A stretch of DNA of 64,000 bases from Candidatus Stoquefichus sp. SB1 (GTDB lineage Bacteria; Bacillota_I; Bacilli_A; Erysipelotrichales; Coprobacillaceae). Below, one piece after another: positions 1 to 64,000 of this stretch. How positions within the stretch are numbered: the first letter of the stretch is position 1; each line of letters opens with the position of its first letter. Made by a program: the position numbers and the translations under genes. Location of the stretch: positions 1 to 64,000 of the forward strand of contig NZ_LN852694.1 in NCBI RefSeq assembly GCF_001244545.1, in the 5' to 3' direction. The notes under the pieces were generated by a model. The model saw nothing but the letters and a program-made list of their open reading frames with translations. It did not search any database and was not told the DNA's origin.

Positions 1-1457
1 TCCGTTTTTCATTCTTGGATAAGGTATGGATTTATCTTGATTTTAAACTTTTCTAGGGTATTTGAGTGTAACTTTATGAGCGGGTATCTCATGAAGCTGA
101 TTTAGCTCAAATACTTTTTTATTGAGTAATGACATTGTACTTTCATATGGTGAATGAAAGCCTAACATTTTTCTGGGATAATTGTTTACCTGATTTGATA
201 TCTTTATGATATCTGAATGCATATATGGATTAAAACTTATACCCTGAGGAATGCATTCTCTAAAGTGTTCATGATTCTTTTCACATTTTCCTTTCTGGTC
301 ACTTCTTCCTGGATTGCAGTAAAAAACATGTGTAAGTGTTTCGCCAGTCTGAGAATCTGCTTCAATTGATAACGGATCTGAAAATTCCTTTCCGTTATCT
401 GTAAGCAGACATTCAAATATTTCCTTGAAGAGATCACTTCCCAGATGCTTTTTGATTCTTTCAAAAACTCTATTCACTTCATCTGCACAGTTTGATCTTA
501 GTTTGAAAAACAACTGAAGATTTGTTTTTGTATAGAGAAGAGATAAGACTGTATTTTCGCCTTCTCCCTTTTTACCTATTAAAGTATCCATTTGCCAAAT
601 ATTTACTCCAGGATTTTCAAGTAGATATTGAGTAAAGTCATCAAATCGTCTATTATTTAAATAATCATAGTTTAATGGCTTCGCTTTTGGCTTTATTGTA
701 TACCTTTGGTGATATCTGACTTTACGTTTCAGATCGATGTTCTTGACTTCCAATAAGTTAAGATCAATGTAATGATAGACAGTACTGGGAGCAATATGAA
801 GATGATTTGTTTCTATGATGACTTCAATGGCTATTCCTCGTTTCACACCATCACTGATAATCTTATCAAGCTGCTTCATTTGAACTGCATTTAATTGAGG
901 ACCTTTTTTGTGTTCTGAAACATTAAATTCATATTCAGTTTGAGCAGTAGAAGCCTTATAGAATACCTTTGGTAAAGGGCATTCCTTGATTTTATCACAG
1001 CCATTGCATACATATGGGAAACGTTTCATTGTTTTGCATTCAGGAAGTTCCTGGAAATCACAGCAGAGAGTAGAACATTTAGCATAGCTGCAGTATTTGC
1101 ATAAACCAGATTCACAGTTATTACAGAGTCTTGATTTTTTACAGACAATCTGCAAACCACATTTGTTTTTTGCATTCTGTCTAACGGAGAGTTGCCTGTG
1201 GTTGACAATTTCTTTTTTGATGCCTCTTGGATCCTTATGAAGTTCTGAAGCAATATTGCAAAGCTTAACGGATTCATTTAAAAGAGTTTCAATGTGTTGC
1301 CTTTGTTTATAAGTTAAATGATGAATTGAATTACTTTTAACCATCGTTAATGACTCCTTTCATACAGAAGTAATCCATACCTATACATACATTATAGTAA
1401 AAAAAGATGAAATAACAAAAAAACGGAACTTTAATAAAAAGAAATACTTAAAACGGA
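1..1457 (-). mobile_element. IS30-family insertion sequence, left end cut by window
   Basis: One transposase gene lies between short inverted terminal matches. The window opens with TCCGTTTTT, and its complement AAAAACGGA occurs at about 1419-1427, with a second candidate AAAACGGA at 1450-1457. A further inverted match (AGGTATGGATT) lies just inside both ends. The true left end may lie outside the window and the right end is ambiguous between the two candidates. The element sits about 60-90 bp upstream of the rpsJ promoter without interrupting it. Confidence 0.6.
43..1344 (-). CDS. IS30-family transposase
   Basis: 433-residue DDE transposase that would cut and join the element ends. The first 50 residues form the helix-turn-helix typical of IS30 (HLTYKQRQHIE, then a second helix with EIVNHR). 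Residues 62-122 are rich in cysteine in CxxC pairs, suggesting a zinc-binding insert. The catalytic core shows Asp253 (WQMDT), Asp316 (LTDNG) and Glu355 (KGKCEKNHEHFR), which is the IS30 arrangement. The frame is uninterrupted and the length is normal to slightly long for the family, so it may be active. It is transcribed away from the ribosomal operon. Confidence 0.9.
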   Translation of the reverse strand: MVKSNSIHHLTYKQRQHIETLLNESVKLCNIASELHKDPRGIKKEIVNHRQLSVRQNAKNKCGLQIVCKKSRLCNNCESGLCKYCSYAKCSTLCCDFQELPECKTMKRFPYVCNGCDKIKECPLPKVFYKASTAQTEYEFNVSEHKKGPQLNAVQMKQLDKIISDGVKRGIAIEVIIETNHLHIAPSTVYHYIDLNLLEVKNIDLKRKVRYHQRYTIKPKAKPLNYDYLNNRRFDDFTQYLLENPGVNIWQMDTLIGKKGEGENTVLSLLYTKTNLQLFFKLRSNCADEVNRVFERIKKHLGSDLFKEIFECLLTDNGKEFSDPLSIEADSQTGETLTHVFYCNPGRSDQKGKCEKNHEHFRECIPQGISFNPYMHSDIIKISNQVNNYPRKMLGFHSPYESTMSLLNKKVFELNQLHEIPAHKVTLKYPRKV

Positions 1458-1513
1458 CTTTTCAAAAAAATTTGAGGTTAAATAAAAAAATTAAATAAAA
1501 ATGCAAAAAGTGC

Positions 1514-1542
1514 TTGATTTATCATTGTTTTTAGTGTAAAAT
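1514..1542 (+). promoter_or_regulatory. Probable promoter of the S10 operon
   Basis: TTGATT (1514-1519) and TAAAAT (1537-1542) are separated by 17 bp, a close match to a housekeeping sigma-A promoter. It lies about 130 bp before rpsJ, so the transcript would start near 1549 and carry the leader described next. Confidence 0.7.
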
Positions 1543-1549
1543 TCACTTG

Positions 1550-1660
1550 TTGTGAAATGCGAAGAAGTGCGAGGTTGCTGAAACGCTGATAGCCGTTGTC
1601 ATGAGCGGAAGGGCAGTTTCAGGTAATTCGTGCAGAGCAGCCAATTTAATTGGCAAACAG
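1550..1660 (+). promoter_or_regulatory. Structured 5' leader of the S10 operon
   Basis: The roughly 125-nt untranslated leader can form a long stem. GTGCGAG (1567-1573) pairs with TTCGTGC (1627-1633) allowing G-U pairs, and CTGAAAC (1578-1584) pairs perfectly with GTTTCAG (1616-1622). A second hairpin, CCAATT-T-AATTGG (1641-1653), lies just before the ribosome binding site AAGGAGGA. This fits an autoregulatory ribosomal-protein leader, with a protein such as L4 as possible ligand by analogy with other S10 leaders. The pairing is seen; regulation is inferred. Confidence 0.6.
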
Positions 1661-1675
1661 AAGGAGGAATAATTC

Positions 1676-1984
1676 ATGGCAAACAACAAAATTAGAATCA
1701 GATTGAAATCATTTGATCACAAAATCTTAGATGCTTCTGCAGAAAAGATTGTAGCAGCTGCTAAAAAATCAGGTGCTCAAGTAGTTGGTCCTGTACCACT
1801 ACCAACAGAAAAAGAAATTTATACTATCTTAAGAGCAGTTCATAAGTATAAAGATTCTCGTGAACAATTTGAAATCAGAACTCACAAACGTCTAATTGAC
1901 ATTGTGAATCCTACACCAGAAACAGTTGATGTATTAACTCGTTTAGAATTACCAAGTGGTGTGGATATTGAAATTAAATTATAA
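1676..1984 (+). CDS. rpsJ: 30S ribosomal protein S10
   Basis: 102 residues, the normal S10 length. S10 sits in the 30S head and, as NusE, also joins antitermination complexes. The sequence begins [12 protein letters not shown] and contains GPVPLPT and RTHKRLIDI, all diagnostic for S10. It is the first gene of the super-operon, with AAGGAGGA 7 bp before the ATG. Being first, it is directly exposed to control by the structured leader. Nothing unusual in the coding frame. Confidence 0.98.
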
Positions 1985-2005
1985 GGAAAGGTTAAGGTGT
2001 AACTC

Positions 2006-2737
2006 ATGAAAGGAATCTTAGGTCGTAAGATTGGAATGACTCAAGTTTTCACTACTGATGGAAAGTTAATCCCAGTTACAGTTGTAGAAGCAACTCCAAA
2101 CGTTGTATTACAAAAGAAAACAATTGCTACTGATGGATATGATGCAATCCAAGTTGGTTTTGAAGATAAGAGAGAAAAATTAGCAACTAAAGCTCATAAA
2201 GGACATGTTGCAAAAGCTGAAACAGCTCCTAAGCGCTTCATTAAAGAATTTCGTTATGACGAAATGATGAGTTATGAAGTTGGTCAAGAAATTAAAGTTG
2301 ATAGCTTTGTAGCTGGTGAAGTTGTAGATGTAACTGGAACTAGCAAAGGTAAAGGTTATCAAGGTGTTATAAAAAGACATGGACATAGTATTGGTCCTAA
2401 AGGACATGGTTCTGGTGCTCATAGAATCGTTGGTTCAATGGGTCCTATCGCTCCTAACAGAATCGCTCCAGGTAAGAAGTTACCAGGACAAATGGGGAAC
2501 GTAACAAGAACAGTTCAAAATTTAGAGATCATTGCTGTTGATGTAGAAAACAATGTATTATTAATCAGTGGATCAATCCCTGGTCCTAAAAAAGGATTAG
2601 TAGTTGTGAAAACTGCTATTAAAGCAAATGGTAAGGTTAACCCTGCTGAAGATTTAATTATCTATGAAGAAGAAATCGTTGAAAGCCCAGTAGTAGAAGA
2701 AACTACTGAAGCAGCTGATACAGCTGCTGCTGAATAA
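2006..2737 (+). CDS. rplC: 50S ribosomal protein L3
   Basis: 243 residues, early-assembly 23S rRNA-binding protein near the peptidyl-transferase centre. The start [15 protein letters not shown] and the central loop ([19 protein letters not shown]) are hallmark L3. The body ends near residue 212. About 30 extra residues follow, very rich in Glu and Ala, an acidic tail not usual for L3. It lies 21 bp after rpsJ and 22 bp before rplD. Confidence 0.98.
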
Positions 2738-2759
2738 TGAAGCGAAAGGAGGAACACTA

Positions 2760-3386
2760 ATGTTAAAAGTTGCAGTATATAACCAAGAAGGAAAAAAAGT
2801 TAAAGATACAGAATTAAATGAATCTGTATTCGGTATTGAACCAAACAATCAAGCAATCTTTGATATGGTCTTACTACAAAGAGCTTCATGGAGACAAGGG
2901 ACTCATAAAGTGAAAAACCGTACTGAAGTCAAAGGTGGAGGTAAGAAACCTTGGAGACAAAAAGGTACTGGTAGAGCTAGACAAGGATCTATCCGTGCTC
3001 CACAATGGAGAGGTGGAGGAGTTGTATTTGGACCTACACCAGATAGAAACTATAAGTTAAAAATGAACAGAAAAGTAAGACGTTTAGCATTAAAATCTGC
3101 TTTAAGTCAAAAAGTTATCGATAACGAATTAACTGTATTAGATAATATCGTTTTAGATGCTCCAAAGACTAAAGATATGGTAAAAGTTTTAGAAAACTTA
3201 GAAGCAAACAGAAAAACATTAATCGTTATGGACGAAATCAATGAAAACGTTGCTTTATCTGCTAGAAATATTCCAGGAGTTAAAGTTATCGAATCAAAAG
3301 GACTTAACGTATATGATATCTTAGATAGCACTAAGTTAGTAATGACTGAAGAAGCTATCAAAGCTGTTGAGGAGGTATTGGCATAA
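2760..3386 (+). CDS. rplD: 50S ribosomal protein L4
   Basis: 208 residues. L4 binds 23S rRNA, lines the exit tunnel, and in some bacteria represses its own S10 operon. The tunnel loop is clear: [19 protein letters not shown] at about residues 60-78, followed by RAPQWRGGG. The stop overlaps the rplW start by one base (TAATG), so L4 and L23 are probably translationally coupled. AAAGGAGG precedes the ATG. Confidence 0.98.
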
Positions 3387-3676
3387 TGGCACATATTACA
3401 GATGTTTTAAAGAAACCAGTACTTACTGAAAAATCTTTATTGTTACAACAAAACGAAAACAAATATACATTTGATGTAGAATTAACTGCTAATAAAATTG
3501 AAATAAAACAAGCAGTTGAAAAAATGTTTGATGTAAAAGTTGAAAGTGTCAACATTATGAATGTAAGACCTAAAACAAAAAGAATGGGTAGATACGTTGG
3601 TAAAACAAACAAAAGAAAAAAAGCTATTGTTAAATTAAAAGAAGGATATGAAATCAACTTATTCGGTGAAGAATAA
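3386..3676 (+). CDS. rplW: 50S ribosomal protein L23
   Basis: 96 residues, tunnel-exit protein that docks trigger factor, SRP and SecYEG. Diagnostic features are [12 protein letters not shown] near the start and the basic loop [21 protein letters not shown]. The start overlaps the rplD stop. A ribosome binding site (GAGGAGG) lies inside the rplD 3' end. The 58-bp gap that follows is the longest in the S10 part of the operon. Confidence 0.97.
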
Positions 3677-3689
3677 GATTTCAAACTAT

Positions 3690-3708
3690 TGGAATGATCT
3701 CCATTCCA
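3690..3708 (+). other. Hairpin in the rplW-rplB gap
   Basis: TGGAATG (3690-3696) and CATTCCA (3702-3708) form a perfect 7-bp stem with a 5-nt loop. No U-tract follows, so it is not a classical terminator. It could be a processing site or mRNA-stability element between L23 and L2. Function is inferred only from position. Confidence 0.4.
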
Positions 3709-3734
3709 GATAAGTAAAATAAGGAGGAACTAAG

Positions 3735-4568
3735 ATGGCTATTAAAGTATATAAGCCTACGACAAACGGTCGTCGTAATATGACAGCTTTGACTTATGAA
3801 GAAATTACAGCTACTAAGCCAGAGAAATCATTAACAATCCGTTTATCTAAAAAAGGTGGACGTAATAACCAAGGTGTTATCACTACTCGTCATCACGGTG
3901 GTGGACATAAACGTTTATATCGTATTATTGATTTCAAACGTAATAAAGATGATGTTGTTGGAAAAGTTGCAACAATTGAATATGATCCTAATAGATCAGC
4001 AAACATCGCATTAATTCATTATGCAGATGGTGAAAAAAGATATATTCTTGCTCCTAAAGGATTAGAAGTAGGAATGACAATTGTATCAGGAGAAAATGCT
4101 GATATTATTGTTGGTAACTGTTTACCAATGGGAAATATGCCTGAAGGTACAGTTATTCATAACCTTGAAATGCAACCAGGTAAAGGTGGACAAATCGCAA
4201 GATCTGCTGGTGTGTCTGCACAAATCTTAGGTAAAGAAGGAAAATATGTCACTGTAAGATTAGCTTCTGGAGAAGTAAGAAAATTCTTAGCTGTTTGTAG
4301 AGCAACAGTTGGTGTTGTTGGAAACGAAGACTATGGATTGGTTAACTATGGTAAAGCTGGTCGTAACAGATGGAGAGGTATTAGACCTACAGTTCGTGGT
4401 TCTGTAATGAACCCTAATGATCACCCTCATGGTGGTGGTGAAGGTAGAACTTCAATTGGTCGTAAAGCTCCAATGACTCCTTGGGGTAAAAAAGCTCTTG
4501 GAGTTAAGACAAGAAATTCAAAGAAAGCTTCAAATAAAATGATCGTGCGTCGTCGTAACGGTAAATAA
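3735..4568 (+). CDS. rplB: 50S ribosomal protein L2
   Basis: 277 residues, the largest protein of the operon. It binds 23S rRNA domain IV and is required for subunit association. Characteristic parts are the N-terminal [14 protein letters not shown], the OB-fold [11 protein letters not shown], and the conserved C-terminal [14 protein letters not shown] loop carrying the histidine near the peptidyl-transferase centre. Standard length, with AAGGAGG before the start. Confidence 0.98.
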
Positions 4569-4586
4569 GAAGGAGGGTTATAGAAT

Positions 4587-4865
4587 ATGGCAAGAAGTTT
4601 AAAAAAAGGTCCATTCGTGGATGAACACTTAATGAAAAAAGTTGAAGCATTAAATGCTGCAAGTAAAAAAGAAGTCATTAAAACATGGTCAAGACGTTCT
4701 ACAATCTTCCCACAATTTATTGAACATACGTTCGCAGTATATAACGGAAGAGAACATATCCCAGTTTATGTAACTGAAGATATGGTAGGTCATAAATTAG
4801 GAGAATTTGCTCCTACAAGAACTTATCATGGTCATGATGCTGATGATAAAAAGTCAGGTAAATAG
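4587..4865 (+). CDS. rpsS: 30S ribosomal protein S19
   Basis: 92 residues, 30S head protein that works with S13 at the A-site finger contact. The start [15 protein letters not shown] and the motif [12 protein letters not shown] are typical, as is the C-terminal [10 protein letters not shown]. It lies 18 bp after rplB with an AGGAGG ribosome binding site. No oddity. Confidence 0.98.
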
Positions 4866-4885
4866 AAAGAGAGGAGAGAAATAAC

Positions 4886-5218
4886 ATGGAAGCAAGAGCA
4901 CAAGCTAAAATGATTCGTGTTTCGCCTCAAAAAGCTAGATTAGTCGTTGACTTAGTAAGAGGTAAGAATGTGAAAGAAGCACTTGGTATCTTAGAATACG
5001 TAAATAAGAGTGCAACACCTGCAATCATTAAAGTCGTTAAATCTGCTGCACAGAACGCTGTTTTCAATGAAGGTGCAGAAGAAGAAAAATTATTCATTAA
5101 AGAAATTTTTGTAGACGAAGGTCCTACATTAAAGAGATTCCGCGCTAGAGCTAAAGGTAGCGGTACTCAAATTTTAAAAAGAACAAGCCACATTACATGT
5201 GTGGTTGCTGAAAGATAG
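4886..5218 (+). CDS. rplV: 50S ribosomal protein L22
   Basis: 110 residues, a protein of the exit-tunnel constriction where macrolide-resistance changes are known in other bacteria. The start [19 protein letters not shown] and the tunnel beta-hairpin with [20 protein letters not shown] are diagnostic. No insertion or deletion is obvious in the hairpin. 20 bp after rpsS, 11 bp before rpsC. Confidence 0.97.
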
Positions 5219-5229
5219 GAGGGCAAAGT

Positions 5230-5883
5230 ATGGGTCAAAAAGTAAGTCCAGTAGGATTACGTGTTGGCGTTAACCGTGATTGGAATTCAAGATGGTACGC
5301 TAATGATAAAGACTTTGCTTCATTATTACACGAAGATATTAGAATTCGTGAATTCTTAAATGCAAAGTTAAAAGGCGCTTATGTCGCAAATATTGAAATT
5401 GAAAGATCTAAAAATAGAGTAAACATCTTCGTTCATACATCTAGACCTGGTGTTGTTATTGGGAAAGATGGAGAAGCAGTAGATGCTTTAAGAAAAGAAG
5501 TTGCTAAAATGGTAGCTGGTAAACAAGTGTTTATCAATATCGTTGAAATTAAAAATCCAGATGTTGTTGCTCAACTTGTTGCTAACAAGATTGCAGAACA
5601 ATTAGAAAATCGTGCTTCATTTAGAACAGTTCAAAAAAGAGCAATCCAAAGTGCTATGAGAGCTGGAGCTAAAGGAATTAAAACTTGTGTATCAGGTCGT
5701 TTAGGTGGTGCTGATATGGCAAGAACAGAAGGATATTCTGAAGGAAATGTACCTCTTCACACATTAAGAGCTGACATTGATTATGCGACTGCAGAAGCAG
5801 ATACAACTTATGGAAAATTAGGAGTAAAAGTTTGGATTTGTAAGGGAGAAATTCTTCCTGCAAAGAAGAAAGGGGATAAATAA
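5230..5883 (+). CDS. rpsC: 30S ribosomal protein S3
   Basis: 217 residues, mRNA-entry-tunnel protein with helicase function together with S4. The N-terminus [18 protein letters not shown] and the KH-domain motif GVVIGKDGE (about residues 75-83) are clear. The C-terminal domain with [13 protein letters not shown] is intact. The ATG follows AGGAGGG inside the rplV-rpsC gap, and only 2 bp separate it from rplP. Confidence 0.98.
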
Positions 5884-5885
5884 TC

Positions 5886-6296
5886 ATGTTGATGCCTAAG
5901 AGAACTAAATATAGAAGACCTCATAGAATTAAATATGAAGGTAAAGCTAAAGGTGGAACTGTAGTTTCTTTTGGTGAATATGGATTACAAGCTCAAGAAG
6001 GTGCTTGGATTACTTCAAGACAAATCGAAGCAGCTCGTATCGCTATGAACCGTTATATGAAACGTGGTGGTCAAGTTTGGATTAGAATTTTCCCTCATTT
6101 AGCGAAAACAAAGAAACCTCTTGAAGTCCGTATGGGTTCAGGTAAAGGTGCTCCAGAAGAATGGGTAGCAGTAGTAAAAACAGGACGTGTAATGTTCGAA
6201 GTCGCTGGTGTAGAAGAAGAAGTTGCAAGAGAAGCTTTAAGACTTGCATCTCATAAACTACCAATCAAGTGTAAGATTATTGGAAGAGGTGAGTAA
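5886..6296 (+). CDS. rplP: 50S ribosomal protein L16
   Basis: 136 residues, needed for late 50S assembly and A-site tRNA contact. The start [14 protein letters not shown] matches the Firmicute MLxPKR form, so the first ATG is kept even though a second ATG follows two codons later. [15 protein letters not shown] is diagnostic. It ends 2 bp before the rpmC start codon. Confidence 0.97.
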
Positions 6297-6298
6297 TT

Positions 6299-6493
6299 GT
6301 GACAGTTCAAGATATTAGAAATACAGAAACTCAAGAATTACTTAACAAAGTAGAAGAGTACAAGAAAGAGCTATTTGGATTAAGATTCCAAGCAGCAACT
6401 GGTCAATTAGAAAACACTGCTCGTATTAGAACAGTGAGAAAAAATATTGCTAAGATTAAAACAATTATTAGAGAAAGAGAATTAAACAAATAA
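6299..6493 (+). CDS. rpmC: 50S ribosomal protein L29, GTG start
   Basis: 64 residues, two-helix protein beside the tunnel exit that helps dock trigger factor and [16 protein letters not shown] and the C-terminal half with [15 protein letters not shown] are typical. The start is GTG (6299), 2 bp after the L16 stop. The only ribosome binding site (AGAGGTGAG) lies within the rplP 3' end, implying coupling to L16 translation. Confidence 0.95.
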
Positions 6494-6510
6494 TTTAGAA
6501 GGAGAAGAAA

Positions 6511-6771
6511 ATGGAAAGAAACAATCGTAAAGTTTATACTGGAACAGTTATTTCTACAAAAATGGATAAAACAATCACTGTTTTAGTTGAAACTCATGTT
6601 AAACATAAATTATACGGAAAACGTGTTAAATCTTCTAAAAAGTTTAAGGCTCATGATGAAGAAAATATTGCAAGAGATGGAGATATTGTTAAAATTATGG
6701 CAACTCGTCCATTATCTGCAACTAAACGTTTCCGTTTAGTAGAAGTAGTAAAAAAAGCAGAAATTATATAA
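6511..6771 (+). CDS. rpsQ: 30S ribosomal protein S17
   Basis: 86 residues, OB-fold primary binder of 16S rRNA and last gene of the S10 unit. The start [17 protein letters not shown] and the central [19 protein letters not shown] are diagnostic. AGAAGGAG precedes the ATG. No promoter is evident before the following rplN, so S10 and spc units appear to be one transcript. Confidence 0.97.
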
Positions 6772-6799
6772 TGAAAGAATCTGAAAGGAGGTCACTCAA

Positions 6800-7168
6800 A
6801 TGATCCATAATGAAAGCAGATTAAAAGTTGCTGACAATACAGGAGCAAAAGAAGTACTAGTAATTAGAAACCTTGGTGGTTCAAATAGAAAATTTAGTAA
6901 CATCGGTGATATCGTCGTGGCAACAGTGAAACAAGCGACTCCAGGTGGTACAGTTAAAAAAGGTGAAGTAGTGAAAGCTGTTATCGTAAGAACAAGATAT
7001 GGTGTTAACCGTGAAAATGGTTCTTTAATCAAATTTGATGATAACGCATGCGTTATTATTAAAGATGATAATTCACCTAAAGGAACTCGTATCTTTGGAC
7101 CGGTTGCAAGAGAGTTAAGAGATGCAGATTTCATGAAAATCGTATCATTAGCTCCTGAGGTATTATAG
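6800..7168 (+). CDS. rplN: 50S ribosomal protein L14
   Basis: 122 residues, intersubunit-bridge protein and the target of RsfS. It opens [18 protein letters not shown] and contains the strand-loop [15 protein letters not shown] and the C-terminal [10 protein letters not shown], all invariant in L14. A strong GAAAGGAGG site precedes the ATG. First gene of the spc unit. Confidence 0.98.
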
Positions 7169-7183
7169 GAGGAGAACGAGAAG

Positions 7184-7513
7184 ATGAAATTACGTGTTGG
7201 TGATACAGTTCAAGTTATCGCTGGTAGCGATAAAGGGAAAACTGGAGAAATTATTCAAATTCTGAGAAAAGAAGATAGAGTGATTGTTGAAGGTGTTAAT
7301 ATGGTAACAAAACACATCAAACCATCACAAACTGATCCAGAAGGTGGAATTGTAACAAGAGAAGCACCTATTCATGTTTCAAATGTTGCATACTATGATT
7401 CAAAAGCAAAAGAAACTGTTAAAATTGGATACGACTTCGATAGTGAAGGTAAAAAATTCCGTATCAATAAGAAAACAGGAAAACCATTAGAAAAAACAAA
7501 AAAGAAAAAGTAA
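7184..7513 (+). CDS. rplX: 50S ribosomal protein L24
   Basis: 109 residues, KOW-domain initiator of 50S assembly. The KOW motif (GDTVQVIAGSDKGKTGEI) is at residues 6-23 and GVNMVTKHIKPSQ follows. The C-terminus is a lysine-rich tail (EKTKKKK). 15 bp after rplN with AGGAGGAG. Confidence 0.97.
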   Translation: MKLRVGDTVQVIAGSDKGKTGEIIQILRKEDRVIVEGVNMVTKHIKPSQTDPEGGIVTREAPIHVSNVAYYDSKAKETVKIGYDFDSEGKKFRINKKTGKPLEKTKKKK

Positions 7514-7531
7514 TCGGAAGGAGGTTAAATA

Positions 7532-8071
7532 ATGAACCGACTAAAGGAACGTTATGAAAATGAAATTAGTAAGTCATTAATGACTAAATTTAATTATAGT
7601 TCTGTAATGCAAGTTCCAGCTATGGAAAAAATTGTTATCAACATTGGTGTTGGTGATGCAGTAAGCAATTCTAAATTATTGGATGAAGCTGTAGAAGAAT
7701 TAACTTTAATTACAGGACAAAAACCAGTGATTACTAAAGCTAAAAAATCAATTGCTGGATTTAAATTACGTGAAGGAATGCCAATTGGATGTAAAGTGAC
7801 ATTACGTGGTGAAAGAATGTATGAATTCTTAGATAAGTTAGTAAGTATTTCTTTACCTCGTGTAAGAGACTTTAGAGGTGTACCTAAAAACTCATTTGAT
7901 GGAAGAGGAAATTATACTTTAGGTGTTAAAGAACAATTAATTTTCCCAGAAATCAATTTTGATAAAGTAAATAAAATTAGAGGAATGGATATCGTATTCG
8001 TAACAACTGCTAAGACTGACGAAGAAGGTCACGAATTATTAGCACAATTAGGAATGCCTTTCCATAAATAA
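7532..8071 (+). CDS. rplE: 50S ribosomal protein L5
   Basis: 179 residues, part of the 5S RNP with L18. [38 protein letters not shown] and the C-terminal [12 protein letters not shown] are family signatures. Normal length with AGGAGG before the ATG. Confidence 0.98.
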
Positions 8072-8085
8072 GGAGGACTTAATTA

Positions 8086-8271
8086 ATGGCTAAAACATCA
8101 ATGAAAGTTAAACAACAACGTCCTCAAAAATACAAAGTTCGTGAATATACAAGATGCGAACGTTGTGGACGTCCACATTCAGTAATTAAGAAATTTAAAT
8201 TATGCCGTATTTGCTTCAGAGAATTAGCTTACAAAGGTGAAATTCCTGGTGTTAAAAAAGCAAGCTGGTAA
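8086..8271 (+). CDS. rpsZ: 30S ribosomal protein S14, zinc (type Z) form
   Basis: 61 residues. It carries four zinc-ligand cysteines at 24, 27, 40 and 43 (CERC and CRIC), so this is the zinc-containing short form and not the longer cysteine-free paralogue. The C-terminus [12 protein letters not shown] is invariant. It binds 16S rRNA in the 30S head. AAGGAGG lies before the start. The 36-bp gap after it contains nothing evident beyond the rpsH ribosome binding site. Confidence 0.97.
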
Positions 8272-8307
8272 GAAAATACAATCCCAAATGGAAGGAGGAC
8301 ACTGTAA

Positions 8308-8700
8308 ATGGTAACAGATCCAATTGCAGATATGTTAACAAGAATTCGTAATGCGAATCAACAACGCCACGAGGAAGTTGTTATTCCTATGTCAAAATTA
8401 AAAGCTCAATTAGCTGAAATTTTGAAAAACGAAGGATTTATTAAAGGATACAAAATTGAAGGTGAAGGTGTTATTAAAAACATCGTTATCACTTTAAAAT
8501 ACAAAGGTAATGATAGAGTAATCACAGGATTAAAGAGAGTATCTAAACCTGGTTTACGTCAATATGCAAAAGTTAATGAAATTCCTAAGGTATTAAATGG
8601 TTTAGGAATCGTAGTATTATCAACTTCTCAAGGGCTTATGACTGATAAAGAAGCAAGAGCTAAAAAAGTTGGTGGAGAAGTATTAGCATATATCTGGTAA
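8308..8700 (+). CDS. rpsH: 30S ribosomal protein S8
   Basis: 130 residues, central-domain 16S binder; in E. coli it is also the repressor of the spc operon. [13 protein letters not shown] at the start and the C-terminal [19 protein letters not shown] are diagnostic. Start chosen at GTAAATGGTAAC, directly after GGAAGGAGG. Confidence 0.98.
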
Positions 8701-8729
8701 TCAAAATAAGAAAGCAGGAGGTGTAACTG

Positions 8730-9275
8730 ATGTCTCGTGTAGGTAATAAAATTATCAATGTACCTGAAGGTGTAAAAGTAGAAATCGCTAGCGATAATAC
8801 TGTCACTGTAACTGGTGCTAAAGGGACTTTAGTCAGACAATTTTCACCATTTATCAAAATTGATATGGATGGAAATGAAATTAAAGTAAACAGAACAAGT
8901 GAACAAAAGACTGTGAAACAATTACACGGTACTACAAGAGCATTACTTGCAAACATGATCGATGGTGTACACAACGGATTTGAAAAGAACTTAGAAATCG
9001 TTGGTATTGGATACCGTGCTCAAATGCAAGGTAATAAATTAGTATTAAATGTTGGATTCTCTCATCAAGTTGAAATTGAGGGTGAAGAAGGAGTTAAAAT
9101 TGAAACTCCTACACAAACAACTATTAAAGTATCTGGAATTTCTAAGGAAAGAGTTGGCGAAATTGCTGCTAGAATTAGAGCAGTGAAGAAACCTGAGCCT
9201 TATAAAGGAAAAGGTATTAAATATGTTGGTGAAAGAATTATTAGAAAAGAAGGTAAAACTGCTGGTAAGAAGTAG
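8730..9275 (+). CDS. rplF: 50S ribosomal protein L6
   Basis: 181 residues, two-domain protein at the GTPase-factor site. SRVGNKIINVPEGV at the start and the C-terminal PEPYKGKGIKYVGERI signature (about residues 151-166) are present, and the last residues are lysine rich. AGCAGGAGG precedes the ATG. Confidence 0.98.
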   Translation: MSRVGNKIINVPEGVKVEIASDNTVTVTGAKGTLVRQFSPFIKIDMDGNEIKVNRTSEQKTVKQLHGTTRALLANMIDGVHNGFEKNLEIVGIGYRAQMQGNKLVLNVGFSHQVEIEGEEGVKIETPTQTTIKVSGISKERVGEIAARIRAVKKPEPYKGKGIKYVGERIIRKEGKTAGKK

Positions 9276-9303
9276 TTAAAAAATAAGGAAGGAGCTATTA
9301 ATC

Positions 9304-9660
9304 ATGGCTAAAACTATGTCAAGAAACGATTTACGTCAAAAACGTCATGCTAGAGTTCGTAGAAAAATCAGCGGAACTCCTGAATGTCCACGTTTAAATG
9401 TATTCCGTTCAAGCTCTCATATCCATGCCCAAATTATTGATGATGTAAACGGAGTAACTTTAGTTGCTGCATCTTCAGTAGATATGAAACTAGCAAACGG
9501 TGGAAATGTAGAAGCTGCTACTCAAGTTGGTAAAGAAATTGCGAAAAGAGCTATCGCTAAAAATATTGAAAATGTAGTATTCGATCGTGGAGGTTATATT
9601 TATCATGGTCGTGTGAAAGCACTAGCTGAAGCTGCTAGAGAAGCTGGATTGAAATTCTAA
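9304..9660 (+). CDS. rplR: 50S ribosomal protein L18
   Basis: 118 residues, 5S rRNA binder that works with L5. It has a basic N-terminal tail ([12 protein letters not shown]), then [19 protein letters not shown] and the C-terminal [30 protein letters not shown] precedes the start. Confidence 0.98.
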
Positions 9661-9674
9661 TAGGAGGTTAAAGA

Positions 9675-10238
9675 ATGGAACAACGTAAACCAAGAGAAAA
9701 TGGGCCAAGAAGAAACGGACCAAGAAAAAATGGACCTAGAAGAAATGGACCTAAAGTTGAAAAAGAATTCGAAGAACGTGTTGTTACTATTAACCGTGTT
9801 ACAAAAGTTGTTAAAGGTGGACGTAAATTCCGCTTTGCAGCATTAGTTGTAATCGGTGATAAAAAAGGCCGTGTTGGATTCGGAACTGGTAAAGCTAACG
9901 AAGTACCTGATGCTATTAGAAAAGCATCTGAAGCAGCTAAAAGAAATGTTATCAATGTACCAATCGTTCATGGAACTATTCCTCATGAAATTAATGGTAT
10001 GTTTGGTTCAGGACATGTATTTGTAAGACCTGCTTCTGAAGGTACAGGAATCATTGCAGGTGGTCCAGTTCGTGCTGTTGTTGAATTAGCAGGATATTCT
10101 GATATTATTTCTAAATCATTAGGATCTAGAACTCCAATCAACATGGTTCGTGCAACTATGGAAGGTTTGAAATCATTGAAAACTGCACAACAAGTTGCAG
10201 AATTAAGAGATAAAAAAGTTGAAGAAATTTACGGATAG
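9675..10238 (+). CDS. rpsE: 30S ribosomal protein S5 with repetitive basic N-terminus
   Basis: 187 residues, fidelity protein at the mRNA entry with S3 and S4. The dsRBD-like core with [19 protein letters not shown] and the second domain ([19 protein letters not shown]) are normal. Residues 7-27 are an unusual basic extension built from about four R/K-x-N-G-P-R repeats, encoded by near-identical 18-bp units (9708-9754). Extra basic N-termini on S5 occur in some lineages, but this periodicity is notable. Confidence 0.97.
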
Positions 10239-10252
10239 GAGGAGCGTAAGAA

Positions 10253-10444
10253 ATGGCAAAAGAATCTAAAGTTATCATTACGCTTGTAAAAAGTCCAATT
10301 GGTGCGAAGAAAAATCAAAAGGATACTCTTAAAGCGTTAGGTTTAACAAAAATGCACAAATCAGTAGAAAAAGTCAACAATGAAATTATTCAAGGTATGA
10401 TTAAAACTGTTGAGCACCTTGTTAAAGTTGAAGAAAGTAAATAG
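10253..10444 (+). CDS. rpmD: 50S ribosomal protein L30
   Basis: 63 residues, normal for bacterial L30. [26 protein letters not shown] and the repeated [14 protein letters not shown] end are diagnostic. Peripheral 50S protein. AGGAGG before the ATG, 14 bp after rpsE and 11 bp before rplO. Confidence 0.96.
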
Positions 10445-10455
10445 GAGGTGTAAAC

Positions 10456-10896
10456 ATGAAGCTACATGAATTACAATATACTGAAGGAGCACGTAAAGAA
10501 AGAAAACGTGTTGGACGTGGAACAAGTTCAGGTACTGGTAAAACTGCTGGTAAAGGACAAAAAGGTCAAAAAGCAAGATCTGGTGGAGGAAAGAAACCTG
10601 GTTTTGAAGGAGGACAAACACCTTTATTCATGCGTTTACCAAAACGTGGTTTTACGAACTTCAATAGAGTTGAATACGCAATCGTTAATGTAGAAGCCTT
10701 AAACAGATTTGAAGCTGGTAGTGTTGTAGATATGGCTGCATTAAAAGAATGCGGATTAATCAAAAAAGAATTGGACGGATTAAAAGTTTTAGGTGACGGT
10801 AAATTAGAAGTTGCTTTAACTGTTAAAGCTCAAAAATTCTCTAAGTCAGCTGTTGCTGCTATTGAAGCTGCAGGTGGAAAAACTGAGGTGATCTAA
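10456..10896 (+). CDS. rplO: 50S ribosomal protein L15
   Basis: 146 residues, 50S assembly protein. The N-terminal glycine/lysine-rich arm ([20 protein letters not shown], then [20 protein letters not shown]) and the C-terminal L15/L18e domain are intact. It ends one base before secY, with the secY ribosome binding site (GAGGTGA) inside its last codons, so the two are probably coupled. Confidence 0.98.
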
Positions 10897-10897
10897 G

Positions 10898-12199
10898 ATG
10901 TTAAACTTTTTTAAGAATGTTTTTAAAAAAGGTGAATTACGTCGTAGAATTATCTTTACATTAGGAATGTTATTTGTTTTCCGATTAGGAGCCGCTATTA
11001 CAATTCCTTCTATTAATGCTGATGCATTAACAGCTGGGGCTACAAATACTGGTATCCTAGGAATTATGAATATGCTAGGTGGAGGTATGTTGGAAAGATT
11101 CTCAATCTTTTCATTAGGAGTTTCTCCTTACATTACTGCTTCCATTATTATTGAATTATTATCTATGGATGTTATTCCTGTTCTTGCGCAATGGCAAAAA
11201 GAAGGGAATACTGGTAAGAAGAAGAAAGATAAAGTAACACGCTATGTGACTTTAGTCTTAGCTGCTGTTCAAGGTGGTTCTTTAACTTATGCATTTGATA
11301 AAATGTATCATATGTTAAGTTCAACATCAATTTGGACTTATGCTTATGTTATAATCGTCATGATGGCAGGAAGTATGTTAGCAATGTGGATTGGTGATCA
11401 GATCACTCAAAAGGGTGTTGGTAATGGTACATCATTGTTAATCTTTACAGGAATTGTTTCCAATTTACCTGCAAACTTCATTACAACATTCAATAATTTA
11501 GTTGCATTCGATAAAGGAACTCAAACAATGATTCTTGGAATATTATGGTTTGTTTTATTCGTAATTGTTTATTTAGCAATTGTTATCTTTGTTGTTTTCA
11601 ACGAAGGAGCAGTTAGAAAAATCCCAATTATGTATGCAACAAATTCCAATCCAACAATGAGAACCAAAGATACAACACATATGCCTATTAAAATTAATAG
11701 TTCAGGTGTGTTACCTGTTATCTTTGCATCATCTGTATTGGCTGCACCAAGAACAATCATTAGTTTTATGAAGTCAACAGATGTCACAAAGGCTATTGAT
11801 TCAATGTTGAATTATCAAGAACCTTTTGGATTCTGTCTATATTTAATTATGATTGTATTGTTTGCATTCTTCTATTCAAATCTACAAATTGATTCTCATA
11901 AAATCAGTGATGATTTGAAGAAAAATGGTGGATCTATACCTGGTGTTAGAACTGGGTTAGATACTGAAAAATTTATTAGTACAGTTTTAAATAGAGTCAC
12001 AGTTGTTGGTTCAATTTTCTTAGTGATTATTGCAGCAATTCCAATTATGACACCAGTTATCTGGTCTCAAACTGCGAATGCCTCATTAACACTTGGTGGA
12101 ACTGGATTAATTATCATTACAGGTGTTGCGTTAGAGACAACAAAACAGATTAAAACTTTGATCACTCGTAAAGAGTATCATGGATATATTAGAAAATAG
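10898..12199 (+). CDS. secY: Preprotein translocase channel SecY
   Basis: 433 residues, the pore of the Sec translocon in the cytoplasmic membrane, working with SecE, SecG and SecA. About ten hydrophobic helices are visible. The plug/TM2 region GILGIMNMLGGGMLERFSIF and the C-terminal GGSIPGVRTGLDTEKFI loop are SecY signatures. Close spacing to rplO ties its synthesis to ribosomal proteins. Standard length. Confidence 0.98.
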   Translation: MLNFFKNVFKKGELRRRIIFTLGMLFVFRLGAAITIPSINADALTAGATNTGILGIMNMLGGGMLERFSIFSLGVSPYITASIIIELLSMDVIPVLAQWQKEGNTGKKKKDKVTRYVTLVLAAVQGGSLTYAFDKMYHMLSSTSIWTYAYVIIVMMAGSMLAMWIGDQITQKGVGNGTSLLIFTGIVSNLPANFITTFNNLVAFDKGTQTMILGILWFVLFVIVYLAIVIFVVFNEGAVRKIPIMYATNSNPTMRTKDTTHMPIKINSSGVLPVIFASSVLAAPRTIISFMKSTDVTKAIDSMLNYQEPFGFCLYLIMIVLFAFFYSNLQIDSHKISDDLKKNGGSIPGVRTGLDTEKFISTVLNRVTVVGSIFLVIIAAIPIMTPVIWSQTANASLTLGGTGLIIITGVALETTKQIKTLITRKEYHGYIRK

Positions 12200-12221
12200 T
12201 ATAATAAAGGAGTGTATGTCA

Positions 12222-12869
12222 ATGAACATTATTTTAATGGGGCCTCCTGGTGCTGGTAAAGGGACTCAAGCCACAAAACTTGTTAACAAGTATGGTTTGA
12301 CACAAATATCTACTGGAGACTTATTCAGAAAAGCATTAAGTGAACAAACAAAATATGGCGTAATTGCGAAATATTTCATGCAATTTGGGCACCTTGTACC
12401 AGACGATTATACAATTGAAATGGTTAGGGAATATTTAAAAGAGAATACATTTGAAAATGGATTTATTTTAGATGGTTTCCCTAGAACAATCGTTCAAGCA
12501 AGAGAACTTGAAAGTATTGCGAAAGAATTCAACTTTACAATTGATGCTATTATTAATTTAGATATACCACAAGAAAAATTGGTTTCTAGATTATCTGGTA
12601 GACGTACTTGTAAAAATTGTGGTGCAACATTCCATGTTGAATTCAATCCACCTAAAGTTACAGGTGTATGTGACAAATGTGGTGGAGAATTGTATCAAAG
12701 AGAAGATGAAAGTGTAGAAGCTGTTACAGTTCGACTTGATACTTATAACAAACAAACAAGACCTTTGATTGATTATTATACAATGAAAGGGACAATCATT
12801 AATATTAATGGTGACCAACCTATGGAAGACGTCTTTAAAGACATTGAAAAAAGCTTGGAGGGTAAATAA
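12222..12869 (+). CDS. adk: Adenylate kinase, zinc-lid type
   Basis: 215 residues, interconverts ATP + AMP and 2 ADP. The P-loop GPPGAGKGT is at 7-15 and the lid holds four cysteines (130, 133, 150, 153), the zinc form typical of Gram-positives. The start at 12222 is chosen because AAAGGAG (12206-12212) is 9 bp upstream; an in-frame ATG two codons earlier is too close. The stop overlaps the map start by one base. Confidence 0.97.
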
Positions 12870-13615
12870 TGATTGTTACTAAAGACCAAAGAGAAATTGA
12901 ATTAATGAGAGAAGCTGGTCGCATTGTAGGGCTTGTTCATGATAAACTTAAAGATTATATTAAACCAGGGGTAACAACTCAGGAGATTAATAAATTCTGT
13001 GAAAAAATTATTCGTGATGCAGGAGCTACGCCATCTTTCTTAAATCTTTATGGTTTTCCAGGAGCTGTTTGTACTTCAATCAATGAAGTTGTTGTACATG
13101 GTATTCCTAGCAATCGTAAACTTAAAGAAGGTGACATTATTTCAGTGGATGTTGGCGCATGTTATAAAGGCTATCATGGTGATAGTGCCTGGACATATGC
13201 TGTTGGTCAGATTAGTGGTGAAGCTGCTCACCTGATGAAGGTGACAGAAGAATCATTATATGCGGGTCTTGCACAAGTGAAACCTGGCAATCGTTTATCT
13301 GATATATCTCATGCTGTACAAACTTATCTAGAAAGTCATGGATGTTCGACTCCTAGAGACTATACTGGTCATGGGATTGGAACTCAAGTTCATGAAGATC
13401 CAGCTGTTCCTAATTATGGTGCACCTGGTCGCGGACCTAGATTAAAAGAAGGAATGACTCTTGCTATTGAACCAATGGCTCATTTAGGCAGATGTGAAAC
13501 AGACGTATTAGATGATGATTGGACAGTAGTCACAAGAGATAGATCTCTTGCAGCTCATTATGAACATACTATAGTCATTACAAGTGATGGGTATGAGATT
13601 TTGACAAAACTTTAA
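12869..13615 (+). CDS. map: Type I methionine aminopeptidase
   Basis: 248 residues, removes initiator methionine from nascent proteins. The metal-ligand regions are visible: [17 protein letters not shown] (two Asp), [12 protein letters not shown] (His), AIEPM (Glu) and YEHTIVIT (Glu). There is no N-terminal zinc-finger extension. TAATG overlap with adk indicates coupling; infA follows after 16 bp. Confidence 0.97.
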
Positions 13616-13631
13616 AAGGGAGTTATAATCA

Positions 13632-13853
13632 ATGGCAAAAAAAGATGACGTTATTGAAGTAGAAGCAGTTGTTCTTGAAACATTACCAAATGCAAAATTC
13701 AAGATTCAATTGGAAAATGGGGCGGTTATTGATGCTCACGTTTCTGGTAAAATCCGTATGAATTACATTCGCATTTTACCGGGGGATAGAGTAACCGTGG
13801 AAATTTCTCCATATGATTTAACACGTGGGCGAATTACATTTAGACATAAATAG
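13632..13853 (+). CDS. infA: Translation initiation factor IF-1
   Basis: 73 residues, S1/OB-fold factor that occupies the 30S A site during initiation. [20 protein letters not shown] opens the protein and GRITFRHK closes it. Standard size. No KOW-type gene lies between map and infA, unlike in Bacillus. Confidence 0.98.
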
Positions 13854-13883
13854 GAAATCTTCCAAAAGGAGGTAAAGATTAAG

Positions 13884-13997
13884 ATGAAAGTAAGACCATC
13901 TGTAAAACCAATATGCGATAAATGCAGAGTGATTAAACGTAAGGGTAGAGTAATGGTGATCTGTGAAAACCCTAAACACAAACAAAGACAAGGTTAA
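13884..13997 (+). CDS. rpmJ: 50S ribosomal protein L36, zinc form
   Basis: 37-residue protein, too short for usual gene finding but unmistakable: [14 protein letters not shown] start, then a basic stretch and a C-terminal KHKQRQG. Cys11, Cys14, Cys27 and His32 form the zinc site of the C+ type of L36. AAAGGAGG lies before the ATG. It stands between infA and rpsM as in other Firmicutes. Confidence 0.97.
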
Positions 13998-14013
13998 TAG
14001 GAGGAAGTAAAAC

Positions 14014-14379
14014 ATGGCTCGTATAGCAGGTGTTGATATCCCACGTGATAAGCGTGTGGTAGTTTCTTTAACATATATTTACGGTATCGGAAATACTGTT
14101 GCAAAGAAGATTTGTGAAGCAACTGGTATTAGTGAAGATACAAGAGTTAAAGATTTAACTGAAGAAGAAGAAGGAAAAATCAGAAAAGAAGTAGAAAAAT
14201 ACAAAGTTGAAGGTGATCTTCGTAGAGAAACTGCATTAAACATTAAACGTTTAATGGAAATCGGAAGCTACAGAGGTATCCGTCATCGTAAAGGACTTCC
14301 AGTTCGTGGACAAAAAACAAAGACTAATGCGCGTACTCGTAAAGGTAAAGCTCGTCCAATTGCTGGTAAGAAGAAATAG
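14014..14379 (+). CDS. rpsM: 30S ribosomal protein S13
   Basis: 121 residues, head protein contacting P-site tRNA and 50S bridges. [16 protein letters not shown], the helix-hairpin-helix [11 protein letters not shown], and the C-terminal [20 protein letters not shown] are diagnostic. AGGAGG precedes the start. Confidence 0.98.
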
Positions 14380-14393
14380 GAGGTTGAGCGAAA

Positions 14394-14789
14394 ATGGCAA
14401 AAGCAAAAACAAATACTCGTGGTAAAAGACGTGTTAAAAAGAATATAGCAAAAGGTGTTGCACATGTACATTCAACTTTCAATAACACAATTGTTACTGT
14501 AACTGATGAACATGGAAATGTCTTAACTTGGTCTAGTGCTGGTGCACTTGGATTTAAAGGTTCAAGAAAATCTACTCCATATGCTGCTCAAATGGCTGCT
14601 GAAGCTGCTGCAAAAGCATCTATGGATCATGGTATGAAAGCTGTAGACGTATGTGTTAAAGGTCCTGGTCCAGGACGTGAAGCTGCTGTAAGAGCTTTAC
14701 AAGCTGCTGGATTAGAGGTTACATCAATTAATGACGTAACACCAATTCCACATAACGGGTGTCGTCCACCAAAACGTCCTCGTGGATAA
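14394..14789 (+). CDS. rpsK: 30S ribosomal protein S11
   Basis: 131 residues, platform protein near the mRNA exit. [19 protein letters not shown] and the C-terminal [16 protein letters not shown] are invariant. 14 bp after rpsM; a 41-bp gap leads to rpoA. Confidence 0.98.
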
Positions 14790-14830
14790 TGAAGTAAACT
14801 AGTAGTTATTTCTAAGTGAGGAGGGAAATA

Positions 14831-15775
14831 ATGCAAAAGTTTGAAAAAGCAAATTTTAATGTCGCAGAATATGATGAAAATGATTTCTACGGTAAGTTTG
14901 TCATTGAACCACTTGAAAGAGGGTTTGGAACAACTTTAGGTAACTCTTTACGTAGAGTCTTATTATCATCTATTCCTGGATGTGCAGTACATGCTGTGAA
15001 AGTTCAAGGAGCAATTCATGAATTTTCTGCAGTAGATGGTGTAGTGGAAGATGTCACTTCAATTATTTTAAATATTAAGAAATTGGTATTTACAGTTGAT
15101 GGTGATGATGATGTCACAATGATTATTGATGTCAAAGGACCTGCAGTTATAACAGGTGCTGATATTCAATGCCCATCAAATGTAACTATGATTTCAAATG
15201 ACTTAGAAATCGCTCATGTTGCTGAAGGAGCACATTTCTATATGGAAATGTATGCACATAGAGACAGAGGATACATGAGTGCAGATCAAAATAAGAAATT
15301 GATCAATACAATCGGTGTCATTGCAACTGACTCTATTTATTCACCAGTTGTTAAAGTAGCCTATGATGTTGAACCAACACGTGTTGGTCAAAGCGCTAAG
15401 TATGATCAATTAACATTAGAAATCACAACTGATGGATCTATTCAACCACATGAAGCTTTAGCATTAGCTGCTAAGATTTTAGTGGAACACTTAAACATGT
15501 TTGTTGAATTGACTGATATGGCAATGAACATGGAAGTTATGAGTGAAACAGAAGAAGATACAAGTAATAAAGTATTGGATATGACTATTGAAGAATTAGA
15601 CTTATCTGTACGTTCTTATAACTGCTTAAAGAGAGCTGGAATTCAAACAGTTCAAGAACTTGCTGCTAAGAGTGAAGACGATATGATTAAAGTAAGAAAC
15701 TTAGGTAAGAAATCTTTAAAAGAAGTTAAAGAAAAATTAGTAGAATTAGGATTGGGTTTTAGACCTATTGATTAA
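14831..15775 (+). CDS. rpoA: RNA polymerase alpha subunit
   Basis: 314 residues. The N-terminal domain ([20 protein letters not shown]) dimerises to assemble core RNA polymerase. A linker leads to the C-terminal DNA- and activator-binding domain ([16 protein letters not shown] to LGLGFRPID). The start at 14831 is supported by GAGGAGGG 6 bp upstream; an in-frame GTG 15 bp earlier would lie on that site. Confidence 0.98.
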
Positions 15776-15807
15776 TCCTGAGAAAATATTGGAAGGAGCA
15801 CTAATCT

Positions 15808-16170
15808 ATGGCACAAAATAGAAAATTAGGGCGTGTATCATCTCATAGAAAAGCAATGTTACGTAACTTAGCTACAGATGTTATCATGTATGGAAAAATC
15901 GAAACGACTGCAACAAGAGCTAAAGAAGTTCGTTCAATCGTTGATGAATTAATCACTTTAGGTAAACGTGGAGATTTACATGCAAGAAGACAAGCTGCTC
16001 AAGTATTACAAGATGTTGTAGATCCTGCTACTGGTAAAACTGCTGTTCAAAAATTATTTGAAGAAGTTGCACCAAAATATGCAGATAAAAATGGTGGATA
16101 CACTCGTGTGTTAAAAACTTATAATCGTAAAGGTGATAATGCACCAATGGCTATTATTGGATTATTCTAG
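15808..16170 (+). CDS. rplQ: 50S ribosomal protein L17
   Basis: 120 residues, tunnel-exit region protein and last gene of the super-operon. [18 protein letters not shown] and the C-terminal [17 protein letters not shown] are diagnostic. A strong hairpin terminator follows within 10 bp. Confidence 0.98.
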
Positions 16171-16179
16171 TAATGCTTA

Positions 16180-16209
16180 AGTGATGGAAAAATATCCATC
16201 ACTTTTTTT
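16180..16209 (+). terminator. Terminator of the ribosomal super-operon
   Basis: AGTGATGGA (16180-16188) pairs with TCCATCACT (16195-16203), a 9-bp perfect stem with a 6-nt loop followed by TTTTTT. A separate inverted repeat (TTAACAAAAT at 16220-16229, ATTTTGTTAA at 16248-16257) follows and may be regulatory for the next gene. Confidence 0.9.
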
Positions 16210-16344
16210 GTTAATTATATTAACAAAATCACATGATTTGTTTTTATATTTTGTTAACTTTATTAAAAGTCTATTTCAAATGCTGGACGTAAAATCAATT
16301 CAGGCATAGAATATGAGTATCAAAAGAAAGAGAGGATGATAGTT

Positions 16345-16704
16345 ATGAAAACAACAGAACAAATCGTGAAAGAAGCTAAGGAGTCTTATGAAAAACATTT
16401 CAAAGACGCACAAGAGAAAGCAAATCCAAAAAGTGATGATGTTGTATTGGATAAAGATAAATTAACTGAAGAAGTCAAAGAGATGGAGATTGTTGAAGAA
16501 AAGAAACATGATTCATTAGAATTATTGAGAGAACAAGTTGTACGTGAAGCTGAAGAATCATTTCAAAAGATATTCAAAAATGCACATGAAGCACAACCAA
16601 CACCAAGAATGAGTGTTAATGAGATGTATGATGCTTTAAATAAAGAAAAAGAACGTATTAGTCATATGGTAGAAGAATTAAAAGAAAAACAAATGTCAAA
16701 GTAA
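16345..16704 (+). CDS. Small charged coiled-coil protein with internal duplication
   Basis: 119 residues with no recognised family. It is highly charged, lacks cysteine and has no signal or membrane segment, so it is probably cytosolic and helical. Residues 6-23 and 63-84 are clearly related (pattern hydrophobic-V-x-E-A-x-E-S-[YF]-x-K-x-F-K-[DN]-A), an internal duplication joined by a Glu/Lys-rich linker. The start at 16345 has AGAGAGG 9 bp upstream; the ATG at 16336 abuts it. It sits between the rplQ terminator and its own downstream hairpin, so it is probably monocistronic. Confidence 0.8.
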   Translation: MKTTEQIVKEAKESYEKHFKDAQEKANPKSDDVVLDKDKLTEEVKEMEIVEEKKHDSLELLREQVVREAEESFQKIFKNAHEAQPTPRMSVNEMYDALNKEKERISHMVEELKEKQMSK

Positions 16705-16720
16705 GATTTATATAAATTGT

Positions 16721-16758
16721 CCTTCCAATGGTAAACAGTCGCCACTGGAAGGATTTTC
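16721..16758 (+). terminator. Probable terminator after the coiled-coil gene
   Basis: CCTTCCA (16721-16727) pairs with TGGAAGG (16746-16752), and the internal TGG/CCA may extend the stem. The U-tract after it (ATTTTC) is weak, so termination may be partial. Confidence 0.55.
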
Positions 16759-16832
16759 ATATAGATAAAGAAAATGTAATGTTCATTATTATTGAGAACT
16801 ATTTAAATCATGATAGATAAGACCCTTTCTTA

Positions 16833-16861
16833 TTTACTCTATTGTTTATCAAGCGTATAAT
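16833..16861 (+). promoter_or_regulatory. Promoter of the RpiR-type regulator
   Basis: TTTACT (16833-16838), a 17-bp spacer and TATAAT (16856-16861) lie immediately before the ribosome binding site of the regulator, giving a very short leader of about 12 nt. Confidence 0.6.
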
Positions 16862-16878
16862 AACTAAGAGGTGAACTT

Positions 16879-17751
16879 ATGCTAATTACTCATAAAATAG
16901 AACAAACACATTTTTCTGAAAGTGAAGCAATTATAGTTGATTTCATACTTAAAGAAGGTGAGAATATCAAACATATGTCTATAAATGCAATTGCTAAAGA
17001 AACATACACTTCAGCTCCGTTACTCGTTAGGATCGCCAAAAAATTAGGTTACTCAGGTTGGAGTGAATTTAAAGAAGCTTATTTAAAAGAACTTGATTAT
17101 TTATATAATTCATGTGATATAGATGCAAGTATACCATTTGTAGTGAGTGATGATTTTACCACAATTGCTCATAACATTTCGCAATTACAGATAGAAACAA
17201 TACAGGATACGATGAAACTTTTAGATCATGATAGTTTATATCATGCAATTAGATTATTAAGAGATGCTGAGGAAATTGATCTTTATGGTGTATCAGATAA
17301 GGTATTGCTTGCCCAGCAATTTGCTCAACAAATGTTTTTTGTGCATAAAAATGCTCATATTTGTCTTTTACCTGGTGATGCAAAAGTTCAAGCAACTATG
17401 AGTAATGAGAGACATTGTGCAATTCTCATTTCATATTCAGGAGAAACTGATTTTGTCTTAAGAGTTGCTCGTATTCTCAAAGAAAGAAAAACACCATTTA
17501 TTGCAATAACATGTATTGCAGATAATGATTTATCAAAGATGGCTGATGTGACTTTAAGAATATCTTCGCGTGAAATGCTTCATACAAAAATAGGAGATTT
17601 TGCAACTTCACAATCTGTCAAATGTATTTTAGATATTTTATATGGATGTATCTTTTCTTTGAATTATAAAAAGAATCTTAATGATAAAATACAGATTGCA
17701 AAACAGATAGATGATCGTGTTTCTGGATATGAATTTATTGATGAAGAATAA
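16879..17751 (+). CDS. MurR/RpiR-family transcriptional regulator
   Basis: 290 residues. Residues 1-75 form an RpiR-type helix-turn-helix (MSINAIAKETYTSAPLLVRI, then KKLGYSGWSEFKEAY). Residues about 125-255 form a SIS phosphosugar-binding domain (DLYGVSDKVLLAQQFAQQM, LISYSGETDFVLRVA). Such regulators sense sugar phosphates, but no adjacent sugar-catabolism gene is present here, so its target is unknown. It lies directly before the ECF transporter genes in the same direction with no clear terminator between them. Confidence 0.88.
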   Translation: MLITHKIEQTHFSESEAIIVDFILKEGENIKHMSINAIAKETYTSAPLLVRIAKKLGYSGWSEFKEAYLKELDYLYNSCDIDASIPFVVSDDFTTIAHNISQLQIETIQDTMKLLDHDSLYHAIRLLRDAEEIDLYGVSDKVLLAQQFAQQMFFVHKNAHICLLPGDAKVQATMSNERHCAILISYSGETDFVLRVARILKERKTPFIAITCIADNDLSKMADVTLRISSREMLHTKIGDFATSQSVKCILDILYGCIFSLNYKKNLNDKIQIAKQIDDRVSGYEFIDEE

Positions 17752-17840
17752 AGGGAGTTTTGAAAAATTCCCTTTTCTTATTGATTGGGTTGACAAGCAG
17801 AGATAATCATACTAAAATTGAACTACTTGGAGGAAAAACC

Positions 17841-18671
17841 ATGGAAAAAATAATAGAAATAAAGGATTTATCTTTTGAATATGAAGAAGGTGTCAAGACA
17901 ATTGACAATATTTCTTTTAGTATAAAAAAGGGCTCATATACAACAATTTTAGGACATAATGGAAGCGGTAAAAGTACAATTGCAAAATTATTAATAGGAT
18001 TGCTTGAAAAGAAAAGTGGAGATATTATTGTAGGAGGTATTCCACTAACTGAAGAAACATTAGCAGAGGTGAGAGGGCAGATTGGAATCGTCTTTCAAAA
18101 TCCAGATAATCAATTTATTGGGGCAACAGTTCGTGATGATATTGCTTTTGGTTTAGAGAATACATGTGTAGATCCAGCTTTGATGGATGGCATTATTCAA
18201 GAGTATGCACAGAAGGTTAATATGGCTGATTTTCTTGATCATGAACCAACAAAGTTATCAGGAGGACAAAAGCAAAGAGTAGCGATTGCTGGAATTTTAG
18301 CAATGAGTCCATCAATTATTATTTTAGATGAAGCAACAAGTATGTTAGATCCAAAAGGACGTAAAGAAATTAATGCTTTGGTTCATCAATTAAATAAAGA
18401 TAAAGAGATGACAATTTTATCTATTACACATGATATTGAAGAAGCTGCTTTATCTGATTATGTTGTTTTATTAAGTGATGGTCATATTATAGATACTGGC
18501 GAACCAAAGGATGTTTTGGTAAAACAAAAAGAAATAGAAAATTTAGCATTAGATGTTCCTTTTGCTTTTAAAATATCACAAGGATTACAACAACAAGGAA
18601 TTCAGATTGATAAATATATAGACAGAGAGAAGTTGGTGAAAGAATTATGTCAATTACATTCAAACAAGTAG
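17841..18671 (+). CDS. ecfA1: ECF transporter ATPase A1
   Basis: 276 residues, one of two ATPases of the shared energy-coupling module that powers vitamin and metal uptake with substrate-specific S components. Walker A GHNGSGKST is at 38-46, Q-loop VFQNPDNQF, signature LSGGQKQR and Walker B IIILDEATSMLD are intact. The start at 17841 has GGAGGAAAAA just upstream; an earlier in-frame start lacks a site. It overlaps ecfA2 by 25 bp. Confidence 0.96.
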   Translation: MEKIIEIKDLSFEYEEGVKTIDNISFSIKKGSYTTILGHNGSGKSTIAKLLIGLLEKKSGDIIVGGIPLTEETLAEVRGQIGIVFQNPDNQFIGATVRDDIAFGLENTCVDPALMDGIIQEYAQKVNMADFLDHEPTKLSGGQKQRVAIAGILAMSPSIIILDEATSMLDPKGRKEINALVHQLNKDKEMTILSITHDIEEAALSDYVVLLSDGHIIDTGEPKDVLVKQKEIENLALDVPFAFKISQGLQQQGIQIDKYIDREKLVKELCQLHSNK

Positions 18672-19498
18672 AACATATATATAGTGAGAATACGCCTTTT
18701 TCTTATCATGCATTAAGGGGTGTTAATCTTGATATTAAAAAGGGAAGTATGACAGCATTGATTGGTCATACGGGTAGTGGTAAATCAACACTTGTACAGC
18801 ATATCAATGCATTATTACTGCCAACAGCTGGAGAAATCAATATTGATGATATTCTTATAACAGCAACCAATAAACCAAATACATTAAAGCCATTAAGAAA
18901 AAAGGCTGGTTTGGTATTTCAGTTTCCTGAATATCAATTATTCGAGGAAACGATTTTAAAAGATATTATCTTTGGTCCTAAAAACTTTGGAGTAGAGGAA
19001 GAAGATGCTATTGTTCAAGCAAAGGAAATGTTAAAACTTGTTGGCTTAGATGAAAGTTATTTAGAACGTTCACCTTTTGATTTGTCAGGTGGTCAAAAAA
19101 GAAGAGTTGCCATAGCAGGAATACTGGCTATGAATCCAGATATTCTGATTTTAGATGAACCGACAGCTGGTTTAGACCCACAGGGTGCCAAAGAAATGTT
19201 ACAATTGTTTAAAAAAATTAATCAACAAGGGAAAACAGTATTATTAGTATCACATGATATGAATCAGGTTTTAGAATATTGTGATGATGTTATTGTGATG
19301 AATAAAGGTCAAGTAGAAAGACATGTGAGTGTAGATGAATTGTTTAAGGAAACAGAATATTTGACATCATTGAGTATTGATTTGCCTATTATTACATCAT
19401 TTATTTTAAAATTAAATGAAGGTGGATTTCATCTTGATCCATCTATGAAAAATATAGAAGAACTGATTGAAGCAATAGGAGGACAAATACATGAATAA
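18647..19498 (+). CDS. ecfA2: ECF transporter ATPase A2
   Basis: 283 residues, partner ATPase of EcfA1. Walker A GHTGSGKST, VFQFPEYQLF (Q-loop of the A2 type), LSGGQKRR and ILILDEPTAGLD are all present. It overlaps ecfA1 by 25 bp and ecfT by 8 bp, so the three subunits are translationally linked. Confidence 0.96.
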   Translation: MSITFKQVEHIYSENTPFSYHALRGVNLDIKKGSMTALIGHTGSGKSTLVQHINALLLPTAGEINIDDILITATNKPNTLKPLRKKAGLVFQFPEYQLFEETILKDIIFGPKNFGVEEEDAIVQAKEMLKLVGLDESYLERSPFDLSGGQKRRVAIAGILAMNPDILILDEPTAGLDPQGAKEMLQLFKKINQQGKTVLLVSHDMNQVLEYCDDVIVMNKGQVERHVSVDELFKETEYLTSLSIDLPIITSFILKLNEGGFHLDPSMKNIEELIEAIGGQIHE

Positions 19499-20291
19499 TA
19501 TGATGTTTGGTAAATATTTACCTCTCAACAGTGTCATTCATCGATTAGATCCTCGATTAAAAATAGGGTCACTATTATTATTGTTAATAGCTGTTTTTTT
19601 TGATGCAGGATTTATTGGATATGCTCTTTTAGGTATTTTTGTTATGATTATGGCAATATTATCTAAAATTAAGATTTCTCAAATTTTAAAAGCAATTAAA
19701 CCCATGTTATTTATGATGGCATTTTTACTTATTTTCAATCTTTTGTTTATTCAAAAGGGAAATTTAATTTTATCTTTAGGTTTTATTAAGATATATGATG
19801 AAGCTTTATTACAGACTGCTTATATTTTTATTCGTTTAATTTTAATTATTGTGATGACAACCATTTTAACAGCAACAACAAAACCATTAGATTTAACTTT
19901 AGGTATTGAGCATTTGTTATCACCATTTAAAAAATTAGGATTTCCTACACATGAAGTCGCTATGATGATTTCTATTGCTTTGCGTTTTATTCCAACCTTA
20001 TTAGAAGAAACACAACGTATTATGAAAGCACAAGCAAGTCGTGGTGTTGAATTTTCTGAAGGAAGCTTAAAAGATAAAATTATGTCAATTGTATCATTAA
20101 TTATTCCATTATTTATTTCAGCATTTCAAAGAGCAGAAGATTTAGCCAATGCAATGGAAAGTAGAAATTATAATCCAGAAGCAAAACGAACACGATATAA
20201 ACAATTACGCTGGCAATTTGCTGATACAATTTCTTTTGCCTGTGTTTTACTTATGTGTACAACATTAGTCGTTATGAGTATTGTTCTATGA
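19491..20291 (+). CDS. ecfT: ECF transporter transmembrane subunit
   Basis: 266 residues, membrane scaffold that transmits ATPase movement to the S component. Five to six hydrophobic segments are visible. The two Ala-Arg-containing coupling-helix motifs are AQASRGVEF (about residues 179-187) and AMESRNYNPEA (about 220-230); the second has Asn where many homologues have Gly. The stop overlaps the truA start (ATGA). Confidence 0.95.
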   Translation: MNNMMFGKYLPLNSVIHRLDPRLKIGSLLLLLIAVFFDAGFIGYALLGIFVMIMAILSKIKISQILKAIKPMLFMMAFLLIFNLLFIQKGNLILSLGFIKIYDEALLQTAYIFIRLILIIVMTTILTATTKPLDLTLGIEHLLSPFKKLGFPTHEVAMMISIALRFIPTLLEETQRIMKAQASRGVEFSEGSLKDKIMSIVSLIIPLFISAFQRAEDLANAMESRNYNPEAKRTRYKQLRWQFADTISFACVLLMCTTLVVMSIVL

Positions 20292-21022
20292 GAGTAAAAT
20301 GTATAGTGAGTTATGATGGAAGCAAGTTTCATGGCTTTCAGGTTCAAGAAAAAGAAAGAACTGTACAGGGTGAAATCCAAAAAGCATTAAAGAAAATAAA
20401 TGAGACAGAAACGATTATTCATGCATCTGGAAGAACTGATGCAAAAGTACATGCAGTTCATCAAGTTTTCCATTTTGATACGCAAAAAGAATTACCAGCT
20501 CAGCAATGGAAACGAGCAATTAATCATTTTATGCCTAATGATATCTATATACTAGATGCAAGTTATGTAGATGAGAATTTTCATTCACGCTATAGTGCAG
20601 TTAAAAAGGAGTATCGTTATTATTTAAATACAAAAGAATATAATCCATTTGAAACAAATTATATTTTTCAATATGGAAGACAATTAGATATAAATTTAAT
20701 GAGAGAGGCTGCTCAGATATTCTTAGGAGAACACAATTTTGCATCGTTTTGTAGCTATGATCAATATGGTAATACAATTCGAATACTTTATTCCTTTGAT
20801 ATTGAAGATAATGATGGAATTATTATGTTTCGCTTGACTGGTAATGGATTTAGAAGATACATGGTTAGACATCTTGTTGGTGGAATTATACAAGTTGGAG
20901 CAAAACGTATTTCTATAGATGTATTGTCAGAAATGTTAGAAAGTTGTGGTGAAAAGAAGTGCTTATTTAAAGCCAAACCACAAGGATTATATTTACAAGA
21001 GGTATATTATGAAGAAAGTTAA
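20288..21022 (+). CDS. truA: tRNA pseudouridine(38-40) synthase
   Basis: 244 residues, isomerises uridines 38-40 in the anticodon arm. YDGSKFHGFQVQ opens the fold and the catalytic Asp is in ASGRTDAKVHAVHQ. RYMVRHLVGGIIQVG is a further TruA signature. The start at 20288 overlaps the ecfT stop; an earlier in-frame start lies inside ecfT without a site. The ecfA1-ecfA2-ecfT-truA order is standard in Firmicutes. Confidence 0.96.
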   Translation: MRVKCIVSYDGSKFHGFQVQEKERTVQGEIQKALKKINETETIIHASGRTDAKVHAVHQVFHFDTQKELPAQQWKRAINHFMPNDIYILDASYVDENFHSRYSAVKKEYRYYLNTKEYNPFETNYIFQYGRQLDINLMREAAQIFLGEHNFASFCSYDQYGNTIRILYSFDIEDNDGIIMFRLTGNGFRRYMVRHLVGGIIQVGAKRISIDVLSEMLESCGEKKCLFKAKPQGLYLQEVYYEES

Positions 21023-21917
21023 TTATCATACACACACATATCGTTGTGGTCATGCTAATGGAAATGAAGAAGAGATGATTCAAGCTGCGATTAACATGGG
21101 AATAGAGGATCTAGGTATGTGTGGACATGTGCCATTGCCACATTATCGTAAGCATCTTATTTATTCTATTCCATCTGTCCGTGGAATAAGATCACTAGCA
21201 GGTCTTGTCAAAGCATTTATAAAGAATGGACCTAGCATGCGTATGCCTTATAAACAATTAGAAGACCATTTGGATATTTTAAGAAATTGTCAAAAAAAAT
21301 ATGAAGATCAAATAAACATTTATAAAGGATTTGAAGCTGAAGGTCTTGAAGAGTATTATGATTATTATCAGACGTTATTATATGAACATAAGGTTGATTA
21401 TCTTATACTAGGACATCATTTTCATAAGCATTGTATTCATAGTCATTATTATGGTAAAGAGAAAATGACAAAAAAGGATATTTATTTATATTGTAATGAA
21501 GTAGAGAAAGCTTTGGAAACACAATTATTTAGTTATTTGGCTCATCCAGATTTATTTTTAATTGGCTATTCTGATTTTGATTTAGATGCTCAAACAGTGA
21601 CTCGAAGAATATGTGAAAAAGCAAAAGAATTAAATATTCCTTTAGAGATTAATGCTGGTGGAATGAGAAGAGGATTAAGAAAGAGAAATCATGAAGATAT
21701 TTATCTTTATCCTAATACACATTTTTGGAAAATAGCAAGTGAAGTAGGTAATGATGTTATTTTAGGATTTGATGCCCATGATCCTTCTGATTTTAATGAT
21801 GCTATGTATCAGCAAATGATGAAGTTTGCACAAGATCATGAGTTAAATGTGATTGATCATTTTGAATTTTTACAAGGTAATTTTGAAAAATATCAAGCTG
21901 AATATGATATAAGATAA
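21009..21917 (+). CDS. PHP-domain phosphatase, HisJ-like
   Basis: 302 residues, PHP superfamily metal-dependent phosphoesterase related to histidinol-phosphatase. Metal-ligand motifs are visible: HTHTYRCGHA near the start, CGHVPLP, LILGHHFHKH, AHPDLF and the C-terminal GFDAHDPSDF. The start at 21009 overlaps the end of truA by 14 bp. No other histidine genes are nearby, so the substrate is uncertain. A paralogue lies at 30929. Confidence 0.85.
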   Translation: MKKVNYHTHTYRCGHANGNEEEMIQAAINMGIEDLGMCGHVPLPHYRKHLIYSIPSVRGIRSLAGLVKAFIKNGPSMRMPYKQLEDHLDILRNCQKKYEDQINIYKGFEAEGLEEYYDYYQTLLYEHKVDYLILGHHFHKHCIHSHYYGKEKMTKKDIYLYCNEVEKALETQLFSYLAHPDLFLIGYSDFDLDAQTVTRRICEKAKELNIPLEINAGGMRRGLRKRNHEDIYLYPNTHFWKIASEVGNDVILGFDAHDPSDFNDAMYQQMMKFAQDHELNVIDHFEFLQGNFEKYQAEYDIR

Positions 21918-21945
21918 GAAAGATTTAAAAATCTTTCTTTTTTTG
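21915..21945 (+). terminator. Terminator of the ECF-truA-PHP operon
   Basis: AAGAAAGATTT and AAATCTTTCTT form a long perfect stem at 21917-21940 followed by TTTTTTT. It closes the transcript that probably begins at ecfA1 or the RpiR-type gene. Confidence 0.85.
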
Positions 21946-21995
21946 CAACTTTTGATGATATGTAATTGTATTTATAATGAGGGGAGGAAATAACG

Positions 21996-22345
21996 ATGTC
22001 AAAAATGATATTGGGAATGACTTTTAATGATATCGTTGAAAAATACAGTGATATGGTTACGAGAATATGTATTATGAACTTACGTAATAGTGATGATGCA
22101 AAAGACTGTTATCAAAATGTGTTTATCAAGTTGTTTCAAAAAGATATTGAATTCCAAAATGAAAAACATTTAAAAGCTTGGCTCATCAGAGTTTGTATAA
22201 ATGAATGTAGGAATTATATAAAAAGATTTTACAAATTCACTATAGATATAGAACAAGTTATTATTGCTGATCATAAAAAGGATCTAACATTACTACCAGA
22301 AGTTTTAAAACTTCCTAAGAAATATAGAAATGTATTATATCTCTA
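21996..22345 (+). pseudogene. ECF sigma factor, 3' end deleted
   Basis: The first about 117 codons encode an ECF-type sigma-70: region 2 (FNDIVEKYSDMVTRICIMNL, then DDAKDCYQNVFIKLF, then LKAWLIRVCINECRNYIKR) and the beginning of region 4 (LPKKYRNVLYLYYY). Region 4 should continue with the DNA-recognition helix, but the sequence switches abruptly to the middle of the next gene. The remaining codons to 22427 are out-of-frame readthrough. A good site (GGGGAGGAAA) precedes the ATG. Without region 4 it cannot recognise a -35 element, so it is probably non-functional. Confidence 0.8.
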
Positions 22346-23347
22346 TTATTATGTTTTTCTTCATTTGGTGTTGCTTATGCATATAATGAAGAATTTCGTT
22401 CATGGATATATCACCAATTTCAAATGACATCACTAGAAGAGTTTCATTCTACTGCTCAAGAATTATGGATTGAAAACTCATTTCTTTATTATTATCATAA
22501 TGATAATGATCAAATGATTATTGATAGTGTTTATGTTTTACAAGATGGAAAATATGTTAAACAAAAAATCAAACATAAAAAAGGAATATATCAAAAGCAA
22601 GATTATTCATTTGATTATGTTCGTTATCAGGATCAAATTTTAACATTTAATGAAAAAGGCTATATTGAATATACTGTCCCATATCTTAATGGTGATACAA
22701 TGTATTTTGGTTCATCGGATACTAATTTATGTTCACTAGATCTAAAAAATCAAGATATTAATAAAATAACTTATGATAATGATTCTGTTAATTTTTTTAT
22801 ATCGCCAAAAAGGACATATATATTAATTAATAAAAATGATAAGTATTGGACTGTCTATAATACCAAAACACAAACAGAAAAAGTATTAAATGATTTAAAT
22901 CCTTATGCTCATAGTAATGAACATGCTTTTTTAAGTGATGAAGAACTTCTTGTTTATAATAGTGATTGTAAGACAAGTATTATTAATTTAAAAACTTTAA
23001 CAACAACAAATCTCAATGTAGAATGTATTTATCCAGCGGTTTCAACTTATACATTGAAATTTGATTATCATAAAACAATAATTACAGATGTTTATCAAAA
23101 TAAACAACAAATTATGGATATTTATTTGGAAAAATATGATTATAATGTATGTAATAATCGATTTATTATATTTCATTCATTAGATGATAAAAAAATAGTT
23201 ATTGTGGACTTTTATAAAAATAAAATGAAAGTTCTTGATTATCTTGGAACAAATGTATATATTGGATATTTTATTACAGAAGAAAAATATCTAACTTTAA
23301 CTGATGGTCAAGATTACTATATTATTTCTCTTAGTGAAATATTTTAA
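22346..23347 (+). pseudogene. N-terminally truncated membrane-anchored partner of the sigma factor
   Basis: An open frame runs from about 22346 with the tail of a hydrophobic segment (LLLCFSSFGVAYAYNEEF) and then about 310 residues of beta-rich, Asn/Tyr/Lys-rich extracellular-type sequence. No family is recognised. The first ATG at 22424 has no ribosome binding site, and the residues upstream of it look native, so the original protein started before the junction with the sigma gene. By position it would be the cognate anti-sigma or signal-sensing protein, but that is inference. Very AT-rich. Confidence 0.6.
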
Positions 23348-23376
23348 GAATGTAGGCAGACATATTTAAATTTATA

Positions 23377-23404
23377 TTGACAAAATCAATGATATTGTTA
23401 TAAT
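23377..23404 (+). promoter_or_regulatory. Promoter of rplM-rpsI
   Basis: TTGACA (23377-23382), a 16-bp spacer and TATAAT (23399-23404): both hexamers are consensus. It is the best promoter in the window and fits a highly expressed ribosomal transcript. Confidence 0.85.
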
Positions 23405-23410
23405 AGAAAG

Positions 23411-23458
23411 TGCCTTATTTTAACGTTTGTAGCCCCGGAAACTACAGGAGGATTAAAA
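23411..23458 (+). promoter_or_regulatory. L13-type ribosomal leader
   Basis: Short 5' leader with a hairpin TGTAG (23428-23432) / CTACA (23442-23446) around CCCCGGAAA, directly followed by AGGAGG and the rplM ATG. Size, position and the small stem next to the ribosome binding site agree with the L13 leader known from Bacillus and relatives, thought to mediate autoregulation. Assignment is by resemblance. Confidence 0.6.
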
Positions 23459-23896
23459 ATGAGACAAACAACTATGGCTAAAGAAGCCACAATTGAACGT
23501 AAATGGTTCGTAGTTGATGCTGAAGGTTTAACTTTAGGTCGTTTAGCATCAGAAGTAGCAACTGTATTAAGAGGAAAACATAAACCAACTTATACACCAC
23601 ATGTAGATACTGGTGACTATGTAATTATTATTAATGCAGAAAAAGTAGTAATGACTGGTAAAAAATTAGATACAGTCAAATACTATCATCATACTGGATG
23701 GTTAGGTGGTTTAAAAACAAAAACTGCTCGCCAATTCCAAGAAACAAATCCAACAGGATTTGTAGAAGCAGCTGTTAAAGGTATGTTACCTCATAACACA
23801 CTTGGAAGAAAACAAGGGATGAAACTATTTGTATACACTGGAAGCGAACATCCACATGCAGCACAAAAACCAGTAGAAATGAAAATCAAGGGATAG
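23459..23896 (+). CDS. rplM: 50S ribosomal protein L13
   Basis: 145 residues, early-assembly 50S protein. The N-terminus [16 protein letters not shown] matches the Bacillus form MRxTxMA...ERKW, so the first ATG is the start. [16 protein letters not shown] and the C-terminal region [15 protein letters not shown] are signatures. 15 bp before rpsI. Confidence 0.97.
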
Positions 23897-23911
23897 GAGG
23901 ACGAGAGATAA

Positions 23912-24304
23912 ATGGCTAATGTACAATACAGAGGAACTGGACGTAGAAAGTCTTCAGTAGCACGTGTTATTTTAACACCAGGTGCAGGGAAAATCGTCAT
24001 CAATGGTAGAGATGCAAAAGATTATTTACCATCTGACGTATTATTAATGATCGTCAACCAACCACTTGAATTAACTGGAACAACTGGTAAGTTTGATGTG
24101 ACTGTTAACGTATATGGTGGAGGATACAGTGGACAAGCTGGAGCAATCCGTCATGGTATTTCAAGAGCTTTATTAGAAGCAGGTTCTGATTATAGACCAG
24201 TTTTAAAAGCTGCTGGATTATTAACTCGTGATGCACGTGTGAAAGAACGTAAGAAATACGGTCTTAAAGCTGCACGTAGAGCACCACAATTTAGTAAGAG
24301 ATAG
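23912..24304 (+). CDS. rpsI: 30S ribosomal protein S9
   Basis: 130 residues, head protein whose C-terminal tail ([10 protein letters not shown]) reaches the P-site tRNA anticodon. [14 protein letters not shown] and [19 protein letters not shown] are invariant. The end of this gene marks the switch from core to accessory DNA. Confidence 0.98.
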
Positions 24305-24352
24305 AAAGTACTTACTTTCTACACTCACGTACACTACGTACACACACGAAAG

Positions 24353-24374
24353 CCCCATTTTATGGGGTTTTTTG
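24353..24374 (+). terminator. Terminator of rplM-rpsI
   Basis: CCCCAT (24353-24358) and ATGGGG (24362-24367) form a compact stem with a 3-nt loop, followed by TTTTTT. Just upstream, GAAAGTA / TACTTTC (24304-24320) could form a second hairpin. Confidence 0.88.
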
Positions 24375-24412
24375 TTGTTTGTATGAGTGTGTGTGAGTGT
24401 ACATGAGTGATA

Positions 24413-24586
24413 GGGTGGACACACTTAGGTAACAAATAGGTAACAAATCTAGAATTTTTACGCAGGATTTGGCGTAAAAAATATACATTTGATAATGAGT
24501 CAATATTGTACAAAAACTCATTACTAATTGATAAGCAGAATAGATGATTTATAAATAAAAATATGACTTTTTATGAAAAGATTTAA
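24413..24586 (+). repeat. Long direct repeat, copy 1
   Basis: About 175 bp, closely matching 50571-50748. Shared blocks include GGGTGGACACACTTAGGTAA, AATCTAGAATTTTTACGCA and GATTTATAAATAAAAATATG. This copy has an 11-bp internal duplication (AGGTAACAAAT twice); the other has a duplication of the GCGTAA part. It contains no gene. The two copies bracket the 26-kb accessory block. The rest of 24375-24725 is AT-rich with a candidate -10 (TATAAT, 24684-24689) before the MORN gene. Confidence 0.85.
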
Positions 24587-24699
24587 ATAAAGTAAAACAA
24601 ATGCTATTGAATTAAAGAGGATCTTTGATATGTTTAAATTTGATCAAGATGTGTTTATTTCCATATAATTATTCTAGATATGATATAATATTCTTAAAG

Positions 24700-24719
24700 A
24701 AATTAGAATTTGTGGAGGT
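24700..24719 (+). repeat. Cassette 5'-UTR motif before the MORN gene
   Basis: AAATTAGAATTTGTGGAGG ends in the ribosome binding site of the following gene and lies about 11 bp after a TATAAT box. The same motif occurs before many unrelated genes in this window (see the findings for the list). Confidence 0.6.
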
Positions 24720-24725
24720 ATAATA

Positions 24726-25052
24726 ATGGGATTTATGAAAAAAGATGATAAGAATCTTTATATTGCTGAAATCCTATATGAAACAGGTGAAGTTCACTTT
24801 CGCTATTCAAGGAAAGTGTCAGATGATGGCACTAAATGGATACGCCATGGGCAATATACAGAATATCATAAAAACGGAAACATAATGTCAACAGGATTGT
24901 ATGATGAAGGTTTAGAGACTGGACATTGGAAAGATTATCATGAGAATGGGAATATTGCTGCGGAAGGTGATTACAAAGGTGGTAAAGAAATTGGTAAATG
25001 GCTGTATTATGATGAGAATGGAATATTAGAAAGTGAAGAGATTTTCGAGTAA
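24726..25052 (+). CDS. MORN-repeat protein, YwqK-like
   Basis: 108 residues with three to four MORN-type repeats (HGQYTEYHKNGNI, GHWKDYHENGNI, GKWLYYDENGIL) of about 23 residues each. It has no signal peptide or membrane segment. Proteins of this shape are found as YwqK-like antitoxins or immunity proteins of toxin systems. No toxin gene adjoins it, so it may be an orphan immunity gene. The start is fixed by GGAGGT 9 bp upstream. Confidence 0.75.
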   Translation: MGFMKKDDKNLYIAEILYETGEVHFRYSRKVSDDGTKWIRHGQYTEYHKNGNIMSTGLYDEGLETGHWKDYHENGNIAAEGDYKGGKEIGKWLYYDENGILESEEIFE

Positions 25053-25250
25053 GTAACAAATAGAATTGAATCAGGAAAAAATCATAATGTCTGCATAGGG
25101 TACAAAAATATTTAATAACGATCTTGAATTAGATATGAAAGCAGATTTTATAGAAATGCTTTCAATTAATATGTCAATAAAAGAAATTTGATAAACAACA
25201 AAAAACTAACATGATTTTATAATTGAGATGTTAAGGAATGGAGATATAAG

Positions 25251-26081
25251 ATGTTTAAAATTGGTGAATTTTCAAAATTAACACAAGTATCTGTTCGTAT
25301 GTTACGATACTATGATGAAACTGGTTTATTAAGACCAGCAGAAATTGACTCATGGACTGGATATCGTATGTATTCAGTGGAACAGATTCCTACCTTGAAT
25401 AAAATTATATATCTGCGTGACAGTGGGTTCAATGTAGCTGAAATAGCAGTTGCTCTTAATAGTGAAAATGATACTTTACTTATAGAGCAGCTTGATAAAA
25501 AATATGAAGATATTAAACATAACATACGTTCAGAGCAAGAAATGTTAAAAAAAATTGAACTTGCTAAAAATGAGTTATTGAATGGAAAAAATGAAATACA
25601 TTATAATATCTCTATAAAATCTATTCCAAGTTACCAAGTTCTGTCATTGAGAAAAGTAATACCTGACTATTATTATGAGGGTGAATTGTGGAATGAATTA
25701 TCAGAATTTGCTAAACAGCATAAAGTTGAACTCCTAAGTGATACATTTTCTATTTATCATGATGAAGATTATAGGGAAGAAAATGTTGATGTAGAGTTAT
25801 GTGCAGTTGTAAACAAAGTAGGGAAAGATATAGAACCCTTTAAATTCCGGTGCACTGAACCTGTTCCTATAATGGCTTGTACTATGGTCTATGGAAGTTT
25901 TTCAAATATTGCAGCTGCATATCTCACATTTGCAAAATGGTTACAAAATAATAGTCAGTACAAAATGAAAGGTGAAAATAGGCAGATTGTACACCGTGGT
26001 CCGTGGAATGAAGAAAATACACAGGAGTATTTAACTGAAATTCAGATACCTTTAGAAAAAATTTATAAAAACATCTTGTGA
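25251..26081 (+). CDS. MerR-family regulator with GyrI-like effector domain
   Basis: 276 residues. The MerR DNA-binding domain fills residues 1-70 (FKIGEFSKLTQVSVRMLRYY, then GLLRPAEIDSWTGYRMYS). A coiled coil follows at about 75-110, and residues 120-276 form a GyrI/BmrR-like ligand pocket. It would activate a promoter with a long spacer in response to a small hydrophobic or cationic compound. TrmO-like and GNAT genes follow in the same direction. The 198 bp upstream show no clear promoter. Confidence 0.85.
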   Translation: MFKIGEFSKLTQVSVRMLRYYDETGLLRPAEIDSWTGYRMYSVEQIPTLNKIIYLRDSGFNVAEIAVALNSENDTLLIEQLDKKYEDIKHNIRSEQEMLKKIELAKNELLNGKNEIHYNISIKSIPSYQVLSLRKVIPDYYYEGELWNELSEFAKQHKVELLSDTFSIYHDEDYREENVDVELCAVVNKVGKDIEPFKFRCTEPVPIMACTMVYGSFSNIAAAYLTFAKWLQNNSQYKMKGENRQIVHRGPWNEENTQEYLTEIQIPLEKIYKNIL

Positions 26082-26165
26082 TTTTGCAGGATGTTTTTTC
26101 TTGACTCTCACATGATGTTAGGGTTTACCATTTGATTACAGATAAATGAAAATGGAGGAAAAAAT

Positions 26166-26642
26166 ATGACAACTTATAACGTAAATTCGATAGGAATTAT
26201 CTGTAACAATGAAATGGGAACATTTATGAAATTAAATGCTGAATTTATTCCAGCATTAAAAGCTATGGATGGTTTTAGCCATATCAATGTTCTTTGGTGG
26301 TTCAGTGATTTTGATAAGGAAGAATATAGATCTATATTAGAAACAGAACAACCTTACAAAAATGCTCCAGAAAAGATGGGGATTTTTGCCACAAGGTCGC
26401 CAATACGTCCAAACCCGATTGCATTAACAACAGTAGAAATTATTCATGTAGATTATCAGAATGGGATCATCCAGATTACTTATATCGATGCTAATGACAA
26501 TACACCTATTCTTGACATCAAGCCTTATACACCGAGCCTTGACAGAGTGGAAACACCAGTTGTTCCCAGATGGTGCAGCCATTGGCCAAAAAGTTTAGAG
26601 AAATCTGGAACATTTGCATGGGAGCAAGAATTTAACTTTTAG
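26166..26642 (+). CDS. TrmO/TsaA-family tRNA-m6t6A methyltransferase-like protein
   Basis: 158 residues. GFSHINVLWWFSDFD, FATRSPIRPNPIALTTVEI and the D-x-x-P-I-L-D-I-K-P-Y motif are hallmarks of the TsaA/TrmO family, whose characterised members methylate N6 of t6A37 in tRNA using SAM. A variant of the cassette motif (AAATGAAAATGGAGG) precedes the ATG. 12 bp before the following GNAT gene, so probably co-transcribed. Confidence 0.85.
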   Translation: MTTYNVNSIGIICNNEMGTFMKLNAEFIPALKAMDGFSHINVLWWFSDFDKEEYRSILETEQPYKNAPEKMGIFATRSPIRPNPIALTTVEIIHVDYQNGIIQITYIDANDNTPILDIKPYTPSLDRVETPVVPRWCSHWPKSLEKSGTFAWEQEFNF

Positions 26643-26654
26643 GAGTGGTGCAAG

Positions 26655-27212
26655 ATGAGTCTACAAGATTATATATCCGAAAAACCAGTTATCCATACGG
26701 AACACCTTATATTAAGAACTATGAATAAAAATGATATAGCTGATTTAAAAGAATGGATGAGTGACGTATCATTGTATGAATATTGGGGAAAACGTCCATC
26801 AAAAAGTGAGAAAAATCCAGAATTACTTTTCGAGAAGATGGACAGACCTACAAAGAGCTTTCATTGGGGTATCGTCCACAAACAGGACAATAAAGTAATT
26901 GGTGAAATGTGGGTGTATCTTATTGAGAATGATAGGATGGCGAAAGTAGCATTTCGTCTTTCACACACATACCAAGGGAATGGATTGATGGCAGAAGCAT
27001 TAGAAAGCGTAGTAAAATTTTGTTTTGAAAACACAGAATTACAGCGACTGTGGAGTGATGTGCACGTTTTAAATCATGCTTCATATAAAACAATGGAAAA
27101 AGTTGGATTTAAACGAGAAGGACATATCAGAGAGGGGAAAATGGTAAACACATATTGTGATTATTATTTATATGGAATATTGAAATCTGATATTTCTAAT
27201 TTCTTAAAATAA
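26655..27212 (+). CDS. GNAT acetyltransferase, RimJ/RimL type
   Basis: 185 residues. LILRTMNKNDIADLKEWMSD at the start, the acetyl-CoA-binding strand-helix (AFRLSHTYQGNGLMAEAL) and HVLNHASYKTMEKVGFKREG mark the RimJ/RimL group that acetylates protein N-termini or small amines. Its substrate is unknown. It shares a probable transcript with the TrmO-like gene and ends at a strong hairpin. Confidence 0.85.
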   Translation: MSLQDYISEKPVIHTEHLILRTMNKNDIADLKEWMSDVSLYEYWGKRPSKSEKNPELLFEKMDRPTKSFHWGIVHKQDNKVIGEMWVYLIENDRMAKVAFRLSHTYQGNGLMAEALESVVKFCFENTELQRLWSDVHVLNHASYKTMEKVGFKREGHIREGKMVNTYCDYYLYGILKSDISNFLK

Positions 27213-27216
27213 TGTT

Positions 27217-27258
27217 AGCCGACAGTTAGAAATCGTATTAACTGTCGGCTGATTTATA
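27217..27258 (+). terminator. Strong hairpin terminator
   Basis: AGCCGACAGTTA (27217-27228) and TAACTGTCGGCT (27239-27250) form a perfect 12-bp stem with a 10-nt loop followed by an AT-rich tail (GATTTATATT). It is the longest perfect stem noticed in the window. Confidence 0.8.
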
Positions 27259-27435
27259 TTGTTTGTCTATATTTCATCTGGTTTGCAAACAAAACTGGAT
27301 AAACGAATCTTCCTTCCCTCCTTAGATTTGATATTCTTAGCATTTGTAAATTAGATATATCTCTTTGAATATCTGTATGATGATTTAAGAAGAAAAATCA
27401 CTATTTTTTGGTATTATAGATATAAAGAAAATATG

Positions 27436-27471
27436 TCAGTGTAAGTAGAATTGAGCGCTGTGGTGGATACA
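27436..27471 (+). repeat. Dispersed ~50-bp repeat, copy 2
   Basis: GTGTAAGTAGAATTGAGCG continued by a GGTGGAtACA end, related to copies ending at 24422, 37513 and 50582. It stands in a gene-free stretch (27259-27733), which also holds a hairpin AAACTCAAATCG / CGATTTGAGTTT (27552-27605) followed by T-rich sequence, probably a terminator. Confidence 0.6.
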
Positions 27472-27733
27472 AAAGCGAAAAAAAACTTATAAAATGGTAC
27501 TTTCTAACTAAGTAAGAGTTAATTTATACGTTTGTTCAGAGAAGTTCAAAGAAACTCAAATCGTCAAAAGCCTTTATTTATCATGCCTTTACTCGATTTG
27601 AGTTTTTTTCTATCTTTATAGATTTTAAATGGGATGCAACACGTAAGAGTCACGTAATATACAAAATTATCTCTACAGTTTTCTGGTGAGAGATAAGAAT
27701 AAAGGAAGCAAATTCCCTTCTAGTAAATACATA

Positions 27734-28267
27734 TTATTTCCATTCGTTCATTTTTTGTTCAAGAAGATCATAGTTACAATATGCAAATTTGATATTTTTA
27801 GTTTTCTTTTGTTGACGAATAATACTTCTTGTTTTATTAAAGATGGTATTCTTCTTTTTCTTGCAGAATTCATATTCTTTGGCTAGTAAATCTCGATCTT
27901 TATGAGTTCGTATATCTATCTTATGGTAACATCCTTCAGCAACAGGTATTGCTTTTCTTAAATCTACTACAGATAATAACTTTTTTATTTCATCATTATC
28001 CATTCTTTTAATTATATCTTTCTTATGTACTTCTGATTCATTAATATTTTCATATATAACTAAATAATCGATTCCAGTATTTTTTAGTTTAAGATGTTTT
28101 GGTTTTGCTGAAGTTAAAGGAACAAAATATGGTATTGTGTCATTATAAATAATAGTACCTACATAAGGTTAATTCTCATAATCATGTCGTTCTTTATTGA
28201 AATATACTTCAGTATCAAAAGAGTGTAAATATTTAATATATTCTATATCAATTGTATAAAAATTCAT
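27734..28267 (-). pseudogene. ToxN/AbiQ-family type III toxin, one nonsense codon
   Basis: Read from the ATG at 28267-28265 the frame encodes 177 residues of a ToxN/AbiQ endoribonuclease: MNFYTIDIEYIKYLHSFD, then PYVGTIIYNDTIPYFVPLTS, then KPKHLKLKN, and a C-terminal helix ending LLEQKMNEWK. Only codon 33 is a stop (TAA, 28171-28169), where a Lys codon AAA would give the expected N-K-P-Y-V-G. The downstream frame is perfectly preserved, so inactivation is recent or relieved in part of the population. An AAGGAAGTG site precedes the ATG. Upstream lie a promoter, a short RNA and a terminator, as in type III toxin-antitoxin loci. Confidence 0.82.
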
Positions 28268-28299
28268 ATCAATTACACTTCCTTTCTAATAAAATAAAA

Positions 28300-28319
28300 G
28301 GAAGGATTTGCATCCTTCC
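28300..28319 (-). terminator. Terminator between candidate antitoxin RNA and toxin
   Basis: GGAAGGAT and ATCCTTCC form an 8-bp stem with a 4-nt loop; on the minus strand it is followed by TTTTATTTTA. In type III systems an attenuating terminator separates the RNA antitoxin from the toxin gene, and this one is in the right place. Confidence 0.75.
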
Positions 28320-28381
28320 ACACTTTAACGCCCTACACTTATGGCGGTAGGAGCCGTACTGTTTCGGTATTTCTACCTTCA
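28320..28381 (-). ncRNA. Candidate type III antitoxin RNA
   Basis: About 60 nt are transcribed between the promoter and the terminator. The RNA can fold: GGTA/TACC, CCG/CGG and CGCC/GGCG stems, with GGTAG and CTACC able to close the first part. The clear tandem repeats of most ToxI RNAs are not visible, so it may be a single-unit antitoxin. Identity rests on position between promoter, terminator and the ToxN gene. Confidence 0.5.
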
Positions 28382-28386
28382 TTTAT

Positions 28387-28414
28387 ATTATACATTGTTA
28401 TGTGTATAAGTCAA
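28387..28414 (-). promoter_or_regulatory. Promoter of the antitoxin RNA
   Basis: On the minus strand, TTGACT (28414-28409), a 16-bp spacer and TATAAT (28392-28387) give a near-consensus promoter, as expected for an abundant antitoxin RNA. Confidence 0.8.
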
Positions 28415-28670
28415 GGGGATTGACACCCTCTGACATATATAGTATATTCATTTTTTTTGCTTTATTTCATGTGATAGACATAAACTTTTTGTAAATACTA
28501 AAATAAGAATGTACATAAATGATCATTTAAAATTCATTAATACTATATGATACTATGCTAGTTTATGAGAATAGTTTTATTGTTGTAGAGATAATAGAAA
28601 TATGATTTTCATGGAATTTAAGTACATTTCAAGATAATGAAATAAGATTTATTATTGTTTTGATAGTTAA

Positions 28671-28718
28671 TTGACTTTCTTAAATATATATGTAATAATT
28701 ATCTTGTCTAGACAAGAT
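28671..28718 (+). promoter_or_regulatory. Promoter and palindromic operator of the GntR regulator
   Basis: TTGACT (28671-28676) and TAATAA (28693-28698) are 16 bp apart. Immediately after, ATCTTGTCTAGACAAGAT (28701-28718) is an 18-bp perfect palindrome covering the likely start site. TTGTCTAGACAA resembles operators of HutC-type GntR regulators of amino-sugar genes, so autorepression is likely. Confidence 0.7.
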
Positions 28719-28731
28719 TGGTGGTGTGATA

Positions 28732-29457
28732 ATGAGTGAAAAAGAATATTTATATATAAAGATTAAGGATTATATATTAGATAATATTCAGAACAAAGTA
28801 TATAAAGATGGAAAGATTGAAAGTGAAAATCAATTAGCAAAAAAATTTCAAGTTTCTAGAATGACTGTTAGACAAGCTTTATTGTCCTTGCAGCAAGATG
28901 GTGCAATCTATGTGGTCCCTAAAAAGGGAGCTTATCTCCGTGATGAAAATTCTTTTAAAACATTGGATGGATTGCAAAGTTTTAGTGAAGATGTTGCTAG
29001 TTTGCAAGGAAAAACTCATTCACAAATTCTTTTGTGTCAAAAGGAACAGTGTAAAATATCATCTCTATGTTCTTTAGGTTTATTAAATGATCTTGGTGAA
29101 GTTTGGCATGTCATTCGTATTCGTTATTTTGATGAAGAACCGATTGCTTATGAAGATAGTTATTATAATATTAATTTGATTGAATCTATTCCTGATAGTG
29201 CTTTGAAAGGTTCCTTGTATGCTTATTTTGAAGAAGAATTGCATTTAGATATGGACTATTCAAAACAGAAGATAGATGCCTGTTTGGCTGATACACTTGC
29301 AGAGTATCTAGAAGTAAGTAAAAACACACCACTACTTAGAATATTACAAACAACGTATTTAAAAGATAGTAGCTGCATTGAGTATGGTTATTCATATTAT
29401 CGAGTAGATTCTTATAGTTTCAATCAAATTGCATATAGAAAAAGAGGAAGAAGATGA
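28732..29457 (+). CDS. GntR-family (HutC/UTRA) transcriptional regulator
   Basis: 241 residues. The winged helix-turn-helix covers residues 1-70 (ENQLAKKFQVSRMTVRQALL). The UTRA effector domain follows from about 85 (FSEDVASLQGK, then EVWHVIRIRYFDEEPIAYED). UTRA domains sense sugar phosphates. The ATG at 28732 is favoured over the GTG at 28726, which overlaps the ribosome binding site. The gene's stop overlaps a decayed MupG-like gene, suggesting control of an amino-sugar or cell-wall-sugar operon. Confidence 0.88.
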   Translation: MSEKEYLYIKIKDYILDNIQNKVYKDGKIESENQLAKKFQVSRMTVRQALLSLQQDGAIYVVPKKGAYLRDENSFKTLDGLQSFSEDVASLQGKTHSQILLCQKEQCKISSLCSLGLLNDLGEVWHVIRIRYFDEEPIAYEDSYYNINLIESIPDSALKGSLYAYFEEELHLDMDYSKQKIDACLADTLAEYLEVSKNTPLLRILQTTYLKDSSCIEYGYSYYRVDSYSFNQIAYRKRGRR

Positions 29458-29945
29458 AAAAATAGGTTTAACAGTATATCCAGATTTTGATGATTTAAAA
29501 ATACGAGGAAAGTTGTTGAGGTAGAAGAGAGATTTCCATTTTTATTCGATTATTGTGATAAATTAGATATGGAAATCATGTAGATATTAATACTGATATG
29601 CTGAAACAATTAAGCAGATTTCCTAATAATTTAAGAGAAGAAATGGTAGTAGGTCGTTATTGCATAGAATTACCAGTTTGATTTGATTGGAAAGAATTGA
29701 TTAGACTGATTTATTAATAAGAGTTACTCAATCTCGAGATATTTGTGGGTGTACATGTTATTAGCCTATAGAATGTTTATCATAGTTATTCGTTATTATG
29801 AATGAGTATGCAAATCATTATAATGGTCAAATTCAAATTACACTAATATAGTTGCTGGTGCTACAATATGTCAATGCTATTGAATAGGTTAAGCCAGATG
29901 TTAATAGATTGATAGAAGTTATTCAATATGGTTAAATATCTTTTG
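29454..29945 (+). pseudogene. Remnant of a MupG/DUF871-like phospho-glycosidase
   Basis: After ATGAAAA, one missing A shifts the frame into KIGLTVYPDFDDLK, the usual N-terminus of the DUF871/MupG family (6-phospho-N-acetylmuramidase). Further scraps occur (RFPFLFDYCDKLDMEI, then near 29820 HYNGQIQIT, resembling the C-terminal Y-x-G-E-I-Q-I part), but stops and deletions separate them. About 490 bp remain of a roughly 1-kb gene. Its ATGA overlap with the GntR gene shows it was in the operon. Family assignment is moderate. Confidence 0.55.
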
Positions 29946-29964
29946 TTTAAAGGAGGAATAAAGT

Positions 29965-30684
29965 ATGGAGTCTATATTTTATAATAAAGTAATTGAAATA
30001 TTAGATATATTTATTAAAACACAAAGTGAAATGCTTGAAACTATTGCTAATGAAATTGTTGAGAAAATTCAAAAAGGTGGAAGATTCTTTGTTTTTGGAA
30101 CAGGGCATTCCCATATGGTAGGAGAAGAGTTTTATGCAAGAGCAGGTGGATTAGCTTGTATACAATTAATTGCACCTATGGAGTTAACATTAGGGGAACA
30201 TCCATTAAAATCTACCCAAATCGAAAGAATAGCAGATTATGCTTCTGTAATCATGCTGCAATATGGTTTAAAAGAAAACGATATTATTTTGATTTCATCT
30301 AACTCAGGTAGAAATTCTATGCCTATTGAACTTGCTATAAAATGTAAAGAATTAGGTATGTCAGTGATAGCATTTACGAATTTAAAACATTCTAAAAGTG
30401 TAACAAGTCGCCATTCATCTAAACAGAAGTTATATGAGGTATGTGATTATGTTATAGATAATTGTGGTGAAATTGGTGATGCAATGATGCAGGTAGAAGG
30501 TGCAAAAGGGAAAATGGGATCAAGTTCTAGTATAGTGGGAATGTTTATGGCACAGTTACTTTCTATGTTATTGGCACAAAATTTAGCAAAAGCAGGTATA
30601 GAACCACCAGTATTTTTAAGTGCAAATGTAGATGATGGTGATGCCTGGAATCAAGAAATTATGAAAAAGTATTACAATATTTAG
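29965..30684 (+). CDS. SIS-domain phosphosugar-binding protein (UPF0309/COG4821 type)
   Basis: 239 residues forming one SIS domain: FFVFGTGHSHMVGEEFYARA, then LISSNSGRNSMPIELAI, SRHSSKQKLYEVCDYVID and GDAMMQVEGAKGKMGSSSSI. It binds phosphorylated sugars, and members often sit with MupG-like and MurQ-like genes. Here it follows the GntR regulator and the MupG remnant, probably as the surviving member of that operon. AAAGGAGGAA precedes the ATG. Confidence 0.85.
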   Translation: MESIFYNKVIEILDIFIKTQSEMLETIANEIVEKIQKGGRFFVFGTGHSHMVGEEFYARAGGLACIQLIAPMELTLGEHPLKSTQIERIADYASVIMLQYGLKENDIILISSNSGRNSMPIELAIKCKELGMSVIAFTNLKHSKSVTSRHSSKQKLYEVCDYVIDNCGEIGDAMMQVEGAKGKMGSSSSIVGMFMAQLLSMLLAQNLAKAGIEPPVFLSANVDDGDAWNQEIMKKYYNI

Positions 30685-30695
30685 AGAACAAGATT

Positions 30696-30872
30696 ATGTT
30701 AAAGGAATGGATACGTTACCCAGTTTGTGGTGGCAAAATAAGAGTAAAAGTGAGAAGATATACAGAATTGAGAAATTTTCCTCTTTACTGCCCAAAATGC
30801 AAACAAGAGACAGTCATAAATATGAAACAATTTGTAATAATAGAGCCAGATGCAAAGACACAGAGCCAATGA
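30696..30872 (+). CDS. Cysteine-rich KTR-domain small protein
   Basis: 58 residues. It starts MLKEWIRYPVCGGKIRVKV, continues NFPLYCPKCKQETVIN and ends EPDAKTQSQ. This is the cysteine-rich KTR family commonly carried on Tn916-like and other integrative elements, with unknown function and probable zinc binding. Canonical members have Cys-x-x-Cys with a first Cys-Pro-Val-Cys pair; here only one Cys of that first pair remains (Y-P-V-C), leaving Cys11, Cys32 and Cys35. No Shine-Dalgarno is strong. Confidence 0.7.
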   Translation: MLKEWIRYPVCGGKIRVKVRRYTELRNFPLYCPKCKQETVINMKQFVIIEPDAKTQSQ

Positions 30873-30928
30873 TCTAATGACATATGTAATTAAGATTATT
30901 GGTTTTATTATAATAAGGAGGTAGTGTT

Positions 30929-31744
30929 ATGGGAAAACAATTATTTAACCTGCATACACATACACAACGATGTGGGCATGCAGATGGAACGGATATTCAG
31001 TATATCCATAGTGCCATTGATGCTGGATTAAAAATTTTAGGATTTAGTGAGCATATTCCTTTTGAAGAAATTAGGATTTCTGGAGCCCGTATGTTTATCG
31101 AACAAAAAGATGAGTATATCGCCAGTATTAAAAAACTAAAAAAACAATTTGAACACGAGATTGATATAAAAGTTGGTTTTGAAATAGAATATCTAGAAGA
31201 TCATCTTGACTATTTAAAGGAAGTTCGAAAAGAATGTGATTATATGATACTAGGACAACATCTTCAATATATTTCTGATAGTAAAGGTATCTATGATTAT
31301 GACTGTTATTGTTCTAATGAAGATGTTTTAACATATGTTGAACAGATTGAAACTGCTTTACAACATAATCTAGTAACTTATATTGCCCATCCTGATTATT
31401 TTATGCAGGGGAGAAGAGTATTTTCAAAAGAATGTGAGGAAGCAGCTCATCGAATTGCTAAAGCTAGTTTAAAATATGATATTCCTTTAGAAGTTAATTT
31501 AAATGGTTTTCGTTATGGAAAAAAAACATATGAAATTTATAATCGACCAGGTATTTATGAGGAACGATATACTTACCCATTTAGAGAGTTCTGGGAAATT
31601 ATTTCATCATATGGATGTAAAGTTCTTTATGGTTATGATGCACACTCACCAATAGCATTTTTAGAGAAAAATAGATATATCACAGCTAATGAAATACTTA
31701 AAGATATTCCATTGAATTTTATAGAAAATATTAAATTGAAATAG
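30929..31744 (+). CDS. PHP-domain phosphatase, HisJ-like (second copy)
   Basis: 271 residues, paralogue of the protein at 21009. HTHTQRCGHADGTDIQYI, GFSEHIPF, MILGQHLQYI, YIAHPDYFMQGRR and the C-terminal GYDAHSP supply the metal ligands. The substrate may be histidinol phosphate or another small phosphate ester. AAGGAGGTAG gives the start. Only 8 bp separate it from the next gene, so they are probably one operon. Confidence 0.85.
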   Translation: MGKQLFNLHTHTQRCGHADGTDIQYIHSAIDAGLKILGFSEHIPFEEIRISGARMFIEQKDEYIASIKKLKKQFEHEIDIKVGFEIEYLEDHLDYLKEVRKECDYMILGQHLQYISDSKGIYDYDCYCSNEDVLTYVEQIETALQHNLVTYIAHPDYFMQGRRVFSKECEEAAHRIAKASLKYDIPLEVNLNGFRYGKKTYEIYNRPGIYEERYTYPFREFWEIISSYGCKVLYGYDAHSPIAFLEKNRYITANEILKDIPLNFIENIKLK

Positions 31745-31752
31745 GTAAACAG

Positions 31753-32400
31753 ATGAAAAAATTATTAATATGGGGTGCGGGAGATCAAGGAACTGTAACA
31801 TTAAATTGTGCAATAGCAATGAATGAATATGAGCAAATTGATTTCTTGGATTTTAAGGAAAAAGGACATCGAGAAATTCCTGGATTCATAATTTATGAAG
31901 AAGGAAAAGAGGATATATATCAAATATTCAAAAAATATGATGAAGTCATTGTAGCTACAGGTGATAACAATTTAAGAGAGAAAAAAGTATTACAGTTAAT
32001 AGAAATGAATATTCAGCTTGCAACAATTATTCATCCAACAGCAATAATAAGTCCATACGCTAAAATCTCATTAGGATGTACAATTTTAGCTTATACTGCT
32101 ATCAATATAAATGCATGCATTGGTATGGGATGTATTGTGAATACAGGAGCAATTATTGAACATGATTGTATTATAAAAAACTTTGTAAACATATGTCCAG
32201 CAGTTGCGATGGCAGGTCATGTTATAATTGGTAATAAAACATTTCTGGGAATTGGCAGTACAATCATTGATGATGTAACAATTGGCGAAAATGTAACAAT
32301 TGGTGCTGGGGCTACTGTTATTGCAAATATCCCTGATAATAGTGTTGCTGTAGGTGTTCCAGCAGAAGTTATCAAGAAAAAGAAGAATAAAACCTCATGA
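31753..32400 (+). CDS. NeuD/PglD-type acetyltransferase
   Basis: 215 residues. An N-terminal nucleotide-sugar-binding alpha/beta domain (KKLLIWGAGDQGTVTLNCA, residues 1-80) precedes a left-handed beta-helix of hexapeptide repeats (residues 90-205, ending NIPDNSVAVGVPAEVIKKK). Relatives acetylate sialic or bacillosamine-type sugars of surface glycans. No other glycan genes are adjacent. A bulged hairpin near 32467-32495 followed by TTTTGTAAAAAAATTT may terminate it. Confidence 0.85.
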   Translation: MKKLLIWGAGDQGTVTLNCAIAMNEYEQIDFLDFKEKGHREIPGFIIYEEGKEDIYQIFKKYDEVIVATGDNNLREKKVLQLIEMNIQLATIIHPTAIISPYAKISLGCTILAYTAININACIGMGCIVNTGAIIEHDCIIKNFVNICPAVAMAGHVIIGNKTFLGIGSTIIDDVTIGENVTIGAGATVIANIPDNSVAVGVPAEVIKKKKNKTS

Positions 32401-32544
32401 TATTTCGACTTGATCAATTGGGGAGATTTAAAAGAAGATTAAACTAACCAACAATTAGTACACACAAAGCAGTCAGTCAATAGGATTGATTGCTTTTGTA
32501 AAAAAATTTAGTTAAAGTCGACGGGAGAGTTTTATTAAATCTCA

Positions 32545-32572
32545 TTTAATTATGGAGTATTCATGCTATAAT
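32545..32572 (+). promoter_or_regulatory. Probable promoter of the racemase gene
   Basis: TTTAAT (32545-32550), 16-bp spacer, TATAAT (32567-32572), about 65 bp before the coding start. The -35 box is weak. Confidence 0.5.
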
Positions 32573-32638
32573 GTAATTAATAAATAAGAATTTTTCTAAG
32601 TGGATTTCATTATAAAAAATTGGGGGAGGAATTAAAAC

Positions 32639-33331
32639 ATGAAAACAATTGGTTTAATAGGTGGAATGAGTTGGGAAAGCACAGTTCCATATTACCAGAT
32701 TATCAACGAAGAAGTTAAAAATAAACTTGGAGGTCTTCATTCTGCAAAGATTATTCTTTACAGTGTAGAATTTGATGAAATTGAGAAATGTCAATCAAGT
32801 GGAAACTGGGAAAAAAGTGGTAATATTCTTGGTAAGGCTGCACAGAGCTTAGAAGCTGCCGGAGCAGATTTCATTCTGATTTGTACCAATACGATGCATA
32901 AAGTAGCACCACAAATTTCCTCAATGATTCACATACCTATCATCCATATCGCAGATGCTACAGCGGATGAACTTCAAAATAATCAAATTGAAAAAGTCGG
33001 ATTACTCGGTACAAAGTATACGATGACACAGGATTTTTATAAAAAGAAATTAATTGATAGGGGAATAGACGTTATCATTCCAGATGACACTGATATTGAT
33101 GTTATTAATGATATTATTTTCCATGAACTCTGTTTAGGGAAAATAAAGGAAGAGTCACGTATAAAATTCAAAAAAATAATAGAGCACCTAAAGAAAAAAG
33201 GAGCAACTGGTGTTATTCTTGGCTGTACAGAAATTGGGCTACTTATTCATCAATCAGATTCTTCTCTTCCTGTATACGATACTACGCTGATACATGCAAA
33301 AAAGGCGGCTGAAATAGCGTTGGATAGCTAA
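32639..33331 (+). CDS. Aspartate/glutamate racemase family protein
   Basis: 230 residues. KTIGLIGGMSWESTVPYYQ starts the fold. The two catalytic cysteines are in ICTNTMHKV and ILGCTEIGLL, the pattern of PLP-independent aspartate racemases (YgeA/RacD type). It may supply D-aspartate for peptidoglycan or signalling. GGGGGAGGAA precedes the ATG. Intact. Confidence 0.88.
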   Translation: MKTIGLIGGMSWESTVPYYQIINEEVKNKLGGLHSAKIILYSVEFDEIEKCQSSGNWEKSGNILGKAAQSLEAAGADFILICTNTMHKVAPQISSMIHIPIIHIADATADELQNNQIEKVGLLGTKYTMTQDFYKKKLIDRGIDVIIPDDTDIDVINDIIFHELCLGKIKEESRIKFKKIIEHLKKKGATGVILGCTEIGLLIHQSDSSLPVYDTTLIHAKKAAEIALDS

Positions 33332-33352
33332 AAATATAATTAATAAAGGAAG

Positions 33353-33429
33353 TACAAATTTCAGTTTGTAGAAGTTATAAAGAGTAGTAAGAAATTTCAG
33401 TTTAATTAGAAAAATTAGAATTTGGAGGG
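33353..33429 (+). repeat. Intergenic cassette element with inverted ends
   Basis: This 77-bp spacer starts CAAATTTCAGTTTGTAGAAG and ends AAATTAGAATTTGGAGGG. The outer arms CAAATTTCAGTTT and AAATTAGAATTTG can pair over 12 of 13 positions with two G-U pairs. The centre (AAGTTATAAAGAGTAGTAAG) recurs at 41869 and 63210. It is the fullest example of the element shared between unrelated genes. Confidence 0.6.
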
Positions 33430-33437
33430 TTGAACAG

Positions 33438-34067
33438 ATGGTAAATAAGTATAAGGTCATTGATGAAAAAACATGGAACAGAGCAATGCATTGCATGATT
33501 TTTAGAAATAGTATCGAACCATCATTTTGTGTAACATTTGAAATAGATATCACAAGATTTAAACGTATGGTAAAAAATCAAGGTGTTTCTTTTACCATAG
33601 CTATGGTATATGCAGTCTGTAAATGTGCAAATGAAATAGAAGCATTTCGTTATAGATTTGTTGATGGCCAAGTCGTTTTATTTGATAAAATAGATACTGC
33701 ATTCACTTATCTTAACCAAGAAACTGAACTTTTTAAGGTGGTAAATGTTCGCATGATAGATGATTTTAAAGAATATTGTGAGTTGGCTGAAAAAGCAGCA
33801 AAGGAGCAAAAGGAATATTTTACAGGTCCATTAGGAAATGATGTATTTCAATGTTCTCCTATGCCTTGGATAACCTACACACATATTTCTCATACCAATT
33901 CTGGGAATAAAGATAATGCAACACCTCTTTTTGATTGGGGAAAATATTATGAGAAAGATGGAAAAACTATAATACCAATATCAGTACAAGTACATCATTC
34001 TTTTGTGGATGGTATACATATCGGACAGTTTGCAGATAAACTTCAAGATTTTTTTGATAGATTTTAG
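33438..34067 (+). CDS. Chloramphenicol acetyltransferase-like enzyme (CatA family)
   Basis: 209 residues. The catalytic motif is VQVHHSFVDGIHIGQF near the C-terminus (catalytic His and structural Asp of HHxxxDG). FDWGKYY and the early YKVIDEKTWNRAMH match CAT trimers. Divergence from classic CatA at the N-terminus means acetylation of chloramphenicol cannot be assumed; it could be a xenobiotic acetyltransferase of other specificity. Preceded by the full intergenic cassette element. Confidence 0.85.
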   Translation: MVNKYKVIDEKTWNRAMHCMIFRNSIEPSFCVTFEIDITRFKRMVKNQGVSFTIAMVYAVCKCANEIEAFRYRFVDGQVVLFDKIDTAFTYLNQETELFKVVNVRMIDDFKEYCELAEKAAKEQKEYFTGPLGNDVFQCSPMPWITYTHISHTNSGNKDNATPLFDWGKYYEKDGKTIIPISVQVHHSFVDGIHIGQFADKLQDFFDRF

Positions 34068-34118
34068 CCTATAACGTTATGAAAAGGATGATAAAATTAG
34101 AATTTTAAGGAGAACAAT

Positions 34119-34484
34119 ATGATAGTTGTAAGTACAGATACAGGTGATTTTTCTTTTCAATCAGCAGATGATGTATTAAGGTTCATACAAACATCAGTAC
34201 AAGAAAACATTGAGCTATGGATTAGTGGGAAGCAGTCATATCCCTGTATATCTGTTTGTATTAACGGAGAATATGCAGCTATCTATTATTTTCAAAATGA
34301 TATAGGTGATATGTGGTTGTCCTATAATGAGGGAAATCAAGAAGAAGTCACTTTTACAGTTGCTGGGGAAGAATGGACGCCAGATGTCAATGCAATTATT
34401 AGTTTAAACAGTGCGTTTTCTTGCATTAATGAATTTTGTGCTACTTATGAAAGACCTTCTTGTATTCAGTGGCAAGAGTTATAA
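34119..34484 (+). CDS. Imm1-like immunity protein
   Basis: 121 residues, acidic, no signal. The pattern W-I-x-G-K-x-x-Y-P-C-I-x-V-x-I-x-G-E-Y-A-A-I-Y-Y and the end C-I-x-W resemble the Imm1 family of immunity proteins against polymorphic toxins. No toxin lies nearby. It is preceded by the motif AAAATTAGAATTTTAAGGAG (34093-34112). Confidence 0.6.
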   Translation: MIVVSTDTGDFSFQSADDVLRFIQTSVQENIELWISGKQSYPCISVCINGEYAAIYYFQNDIGDMWLSYNEGNQEEVTFTVAGEEWTPDVNAIISLNSAFSCINEFCATYERPSCIQWQEL

Positions 34485-34611
34485 ATTCCAGTTTAATCGA
34501 ATGATAAACAAAAGCAATGTTAAAAAACTTTGACAAACATCTAAAGGACTTTGATAGAAATCAGTGAATAGGTATTATATAATTTTACTGAAAAGGATCA
34601 GATAAACGAAA

Positions 34612-34944
34612 ATAAACTTAGGAAAAAATATTTTAGAATTAAGAAAACAAATGCATTTATCACAAGAAAAGCTAGGAGAAAAGGTTGGAGTAACAAGACA
34701 GACTATTTCAAATTGAGAATTAGAACAAACAACCCCAGACACGCATCAATTAATTGCATTAGCAAAAGCTTTAAATGTAAGTATTGATACTCTTGTAGAT
34801 AATGATATTCATAATTTGCTGGAACAAAAAGTGAATCATGTAGAATTAGAAATTGTTAAGAACAACAAACTCTTAAAAATTTCAATAATTGTTTTAACGA
34901 TAATTGTTATTATCTTGATTCTAGCGTTTATCTCTTTGGCATAG
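34612..34944 (+). pseudogene. XRE-family regulator with C-terminal membrane anchor, broken
   Basis: The frame encodes a classic helix-turn-helix (LGKNILELRKQMHLSQEKLG, EKVGVTRQTISN) followed by a linker and one membrane segment (ISIIVLTIIVIILILAFI). The invariant Trp after ISN is a TGA stop (34714-34716) and the start codon appears mutated (ATA at 34612). About 110 codons in total, otherwise clean, so decay is recent. A shorter relative remains near 42390. Confidence 0.75.
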
Positions 34945-34956
34945 TGGTAAGAGAAG

Positions 34957-35154
34957 ATGAAAAAGACAAGATTAAGCAGAAATGTGAAAGTATTTATTGC
35001 TATCATTGTGGCAGTTTCTATTGGTAGTTTTTTTACAGATATTTTATATTAAATAGATGCAAACGAATGGATTGCTAGAAGTATTGGATGTATTATCTGT
35101 GTGATTGTTGGATTATTATTTAATCGTTTTTGGTTATCAGACAGAAGTAAATAA
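34957..35154 (+). pseudogene. Small membrane protein with one nonsense codon
   Basis: ATG AAA AAG opens a 65-codon frame with two hydrophobic segments (VFIAIIVAVSIGSFF and IGCIICVIVGLLF) and a TAA (35050-35052) between them. It lies 12 bp after the broken XRE gene, so the two probably formed an operon. Family not recognised. Confidence 0.5.
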
Positions 35155-35199
35155 TCAATATACAAATTTCTAATTCATTAGATAAATTAGAATAAAAAA

Positions 35200-35232
35200 T
35201 CCCTTCTAAGAATTGGAAGGGAAAAGATTTTT
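35200..35232 (+). terminator. Terminator after the XRE/membrane-protein pair
   Basis: TCCCTTC (35200-35206) pairs with GAAGGGA (35216-35222), followed by AAAGATTTTTTG. Between 35233 and 35483 there is only AT-rich sequence with no gene that I can recognise. Confidence 0.65.
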
Positions 35233-35483
35233 TGATTTGTTGTGTTCGTTTGATTTATTGTAGAAATAAAGACAATTCTATAGTTAATCCAATATGTTGT
35301 AAATATTGTAATCTATTACATCAATTCATATATAGTGGCTTAAGAGAAATCCTCTACAAAATCCTCTTCATTTATAAGAGACAATGAGTTAACTGTACTG
35401 TATAAGGCTTGATGTATAAACATCACATATAAGAGCATAACTTAATATGTAGGCTGTTTCAAAAATGATGAAAATAGATGTAG

Positions 35484-35511
35484 TTGAAAAATATATTTAC
35501 TTCCATATTAG
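35484..35511 (+). promoter_or_regulatory. Promoter of type III antitoxin repeats
   Basis: TTGAAA (35484-35489), 16-bp spacer and TATTAG (35506-35511). The start site would fall near 35518, just ahead of the first repeat. Confidence 0.55.
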
Positions 35512-35525
35512 AAATATGTATTAAA

Positions 35526-35593
35526 AAATCGGAGGACCATAGCCTGAGTTGGAACTACTAAATCGGAGAACCATAGCCTAAGTTGGATGAAAC
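35526..35593 (+). ncRNA. Type III antitoxin RNA: two tandem 34-nt repeats
   Basis: Two direct repeats with a 34-nt period start at 35526 and 35560. Both begin AAATCGGAG and share ACCATAGCCT and AGTTGGA. Characterised ToxI-type antitoxins consist of tandem repeats of about 34-36 nt that fold into pseudoknots and are cut by the toxin at A-rich junctions; the AAAT junction here fits. A terminator and then a ToxN-like gene follow, the canonical order. Confidence 0.75.
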
Positions 35594-35600
35594 AAATTAT

Positions 35601-35636
35601 AAACAGGGATGAAGCATTTAGGCTTTCCCTGTTTTT
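35601..35636 (+). terminator. Attenuating terminator between antitoxin repeats and toxin
   Basis: AAACAGGG (35601-35608) pairs with CCCTGTTT (35627-35634), with an inner AAGC/GCTT pair, followed by TTTTC. It would set the excess of antitoxin RNA over toxin mRNA. Confidence 0.8.
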
Positions 35637-35668
35637 CATTATATATAGATAAAAGGAGAAGTAAGAAT

Positions 35669-36307
35669 ATGAAAAATCCTGAGTATTTAGCATATGTTTA
35701 CTCTCTAGATAATAATATAGTAAATACAAAAAATACAATAGGGATTGCAATTCGGTTGAATGAGATGATTTATTATTTGCCTATTGATTCTGCTAATGAC
35801 TCTGATTATGACGAAAATCATAATTTGAGGAAAACAACACCAACTATTTTGCGCATGTTTGATATGAAAACACAAGAGTATTTAGGAAAATGCTTATTTT
35901 CAAATATGTTTGCAATTCCATATAAAGATTTGATTTCAGTTGAATTAAATGATTTTAAAGATTTTGAAGTCAAACTTGCAGAAAAGAAACTTGAATATTT
36001 AAGAACTCAAATGAATAGAATCATGAAATCAGCCGATAGACTTTATAATCAAAAAAAGAAAAGATATAACCAAGGATATTTACGTGTAACTGTCGATTTT
36101 CAAAAATTAGAAATCGCATCACAGAATTGGAAAATAGATAAGTACGGGAAACACTATAATCGTTTTCCAGATTCTCAGTATTTTTTAACAAATCCAAATA
36201 CAGAAGGAATTACTGAATATTTTCTAATGAATAAACATAAGAAAATTGCAAAGATAATGTATGATAATTCAAAACAAACTGTAGCAAAAATAGTTGTGAG
36301 TTATTAG
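35669..36307 (+). CDS. ToxN/AbiQ-like type III toxin, C-terminus run into the kinase gene
   Basis: 212 residues; the start at 35669 has AAAAGGAG upstream. The first about 150 residues have the ToxN layout: IGIAIRLNEMIYYLPIDSA, then CLFSNMFAIPYKDL, a helix ending ADRLYNQKKKRYNQG, and a last strand-helix VTVDFQKLEIASQNW that is a natural C-terminus. Beyond it the frame continues into MNKHKKIAKIMYDN, the N-terminus of the HipA-like protein, so the toxin stop has been lost or shifted. A TAA overlapping that ATG exists in another frame (36225-36227). Endoribonuclease activity is inferred from family and context. Confidence 0.65.
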   Translation: MKNPEYLAYVYSLDNNIVNTKNTIGIAIRLNEMIYYLPIDSANDSDYDENHNLRKTTPTILRMFDMKTQEYLGKCLFSNMFAIPYKDLISVELNDFKDFEVKLAEKKLEYLRTQMNRIMKSADRLYNQKKKRYNQGYLRVTVDFQKLEIASQNWKIDKYGKHYNRFPDSQYFLTNPNTEGITEYFLMNKHKKIAKIMYDNSKQTVAKIVVSY

Positions 36308-37394
36308 AGATTGAATATACTCCTCTAGAATGCTTCTCTCATGGGAATATAACTGTTACAGGAATTACAGAGTGGTTTAGAGGCCGAGGTATACCAGCGT
36401 GGAGAGATGGGTTAGATGACTTCCTAGATAATATGGGCATTCAAAATAAAGATATTTTATTAAATAAAGCATTTGGCCTATCAGTGTCTGACCAATATTG
36501 GATGAACCCAACTCATATAATTATGGATTGGAAAGATATTAATTTCTTTGAAAATGATTTCAATAGTTCTGATTATGAAATTGCAATATTTGAAAATAAG
36601 ATACTTGATCATAAACAAATAGATCTTTATTCTCCGAATAATACGTTTGACGGTATGCTAAAGAAAACATAGTTTGTTGGAGAAGATAGAAAACGATATA
36701 TGCTTAAAGGGTCATATAGAGAAAGCGGAATGGAACCTTTCAATGAGGTATTAGCAAGTATGATATGTGAGGTTGTTGGACTGGATCATGTAGAGTATAC
36801 GATTGAAGTAATACACGGTAAGGTGTTATCAAAGTATGAATGCTTTATCGATACAAATACAGAACTGTTATCAGCGTATTCAATATTGCACTATCATGAG
36901 GTGGATATAAGACCTATGAATCAATATGTGTATGAAAGTTATGTAAAGATTTTAAAATCTAAAGGATTAGAAAATGTTGAATCTTGTTTAGCTAAAATGT
37001 TTGTTCTTGATTATTTAATGGCAAATGTAGATAGACACCTTGGTAATTTTGGGATTATTAGAAATGTTGAAACATTGAAATGGGTAAAGATTGCACCTAA
37101 TTTTGATAGTGGTCAGGCATTGTTTTCACAAAAAAAGTATATGAAATGAATTTCAATAATGCCACTGGAAGATTTTTTAATAAAAACGATATTGATTTTG
37201 AAATTATTATCGAAAAAATAATTAAAAATATAGATTTTGATATTGATTTTAATGCTTTATATGATGTGGCTAAAAAATGGAAAGATATGCTGATTTCAAA
37301 TCAATATATATCTAAAATAAGTCCTGAAAGAATAGAAATAATTACTGACGGATTTAAACAAAGAGTTCGTAAATTAGAAAAAAATTTAAAATAG
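36227..37394 (+). pseudogene. HipA-like kinase, broken by two frameshifts and a nonsense codon
   Basis: Fragments in order give one roughly 385-residue protein. MNKHKKIAKIMYDN runs to about 36300; a frameshift follows, then LECFSHGNITVTGITEWFRG, WRDGLDDFLDN and LSVSDQYWMNP. A TAG at 36670-36672 stands where Trp is expected. Then come LKGSYRESGMEPFNEVLAS, the kinase core LMANVDRHLGNFGI and APNFDSGQALFS. A homopolymer frameshift at about 37130-37138 precedes the C-terminal helices. The HxxN and DSG motifs are those of HipA-like Ser/Thr kinases. It overlaps the ToxN-like gene, suggesting a joint system that has decayed. Confidence 0.75.
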
Positions 37395-37460
37395 CTTGCA
37401 ATGATAGCAGGGAACTAATATATGTCGATCATTGTGTGATACTATAAATAGTTATATAGA

Positions 37461-37513
37461 AAGAACATAGTGTCTAAGTCTGTGTAAGTGGAAATGAGCG
37501 CTGAGGTGGACAC
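37461..37513 (+). repeat. Dispersed ~50-bp repeat, copy 3
   Basis: AAGAACATAGTGTCTAAGTC, then TGTGTAAGTGGAAATGAGCG and a GAGGTGGACACA end. It closely matches 50529-50582 and is related to 27436 and to the end of 24401-24422. The 314-bp gap 37395-37708 holds this repeat and otherwise only AT-rich sequence. Confidence 0.7.
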
Positions 37514-37708
37514 AAAAATGCTGAAAACTCTTATTTTATAAGAGTATGTTCATTATACCTATTGTTGGACAAGTGGAATAATTATGTCTATCAAGTATAG
37601 GTTAAAAAATCTTTATCTTATTTAAGTAAAAAGATATAATATATATACAGATGAAAGGTATTAAGCAAAAAATATTATAAAATTTTTTACTTAAATAGGA
37701 TTAAATAA

Positions 37709-38770
37709 ATGATTTTTACTTTTAATGTTAGAGATAATATTATTTGGGAGATAATAAGAAATCATTTTAATACAACCCCAGAAGAATTTAATAATGAAAT
37801 TAATTTACATTTTGAAGAATTTTTGGATTATTTGAAGAATAGAAAGATAGAGTATAAACAACTTAAATCTGCGTTAATTCCAAATCGTGATAAAGATAAA
37901 TATGAGTTGTTATTTTGTTTTGATACTAACATTAATCCAAAAATAAGTTGCTATGGACAACGAATTTTAGAATTAATATTTTCTTTATTAAATTCTAAAA
38001 CAGTGCATAGTATACATACTGGTGATTTTATTATCGAAGATATATATCAAAGAAAAGCACATGAGTTGTTTTTTAATAACATAAAATATGTTAAAAAAAG
38101 CATTTGGATTTATTCGTCACAATACTATTTTGTTTATATTAATAATGTTACAAAAAGTGAGCGAAAACAATTATTGGAAGAATTACTACAAGAAGAGATG
38201 TATATAGGTTATTGTGATTTCACATTTAATAACGATTTGAAAGACTTGTTAGCTTATGTTTTAAGCTCAACATGTATAAAAAAGGGGAATAAAATATTAT
38301 TTCCATGTGTATCTTTGGATGAGTGCTTTTATTCCTTTAAATATAAAGGATATATTGAGGTACCAATTGAACAAGAATTATATTTTTCTTTTTTAGATTA
38401 CAAAATTGAATCTAGTTTAATATATGCAATTGATGTTAATGATTCAATAAATGCTGTTGTTCCTTTTTATATTGATATTACTACTGTAGATATTGAAATT
38501 GAATCTAATAAATTAGATTATCTTAAAATGAATAAAGCGAATATTATAAAGAGAAGTGGGATGGAAAATTTCAAAGAAGAGGATTTATGTAAACTATTAA
38601 AAGAAAAGATAAGACAAAATTATATTTATAATCTAGATTATGATGAATGGGGAAATGTGAGGTTTAATATTTTATTTGAAATTCTTTGTTTAGATAAAAA
38701 AATTAAAATGTTAGCAGCATTTAAGTACAATCCAAGAGATAATAAAATTAATTTGATTACTTTATTCTGA
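37709..38770 (+). CDS. Hypothetical 353-residue protein
   Basis: No family recognised. 353 residues, rich in Ile, Asn, Lys, Phe and Tyr, without signal peptide or membrane segment, so probably cytosolic. Alternating hydrophobic strands and charged helices suggest a two-domain alpha/beta fold; KYELLFCFDTNINPKI and YIEVPIEQELYFSFLDYKI are candidate core strands. It has the lowest GC of the larger intact genes and lies after the decayed toxin-kinase locus. There is no strong ribosome binding site; AATAGGAT at about 37696-37703 is the best. Confidence 0.65.
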   Translation: MIFTFNVRDNIIWEIIRNHFNTTPEEFNNEINLHFEEFLDYLKNRKIEYKQLKSALIPNRDKDKYELLFCFDTNINPKISCYGQRILELIFSLLNSKTVHSIHTGDFIIEDIYQRKAHELFFNNIKYVKKSIWIYSSQYYFVYINNVTKSERKQLLEELLQEEMYIGYCDFTFNNDLKDLLAYVLSSTCIKKGNKILFPCVSLDECFYSFKYKGYIEVPIEQELYFSFLDYKIESSLIYAIDVNDSINAVVPFYIDITTVDIEIESNKLDYLKMNKANIIKRSGMENFKEEDLCKLLKEKIRQNYIYNLDYDEWGNVRFNILFEILCLDKKIKMLAAFKYNPRDNKINLITLF

Positions 38771-38849
38771 AATAAGTGGTAGGTAGTTGTATTTGTCTAT
38801 CAAAATGAAGTAATAATTATATAAATTTCTAAGTTATTAGATTAAAAAT

Positions 38850-38894
38850 AATAGACATGCAATCTGAATCAGAATGCATGTCTATTGTTTTCTT
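38850..38894. terminator. Bidirectional terminator between convergent genes
   Basis: AATAGACATGCA (38850-38861) and TGCATGTCTATT (38875-38886) form a perfect 12-bp stem. T-rich sequence follows on the plus side and its A-rich counterpart precedes it, so it can serve both the 353-residue gene and the minus-strand GNAT gene. Confidence 0.8.
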
Positions 38895-39519
38895 AACATC
38901 GATAGTCATAAATATAAAAATTCATTTTTGCTTGTTGTCCTTTGATGTTAAAAATATGTTCTTGCTCACAGCGACGAATCATTCCTTGATGTTCATAAAA
39001 ACCATAGTTACAGCTTGTATCTGTAAACAAGTAAAACTCATTGATCCTTTGTTTGTTTAAGTATTCAAGCGCAGAGTTAAACAGATTCTTACCTACTCCT
39101 TTTCCTTGGCAAGAAGTATCAACAGCAAATAATGTAAGCTCGGCTGGATATGTTTTACCTGCATCAGCTAAAAGTTGTTTATCAATACCGTATACGTTTT
39201 CAAAGATTTTAGATACTTTTCTTCCCTCTTTAGAAAGATACAGCGATAAAATAGATTTCATCTGTTTTAATCTGTATTTTAGAGGACATTTATGAGTAGC
39301 GATATTTTTGACTAAAATAATTCCTATCGGTTTGTCGTTCAATAAAGCAACACGTGAAAACGTATAATTTGTTAAGCAACTGCTCAAAAATACTCTAGCT
39401 AATTTTACTGCTGTTTTAGGACTGCTAAATTCATCATAGTGCCATGTTTCACGGATAATGTTTCCTAAGATTTTAAAATCTTCTTTTTGATATTCTCTGA
39501 ATGTAATTTTCATTTTCAA
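38893..39519 (-). CDS. GNAT-family N-acetyltransferase
   Basis: 208 residues. ITFREYQKEDFKILGNIIRE opens the fold; ELTLFAVDTSCQGKGVGKNL is the acetyl-CoA P-loop (Q-G-K-G-V-G-K), and FYLFTDTSCNYGFYEHQGM completes it. The substrate is unknown. It is transcribed divergently from a MerR regulator through a MerR-type promoter, so it is probably the regulated resistance or detoxification enzyme. Confidence 0.88.
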   Translation of the reverse strand: MKMKITFREYQKEDFKILGNIIRETWHYDEFSSPKTAVKLARVFLSSCLTNYTFSRVALLNDKPIGIILVKNIATHKCPLKYRLKQMKSILSLYLSKEGRKVSKIFENVYGIDKQLLADAGKTYPAELTLFAVDTSCQGKGVGKNLFNSALEYLNKQRINEFYLFTDTSCNYGFYEHQGMIRRCEQEHIFNIKGQQAKMNFYIYDYRC

Positions 39520-39525
39520 TTCTCC

Positions 39526-39554
39526 TTGTCATTTCTTGTTACAATTTATATAAT
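39526..39554 (+). promoter_or_regulatory. Promoter of the MerR regulator
   Basis: On the plus strand TTGTCA (39526-39531), 17-bp spacer and TATAAT (39549-39554). It overlaps the divergent GNAT promoter, so regulator binding would affect both directions. Confidence 0.7.
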
Positions 39555-39580
39555 AATCTTTACAGTTACTGTAAAGTCAA
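39550..39580 (-). promoter_or_regulatory. MerR-type promoter of the GNAT gene, 19-bp spacer
   Basis: On the minus strand TTGACT (39580-39575) and TATTAT (39555-39550) are 19 bp apart, too long for sigma-A alone but the classic spacing of MerR-activated promoters. The spacer contains the dyad TTTACAGTAACTGTAAA. The regulator encoded next door is thus the likely activator. Confidence 0.82.
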
Positions 39581-39596
39581 TAAGGAGATTTGAAAA

Positions 39597-40415
39597 ATGA
39601 AAAAAAGTAATATCCAATTAACAACAGCTCAATTTGCAAAACTGCATGAAGTGAATAAACGAACTTTACATTATTATGATAATATTGGCCTTTTCTCCCC
39701 TGACACAAAAGGGGATAATGGATATAGATATTATGATTTATCACAAAGTATTGACTTTGAGTATATCCGTATGCTGAAAGAATTAAATATGAGTATCGAG
39801 GAAATTGAAGCATATTGTAAAAATCCTGCTGCTGACAGTTTCCTTAAAATTGCGGACATCAAAATAAAGGAAATTGATATAGAAATCCAAAAGTTGAAAT
39901 CTATTAAAAAGATTTTGAATGTAAAGAAAGATAATCTAGCTCTCTGTGAAAACTTGCTAGAACAAGCGATTAGAGTTGAGGAACATCCATCTGAAAGCAT
40001 TTTGATTACTCCTTATGATTTTTCAGAGGATAATATATCAGAGATATTTACTTATCTAAAAGATACATGGAGTATTGAACAAATTCGTATGGGGATTGGA
40101 GGATTTATTTCTCTTGATAAAGTTATCAATGAAGAATTTGAAAAGTATGACGGACTTTATACTCCTGCAATAAGTGGCTGTTCATCAGCGAAAAAGATAA
40201 CTAAACCTAAAGGCAGATATTTGTGTGGTTACCAAAAAGGAACATGGGACAAGTTACCATGTATCTATAAAAAGATGATAGATTTTGCCAAGCAAAATAA
40301 TTTGGCCCTTGTAGGTTATGCTTACGAGATGGGATTGAATGAATTTGCGATTTCAGATTTTTCGCAATATGTTACAAAGATTATGATTCAGATTAAAGAT
40401 AACTCTCAAATTTAG
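39597..40415 (+). CDS. MerR-family regulator with effector-binding domain
   Basis: 272 residues. The MerR helix-turn-helix is at about 5-75 (TTAQFAKLHEVNKRTLHYYD, then GLFSPDTKGDNGYRYYDL), a dimerising coiled coil at about 80-120, and a GyrI-like ligand domain at about 130-270. It should bind the dyad at 39558-39574 and twist the 19-bp spacer to activate the GNAT gene when an inducer is present. AAGGAG lies 11 bp before the ATG. Confidence 0.88.
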   Translation: MKKSNIQLTTAQFAKLHEVNKRTLHYYDNIGLFSPDTKGDNGYRYYDLSQSIDFEYIRMLKELNMSIEEIEAYCKNPAADSFLKIADIKIKEIDIEIQKLKSIKKILNVKKDNLALCENLLEQAIRVEEHPSESILITPYDFSEDNISEIFTYLKDTWSIEQIRMGIGGFISLDKVINEEFEKYDGLYTPAISGCSSAKKITKPKGRYLCGYQKGTWDKLPCIYKKMIDFAKQNNLALVGYAYEMGLNEFAISDFSQYVTKIMIQIKDNSQI

Positions 40416-40679
40416 GGTGATAGGTATTATGAAATGATTTTGATACTTTTGTATTAGGGAAAAGTTGACTTGTGGATTAATGATAAGGAGATATATCGTT
40501 GTAAGTTAGATTGATAATATTATAGAATTGATAAAATCTAAATTTGTTTATTGTCATATTGACGATAGAGCAATTTTAGATTCGTTAGTATTTCTATAAG
40601 GATACATTATATTGACAGTCATGTGATATGAGTAAGGCATCCCATTATCTGTGAAAATTTTCTCAATCACTTATAAAAT

Positions 40680-40708
40680 TTGTAAAGACTTATATTTATT
40701 GATATAAT
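40680..40708 (+). promoter_or_regulatory. Promoter before the 210-residue hypothetical
   Basis: TTGTAA (40680-40685), 17 bp, TATAAT (40703-40708), 35 bp before the ATG. The preceding stretch 40416-40679 has no intact gene; a short frame near 40510-40600 (NIIELIKSKFVYCHIDDRAI) looks like a gene scrap. Confidence 0.65.
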
Positions 40709-40742
40709 TTAATCAATCAATTAGAGGTAGGAGACAAACATT

Positions 40743-41375
40743 ATGGGTTTATTTAATTTTTTGAAAGAAGAAAAAGAAACAAAGAAAAACAATGTCATAT
40801 CTCAAGAACCAGATACACCAATTCCGTTTGGAATGAAAATGTCTTGGTTGGTTTTGAAAGAAACCGATCCAAAAATAGTTCTTGATAAACTCGATTGCAC
40901 TAATATCGAAAAGTGTAACTGGAATAGTGCATTTTCTTATATGCAAGATATGAAGAAAGTATTTGTAACGCCATGTTTTGATGGATATATCTTAGTACTT
41001 AATTTTGATTCACCCTTAGAAAATAAAGAATTATTACAGGAAATAGCAATGAAATTTGAAGAAATTCAGTTCTTTTCAACACATAGAGTTGTTGATTTAT
41101 CATGTTGGGTAAAGTTCGTAGATGGGAAATTAGTACGCAGTTTTTATTATATTGGTGATCAAGGTGAAATTATATGGAACGAAGGTGCATTAACAAAAGA
41201 AGAACAAGAAATAGGCCTCACTTTATCATCATTTAATTTAGAAGAGTATGATCAAAATATATTATATCCTGATGAAGAGATTGTTGATGAACTTGCTGCA
41301 AAGTGGGGTATTAATCCGTTTTTAGATGAGTATCAAGAAACAAAATCAACAGGATTTTTATGTGATTTGAAGTAA
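40743..41375 (+). CDS. Hypothetical cytosolic protein, immunity-like
   Basis: 210 residues, no family recognised with certainty. It begins MGLFNFLKEEKETKKNN and has a globular body with FVTPCFDGYILVLNF, then FFSTHRVVDLSCWVKF, SFYYIGDQGEIIWNEGALT, and an end with VDELAAKWGINPF. No signal peptide. The layout resembles proteins encoded near polymorphic toxins, but no toxin is adjacent. GAGGTAGGAG precedes the ATG and the promoter is good. Confidence 0.65.
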   Translation: MGLFNFLKEEKETKKNNVISQEPDTPIPFGMKMSWLVLKETDPKIVLDKLDCTNIEKCNWNSAFSYMQDMKKVFVTPCFDGYILVLNFDSPLENKELLQEIAMKFEEIQFFSTHRVVDLSCWVKFVDGKLVRSFYYIGDQGEIIWNEGALTKEEQEIGLTLSSFNLEEYDQNILYPDEEIVDELAAKWGINPFLDEYQETKSTGFLCDLK

Positions 41376-41530
41376 ATTTATTATGTTGAGCAAAGTTTCT
41401 TTATGATTAAAAGTAATTATTTATAAAATCTATACAGTGTAGACATTATCTATTTTTACTTATATACAGGGTATAAATGTATTTTAGATATGTCATAATG
41501 GAGTTAATAAATGAGAATTGAGGTAGAATT

Positions 41531-41869
41531 ATGGCGTCAAGTAAAGATTATTTGGATTTTATTTTAGGGCAACTATCTGAATTAGAAGAAATTACATATC
41601 GTGCTATGATGGGAGAGTTTATTATCTATTATCGCAGTAAAATTGTTGGTGGTATCTATGATGATAGATTGCTTGTCAAACCAGTAAAATCAGCGATTAG
41701 TTATATGCCAACAGTTCTGTATGAGTTGCCTTATAAGGGAGCAAAAGAAATGTTGTTGGTAGATGAAGTTGATAATAAAGAATTTCTGGCAGGTTTATTT
41801 AATGCTATGTATGAGGAATTACCAGAACCAAAACCGAAAAAGAAAAAATTGACAAGTTCCAGTTTGTAG
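41531..41869 (+). CDS. TfoX N-terminal-domain protein
   Basis: 112 residues matching the TfoX/Sxy N-terminal domain: DYLDFILGQL, then ITYRAMMGEFIIYYRSKIVGGIYDDRLLVK and YKGAKEMLLVDEVDN. The domain was named after a competence regulator, but stand-alone versions have no known role. Lysine-rich tail. It is preceded by the motif AAATGAGAATTGAGG (41509-41523). Confidence 0.82.
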   Translation: MASSKDYLDFILGQLSELEEITYRAMMGEFIIYYRSKIVGGIYDDRLLVKPVKSAISYMPTVLYELPYKGAKEMLLVDEVDNKEFLAGLFNAMYEELPEPKPKKKKLTSSSL

Positions 41870-41910
41870 AAGTCATAAAAAGTAGAAAGAATGAGAATTT
41901 GAAAGAGAGA
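41859..41910 (+). repeat. Intergenic cassette element between TfoX-like and lipoprotein genes
   Basis: TTCCAGTTTGTAGAAGTCAT overlaps the end of the TfoX-like frame. AAAAAGTAGAAAGAATGAG and AATTTG follow, then a purine-rich ribosome binding site. It matches the elements at 33353 and 63196. It therefore supplies both the last codons of one gene and the leader of the next. Confidence 0.6.
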
Positions 41911-41915
41911 AGATT

Positions 41916-42287
41916 ATGAAAAAATATTTGAGTATCTTGTGTTTGTTAATATTAACTTTGTTATTAACAGCTTGTGGAGTATATTTTGAAGGTAGCCGAA
42001 TAGGAAGTGATAATGAATTTGTGATGAACTTTAAGATGTTTAATACTGCCGACTCTCAACACTTAATCGTTGAAGAAGGAGAAACTATTCATGCAGAAAT
42101 TATTGTTGAGAGCAGTAGCTTATCAATTAAGGTTCAGAAAGATAATGAGACACCTATTTATGAGGAGAACGATATCTGTTTAACTGATAAATTTGATATT
42201 GAAATTGAAGAGAGTGGAACGTATGTAGTTACAGTAACAGGAGAAAAAGCAAAAGGAAGTGTTAACTTCACAGTAGTTACTCATTAA
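41916..42287 (+). CDS. Small lipoprotein
   Basis: 123 residues. The first 20 residues are a type II signal (KKYLSILCLLILTLLLTAC) with the lipobox LTAC, so the mature protein begins at Cys20 and is anchored outside the membrane. The remainder is a beta-rich domain of about 100 residues ending GSVNFTVVTH, with no recognised family. The leader is the cassette element; the next about 50 bp hold nothing evident. Confidence 0.8.
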   Translation: MKKYLSILCLLILTLLLTACGVYFEGSRIGSDNEFVMNFKMFNTADSQHLIVEEGETIHAEIIVESSSLSIKVQKDNETPIYEENDICLTDKFDIEIEESGTYVVTVTGEKAKGSVNFTVVTH

Positions 42288-42344
42288 TAGATAAATCTAG
42301 AGTATGACAATATTAAAGAAACATTGACATATTTCCAAGGGGTT

Positions 42345-42505
42345 TTGGTAAAAGTAGTGAGATAAAAAAATTGGTGTAATAAGGTAACTTATTTCAAATT
42401 GGGAATTGGAACAAACAACACAAGACACTCTCATTGCATTATCAAAAACTTTAGATGTAGTATTTATATTTTGAAAAAAGACAACGATATAATTGATAAA
42501 AAGTG
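42345..42505 (+). pseudogene. XRE regulator fragment
   Basis: Out-of-frame scraps read LISNWELEQTTQDTLIALSK and TLDVV, parallel to the ISN-x-ELEQTTPDTHQLIALAKALNV part of the broken XRE gene at 34612. Here the Trp is retained but the N-terminus and membrane segment are lost. It is a remnant of a paralogous cassette. Confidence 0.55.
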
Positions 42506-42548
42506 AGGAATGCCTAATATAAGTCAAAGGTCTTCCTCACTTGTTTTA
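42501..42548 (+). terminator. Hairpin terminator
   Basis: AAGTGAGGAA (42501-42510) pairs with TTCCTCACTT (42533-42542), followed by GTTTTATA. It lies after the XRE remnant and before the convergent PRD gene. Confidence 0.7.
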
Positions 42549-42590
42549 TATGTCCAATGATAGAATGGATAAAGTTACATAATTATATTA

Positions 42591-43740
42591 TTAGTTTTCT
42601 AGATATTTAATAAATTCATTTAATGAATGAGATTTTATTAAATTTTGTATTTTCTCTTTATCTCCTAAAGCTCTTATAATACTTTCATAAATTTTCATGA
42701 ATTTTTTACGGTCTTTTTGCTGAACAGCAATCATTAACACAATATGAATTTTTTTGTAATCCCGCTGCACGCCTTTTTTATTTACTAATACACAAAACAT
42801 AGTCTGTTTAGCGATTAACTCTAATGGATGAGGAATAGCAAAAGTATCAAAGAAACAAGTAGAAGACATTTCTTCTCTTTTAAAAACAGATTCTACAAAT
42901 CCTTCCTTAGCTAAACCAAAATCTATAATTTTTTGACCCATAAAACGTATGGCTTCTTCTTTTGATAAATAAGTATTCATATCAAAAAATAGATTTTCAT
43001 GAAAATAGGAACGTAACATACTATTTTGTGCTTGTTTTTCTCGTTCAATAATATATTGATTAATAGCAGTATCAATCTTCAAATAATCTTCCTGTGTATA
43101 AAAAGGTGATATATGGATTATTTTTTTATCTATAAATGAAAGTTCTTTCGTAGTAATGATTAAATCAATCTTATCATTAAATTCATAATGAAATGGATTA
43201 TCAGTTATAGAATCAATCTCAATAAGATGTGCATGATTTTTTATAATGTTATTTTTTATCTTATCCATTATATGATAATAGTCATCACAAATTAAAAGTA
43301 TTTTTATTTTTTCAGTTGAAGCATTATAATTTTCAATTAAAAATCCAATATGAATACTTATGTAACCAATTTCTTGATCTTCGATAAGAATGTTATATTT
43401 ATCATGTATTTTTTTTTGCAATCTGTACAGCCACATCATAAATAAAAGGACAGTTCTTCTTTATATTATCAAAGATATCATTATGAGCAATTTGACAATG
43501 ACTCGCGCGTTTAATTAAATCATTAATATGTAAGGCAAAATTGTATAAGAAATCAGAAAAATCAATATTTAACATATAGTAATTGAAAACACTAAAAAGA
43601 ATCTCATCGATTTCATTGATAAATTCTGAGGTGATAATTTCTGATGTAGGTTGATTCATAGAAATAGAAGTATCTATTGGCTTAATTTGTCCCCATAATA
43701 AAATCGCTATGCAATTTTCAAAAGCGTAGGTAGGATATTT
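42591..43740 (-). pseudogene. PRD/PTS-EIIA transcription antiterminator, truncated and frameshifted
   Basis: Two overlapping frames join at a poly-A/T tract near 43410 (…YDVAVQIAKK into KIHDKYNIL…). The order is part of PRD1 (FENCIAILLWGQI to the shift), PRD2 with IGYISIHIGFLIEN, an EIIB-like segment (KILLICDDYYHIM), and a C-terminal fructose-type EIIA domain with the phosphorylatable His in FAIPHPLELI. The N-terminal helix-turn-helix domains are missing; the open frame begins near 43740 after a stop. LicR/MtlR-type regulators of sugar PTS operons have this layout. Confidence 0.78.
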
Positions 43741-43867
43741 GTTTTATGTGACAATTTTATTATAATGAAATTGATTTTGATTTATATTGTACTTTAAGAT
43801 ATTTAAATTCAAGCATAATCAATTTATTTATATTTAATTATTTCAAACATGATATAATAGATTTAGC

Positions 43868-43887
43868 AAAGTTAGAATTTATAGAGG
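43868..43887 (+). repeat. Cassette 5'-UTR motif without an intact gene
   Basis: AAAGTTAGAATTTATAGAGG follows a TATAAT box (43854-43859), exactly as at 24684-24719, but the ATG after it opens only a 14-codon frame (43896-43940). The cargo gene seems deleted, leaving the promoter and leader. The surrounding 43741-44183 is AT-rich and gene-free. Confidence 0.55.
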
Positions 43888-44183
43888 TGTGATAATATGG
43901 CAATATGGATTGCCATAAGGTTTTCTATTTTATGTGTATGATATATTCTTTTTAAAGAAAGACAAGTAATAATACTAAAAGCAGTATAATAATGGATTAT
44001 AAAGTAGATGATAAGTAACTTGATGTATTAAGTTTTATTTCTTTTATTTTTTAGGTATATGATAGGAAATAAAGAGATATTTATTTAAAACAAGGAATAT
44101 AATTATAGATTTGCTTATTATTTTATATACAGCTAAAAAATTTATAAAAATAGCAGTTAAAAGAGTTGATAAAGGAGAAAATT

Positions 44184-44600
44184 ATGCTAGATAAAATACC
44201 AAATACAGAACAAATGACAATTTTAGTTGGGGAATCATTATATGAAGTATGGAATAAATTATGTGATTTAATTGATGAGAAATATGATATGGATTGTCTA
44301 TGGAATAAAGGTGGTAAGGCATGGGTATATGAATATAAATATCGACGTGGTGGTAAAACTTTATGTGCTTTATATGCCAGAGAGAATTGCATTGGTTTTA
44401 TGGTTATCTTGGGTAAAGATGAACGTTTAAAATTTGAAAAAGATAGAGAAAATTACACTAGCGAAGTTCAAAATATTTATGATGAATCTAAAACTTATCA
44501 CGATGGTAAATGGATGATGTTTGAGCCAGTAGATGTTTCTTTATTTAATGATTTTATGAGATTGTTGAGTATTAAAAGAAAGCCAAACAGGAGGACTTAA
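44184..44600 (+). CDS. DUF3788-family protein
   Basis: 138 residues. WNKLCDLIDEKYDMDCLWNKGGKAWVYEYKYRRGGKTLC, with conserved Trp and Lys-Tyr-Arg-Arg-Gly-Gly, followed by LYARENCIGFMVILG and HDGKWMMF, is typical of DUF3788, a small cytosolic family of unknown function. The ATG at 44184 has AAAGGAG at 44171-44177; an earlier TTG is unsupported. The stop overlaps the next ATG by one base. Confidence 0.8.
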   Translation: MLDKIPNTEQMTILVGESLYEVWNKLCDLIDEKYDMDCLWNKGGKAWVYEYKYRRGGKTLCALYARENCIGFMVILGKDERLKFEKDRENYTSEVQNIYDESKTYHDGKWMMFEPVDVSLFNDFMRLLSIKRKPNRRT

Positions 44601-45208
44601 TGGTGAAAGAAATCATTGATTTTATTGAAGAAAATGTAAATGGAAAGACTTTATTTACAAAGGAATTAGTATATAAATTAGAAAATGATAAATTGGAGGG
44701 AGTATACTCTGATCAAATTTCTTTCTCAAATTTTAAGTACTATCAAAGTGGATTTCAATTAGATATGTTTATTGTTTCTAATGAGAAGATATGGATTATG
44801 GGTACTGATCGTCAACGTGAGAAATTGCAAAAAGATTTTAGTGCTGTATCATTGTTTCGTTTTGAGATGGCTAAGCGTAAAAGTACAAATGCAATGACAG
44901 GTTGTTTTAGGATGATTTCTGCTTCTGGAAAAGATGTAGCTGCTGAAGCAGTGATTAGTGGCATTTATGATATTCACCTTGAAAATAACGTTTTAAAATT
45001 TTTAGAAGATCAAGTTTTGTATCGTGATCAGCCAATTCAAGATGGACGTTATAAGCCAGTAGCATTTCAATCAGAGCATCGCTTTTATTTACAAGATGGA
45101 AAATTACACTATGAATATGATGGAAAATGTTTTGATGTCGATATACAAACTATGCATCGTGTGAATAGTCCTGATATTTTCCCAACGTTTGTTTCAATAG
45201 AAAAATAA
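44600..45208 (+). CDS. Hypothetical protein coupled to the DUF3788 gene
   Basis: 202 residues, family not recognised. EIIDFIEENVNGKTLFTKEL opens a helical part; a beta-rich body with IVSNEKIWIMGTDRQREKL, then FRFEMAKRKSTNAMTGCFRM, and an end with HYEYDGKCFDVDIQTMHR follows. No signal or membrane segment. The start lies in TTAATGG, overlapping the DUF3788 stop, with AGGAGG inside that gene. The pair is thus one translational unit. Confidence 0.65.
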   Translation: MVKEIIDFIEENVNGKTLFTKELVYKLENDKLEGVYSDQISFSNFKYYQSGFQLDMFIVSNEKIWIMGTDRQREKLQKDFSAVSLFRFEMAKRKSTNAMTGCFRMISASGKDVAAEAVISGIYDIHLENNVLKFLEDQVLYRDQPIQDGRYKPVAFQSEHRFYLQDGKLHYEYDGKCFDVDIQTMHRVNSPDIFPTFVSIEK

Positions 45209-45340
45209 TTAATAGGCATTGGTTTTATGAATTATTAAGGCTATATGATTTTATCTAAATAATGAATTCTATTATATGAATTATTTATAAAAAAAGAATA
45301 ATCAGTTATGTAAAAAGTGAAAATTTATAAGGAGTCTATT

Positions 45341-45794
45341 ATGTCAATGAAAATTGAGATGGGTTTAGAATGTGATATTGATAATTGGATGAATCTTGTA
45401 TATAAAGTGAAAGACTACTTTCCAGGACTAGAAACAAAGGAAGCTTTGGATAATCATAAGAATACTGTTTTAGAGTTTATGAGTCAGAAATCTGCAATTT
45501 GTACTAAACATGATGATAAAATTATTGGTGTTTTATTATTCTCAATCGATAATAATGAACTCTGTTTTTTTGGCTGTTGATGAAAATTATCGTAGACAGC
45601 ATATTGCAGACAATATGATATCTTATATGCTTACATTTATGGATGATAAAAAAGATGTCGTGGTTACTACATATCGTAAAGAAGTTCCTGAGGGAATAGC
45701 AGCAAGAGCTTTTTATAAGAGTTTAGGTTTTCAAGAAGGCCAGTTGACAGAAGAATTTGGAAGTCCTGTCCAGAAATTTGTATTAAAAAGATAA
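45341..45794 (+). pseudogene. GNAT acetyltransferase with a homopolymer frameshift
   Basis: Two frames join at a run of seven T (45563-45569). Removing one T gives ELCFLAVDENYRRQHIAD, the acetyl-CoA-binding region of a GNAT protein. The N-terminal part starts at 45341 after AAGGAG and contains KIIGVLLFSIDNNEL; the C-terminal part has ARAFYKSLGFQEGQLTEEFG. The intact product would be about 150 residues. The T-run could be a slippage site, a sequencing error or a true mutation. Confidence 0.78.
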
Positions 45795-45825
45795 CTAAAT
45801 TATAAAAATAGAAAAGGGGAGTAGT

Positions 45826-46236
45826 ATGAAACATGAGTGCAAAACAACAGTATTGGAAACCAAAGTTTTTTCAGATTATCAACAAAAATATCTTGCTAAT
45901 CCCAAATCTGGACCTTGCCCTTGCTTTAAAGTAGGAGATACTTTTACCTTGAAAAGGACTCCAGAAAGAGATGATTTTTATCATTTAATGGATGGAAAGT
46001 TTTGTGGTGAAGCATGGGATGCAATTAGCAGATATGTTTATACAGCGCTACAGGGTGGAGCAATTATGCATAATTGGACAAATGATGATAGGATGATGAT
46101 TGCTTGCTGTAATGATGGGACGAGACCTGTTATATTTAAAATAGAAAGAATTGATATTCCTGAAAGTATAGAGGAAAAAGAATGGTTAGATAAGCAGGAT
46201 TTTTCTAACACTGAAGATAGTGCCTATACTGGATAA
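45826..46236 (+). CDS. TIGR04076-family protein
   Basis: 136 residues. The Cys-rich start (MKHECKTTVLETKVF, then PKSGPCPCFKVGDTFTL) and the CGEAWDAISRYVYTALQGG and CCNDGTRPVIFKIER segments are characteristic of the uncharacterised TIGR04076 family. Paired cysteines suggest metal or redox chemistry, but no activity is known. AAAAGGGGAG precedes the ATG. Confidence 0.8.
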   Translation: MKHECKTTVLETKVFSDYQQKYLANPKSGPCPCFKVGDTFTLKRTPERDDFYHLMDGKFCGEAWDAISRYVYTALQGGAIMHNWTNDDRMMIACCNDGTRPVIFKIERIDIPESIEEKEWLDKQDFSNTEDSAYTG

Positions 46237-46283
46237 TGAATAGAGAAGTATTATAACGACAAGATTTGTAAGAGGGTGATTTT

Positions 46284-46628
46284 ATGGATATAGGAGATGT
46301 CATTATTTTTACTTTTTTGCTTATCGTATCTTTGATTGCTTTTATAATTAGCTTTTTTCAATTTAAAGAAAAGGGATTTTTATTTAATAATGCATACCTT
46401 TATGCTTCTAAAAAAGAGCGTGAAACAATGAATAAGAAATCTCATTATAGGCAATCAGCGATAGTTTTCCTTTTAATAGGAATAGCACTTTTGCTTCTTG
46501 CATTGGAGATTCTTTTTAAGGTTAGATGGCTGTATTCAGCAATAATGCTGATTATCGGTTGTCTAATGGTTTATGCTATAGGATCTTCAATTAATATTAG
46601 AAGAAAAAACAATGAGAATACACTTTAA
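46284..46628 (+). CDS. Small membrane protein, DUF3784-like
   Basis: 114 residues with three hydrophobic segments (about 7-25, 58-78, 84-102). The loop after the first (FKEKGFLFNNAYLYASKKER) resembles the G-K-x-x-L-I-x-G-Y-N motif of DUF3784 membrane proteins. Function unknown. AAGAGGGTG is the ribosome binding site. A short gene scrap with no family (NHYEWKEPWKEKLYTVWQ) occupies about 46692-46810 after it. Confidence 0.65.
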   Translation: MDIGDVIIFTFLLIVSLIAFIISFFQFKEKGFLFNNAYLYASKKERETMNKKSHYRQSAIVFLLIGIALLLLALEILFKVRWLYSAIMLIIGCLMVYAIGSSINIRRKNNENTL

Positions 46629-46848
46629 TTTATTGAATTTTACTTTTTCTAAATGATGAAAATTCATAGGAGAAACGTTCTGTTTTAAAAAAGGAATCAC
46701 AATATAGTTATATAAGTAATCATTATGAATGGAAAGAACCATGGAAGGAAAAATTGTATACTGTATGGCAAAATGATAAATTTGATATACAGAAAAGATT
46801 GATAAAATAAATAATTATATTAATAAAATGAGCCGGGGTGAACAATAA

Positions 46849-47760
46849 ATGAAATATAATATTTTACCAGAATTTAAAAGACATTCAAAAGATATTGTCC
46901 CTTTAAACCCAATCATATTAAAAATTGTCAATTTTATGATGCCAATTGTTCAAAAACAGAATTCTCCATTTGAAAATGAACTTGAAGTTGAAGAGATTAA
47001 GTTCAAATCCTGTACAGCACAGCTTATAAAACCAAAAGTAAAAAAGGACATTCCGTGTTTAGTGTATTTTCATGGAGGGGGTTTTGTATTAAAAGCATCT
47101 CAAACACACAAAAATCTTGTAAGGGAATATGCATATAAAGGAAATATGGCAGTGTTGTTTGTAGACTATAGACTGGCACCAAAATATAAATTTCCAATTC
47201 CAATGCAGGATTGCTATGAATCATATCTTTGGGCTGTTAGTAAATTTACAAAACAAAGGATTTATGTAGGTGGTGATAGTGCTGGAGGAAATTTAGCACT
47301 TGGAGTAACGAGAAAAGCTATAGAGAAAAACAATAGAATTCCAGATAAATTACTTTTAATATATCCAGTTGTTGATACAAGAATGATAACAAATTCCATG
47401 AAAGAGTTCACTGATACTCCTATTTGGAATGCAAAGCTGAATGCCAAAATGTGGGATTTATATACTAAAAAGAAAGATCGTCACAATATTTTAGTATCGC
47501 CTATAGAAGCAGATAATTTTTATGGATTTCCTGAATGTTATATTGAAACAGCAGAATTTGATTGTCTAAGAGATGAAGGAATAAATCTTGCTAATCACTT
47601 AAAGTTATCAGATGTTTCTGTGGAAATTGTGAATACAAAGGGAACAATTCATGGATTTGATGTAGAAGAAAAATCTGATTGTGTGCGTGAATGTATTCAA
47701 AAAAGAATTGTTTTTTTAAATAAAGGAATTGATACAAATTCTAATTTTAGTGAAAAGTGA
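46849..47760 (+). CDS. Alpha/beta-hydrolase esterase, HSL-type
   Basis: 303 residues. The oxyanion-hole motif YFHGGGFVL, the nucleophile GGDSAGGNLA (Ser about 144), the Asp region ETAEFDCLRDEG and the His in IHGFDV make a complete catalytic triad of the hormone-sensitive-lipase family. No signal peptide, so cytosolic. The substrate is likely a short-chain ester. GGGGTG lies before the ATG. Confidence 0.9.
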   Translation: MKYNILPEFKRHSKDIVPLNPIILKIVNFMMPIVQKQNSPFENELEVEEIKFKSCTAQLIKPKVKKDIPCLVYFHGGGFVLKASQTHKNLVREYAYKGNMAVLFVDYRLAPKYKFPIPMQDCYESYLWAVSKFTKQRIYVGGDSAGGNLALGVTRKAIEKNNRIPDKLLLIYPVVDTRMITNSMKEFTDTPIWNAKLNAKMWDLYTKKKDRHNILVSPIEADNFYGFPECYIETAEFDCLRDEGINLANHLKLSDVSVEIVNTKGTIHGFDVEEKSDCVRECIQKRIVFLNKGIDTNSNFSEK

Positions 47761-47789
47761 TAATCTAGATATGGATAATAAAGCATATT

Positions 47790-47940
47790 CTTTGGTTTTT
47801 AATAAAAGATGCTATTCGTTATGAAATCAAAAGCGGTAATGATAATATCACAAAGATTAATATATCTCGAATAGATCATGTTATATCTTTTTTAGGGAAA
47901 CATATATTTGATGTCTTAAATATACAAATTACAGATTAAA
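47790..47940 (+). pseudogene. 3' fragment of an unknown gene
   Basis: An open frame ending at 47940 encodes DAIRYEIKSGNDNITKINIS, then HVISFLGKHIFDVLNIQITD and a stop, without a start codon or ribosome binding site. It is probably the tail of a gene whose 5' part is lost. Family not recognised. Confidence 0.4.
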
Positions 47941-47980
47941 TCTATTTGTACACAATTTTTTTGAGAATATACTATACTCA

Positions 47981-48100
47981 TAAGTGATGAATTGAGATAG
48001 CCTTAGTTGCTATCTTTTTTGAAATTATCTTATTCCTTTTGGTTAAAATAGTATTTTGTATATGGTTATGTTAAAATGAATATACATATAAATTATAATT
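47981..48100 (+). repeat. 120-bp terminator/leader repeat, copy A
   Basis: Matches 61523-61642 without gaps and with only about five substitutions. It begins TAAGTGATGAATTGAGATAG, contains a terminator hairpin AGATAGC / GCTATCT (47995-48015) followed by TTTTTT, then an AT-rich likely promoter region, and ends in the cassette leader motif (here AAATTATAATTTG). It stands before the acyltransferase pseudogene. Confidence 0.85.
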
Positions 48101-48132
48101 TGTCCTAAAGATTATTTATATATGAGGTGAGT

Positions 48133-49187
48133 ATGGAGAAAAAGAGAAAATATTATTTAGATTATTTAAGAATTATATCTATAGTACTATTATTTCCAGT
48201 TCATACATTGATGGTATGGAACGATTATGGGCAGAAGTTCTATGTTTGGGGTGGAGATAATAGAGTGTTAAGTAGTTTAATTATCTTAATTAATCCATGG
48301 TTTATGCCAATATTTTTTGTTATTGTAGGTATGTGTGCCAGATATTCCTTAGAAAATAGAACGACAAAGCAATTTATAGTTGAAAGAGTGAAAAAGTTGT
48401 TCGTTCCATTGGTAAGTGGGGTTATATTACTCGTACCTTTTCAAACATTTTTTGCAAGAAAATACTTCTATGGTTATAAAGGAACTATATTTGATAATAT
48501 TATTTATTTCTTTACACGTTTTACAGATATGTCAGGTTATGATGGTGCATTTACACCTGAACAGTTGTGGTTTATTCTATTTCTTTTTTTATTTTCATTT
48601 ATTGGGATTTTGAGTGCAAAGGTTATACCATACGATAAAGTCAAAAATAAGATTTCTAATATTAATATATATTGTTATTACGATGTTCATTCTTGTATGG
48701 GGAGGATATTATATAGGAAATTTTGGAGGATTTAGTTTAGGAAAGAATCTTGTGTTATATTTATTGGGATACTACATTTTAAGTAATGAGTGTGTATTAA
48801 GATTGCTTGAGAAGTATCGAAGTGTATTAATAATTATGTTTTGTAGTAGTTTATTTTTGCTTTTTATTACATATTACCAATATGCATATTATGGAGATGT
48901 ATTGGTTAATTTTGTTGCATGGATAGGCAGTTGTGCATTGATTTCATTTGCAATGAAATATCTAAATAAGAGGACGAAATTATTGCATTATTTTAATAAA
49001 GCATCATTTCCAATATATATTACATTAATCCATATTAGTAGCAGTGGCATATTATACTTTACAATATGTTAATGATCTACCTTTACAAATAGGCATTATA
49101 ATAGTTACAAGTTTTATTGGGACAATATTTTTATATGAGATAATAAAAAGGATTCCTTATGTTAGAGTACTGTTTGGAATAAAGTAA
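48133..49187 (+). pseudogene. Acyltransferase-3 family membrane protein, two frameshifts
   Basis: Joined fragments give a roughly 350-residue integral membrane acyltransferase. It begins KKRKYYLDYLRIISIVLLFP, the usual D-Y-L-R start, with PVHTL supplying the active-site His and NPWFMPIFFVIVGMCARYSL following. The first shift is near 48645-48660 (into VITMFILVWGGYYIGNFGG) and the second near 49040 (into LQYVNDLPLQIGIIIV), ending LFGIK. Such enzymes O-acylate surface glycans or antibiotics. It is preceded by the 120-bp repeat. Confidence 0.75.
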
Positions 49188-49262
49188 TTGGTTTATTCAA
49201 TATATGAGCATAATCTATGGTGCGTGAACTTCCAGTTTATAGTGTTTATACAGATAATAATG

Positions 49263-49290
49263 AAAATGAGAATTTTTACAAGAAGGAGGA
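49263..49290 (+). repeat. Cassette 5'-UTR motif before the VOC gene
   Basis: AAAATGAGAATTTTTACAAG followed by AAGGAGGA leads into the VOC gene; one of the dispersed AAATkAGAATTT copies. Confidence 0.5.
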
Positions 49291-49296
49291 ATTAAA

Positions 49297-49752
49297 ATGC
49301 TACCATATATTGATCATATCCATATCACAGTTGAAAATCTTGAGAGAGCAGAAGCCTTTTATGATAAACTATTGCCATTGCTTGGATTTGATCTTTCACT
49401 CAAAGAACATGATTCAGTGCCAGAACATCAATATGAAATTGTTGAGTATCATCACAATTGTTTGTCTATTGGGCTTGTTAATTCAAGAAAGCAGAATAAG
49501 AATGAAAAAGTCAATAGAAGAAAAGCAGGTGCATTACATCATCTTGCATTTCATGTTGATAGTCTAGAAGAAATTGATTCACTTTATCTTAAAATTAGAG
49601 ATATTCCGTCTGTTATTGTTCATAAACCACAATATTATCCTGAATATTGTGATGATTATTATGCTTTATTTTTTAAGGATTCAGAAGGAATAGAATATGA
49701 ATTAGTCAATTTCAATAGAAACAAATATTTTCCTCGAGTTGTGAAAGAATAA
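49297..49752 (+). CDS. VOC/glyoxalase-family protein
   Basis: 151 residues with two beta-alpha-beta-beta-beta modules: IDHIHITVENLERAEAFYDK, then GALHHLAFHVDSLEEIDSLY and ALFFKDSEGIEYELVNF. Metal ligands are probably His in the first and second strands and the last Glu, as in glyoxalase/bleomycin-resistance proteins. It might be a lyase or a drug-binding resistance protein. A strong GAAGGAGGA site lies upstream. Confidence 0.87.
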   Translation: MLPYIDHIHITVENLERAEAFYDKLLPLLGFDLSLKEHDSVPEHQYEIVEYHHNCLSIGLVNSRKQNKNEKVNRRKAGALHHLAFHVDSLEEIDSLYLKIRDIPSVIVHKPQYYPEYCDDYYALFFKDSEGIEYELVNFNRNKYFPRVVKE

Positions 49753-49956
49753 AGAAGATATTTGTCAATAAATCTTGAAAAAAGTTATAATAAGAGATAT
49801 CAGACAAGCCTTATGGAGAACAGTGCTTTTGTCAAAAAGTATGGCTTAGATCAATTTATGAAACAACAAAAAATCAAGTACACTTGCTCTAAGTGCGGTA
49901 GAATCATTTCTATACAAGATGGAGAATGTAGCGAGTGTCAAGAAAAAATGACATAG
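49753..49956 (+). pseudogene. 3' part of a DUF3795 protein
   Basis: An open frame lacking a start with ribosome binding site encodes NLEKSYNKRYQTSLMENSAF, LDQFMKQQKIKYTCSKCGRI and ISIQDGECSECQEKM. This is the C-terminal part of DUF3795, a small cysteine-rich family; the CxxC and CxxC pair would bind zinc. The N-terminal cysteine half is missing, so this is a truncated gene. Confidence 0.65.
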
Positions 49957-49987
49957 ATAAATTAGAATTTGTAAAGGAGATTTAGCT

Positions 49988-50497
49988 ATGAGAATATTTA
50001 ATAAATTGAGGAAGAAAAACAGTGGTTTGACAATAGAGGAAATTATATCTAAAGATTATAAACAAAAATATTTTAATGAATGTAAGTATATATGGAAAAA
50101 TTATGTTCCCAAAGAGGGTCAAGCGAATAACTTGCAAGGCGAATTATTAAGAGAAATAGAAAAAATCCGTATTGAGGCACAAGATAATGGAAATATAAAT
50201 TGGGATGATGATTATTCTTATTTTTGCGATTTTATTAGTGAAAGATTAACTGAACAATCAATATTTTCAGCGGTTGAAAAAGAAGAAATAACCTTAATAA
50301 TGTCTTATATAAAAGAATGTGGGATTTATGCTCAGAAATTTAATAGTGGAAAAATATCGGAAAATAATGTTGATATAGAAAGAATTGCTTATGTCAATGA
50401 TAATTTGTATGACATAATATGTGATAAAATAGGGCAATTACATAAAGAAAATATTTATCCTATACAATACGAAAAAAACGACAACATTAAAAGATAG
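49988..50497 (+). CDS. Hypothetical protein, possible immunity protein
   Basis: 169 residues, mostly helical and charged. The core IWKNYVPKEGQANNLQGELL, then REIEKIRIEAQDNGNINWDD resembles conserved small proteins encoded beside contact-dependent or polymorphic toxins, but I cannot name a family. No toxin adjoins. It is preceded by the motif AAATTAGAATTTGTAAAGGA (49959-49978). Confidence 0.65.
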   Translation: MRIFNKLRKKNSGLTIEEIISKDYKQKYFNECKYIWKNYVPKEGQANNLQGELLREIEKIRIEAQDNGNINWDDDYSYFCDFISERLTEQSIFSAVEKEEITLIMSYIKECGIYAQKFNSGKISENNVDIERIAYVNDNLYDIICDKIGQLHKENIYPIQYEKNDNIKR

Positions 50498-50528
50498 ATT
50501 CCAGTTTTACGTAATACTGAATATACAA

Positions 50529-50582
50529 AAGAACGTTGTGCGTAGGTCTGTGTAAGTGGAAATGAGCGATGGGGTGGACACA
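50529..50582 (+). repeat. Dispersed ~50-bp repeat, copy 4
   Basis: AAGAACGTTGTGCGTAGGTC, then TGTGTAAGTGGAAATGAGCG and GGGGTGGACACA, nearly the same as 37461-37513. It runs directly into copy 2 of the long direct repeat, so the two repeats share the GGTGGACACA segment. Confidence 0.7.
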
Positions 50583-50748
50583 CTTAGGTAACAAATCTAG
50601 AATTTTTACGCAAGGTTTGGCGTAACTTTTAGCGTAAAAAAATGCATTTGATAATATGTTGATATAGTACAAAAATTCATAACTAATTGATAAACAGAAT
50701 AGATGATTTATAAATAAAAATATGACTTTTTTTTGTGAAAAGATTTAA
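50571..50748 (+). repeat. Long direct repeat, copy 2
   Basis: Counterpart of 24413-24586 in the same orientation, with scattered substitutions and two small duplications or deletions. It lies at the right end of the single-gene accessory block. No gene is seen in 50498-51086. A further palindrome TGTTCAATTTTGAACA (50781-50796) precedes the small HTH gene by about 290 bp. Confidence 0.85.
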
Positions 50749-51086
50749 GAAAAATATTTTTGATTTCTATGTTGATTTGGTGTTCAATTTTGAACATATT
50801 ATGAAAATGGATACTGAAAATTGCTATTTAAAAATAATATTGACTAATTAAGTTTATAAAATGATTTATATTATCCTTTGAACATTTAAATAGACTTTAT
50901 CCTATCATCTGTATTAATGAATAGACTTTTTTTATTTAATGATTTCTTACAATTTATAGGATATTCCTTCCGATTTTGTAATTAATATATAATTCTAATT
51001 ATTGCAAACACACTATAGCTTTTAATAACTAACTGATAATACTTGAAATCTGTGGCATTATATTAGTGATAAAACGAGGTGCTGAT

Positions 51087-51278
51087 GTGAAATATGAAAT
51101 TTTTTTGAAAAGGATGGGGAAATCGATAAGGATCATAAGAAAAAGCAAGAAATTGAAACAAGAAGATTTAGCTAAATTATGTGGTGTTAATCAAAACTAT
51201 ATTAGCGATATAGAGAACGGCAAAAGGAATATAACAATGTTGAAGATCTTTGATATTGCTGAAGCTTTAAACATTTAG
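51087..51278 (+). CDS. Small XRE-family HTH protein, GTG start
   Basis: 63 residues, a single Cro/C1 helix-turn-helix: GKSIRIIRKSKKLKQEDLAK, LCGVNQNYISDIENGKRNIT, then MLKIFDIAEALNI. GTG at 51087 follows CGAGGTG at a good distance. It is short but complete for a stand-alone HTH. The target is unknown. Confidence 0.7.
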   Translation: MKYEIFLKRMGKSIRIIRKSKKLKQEDLAKLCGVNQNYISDIENGKRNITMLKIFDIAEALNI

Positions 51279-51534
51279 AATAAAAAATACTTGATATTTG
51301 AGTAAAAAACATTTTGATATAAAGTCAAATGGCATCAATCTAAGAAAATGGGTTGATGTTTTTTGCTGAATTGAATTATATAAGAAGAAAACATTCTATT
51401 TTATCGATAATAAACGGAAAAGCATATATGTAAACCTAAGCAGGGACTAGATTTATTTTTTTACACGATACTAATTAATGGTGCAAATATTATTTCTCTT
51501 TCACGCTATGTTGAGCAGGAGAGAAATGGATGAT

Positions 51535-51645
51535 CAATGATTAAAGAAGGGGAACGGAAAGTTTCAGTAGGAATTTTATGTAAGTTCTCCGATGCACTGA
51601 ATATCACATCTGTTTATATATCATGGTGACAATGAAAAAGATAAC
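51535..51645 (+). pseudogene. HTH regulator fragment
   Basis: A frame reading EGERKVSVGILCKFSDALNI followed by TSVYIS and then, in a shifted frame, GDNEKD is the second half of an XRE-type domain (I-E-x-G-x-R-x-V-S-V-x-x-L-x-K-x-S-D-A-L-N-I). There is no start or upstream half. The rest of 51280-51822 holds no recognisable gene. Confidence 0.5.
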
Positions 51646-51822
51646 ATATGATATAATTCCTTTTGAATAGGAGTATCCTAGAGTGAGTTATATTTAAGTG
51701 TTTTTCATAAAAAAGGTAAAAAAGTGGCTAATTATTCATTTTTAATTAAGAATAATTAGCTGATTGTTTATCATTAATAACTTAATGATATTGGGACATA
51801 TGTCTGCTTTCTATTAGTTATA

Positions 51823-53163
51823 TTATTGTTCACCAGATGTAAAACACATGATTACGGAAGTATAAAAAATACCATCACTTGTTTCAAAGCGTACAGAACC
51901 ATGATAACGCTTTGCTATGTCTTGCATAGAAGCTGTCCCGATTCCCATGCCCTCACGTTTTGAAGAAGTGGGTACACCATCTTGAAAGGGTATAGGAGCA
52001 TCACAGGTATTGTCGGTGAGAATCAGCAACTCAGAGGTTCCGTGCTGCTTTATCCATAATTTTATAAATGTGTCATTACTTTTACTTCTTTGACAGGCTT
52101 CTACAGCATTTTCCAGCATATTACCAAGTAACACGGTGATGTCTGTTTCTGAAATGCTGCAGTCATCAGGATAAGCAATATTTGCATCAAAGCGGATATG
52201 ATAATCTCTTGCTCTACTTGCATAATAACAAACAATTGCATTTACGACATCATTACGGCTGTAGAGTTCTAAAACGTCGGGAGGTAATTCGCTTCTATAT
52301 AAATCAATGTAATTCTTCAATCCCTCCTTATCATCTTTTTCTATATAGGAATTAACAAGCATTAGATGATGATGTAAATCATGTTTGGCTTTGCGCATAT
52401 CATCCATATGTTTGGCAAGTATATCGTATTGTTTTTTCTGTGTCTGAATACTTTGATCAGCATATTTCAAAGACTCTTCCAGCTGTGTTTTCTTCATGGA
52501 AATTTCTAATACTTTCAATGCTACATAGGATACATAACAAGTACCTAACAGCATGAGGTAGCGGGATACTATGAATTGCCATGTCGCATAAGCATAGATA
52601 TCATCATTGAAGCAGTACAGCATCCCAAACAATGCAGAAAATAATGGTATCTTCCAGAGGTGTCGCCACATTGCATCGTCCTGTATCTTCATGGCATCCG
52701 CAATCGTATGCTTGAAGAAACGGAACATAAACGGGCAGGTCACCAGATAGACAACGATGCGAACAATGTTATATATCAAATAGGGGTGCTGGTCTGAAAA
52801 ATCCCAGAAGAACTTGCTTTCGATGTAGTTTGCATTCCCATAAACAAAGAATGACCACGAGAACAGAAGCAAATAGGTGAACATCAGCTTTGGGAAACTC
52901 TCTCTTATCAGAACAAAGGACAGTGTCAGATTCACAAGCATGAAACAATAGCGCATGGTGGTCGTCCATTGCATAGCCATCTCATATCCACCTGTATTGA
53001 TAAGGTAGAAAGTCAAACTGTTGAGTGTTGCTACAGCCGTGATCAGAATCATGACATAACGAAACGGAATACGCAGTTTATCCTTGAACATTAGATAACG
53101 TGGTATCGCAAATGGGATGAAGTCAAGATATGGAAATAGGATCACCATTAATGAATCTATCAT
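51823..53163 (-). CDS. AgrC-like sensor histidine kinase (GHKL type)
   Basis: 446 residues. About six membrane helices fill residues 1-210. A coiled coil and a histidine region follow (MRKAKHDLHHHLMLVNSYIE, phospho-acceptor His likely at about 266). The GHKL ATPase domain has the N-box LLGNMLENAVEAC and the G-box REGMGIGTASMQDIA. This layout is that of AgrC-type peptide sensors. It overlaps its response-regulator gene by 4 bp. No AgrB/AgrD signal-peptide genes are visible nearby. Confidence 0.9.
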   Translation of the reverse strand: MIDSLMVILFPYLDFIPFAIPRYLMFKDKLRIPFRYVMILITAVATLNSLTFYLINTGGYEMAMQWTTTMRYCFMLVNLTLSFVLIRESFPKLMFTYLLLFSWSFFVYGNANYIESKFFWDFSDQHPYLIYNIVRIVVYLVTCPFMFRFFKHTIADAMKIQDDAMWRHLWKIPLFSALFGMLYCFNDDIYAYATWQFIVSRYLMLLGTCYVSYVALKVLEISMKKTQLEESLKYADQSIQTQKKQYDILAKHMDDMRKAKHDLHHHLMLVNSYIEKDDKEGLKNYIDLYRSELPPDVLELYSRNDVVNAIVCYYASRARDYHIRFDANIAYPDDCSISETDITVLLGNMLENAVEACQRSKSNDTFIKLWIKQHGTSELLILTDNTCDAPIPFQDGVPTSSKREGMGIGTASMQDIAKRYHGSVRFETSDGIFYTSVIMCFTSGEQ

Positions 53164-53885
53164 AGTGTTTCCTCCTCTCTTGCTTTATGAAACAGATATC
53201 TATGATATTCTTTCTCTATGTTATTCCTGTCCCGCTTGGAAAAGAGAACCCTTTCTCCTGTTTTCAACAGGAATGCTAGATCTACCATTTGTTCAACACA
53301 ATCAAGGTTGACGATGCATCCCTTATAGCAGGACAGAAACTGTGGATAAGCCATCAGCATATCCGCCACAGTGGTAAAGGGGATGCGGTAGCGCAGGACG
53401 CCATATTGTAGGGTATGAATCTGTGTATAATGACCACTTACATCACACCATAGAATCTCACGCAGAAGTATTTTTTCATCTTGTATACAGATATATCGGG
53501 CATTACGCAATCGTGCCATGTTAAGCAGAAGTAGAGTCTGTTCAAAACCCTCATAGGAAAAAGGTTTTACAAGGTAACCGTTTGCCCGCACCTGATAGCT
53601 ATCAATTGCATGGTCTCTGCTGGTAGTGATGAAGATCAGAGGGACAAAGGTATCGTTCATTCTTATCTTTTTTGCGGTATCTATACCAGAGAGACCATCC
53701 ATATACTGATCGATAAAGATAGTATCATAGCTGTCTTTTCTAAAAATCGATAGAAAATCTTCACCGCTGATGAACTCCTCGATATGAATGAATTCCTCAA
53801 CATAATGTTTGGAAAAGAAACGATAGAGACATGATTGGATGGCATTTCTGCATTCTACAAGGTCATCAATAATTGCTATTTTCAT
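53160..53885 (-). CDS. LytTR-type response regulator (AgrA-like)
   Basis: 241 residues. The receiver domain has the acidic pair in IAIIDDLVEC, phospho-acceptor Asp in TIFIDQYMDGLSG (about residue 60) and Lys in NGYLVKPFSYEGF. The LytTR DNA-binding domain covers about 130-235 (ILWCDVSGHYTQIHTLQYGV to YHRYLFH). It should control genes with LytTR direct repeats, perhaps the divergent promoter at 54001. AGGAGTGAGGATGG precedes the start. Confidence 0.9.
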   Translation of the reverse strand: MKIAIIDDLVECRNAIQSCLYRFFSKHYVEEFIHIEEFISGEDFLSIFRKDSYDTIFIDQYMDGLSGIDTAKKIRMNDTFVPLIFITTSRDHAIDSYQVRANGYLVKPFSYEGFEQTLLLLNMARLRNARYICIQDEKILLREILWCDVSGHYTQIHTLQYGVLRYRIPFTTVADMLMAYPQFLSCYKGCIVNLDCVEQMVDLAFLLKTGERVLFSKRDRNNIEKEYHRYLFHKAREEETL

Positions 53886-54000
53886 GTTCCATCCTCACTC
53901 CTTTAACGAATAAAATAATTTTGTCAACTTAATTTTACATGAAAAAGAAGGTCAAAACAATGCGAATTTCAGCCAAAAATTGCAGTTTGCGGCCAACCTG

Positions 54001-54028
54001 TTGAATTTCCGACTCTTTTTGCTATAGT
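54001..54028 (+). promoter_or_regulatory. Promoter of the receiver-like gene and first LRR protein
   Basis: TTGAAT (54001-54006), 16-bp spacer, TATAGT (54023-54028). Two similar blocks upstream, ATTTCAGCCAA (53966-53976) and ATTGCAGTTTG (53979-53989), could be a LytTR-type direct repeat for the divergently encoded regulator, though spacing differs from known AgrA sites. Confidence 0.5.
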
Positions 54029-54068
54029 GAAAGTAGGAAATACCAAGCACGAAAGGAGTGTGGAATGT

Positions 54069-54422
54069 ATGGAAATGATCATTTGTGGTGGTGATAGCAA
54101 GGAGTGCAGTCTGATAGAGGAATCTGTTAATGACTACTACAGAGACAAGAATATCCCCTGCCAAATACGACACTGTGGAGACTGGCAGGGGCTGAGTAGG
54201 CAGATCAAGGAGAAAACAGCAGATGCTATCATCGTGGCGCAGGATGGGGTGAGTGGACTGGATATCATTACAGGATTGAGGATAGCATCAGGCAGGATGA
54301 TATGGTTTTCTGACTTGGATTTCAGCATACAGGCATATCGTCTGTGCGTGTTCTATTTCGACATGAAACCTATTTCACATGAAAAAGTCATCCAGGCACT
54401 AAAGCGTATCGAAACGATATAA
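54069..54422 (+). CDS. Small receiver-like protein
   Basis: 117 residues. The order of strands and helices (MEMIICGGDSKECSLIEESV, then ADAIIVAQDGVSGLDIITGL, IWFSDLDFSIQAYRLCVFYF and PISHEKVIQAL) is that of a response-regulator receiver. The N-terminal acidic pair is replaced by Gly-Gly-Asp and the expected Lys by a Met-Lys-Pro turn, so it may be a degenerate, DNA-binding-less receiver that modulates the Agr-like system. The start at 54069 follows AAGGAG by 10 bp. A broken duplicate lies at 57315. Confidence 0.65.
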   Translation: MEMIICGGDSKECSLIEESVNDYYRDKNIPCQIRHCGDWQGLSRQIKEKTADAIIVAQDGVSGLDIITGLRIASGRMIWFSDLDFSIQAYRLCVFYFDMKPISHEKVIQALKRIETI

Positions 54423-54570
54423 TAGCAAAATGTATCAGATATTCATAATTTTATACATAAAGATATAGCAAAAATAGGAAGTAGTTCTTAATAATATAAA
54501 AAAGCATTCCAGAAAAGAGAATAGAATTTCTATATTGTACAAGTTGTGAAATGAAAAGGAGGAAGATGCT

Positions 54571-57300
54571 ATGAATAACAAGAAGAAACAGACCGTCGCA
54601 GCAGCAATGGCAACAGCATTGGGAGTAAGCGTCATGATGTCCCCTGTGGCAGTATATGCCAAGGAAGAAGACTCAGCAATAATCATGCAGGAAAACAAGC
54701 AGCAAGACATTCTACAGGAGACAAATAAACAGCCAGAAACAGATATACCTGTTGCTGATTTAAGGTCAAATGAAGAGATTACTGATCCGGCTGAAGCAAT
54801 AAGAGCGATACAGGCAGTACTGGGCAACTATCCTGTGAGCAATGAAACAACAGCAGATGAAATAGACGACTTTCTAGAGAAAACATTTATAAATACAGAG
54901 AAATTAGCGGATTGCAGTTTAGGTTCCTTCGATAAAACAAAAGCTACAGTGGATACTGTAGGCAATATAACCCTAGAGATAGTTTTTGTGTTACGGTTCC
55001 AGCCTTCATCAATGTACTATTATTACATGAATATTACGATACCACGCCTACCAAAGGCAGGAGAAGTTGCTATCAATGACAAAAATTTTCCAGATGCTGA
55101 ATTCAGATCCTATATAAAAAAGACATTTGATAGTAATTCTAATGATGTGTTATCTGTAGTTGAATTGGATAATGCGAAAAGAGTGTATTTATATGGAAAT
55201 AAAAATATAAAAAATATAGCAGGAATACAGTATCTTAGAAATTTAGTGTTTTTAAATTGCGGTAATACTGATATAGAAACTTTTGATGTCAGCAAAAACA
55301 AGAAATTGGAAACTTTATATTGCACTGATAATTTAAAGCTTACATCTATGAATATCGATGGGGCTGAATCTTTAGTGGAATTACAATGTTATTCTACCGG
55401 AATCATTGAATTAAATGTAAAAAATAACACAAACCTTGATTGGCTTGCCTGCTATATGACTAAGCTTAACAGCTTAGATGTTAGCAACAATTCAAAACTC
55501 AGAATACTGGATTGCTTTTCTAATCCGCAGTTGACTACCTTAAAGACAAATAAGAGTGGCTTGTTAGAAAAATTGAATATTACTGAAACTGGAATCAATG
55601 AATTAGATGTCAGTGATCATAGTAAACTAACAGATTTAAAAGCAATGAGATGCCCTAACTTAGCTTCCCTAAACATTAGCAATGCATCTTTGTTAAAAGA
55701 ATTATGGACGAAGTATTCGCCTGTACTTGCAGATATACAAACTGGAAATAATACAGCTTTAGAAAATATCGTCGTATCTGGTAATACTAGTTTAAGTGAT
55801 ATAGATGTCAGCGGCATGTCAAACTTAAAAAGTTTTACTGGTGATGATACTGCGTTAAGAGGATTGGATTTGATAAATAATAAAAATTTGAATAGTTTAA
55901 GTATTGGCGATTGTCCTCTAGCTTATTTAAACTTGCCACAAGAAGTAGATATAAATTACCTATATTATGGCAATAACAAGCAGGTTGCTTTTGATATATC
56001 AGGTAGTTCTTTCAAAATCACGGATATATTTCCAAATATAAATGTCGCTAATTTGAATCTTTTGAGTGGTGCTACACAAAACGGCGAGGAATTTAGTGGA
56101 TATAAAAATGGTGAGCCAATACGTTATACATACTACTGTGGGATGTATAACGGAAGGAAGATCCAACTTTCCGTTTCATTGATTCCCAATATTCAAAAAT
56201 TGGATAATGGTATCACAATAAAGAATGATCTAAATAAACCGTATGATGGAATACCTGTGGAATTGGATAAAAGTGATATTGTCGTAAAAGGCGATAACCA
56301 AGCGTATAAGATTCGCTGGGAAATGCTTGACGGCTCATACTGGAAGGATGTAAACGGGCCACCTTGTGATGTTGGGAACTATAGAGTAAGGATAACTGTA
56401 GAAGAGGATGAATACTTCTATGGTGCTTCAAATACAGTAGAATTTGCTATTACAAAAGCAACAAATAGTTGGAAGAATGTGCTTGTGATTGCAGATTGGA
56501 CATATAACGAAAAATCTCATCTTCCAACAGCGACTGCGCAATTTGGCAATCCAATATTTACTTACAGTGATTCCAAGACAGGAACATTTACATCAAATGT
56601 ACCAGCAGATGCAGGCACATGGTACGTCAAGGCAACAGTCACAGGTACAGATAATTATACAGGCTTGGAAGAAATTGTGATGTTCCAGATTCAAAAAGCA
56701 GATAATGAGTGGATAAACCAACCAGAGCTAATCGGTTGGACATATGGAGAGAAAGCAAATATGCCAACTGCTACATCGAAATATGGCAATGTAACTTACT
56801 CATATAGTGATACAATGGCGGGTATCTATAGCGATAAAGTTCCTCAGAACGCAGGAACATGGTATATAAAAGCAAGCGTAGAAGGAACAGGGAATTATAC
56901 TGGATTAGAATATATAACGACTTTTATGGTAGCACCAAAACATATAAATGATGATATTATTCCTGATATCCAATCAGACGAAGATGTTGCGCATCTAATT
57001 CTCAAAGATGGAGATAGAGAATTGGTAAAAGGAATAGATTATCGTATAGACAAGCAACAAAAAGGTAATGAAGTCACAATAACGATTACATTCCAGAGCA
57101 ATTATACTGGCATTGTCACAAGAAGTTACATTATCGATACAGAGAAATCAGAAGAGATAATAAAAGATACAAACAGCGTATCAACTGGTGATCATAACCA
57201 AACAGGATTCTTTGCAGCAATCAGTATATTCTCCGTAGGCTATTTTGTGTACCTTACAGGAAAGAGAAGAAAAAAGAATGAGGAGATGAAGGGAAGATAG
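54571..57300 (+). CDS. Leucine-rich-repeat surface protein, copy 1
   Basis: 909 residues. A signal peptide (residues 1-30, cleavage after VYA) is followed by a variable linker and a helical cap. About 13 leucine-rich repeats of the N-x-x-L-x-x-L-[DN]-[VI]-S type lie at about residues 200-480. Two roughly 80-residue Ig-like/MBG-type repeats (KADNEWINQPELIGWTYGEK to VEGTGNYTGLEYITTFMV) lie at about 625-790. The C-terminus has STGD (871-874), a hydrophobic segment and KRRKK, a variant cell-wall sorting signal. It is probably displayed on the cell wall. AAAGGAGGAAG precedes the ATG. Confidence 0.88.
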   Translation: MNNKKKQTVAAAMATALGVSVMMSPVAVYAKEEDSAIIMQENKQQDILQETNKQPETDIPVADLRSNEEITDPAEAIRAIQAVLGNYPVSNETTADEIDDFLEKTFINTEKLADCSLGSFDKTKATVDTVGNITLEIVFVLRFQPSSMYYYYMNITIPRLPKAGEVAINDKNFPDAEFRSYIKKTFDSNSNDVLSVVELDNAKRVYLYGNKNIKNIAGIQYLRNLVFLNCGNTDIETFDVSKNKKLETLYCTDNLKLTSMNIDGAESLVELQCYSTGIIELNVKNNTNLDWLACYMTKLNSLDVSNNSKLRILDCFSNPQLTTLKTNKSGLLEKLNITETGINELDVSDHSKLTDLKAMRCPNLASLNISNASLLKELWTKYSPVLADIQTGNNTALENIVVSGNTSLSDIDVSGMSNLKSFTGDDTALRGLDLINNKNLNSLSIGDCPLAYLNLPQEVDINYLYYGNNKQVAFDISGSSFKITDIFPNINVANLNLLSGATQNGEEFSGYKNGEPIRYTYYCGMYNGRKIQLSVSLIPNIQKLDNGITIKNDLNKPYDGIPVELDKSDIVVKGDNQAYKIRWEMLDGSYWKDVNGPPCDVGNYRVRITVEEDEYFYGASNTVEFAITKATNSWKNVLVIADWTYNEKSHLPTATAQFGNPIFTYSDSKTGTFTSNVPADAGTWYVKATVTGTDNYTGLEEIVMFQIQKADNEWINQPELIGWTYGEKANMPTATSKYGNVTYSYSDTMAGIYSDKVPQNAGTWYIKASVEGTGNYTGLEYITTFMVAPKHINDDIIPDIQSDEDVAHLILKDGDRELVKGIDYRIDKQQKGNEVTITITFQSNYTGIVTRSYIIDTEKSEEIIKDTNSVSTGDHNQTGFFAAISIFSVGYFVYLTGKRRKKNEEMKGR

Positions 57301-57314
57301 TACTTGTGGAATAT

Positions 57315-57410
57315 ATGGAAATGATTATCTGCGGTAGTGATAGCATAGTGCGCAGTCTAATGTAGTAATCATTTCATGATTACTACAATTTCATACCTAA
57401 GGAGAAATCG
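57315..57410 (+). pseudogene. Broken duplicate of the receiver-like gene
   Basis: ATG at 57315 reads MEMIICGSDSIVRSLM and stops at TAG (57363-57365). This matches the first 16 residues of the gene at 54069, and the upstream GTGGAATATATGG also matches. The rest is deleted. It shows that receiver-like gene plus LRR gene duplicated as one unit and that the second receiver copy decayed. Confidence 0.75.
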
Positions 57411-57516
57411 AAAAGTAAAAAGAGGGGTTGCTCTTAACGTTATAAAAAAGCATTCCAGCAAAGAGAATTGAATTTCTATATTGAATTAGTTTTGAAAGGA
57501 AAAGGAGGAAGCTGTT

Positions 57517-60500
57517 ATGAATAATAAGAAGAAACAGAGCGTCGCAGCAGCAATGGCAACAGCATTGGGAGTAAGCGTCATGATGTCCCCTGTGGCAGTA
57601 TATGCCCAGGAAGAAGACTCAGCAATAATCATGCAGGAAAACAAGCAGCAGGACATTCAAAAGGATACAAAATCACAGAATGAAACTACCATATCAAAGC
57701 AGAACGTTCCAGTGAATGAGAACCTACAGAATACGAATACCAACAATTTACAATCAGTAACAGATATAGCTGTCGTTGATTTAAGGTCAAATGAAGTTTT
57801 TACTGATGATGGAGAAGCACAACAAGCGATACAGGAAGCACTGGATAGCTATCCAATAAGCAATAAAACAACAGAGAGAGAATTACATGATTTTTTAAGA
57901 GCAGAATTTATAGGCACTGCAAAACTTAGCAGTATAAAAATGAGTTTGGTTTCTAAAACAGATGCAACACAGGATTCCACAGGAGACATAAATATAAGGA
58001 TTGGAGTGATGTTAGAAAATGCTAAAGAGTTCTATTTTGATTATACCTTAACGATACCACGCATACCAAAAGCAGGAGAGGTTGCTATTGATAAAGCAAA
58101 TTTTCCAGACGATATTTTCAGAAAATATGTGAAGGAAACATTTGATACATTAAAAGATAATGTTTTATCAATAAAGGAACTAGATAATATCTATACTGTA
58201 AATGTATTGAGTAAAAGTGATATTGAAAGTCTAAAAGGAATTGAATATTTTCCTAATTTACGTTTTTTATACTGTAATAACACGAAAATAACGGTACTGG
58301 ATGTAAGTAAAAATTTGGCTTTACAAAAATTGGATTGTAGTAATACCTTACTCACTTCTTTGGATGTAAGTAAAAATAAAAAATTAACACAATTATCATG
58401 TAATTGGAACACAGAAATGGAATCTCTTACGGTACAAGGTGCAGATGCTTTACAATCTTTGATTTGTACGGATTCAGGATTGAAAAGTTTAGATGTCAGC
58501 CATAATGAACTTCTAAAAGATTTAAATTGTTATAATAATAAACAAATGTCAATCCTCCTTGTGAATGGTGCACAGCGATTAGAAAAATTAAGTTGTTTTA
58601 ACGATGCTATTCAGACGTTAGATGTAAGCAATCTTAAAAATCTTGAAGAGTTAAATTGTTATGAAAATACTGATTTGAACACATTGAATGTAGATGGTGC
58701 AGATGCATTAGAAGTATTACGTTGTAATGATACAAATATCAATAAATTAAACGTTTCGAATAATAAAAAATTAACACATTTGTATACAAGTTCAACCAAT
58801 CTTACAGATTTAGATGTTAGTAAAAACACAGCGTTAAAATTCTTATTTGCTTCGAATACGAAGATATCAAAACTAGATATTCATTTAAATAAAGTTTTAA
58901 AACAACTTGTATGTGGGGATAATAAAAATCTAACATCACTTATCATTACAGGTGCAGACGCTTTGGAAAAGTTATCATGTGATAATACAAGTATCTGTTC
59001 ATTAGATGTTAGTCAAAATAAAAATCTGAATTTATTGGAATGTCAAAATACGCAATTAGTTTGGTTGAATATCGGGGATAACATCAATTTAAAGACAATT
59101 TCAAAAAATACCACAAAGATGAATATATCTGTGACAGGTAATACCTTCAATATCAAAGATTTATTCCCTGATCTAGATTTGCAAAAAGTATCAATAACTT
59201 CAAATGGTGACCTAAACACAACAACAGGAATCGTAACGATTATGAAACCTGATCAAGATGTAACTTATATGTATCAAATGGGTACCTCAGGAAATGGAAC
59301 AGAGTTTTTAACTGTTGCGCTAGCCCTGGATATTCAAAAAGAGAAGAGTGTTATTTCTATCGAAAATGATATTAGTAAAATTTATGATGGTAAGCAAGTA
59401 GATGATCCTATGATAAGTAAGCATGGTAGTCAAAAGGAAGTGACTTTTACGTATGAGCAATGGAATGATAGTAAATGGATAGACTTTAGTGATATACCAA
59501 TTCATGTTGGTGTATATAGAGTACAGGCACATGTCGCAAGTGATGATTTTTGGCTTATGGCAGATTCTGAAAAAGTGGAATTCACCATTACAGGGGCAGT
59601 AAATAATTGGATTGCAAAACCAACAATTGAAAAATGGACATATGGTCAATCAACAAACGATCCGACCGCAAGCTCCCTTTTTGGTAATGTGAGCTATAGC
59701 TATAGCAACTCACGCACGGGTATATACACTAGCAATGTACCAACAGATGCAGGCACATGGTATGTCAAGGCAACAGTTGCAGGTACAGATAATTATACAG
59801 GCTTGGAAGAAATTGTAATGTTCCAGATTCAAAAAGCAGATAATGAGTGGACAAGCCAACCAGAGTTAATAGGCTGGATATATGGAGAGAAAGCAAATAT
59901 GCCAACTGCTACATCGAAATATGGCAATGTGACTTACATATACAGTGATACAAAGACAGGCATCTATACTGATAAAATTCCTCAGAATGCAGGCACATGG
60001 TATGTCAAGGCAACAGTTGCAGATACAGATAATTATACAGGCTTGGAAGAAATTGTGATGTTCCAGATTCAAAAAGCAGATAATGGGTGGACAAGCCAAC
60101 CAGCGCTAATAGGCTGGACATATGGAGAGAAAGCAAATATGCCAACTGCTACATCGAAATATGGCAATGTGACTTACATATACAGTGATACAAAGACAGG
60201 CATCTATACTGATAAAATTCCTCAGAATGCAGGCACATGGTATGTCAAGGCAACAGTTGCAGATACAGATAATTATACAGGCTTGGAAGAAATTGTGATG
60301 TTCCAGATTCAAAAAGCAGATAATGGGTGGATAAATCAACCAGCGCTAATAGGCTGGACATATGGAGAGAAAGCAAATATGCCAACTGCTACATCGAAAT
60401 ATGGCAATGTGACTTACACATACAGTGATTCCAAGATAGGAAAATTTACATCTAATGTACCAGTAAATGCAGGTACATGGTATATAAAAGGAAGCGTAGA

Positions 60501-60918
60501 AGGAACAGGGGATTATACTGAATTAGAATATATAACGACTTTTATGATAGCACCAAAACATATAGATGGTGATATCGTTCCTGATATCCAATCAGATGAG
60601 GATGTAGCGCATCTAATTCTCAAAGATGGAGATAGAGAATTGATAAAAGGAAAAGATTATCGCATAGACAAGCAACAAAAAGATAATGAGGTCACGATCA
60701 CGATTACATTCCAGGGCAATTATACTGGCATCTTCACAAGAAGTTACATGACCGATACAGAGAAATCAGAAGAGATAATAAAAGATACAAGCAGCGTATC
60801 AACTAGTGATCATAACCAAACAGGATTCTTTGCAACGATTAGTATGTTCTCCGCAGGATGTTTTGTGTACCTTACAGGAAAGAGAAGAAAAAAGAATGAG
60901 GAGATGACGCGAAGATAG
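57517..60918 (+). CDS. Leucine-rich-repeat surface protein, copy 2
   Basis: 1133 residues, same architecture as copy 1. The signal peptide is nearly identical, followed by a longer Asn/Gln-rich linker (about 45-90). About 14 leucine-rich repeats (LDVSKNKKLTQLSCNWN type) lie at 230-530. Four Ig-like/MBG-type repeats lie at about 690-1010, the middle two almost identical at DNA level. A C-terminal hydrophobic segment and KRRKK tail follow. The sorting-like motif reads STSD (1095-1098) instead of STGD. The 5' leader shares TAAAAAAGCATTCCAG with copy 1. Confidence 0.88.
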   Translation: MNNKKKQSVAAAMATALGVSVMMSPVAVYAQEEDSAIIMQENKQQDIQKDTKSQNETTISKQNVPVNENLQNTNTNNLQSVTDIAVVDLRSNEVFTDDGEAQQAIQEALDSYPISNKTTERELHDFLRAEFIGTAKLSSIKMSLVSKTDATQDSTGDINIRIGVMLENAKEFYFDYTLTIPRIPKAGEVAIDKANFPDDIFRKYVKETFDTLKDNVLSIKELDNIYTVNVLSKSDIESLKGIEYFPNLRFLYCNNTKITVLDVSKNLALQKLDCSNTLLTSLDVSKNKKLTQLSCNWNTEMESLTVQGADALQSLICTDSGLKSLDVSHNELLKDLNCYNNKQMSILLVNGAQRLEKLSCFNDAIQTLDVSNLKNLEELNCYENTDLNTLNVDGADALEVLRCNDTNINKLNVSNNKKLTHLYTSSTNLTDLDVSKNTALKFLFASNTKISKLDIHLNKVLKQLVCGDNKNLTSLIITGADALEKLSCDNTSICSLDVSQNKNLNLLECQNTQLVWLNIGDNINLKTISKNTTKMNISVTGNTFNIKDLFPDLDLQKVSITSNGDLNTTTGIVTIMKPDQDVTYMYQMGTSGNGTEFLTVALALDIQKEKSVISIENDISKIYDGKQVDDPMISKHGSQKEVTFTYEQWNDSKWIDFSDIPIHVGVYRVQAHVASDDFWLMADSEKVEFTITGAVNNWIAKPTIEKWTYGQSTNDPTASSLFGNVSYSYSNSRTGIYTSNVPTDAGTWYVKATVAGTDNYTGLEEIVMFQIQKADNEWTSQPELIGWIYGEKANMPTATSKYGNVTYIYSDTKTGIYTDKIPQNAGTWYVKATVADTDNYTGLEEIVMFQIQKADNGWTSQPALIGWTYGEKANMPTATSKYGNVTYIYSDTKTGIYTDKIPQNAGTWYVKATVADTDNYTGLEEIVMFQIQKADNGWINQPALIGWTYGEKANMPTATSKYGNVTYTYSDSKIGKFTSNVPVNAGTWYIKGSVEGTGDYTELEYITTFMIAPKHIDGDIVPDIQSDEDVAHLILKDGDRELIKGKDYRIDKQQKDNEVTITITFQGNYTGIFTRSYMTDTEKSEEIIKDTSSVSTSDHNQTGFFATISMFSAGCFVYLTGKRRKKNEEMTRR
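59836..60555 (+). repeat. Tandem 240-bp coding repeats
   Basis: Three units begin GCAGATAATG at 59836, 60076 and 60316. The first two differ at only a handful of bases; the third matches for about half and then diverges. Each encodes one 80-residue extracellular module. The frame is preserved, so unit gain or loss would change protein length without breaking it. Single copies of the same module occur at 56696 in copy 1 and at about 59596. Confidence 0.9.
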
Positions 60919-61021
60919 TACATCAATAGGACTACTTACTACATTCATTATTCTATTAGTCGAATGTATTGCTTTGATTATCGGAAATAATCAGAAGAAA
61001 AACCAAAATGAGAACGATTAT
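60908..61021 (+). other. Short open frame with a membrane segment
   Basis: In another frame from the LRR stop, REDSTSIGLLTTFIILLVEC, IALIIGNNQKKNQNENDY and a stop form a hydrophobic segment with a charged tail, like the C-terminal anchor of a surface protein. There is no start codon of its own. It may be a remnant of a neighbouring anchored protein or an alternative C-terminus reachable by frameshift. Confidence 0.35.
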
Positions 61022-61172
61022 TGAGTGCAACATGTATAGTTAAGTAAACATTTTGTATACACTTCAATACAGTTATATATAATTTGTTATGAAATATTGC
61101 AGGAAAATTGCCGTGTTCATTAAGGTTAAAATTATTACATAAGAAGAAATAGAACATAGTTTATAATAAAAT

Positions 61173-61216
61173 AGAACCCTTATAAACGCCTCGGGTTTAT
61201 AAGTGGTTCTTTTCTT
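61173..61216 (+). terminator. Terminator of the LRR locus
   Basis: AGAACC (61173-61178) and TTATAAAC (61180-61187) pair with GTTTATAA and GGTTCT (to 61210), followed by TTTCTTTC. A long stable hairpin about 250 bp after the second LRR gene. Confidence 0.75.
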
Positions 61217-61418
61217 TCTCATTTAGCAGTTGGTTTATTCAAATATAAAGTTCAATAACTTTAGTACTTTCCTCTGTTCAATAAAAAAAGCAGCTGACTA
61301 TTCCTCCGGGCAATTAGAGCAATCATTGACAGAATGCGGTTCATTATGAAATAATGGATTTATTATAGAGTACTATATTGGTATATGAAAAAGTTACATT
61401 AGAAAGGGGTAGCAAAAT

Positions 61419-61529
61419 ATGTATAAGTTATTAACCCTAAGTAACGCCTTAGAACGCTTATTCCCAACTATACGGCGAGGTATATCTGCACACCGTATTT
61501 TAAACGCTGAACATCGCTTATGTAAGTGA
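61419..61529 (+). CDS. 36-residue small open frame
   Basis: ATG at 61419 follows AAAGGGG by about 9 bp and encodes MYKLLTLSNALERLFPTIRR followed by GISAHRILNAEHRLCK and TGA. It is basic, GC-richer than its surroundings, and unrecognised. It ends inside the 120-bp repeat copy B. It could be the 5' fragment of a gene interrupted by that repeat. Confidence 0.4.
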   Translation: MYKLLTLSNALERLFPTIRRGISAHRILNAEHRLCK

Positions 61530-61642
61530 TGAATTGAGATAGCCTAGGTTGTTATCTTTTTTGAATTTATCTTATTCCTTTTGGTTAAAATAGTATTTTG
61601 TATATGGTTATGTTAAAATGAATATACATATAAATTAGAATT
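61523..61642 (+). repeat. 120-bp terminator/leader repeat, copy B
   Basis: Matches 47981-48100. The hairpin AGATAGC / GTTATCT (61537-61557) is followed by TTTTTT; the right end is AAATTAGAATT, the consensus cassette motif, then CGAGGAGG. It provides an end for upstream transcription and the leader of the membrane-protein gene. Confidence 0.85.
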
Positions 61643-61658
61643 CGAGGAGGAATATATA

Positions 61659-62054
61659 ATGTTTAAAGAAGCTCAAAAATACTTCTTGCTTGTTTGTGTA
61701 TTATTTGCAGTTACAACATTTTGCAGCAGTATTATCCAACTTGTAATACAGGAAAAAAGATATGACAGCAATACACATATTTTACTGCGAGGAGCTATTT
61801 GTACTCTAGGTGTAGGCTTTATCTGTCTTTTTAGAACTGTAAGATTACAAAATAAATTACTACAAGAATGTGTACATTATATAGTTTCGTTACTTCTTAT
61901 CCTATTATTTATTTTTTGTTTGAGTTTCTTTGTTGAAATTGGTGAGAAACCACCTTATCCTATTTTTGCTTTAAACTATACAACAGTATATGCTATTATC
62001 GCTGTAGGATTATATTTTAATGAAAAAAAGAAATGTAAAGATAAGAAACAGTGA
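61659..62054 (+). CDS. Four-helix membrane protein of unknown function
   Basis: 131 residues with four hydrophobic segments (about 7-30, 42-60, 70-92, 102-118) and a lysine-rich cytosolic tail (NEKKKCKDKKQ). The conserved-looking element NTHILLRGAICTLGVG is in the second helix. No family assigned. Leader and ribosome binding site come from the 120-bp repeat. Confidence 0.7.
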   Translation: MFKEAQKYFLLVCVLFAVTTFCSSIIQLVIQEKRYDSNTHILLRGAICTLGVGFICLFRTVRLQNKLLQECVHYIVSLLLILLFIFCLSFFVEIGEKPPYPIFALNYTTVYAIIAVGLYFNEKKKCKDKKQ

Positions 62055-62139
62055 AATCCTAGTTTCTCAAAGTAATAAAAGTAAGAATTTGTAAAAGGAA
62101 AAATTGTATGATCTTTTTGATGATATAGGAGGCAATAAA

Positions 62140-62589
62140 ATGAACATTACTCAACAAATAGATATGCTAATATATTCAGAAAATAAACAGGCATATAATG
62201 CCTTGAAAGAACTTTTAGCTTTAAGTGAAAAAAGCAATATTTTATATCCATATTTCAATCGATTTGTTGAAATGATGAATAATCAAGATAATTCATATAT
62301 TCGTACTAGAGGATTACGTTTAATTGCATATAATTCAAAATGGGATATAGATAATCAAGTGAATGAAATTATTCATGAATGGTTGAAGCATATTGAAGAT
62401 GAGAAGCCTATAACAGCTAGGCAGTGTATAAAAGATACAATTATCATAGCAAAAAATAAGCCAGAACTTATAGATGTCATTCTTCAAGCCTTAGAAGATT
62501 ATCATACAATTTATGATGAAAGTATGCAAAATTTAGTATATAAAGATAGGCAAAAGGCGATACATCACATTAGACAATATACTTGGTAA
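62140..62589 (+). CDS. HEAT-like helical protein
   Basis: 149 residues, all helical: IDMLIYSENKQAYNALKELL, then YPYFNRFVEMMNNQDNSYIR, TRGLRLIAYNSKWD and ITARQCIKDTIIIAKNKPEL. The pattern of paired helices with N-S-Y-I-R-T-R-G suggests HEAT/armadillo-type repeats used as a binding scaffold. Related small proteins are common in Firmicutes but have no known function. The ATG at 62140 follows AGGAGGC; an earlier ATG at 62107 is less well placed. Confidence 0.7.
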   Translation: MNITQQIDMLIYSENKQAYNALKELLALSEKSNILYPYFNRFVEMMNNQDNSYIRTRGLRLIAYNSKWDIDNQVNEIIHEWLKHIEDEKPITARQCIKDTIIIAKNKPELIDVILQALEDYHTIYDESMQNLVYKDRQKAIHHIRQYTW

Positions 62590-62634
62590 ATTCTGGTATA
62601 GCTAGATTGTAAATGAGAATTTGTGGAGATTATA

Positions 62635-63192
62635 ATGAGAGAGTTATTTGAGATATTTCCTTATTTGGAAAATGATAAAGTGATTATAAGAAAAATGGAA
62701 TTAAATGATGTTGAAGCATTATCAGAAATGAGTAATAATGATAATATATATAGGTTTATACCACCGTTTCTGTATAAAAAAAGTAACAAAGCATTAGAGA
62801 CAGCAATTAAAAATCTTGGGAAAAGAGATTTTGAAAAGAAAAAACTCATAATTGCAGGCATCTATTTAAAGGATAATCCTAATAGACTGGTGGGCTTGGC
62901 AGAAATGTTTGACTATAAAAAAAGAGAAAACAAAATAACAGTAGGATATAAAGTGAATGAAAGTTATTGGAATAAAAAAATAGCAACAAATACTTTAAAG
63001 TTAATGGTTGATTATTTAGTAAACGAAATTGGAATTACAACACTTAATGCTTTTGTTATGCCAAAAAATATATATTCAGCAAAAATATTATTAAATAATG
63101 GTTTTATCAAGGAGAATTATACTATACAAGAAAAGAATTGGGGCGGTCAGGAAATTGTATCTGTTGATGTATACACATACACAAAGATATAA
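62635..63192 (+). CDS. GNAT acetyltransferase
   Basis: 185 residues of the RimJ/RimL-like type: KVIIRKMELNDVEALSEMSN, VGYKVNESYWNKKIATNTLK and FVMPKNIYSAKILLNNGFIK. The substrate is unknown. The start at 62635 follows GTGGAG, which is the end of the cassette motif AAATGAGAATTTGTGGAG (62611-62628). Confidence 0.85.
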   Translation: MRELFEIFPYLENDKVIIRKMELNDVEALSEMSNNDNIYRFIPPFLYKKSNKALETAIKNLGKRDFEKKKLIIAGIYLKDNPNRLVGLAEMFDYKKRENKITVGYKVNESYWNKKIATNTLKLMVDYLVNEIGITTLNAFVMPKNIYSAKILLNNGFIKENYTIQEKNWGGQEIVSVDVYTYTKI

Positions 63193-63261
63193 ATAAATCC
63201 TAGTTTGTAGAAGTCATAAAGGGTAGTAAAAATTAAAATTTGTTGCTTTATCATGGGGAGG
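63193..63261 (+). repeat. Intergenic cassette element before the DUF1905/C39-like gene
   Basis: AAATCCTAGTTTGTAGAAGT, CATAAAGGGTAGTAAAAATT and AAAATTTG follow the GNAT stop, with a separate GGGGAGG site further on. It matches 33353-33429 and 41859-41905. Confidence 0.6.
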
Positions 63262-63271
63262 TTAAAATACA

Positions 63272-63919
63272 ATGAAATGTAGATTTGTAGAAAAAATATT
63301 CAAGCAAGGGAATCGATATTTCATTGAAATTCCCTTTAATGTCTGGGAAGAATTTGGTCAAAAGGGCATGATTTCAGTTAAAGTTTCCATAGAAGATTAT
63401 CCTTTTGAGTGCAGACTGATTCCAAAAGGAGAAGGAATCTATTACATACCGGTTGCAAAGAAAATTGCGGATCAGATAAAGGATGTGGTAAGTGTTTCCT
63501 TGGAAGTCATTAGTGGATTAACTCGAATAAATCATGATAGTCCATATACTAAGGAAAATCCTATACGAAAGATTAACTCTATTGAAAGTGTCAGTTATCC
63601 AAAAGATGGATATTGTGGACAAATCTGTATTGCTATGCTGACAGGTCTTAGTGTAGATGAAGTTATCAATATTATGCAAACAAAGGCATGGCAATGTTCT
63701 TTTACAAAACTGATAGAAACTTTAGACTATTTTGGTATTCAACATAATAAAAAGATTACTTATACTAAAGGAAAAGAGTTTACCTTACCAGAGTGTTGCA
63801 TTGTTAATATAAAAGACGAAAATACAAGTCATTTTGTCTTGTATTATAAAGGAAAATATTATGATACAAAATCTATTGTTCTATCAAAAATTATAGGTTA
63901 TTTAGAAATTATTATATAA
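63272..63919 (+). CDS. DUF1905 and C39-peptidase-like fusion protein
   Basis: 215 residues. Residues 1-85 match DUF1905 (FIEIPFNVWEEFGQKGMISV, then PKGEGIYYIPVAKKI), a beta-barrel domain. Residues about 110-212 resemble a papain-like C39 domain: Cys in DGYCGQICIAML, and His in ENTSHFVLYYKGKYYDT. The Cys-His pair suggests a thiol hydrolase, but no neighbouring substrate such as a bacteriocin leader is seen. It has no signal peptide. Confidence 0.75.
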   Translation: MKCRFVEKIFKQGNRYFIEIPFNVWEEFGQKGMISVKVSIEDYPFECRLIPKGEGIYYIPVAKKIADQIKDVVSVSLEVISGLTRINHDSPYTKENPIRKINSIESVSYPKDGYCGQICIAMLTGLSVDEVINIMQTKAWQCSFTKLIETLDYFGIQHNKKITYTKGKEFTLPECCIVNIKDENTSHFVLYYKGKYYDTKSIVLSKIIGYLEIII

Positions 63920-63983
63920 TAAAAAAGATTGAGCAGATATATTCTTATTTATACTTACAAATGAGAATTGGGGAAAGAATCTT

Positions 63984-64000
63984 ATGAAAAGATATAAGTA
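63984..64000 (+). CDS. Start of a further gene, cut by window end
   Basis: ATG at 63984 follows AAATGAGAATTGGGGAAAG, another copy of the cassette leader motif, and encodes MKRYK before the window ends. Identity cannot be judged. Confidence 0.45.

Follow-up and report, generated by a model that had tools for sequence, protein, structure and literature searches.

A ToxN–kinase fusion gene, decayed in Candidatus Stoquefichus sp. SB1 and intact in several relatives, and its conserved repeat RNA

Architecture of the locus

The window analyzed here is a 64,000-nucleotide stretch of DNA from Candidatus Stoquefichus sp. SB1 (contig NZ_LN852694.1). Positions 35484–37394 contain two tandem repeats, a hairpin, and the remains of a coding region in which a ToxN/AbiQ-like domain is followed by a HipA/CtkA-like kinase:

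35526..35587, + strand: proposed antitoxin RNA, two repeats at 34-nt spacing; the same element is present in all ten fusion loci
35595..35640, + strand: terminator-like hairpin between the RNA and the coding region; inverted repeat 35595–35609/35626–35640 with T residues after it
35669..36160, + strand: ToxN/AbiQ-like domain; PF13958 63.4 bits, PADLOC AbiQ 74.4 bits, and alignments
36161..36304, + strand: conserved junction KYGKHYNRFPD...EYFLMNK, which runs on toward the kinase in the ToxN frame; alignment with intact fusions and three-frame translations
36304..37137, + strand: HipA/CtkA-like kinase body with the Gly-rich loop NNTFDGMLKK, RYMLKGS, NVDRHLGNFG, and NFDSGQ; a TAG lies inside
37138..37394, + strand: kinase C-terminal tail, past the second frame change; by eye, ORF 37146–37394 aligns with the C-terminal ends of intact fusions

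The two repeats, at 35526–35553 and 35560–35587, share 28 matched nucleotides at 93% identity (repeat search) and form the single locus of this RNA in the window genome. The repeat core, written as RNA, is AAAUCGGAG(A/G)ACCAUAGCCU(G/A)AGUUGGA. Since the same repeat occurs at the same place in the loci of ten species, its presence in the window is not due to chance. The hairpin that follows was not flagged by a strict terminator scan of the window; the loci of relatives contain an equivalent hairpin with a T-run. The promoter included in the original prediction is doubtful: the window does not keep the TATGRTATAT-type −10 element seen in most relatives, and the region has no more promoter-like matches than chance would give (29 versus 30.3 expected).

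The toxin frame, 35669–36304, matches the ToxN_toxin family PF13958 with an E value of 3.6e-17 (63.4 bits, cut-off 25), and alignment shows that the domain is missing approximately four N-terminal residues found in relatives. The kinase frame scores 26.7 bits against HipA_C, just under the cut-off of 30.5, and contains both of the motifs by which the kinase had been predicted, DRHLGNFG and NFDSG. Three lesions interrupt the coding region, as originally predicted: a frame change at approximately 36295–36306, visualized in three-frame translations; a TAG at 36670–36672, within the kinase body; and a second frame change in an A-run at approximately 37129–37137. There is a small chance that the frame change in the A-run is an assembly error; an error there would not touch the other two lesions. 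The window copy is a decayed ToxN–kinase fusion, and the system is dead in this genome.

Two further observations were made in the vicinity. Adjoining the fusion locus, an HTH-type regulator frame at 34620–34944 is cut by a TGA and constitutes a further pseudogene. Approximately 7 kb from the fusion, on the minus strand at 27740–28267, there is another ToxN homologue, a plain one that scores 124.9 bits; it has an in-frame TAA near its start and keeps the T-S-x-K motif.

Intact fusions and the repeat RNA in related genomes

In six relatives, gut bacteria allied to Thomasclavelia and including Thomasclavelia cocleata DSM 1551, the ToxN domain and the HipA-like kinase are encoded in one open frame of approximately 571–581 amino acids, and in four genomes of the same family the stop-to-stop open frame that spans both domains measures 620, 584, 574, and 606 codons. 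The joined reading frame is thus the natural state of the gene. The original prediction had described the toxin as reading into the kinase N terminus; the intact relatives, continuous across this point, identify it as a natural domain junction and not as damage. A separate kinase gene overlapping the toxin gene is likewise rejected because the two are one frame in relatives, whereas the predicted link between ToxN and the kinase is real: a search with the kinase shows that all of its close homologues sit with ToxN and repeats. Instead of the three-part system envisaged, the locus encodes a single two-domain polypeptide and an RNA. Distant homologues of the kinase (approximately 30–45% identical) mostly stand alone or have other N-terminal modules, and no repeats were found upstream of the stand-alone relatives.

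The fusions were collected by a peptide scan of the genomes of 85,000 species, a strict scan that distant fusions may escape. The hosts recovered are Thomasclavelia cocleata DSM 1551 (L045), an uncultured Eubacterium sp. (L046), a Bacillota MAG (L047), [Clostridium] spiroforme An567 (L048), Massilimicrobiota sp. An134 (L049), an Erysipelotrichales MAG (L050), and Faecalibacillus intestinalis (L051). One fusion missed by the scan, L085, was added by a census of ToxN (PF13958) in 316 genomes of the order and is known by PF13958 only, and one more copy, G019, is broken. In total, six fusions are intact (L045, L046, L047, L048, L050, and L085), which bears out the prediction of a fossil here with intact counterparts elsewhere, and four of ten are broken (the window, L049 with an early frame change, L051, and G019); all four broken copies keep the RNA. 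In the ToxN tree, the fusions form one clade (support 100/99), whose sister (98/92) is a group of plain ToxNs (L042, L043, and L074). The single fusion clade mixes two bacterial families, which suggests horizontal transfer. No fusion was found elsewhere in the class or the phylum in samples of approximately 390–395 genomes each, and searches for phage, plasmid, or viral carriage gave no match covering either the whole fusion or the RNA.

From the broken state of the window copy, one could suppose that unrelated ToxN and kinase pseudogenes had come to lie side by side by accident in a decaying genome. This is refuted: the fusion, together with its RNA, recurs in the genomes of nine other species and is intact in six of them.

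The layout is the same at every fusion locus: repeat, hairpin with T-run, and then the gene. The 34-nt repeat RNA is present at all ten loci, in two copies in nine and in one copy in G019. Together with the PF13958 match, this arrangement upholds the prediction of a type III architecture. The distribution of the RNA was surveyed by searching for the core GGAG(A/G)ACCANAGCCTNAGTTGG with up to two mismatches in the 316 genomes of the order, using a reversed pattern as the control. The signature was found in 16 of 316 genomes versus two control matches. These 16 comprise the ten fusion loci, five RNAs without a gene, and one match (G062) that lies in coding sequence and looks like a chance occurrence. 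No Rfam family matched the repeat RNA beyond a chance or marginal score. In an H-type pseudoknot formed by GG/CC with CCA/UGG, 96.7% of cells are paired with one compensatory change, a result that shuffles reach in 73 of 500 cases; because the repeat sequences are so conserved, this covariation adds almost nothing.

The five RNA-only loci (L106, 1470–1600; L108, 1480–1580; L113, approximately 1100–1170; L116, 1–130; and L120, 1490–1570) have no toxin gene, and most contain the hairpin terminator, which looks decayed in L113. L108 occupies the chromosomal site of L047 and L051, with flanks that are 90% identical upstream and 78–83% identical downstream; one repeat and the hairpin are kept, but no fusion gene remains. 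Decay or loss of the gene thus leaves the RNA in place, the pattern to be expected of an antitoxin RNA that shields its host cell from the protein. The RNA-only loci could be remnants or anti-addiction RNAs.

Alternatively, the repeats could act in cis, as a leader for transcriptional control with no antitoxin function, for which the hairpin between repeats and gene at every locus could be cited. The RNA-only loci keep repeat and hairpin with no gene to control, and type III loci normally have this very layout of repeats, then terminator, then toxin gene, and we consider a cis leader unlikely.

The ToxN and kinase domains

Fold and sequence comparisons identify both halves of the protein. For the T. 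cocleata fusion, the AlphaFold model has a mean pLDDT of 65.6; confidence is approximately 73–92 per block in the ToxN domain and low in the linker and in parts of the kinase, and coupling between RNA and kinase is seen in no structure. As predicted, the N-terminal domain adopts the ToxN fold, matching ToxN_Bt (4ATO), ToxN_Pa (2XD0), ToxN_Ec (7D8O), and AbiQ (4GLK) with Foldseek TMt values of 0.76–0.82, and sequence profiles of the fusion match AbiQ, ToxN, CtkA, and HipT. The ToxN domain, at 44% mean identity, has diverged further than the linker (61%) and the kinase (58%).

The active site of ToxN is lined by Lys33, Thr52, Ser53, and Lys55, and K33A, T52V, or K55A substitution abolishes the toxicity of E. 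coli ToxN (PMC8860590); the related AbiQ requires Ser51 (PMC5086642). In our alignment, 28 of 30 plain ToxNs from this order have the catalytic [TS]-S pair (the exceptions being Y-S and T-H), versus none of nine fusions, which read DS, DS, SL, NN, DS, EQ, DS, TD, and NN at this position. Lysine at the K55 position is found in 21 of 30 plain ToxNs versus one of nine fusions. The window domain has D-S at the catalytic pair and N at the K55 position. The sister plain ToxNs L042, L043, and L074, which lie behind classical-looking ToxI-like 37-nt repeats of at least three copies, retain S-S, and the loss of the catalytic motif in the fusions therefore looks derived. Five other residues of the domain, R33, D50, R65, N82, and Y88, are invariant in the six intact fusions and may mark a remodeled RNA-binding surface.

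The same residues bear on a second reading, in which the protein would be a toxin with two activities, the ToxN domain cleaving RNA and the kinase phosphorylating a target, with one RNA antitoxin restraining both. The intact ToxN fold is consistent with it, as are the five invariant residues, among which R33 occupies the K33 position (an Arg in some active ToxNs). Serine is retained at the S53/AbiQ-S51 position in four of nine fusions, and these may therefore have residual or altered RNase activity. The T52, S53, and K55 positions are, however, not conserved over the clade, with pairs such as N-N, E-Q, and T-D included, and it is here that T52V and K55A abolish the toxicity of E. coli ToxN and that AbiQ needs its Ser51. 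A doubly active toxin is accordingly rather unlikely in our estimation.

The kinase half, in contrast to the ToxN half, keeps its catalytic motifs: the Gly-rich loop, the catalytic DxxxxN, and the Mg-binding motif are all invariant in the six intact fusions (T328, S329, G331, K335, K349, E362, D457, H459, N462, and D482). The nearest solved structure is CtkA, both by profile (E 5e-11) and by fold (TMt 0.51–0.59); HipT (TMt 0.50) and HipA are also matched. Scores of fusions against Pfam HipA_C (25.5 and 23.8 bits) are under the cut-off of 30.5. The kinase also matches PADLOC PDC-M03A (E 5.5e-19 and 1.6e-21), which is itself only a candidate system and whose models cover the kinase only. Some distant relatives have an N-terminal HTH_17 or HTH_3 domain or are located after a HicB gene. 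Given these partners, the kinase family seems to pair with varied nucleic-acid-binding modules, a slot that ToxN would fill here. On a Selenomonas plasmid (L127, 1630–3143), a HicB-family antitoxin gene overlaps a kinase homologue by a few bases and may form a HicB–kinase pair with it.

Thr328 and Ser329, next to the Gly-rich loop, are at the place of autophosphorylation in HipA and HipT (PMC10627512), and their invariance would suit a regulatory, non-lethal kinase that switches RNA binding by phosphorylating itself or its ToxN partner domain. Stand-alone relatives of the kinase exist with no ToxN domain to regulate, and other Hip kinases related to it act as toxins or defense effectors (PMC12548924, PMC13092281); a purely regulatory role strikes us as improbable. 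From the motifs retained in each half, the best reading is that the ToxN domain now serves mainly as an RNA-binding sensor and the kinase as the effector of a type III-like system.

A proposed RNA-restrained kinase and its relation to known systems

We propose that the locus is what remains of a small mobile toxin–antitoxin cassette of the Erysipelotrichales, made up of an antitoxin RNA with two repeats, a terminator, and a single gene that joins a ToxN domain to a HipA/CtkA-type Ser/Thr kinase. The RNA repeats would bind the ToxN-derived domain, and the bound RNA would hold the fused kinase inactive. When the supply of this unstable RNA stops, whether through transcription shut-off by a phage or loss of the locus, the kinase would be freed to phosphorylate a target and arrest growth, resulting in abortive infection or addiction. 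We give this chain as a whole an even chance of being correct. Somewhat more tentative is the evolutionary proposition that a ToxN RNase has become a non-catalytic RNA-binding adaptor, such that a small repeat RNA is the antitoxin of a Hip-type kinase and the quantity sensed in phage defense; we place it a little below even.

Similar to ToxIN and AbiQ, the fusion loci have a tandem repeat RNA of approximately 34–37 nt, a hairpin, and a ToxN-fold protein downstream, and an H-type pseudoknot per repeat is plausible. They differ in that the toxin is joined to a kinase, T/S-S-x-K is not conserved, and the repeat is a different one in only two copies. Because the RNase signature is absent and an effector is fused, we keep the fusion apart from ordinary ToxIN members; its layout is that of a type III system, and its logic probably is as well.

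On the kinase side, the core motifs and the Ser/Thr by the Gly-rich loop are shared with HipA and HipT of the hipBA and hipBST systems, and HipT structures are matched by both profile and fold. A survey of Hip kinases describes protein antitoxins and HTH, HipS, or HIRAN domains, and neither ToxN nor RNA (PMC8262856). In place of a protein antitoxin, the fusion has a repeat RNA and a ToxN domain, and its HipA_C score is below the cut-off; no HipB- or HipS-like partner was recognizable, by reading, among the neighboring ORFs of L045, L046, and L050. CtkA, a kinase of H. pylori (PDB 3AKJ, 3AKK, and 3AKL), contains no ToxN domain and has no repeat RNA. The HipAD system (DS-6, PDC-M66), a HipA-like kinase with a DUF3037 protein, likewise uses a Hip-type kinase as its defense effector, one that is related to the fusion kinase and has experimental support (PMC12548924, PMC13092281), but there the DUF3037 protein is the antitoxin. 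No published ToxN–Hip-kinase fusion was found in a literature search that covered journal articles and, among subscription journals, a minority of titles.

To our knowledge, every type III toxin described to date is an endoribonuclease, and the Hip-type kinases on record are held in check by proteins or protein domains. If the proposed mechanism is true, the fusion would be an RNA-inhibited Hip-type kinase. Its architecture joins an RNA antitoxin with a protein kinase and so makes both RNA control of a kinase and the recycling of a toxin fold as the RNA sensor of another effector directly testable. With its RNA-only remnants, the conserved RNA also offers a clear natural case in which a toxin gene has disappeared ahead of the proposed antitoxin.

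The ToxN domain is also found in other extended proteins. ToxN homologues of approximately 320–365 amino acids with C-terminal extensions are present in L068, L071, L072, and L079; the extensions in L068 and L079 matched no Pfam family. A different ToxN fusion, with an ArdC N-terminal domain and a zincin metallopeptidase (Pfam), is encoded on the minus strand of L082 (2377–3942, genome G185), where it adjoins genes resembling those of conjugative elements.
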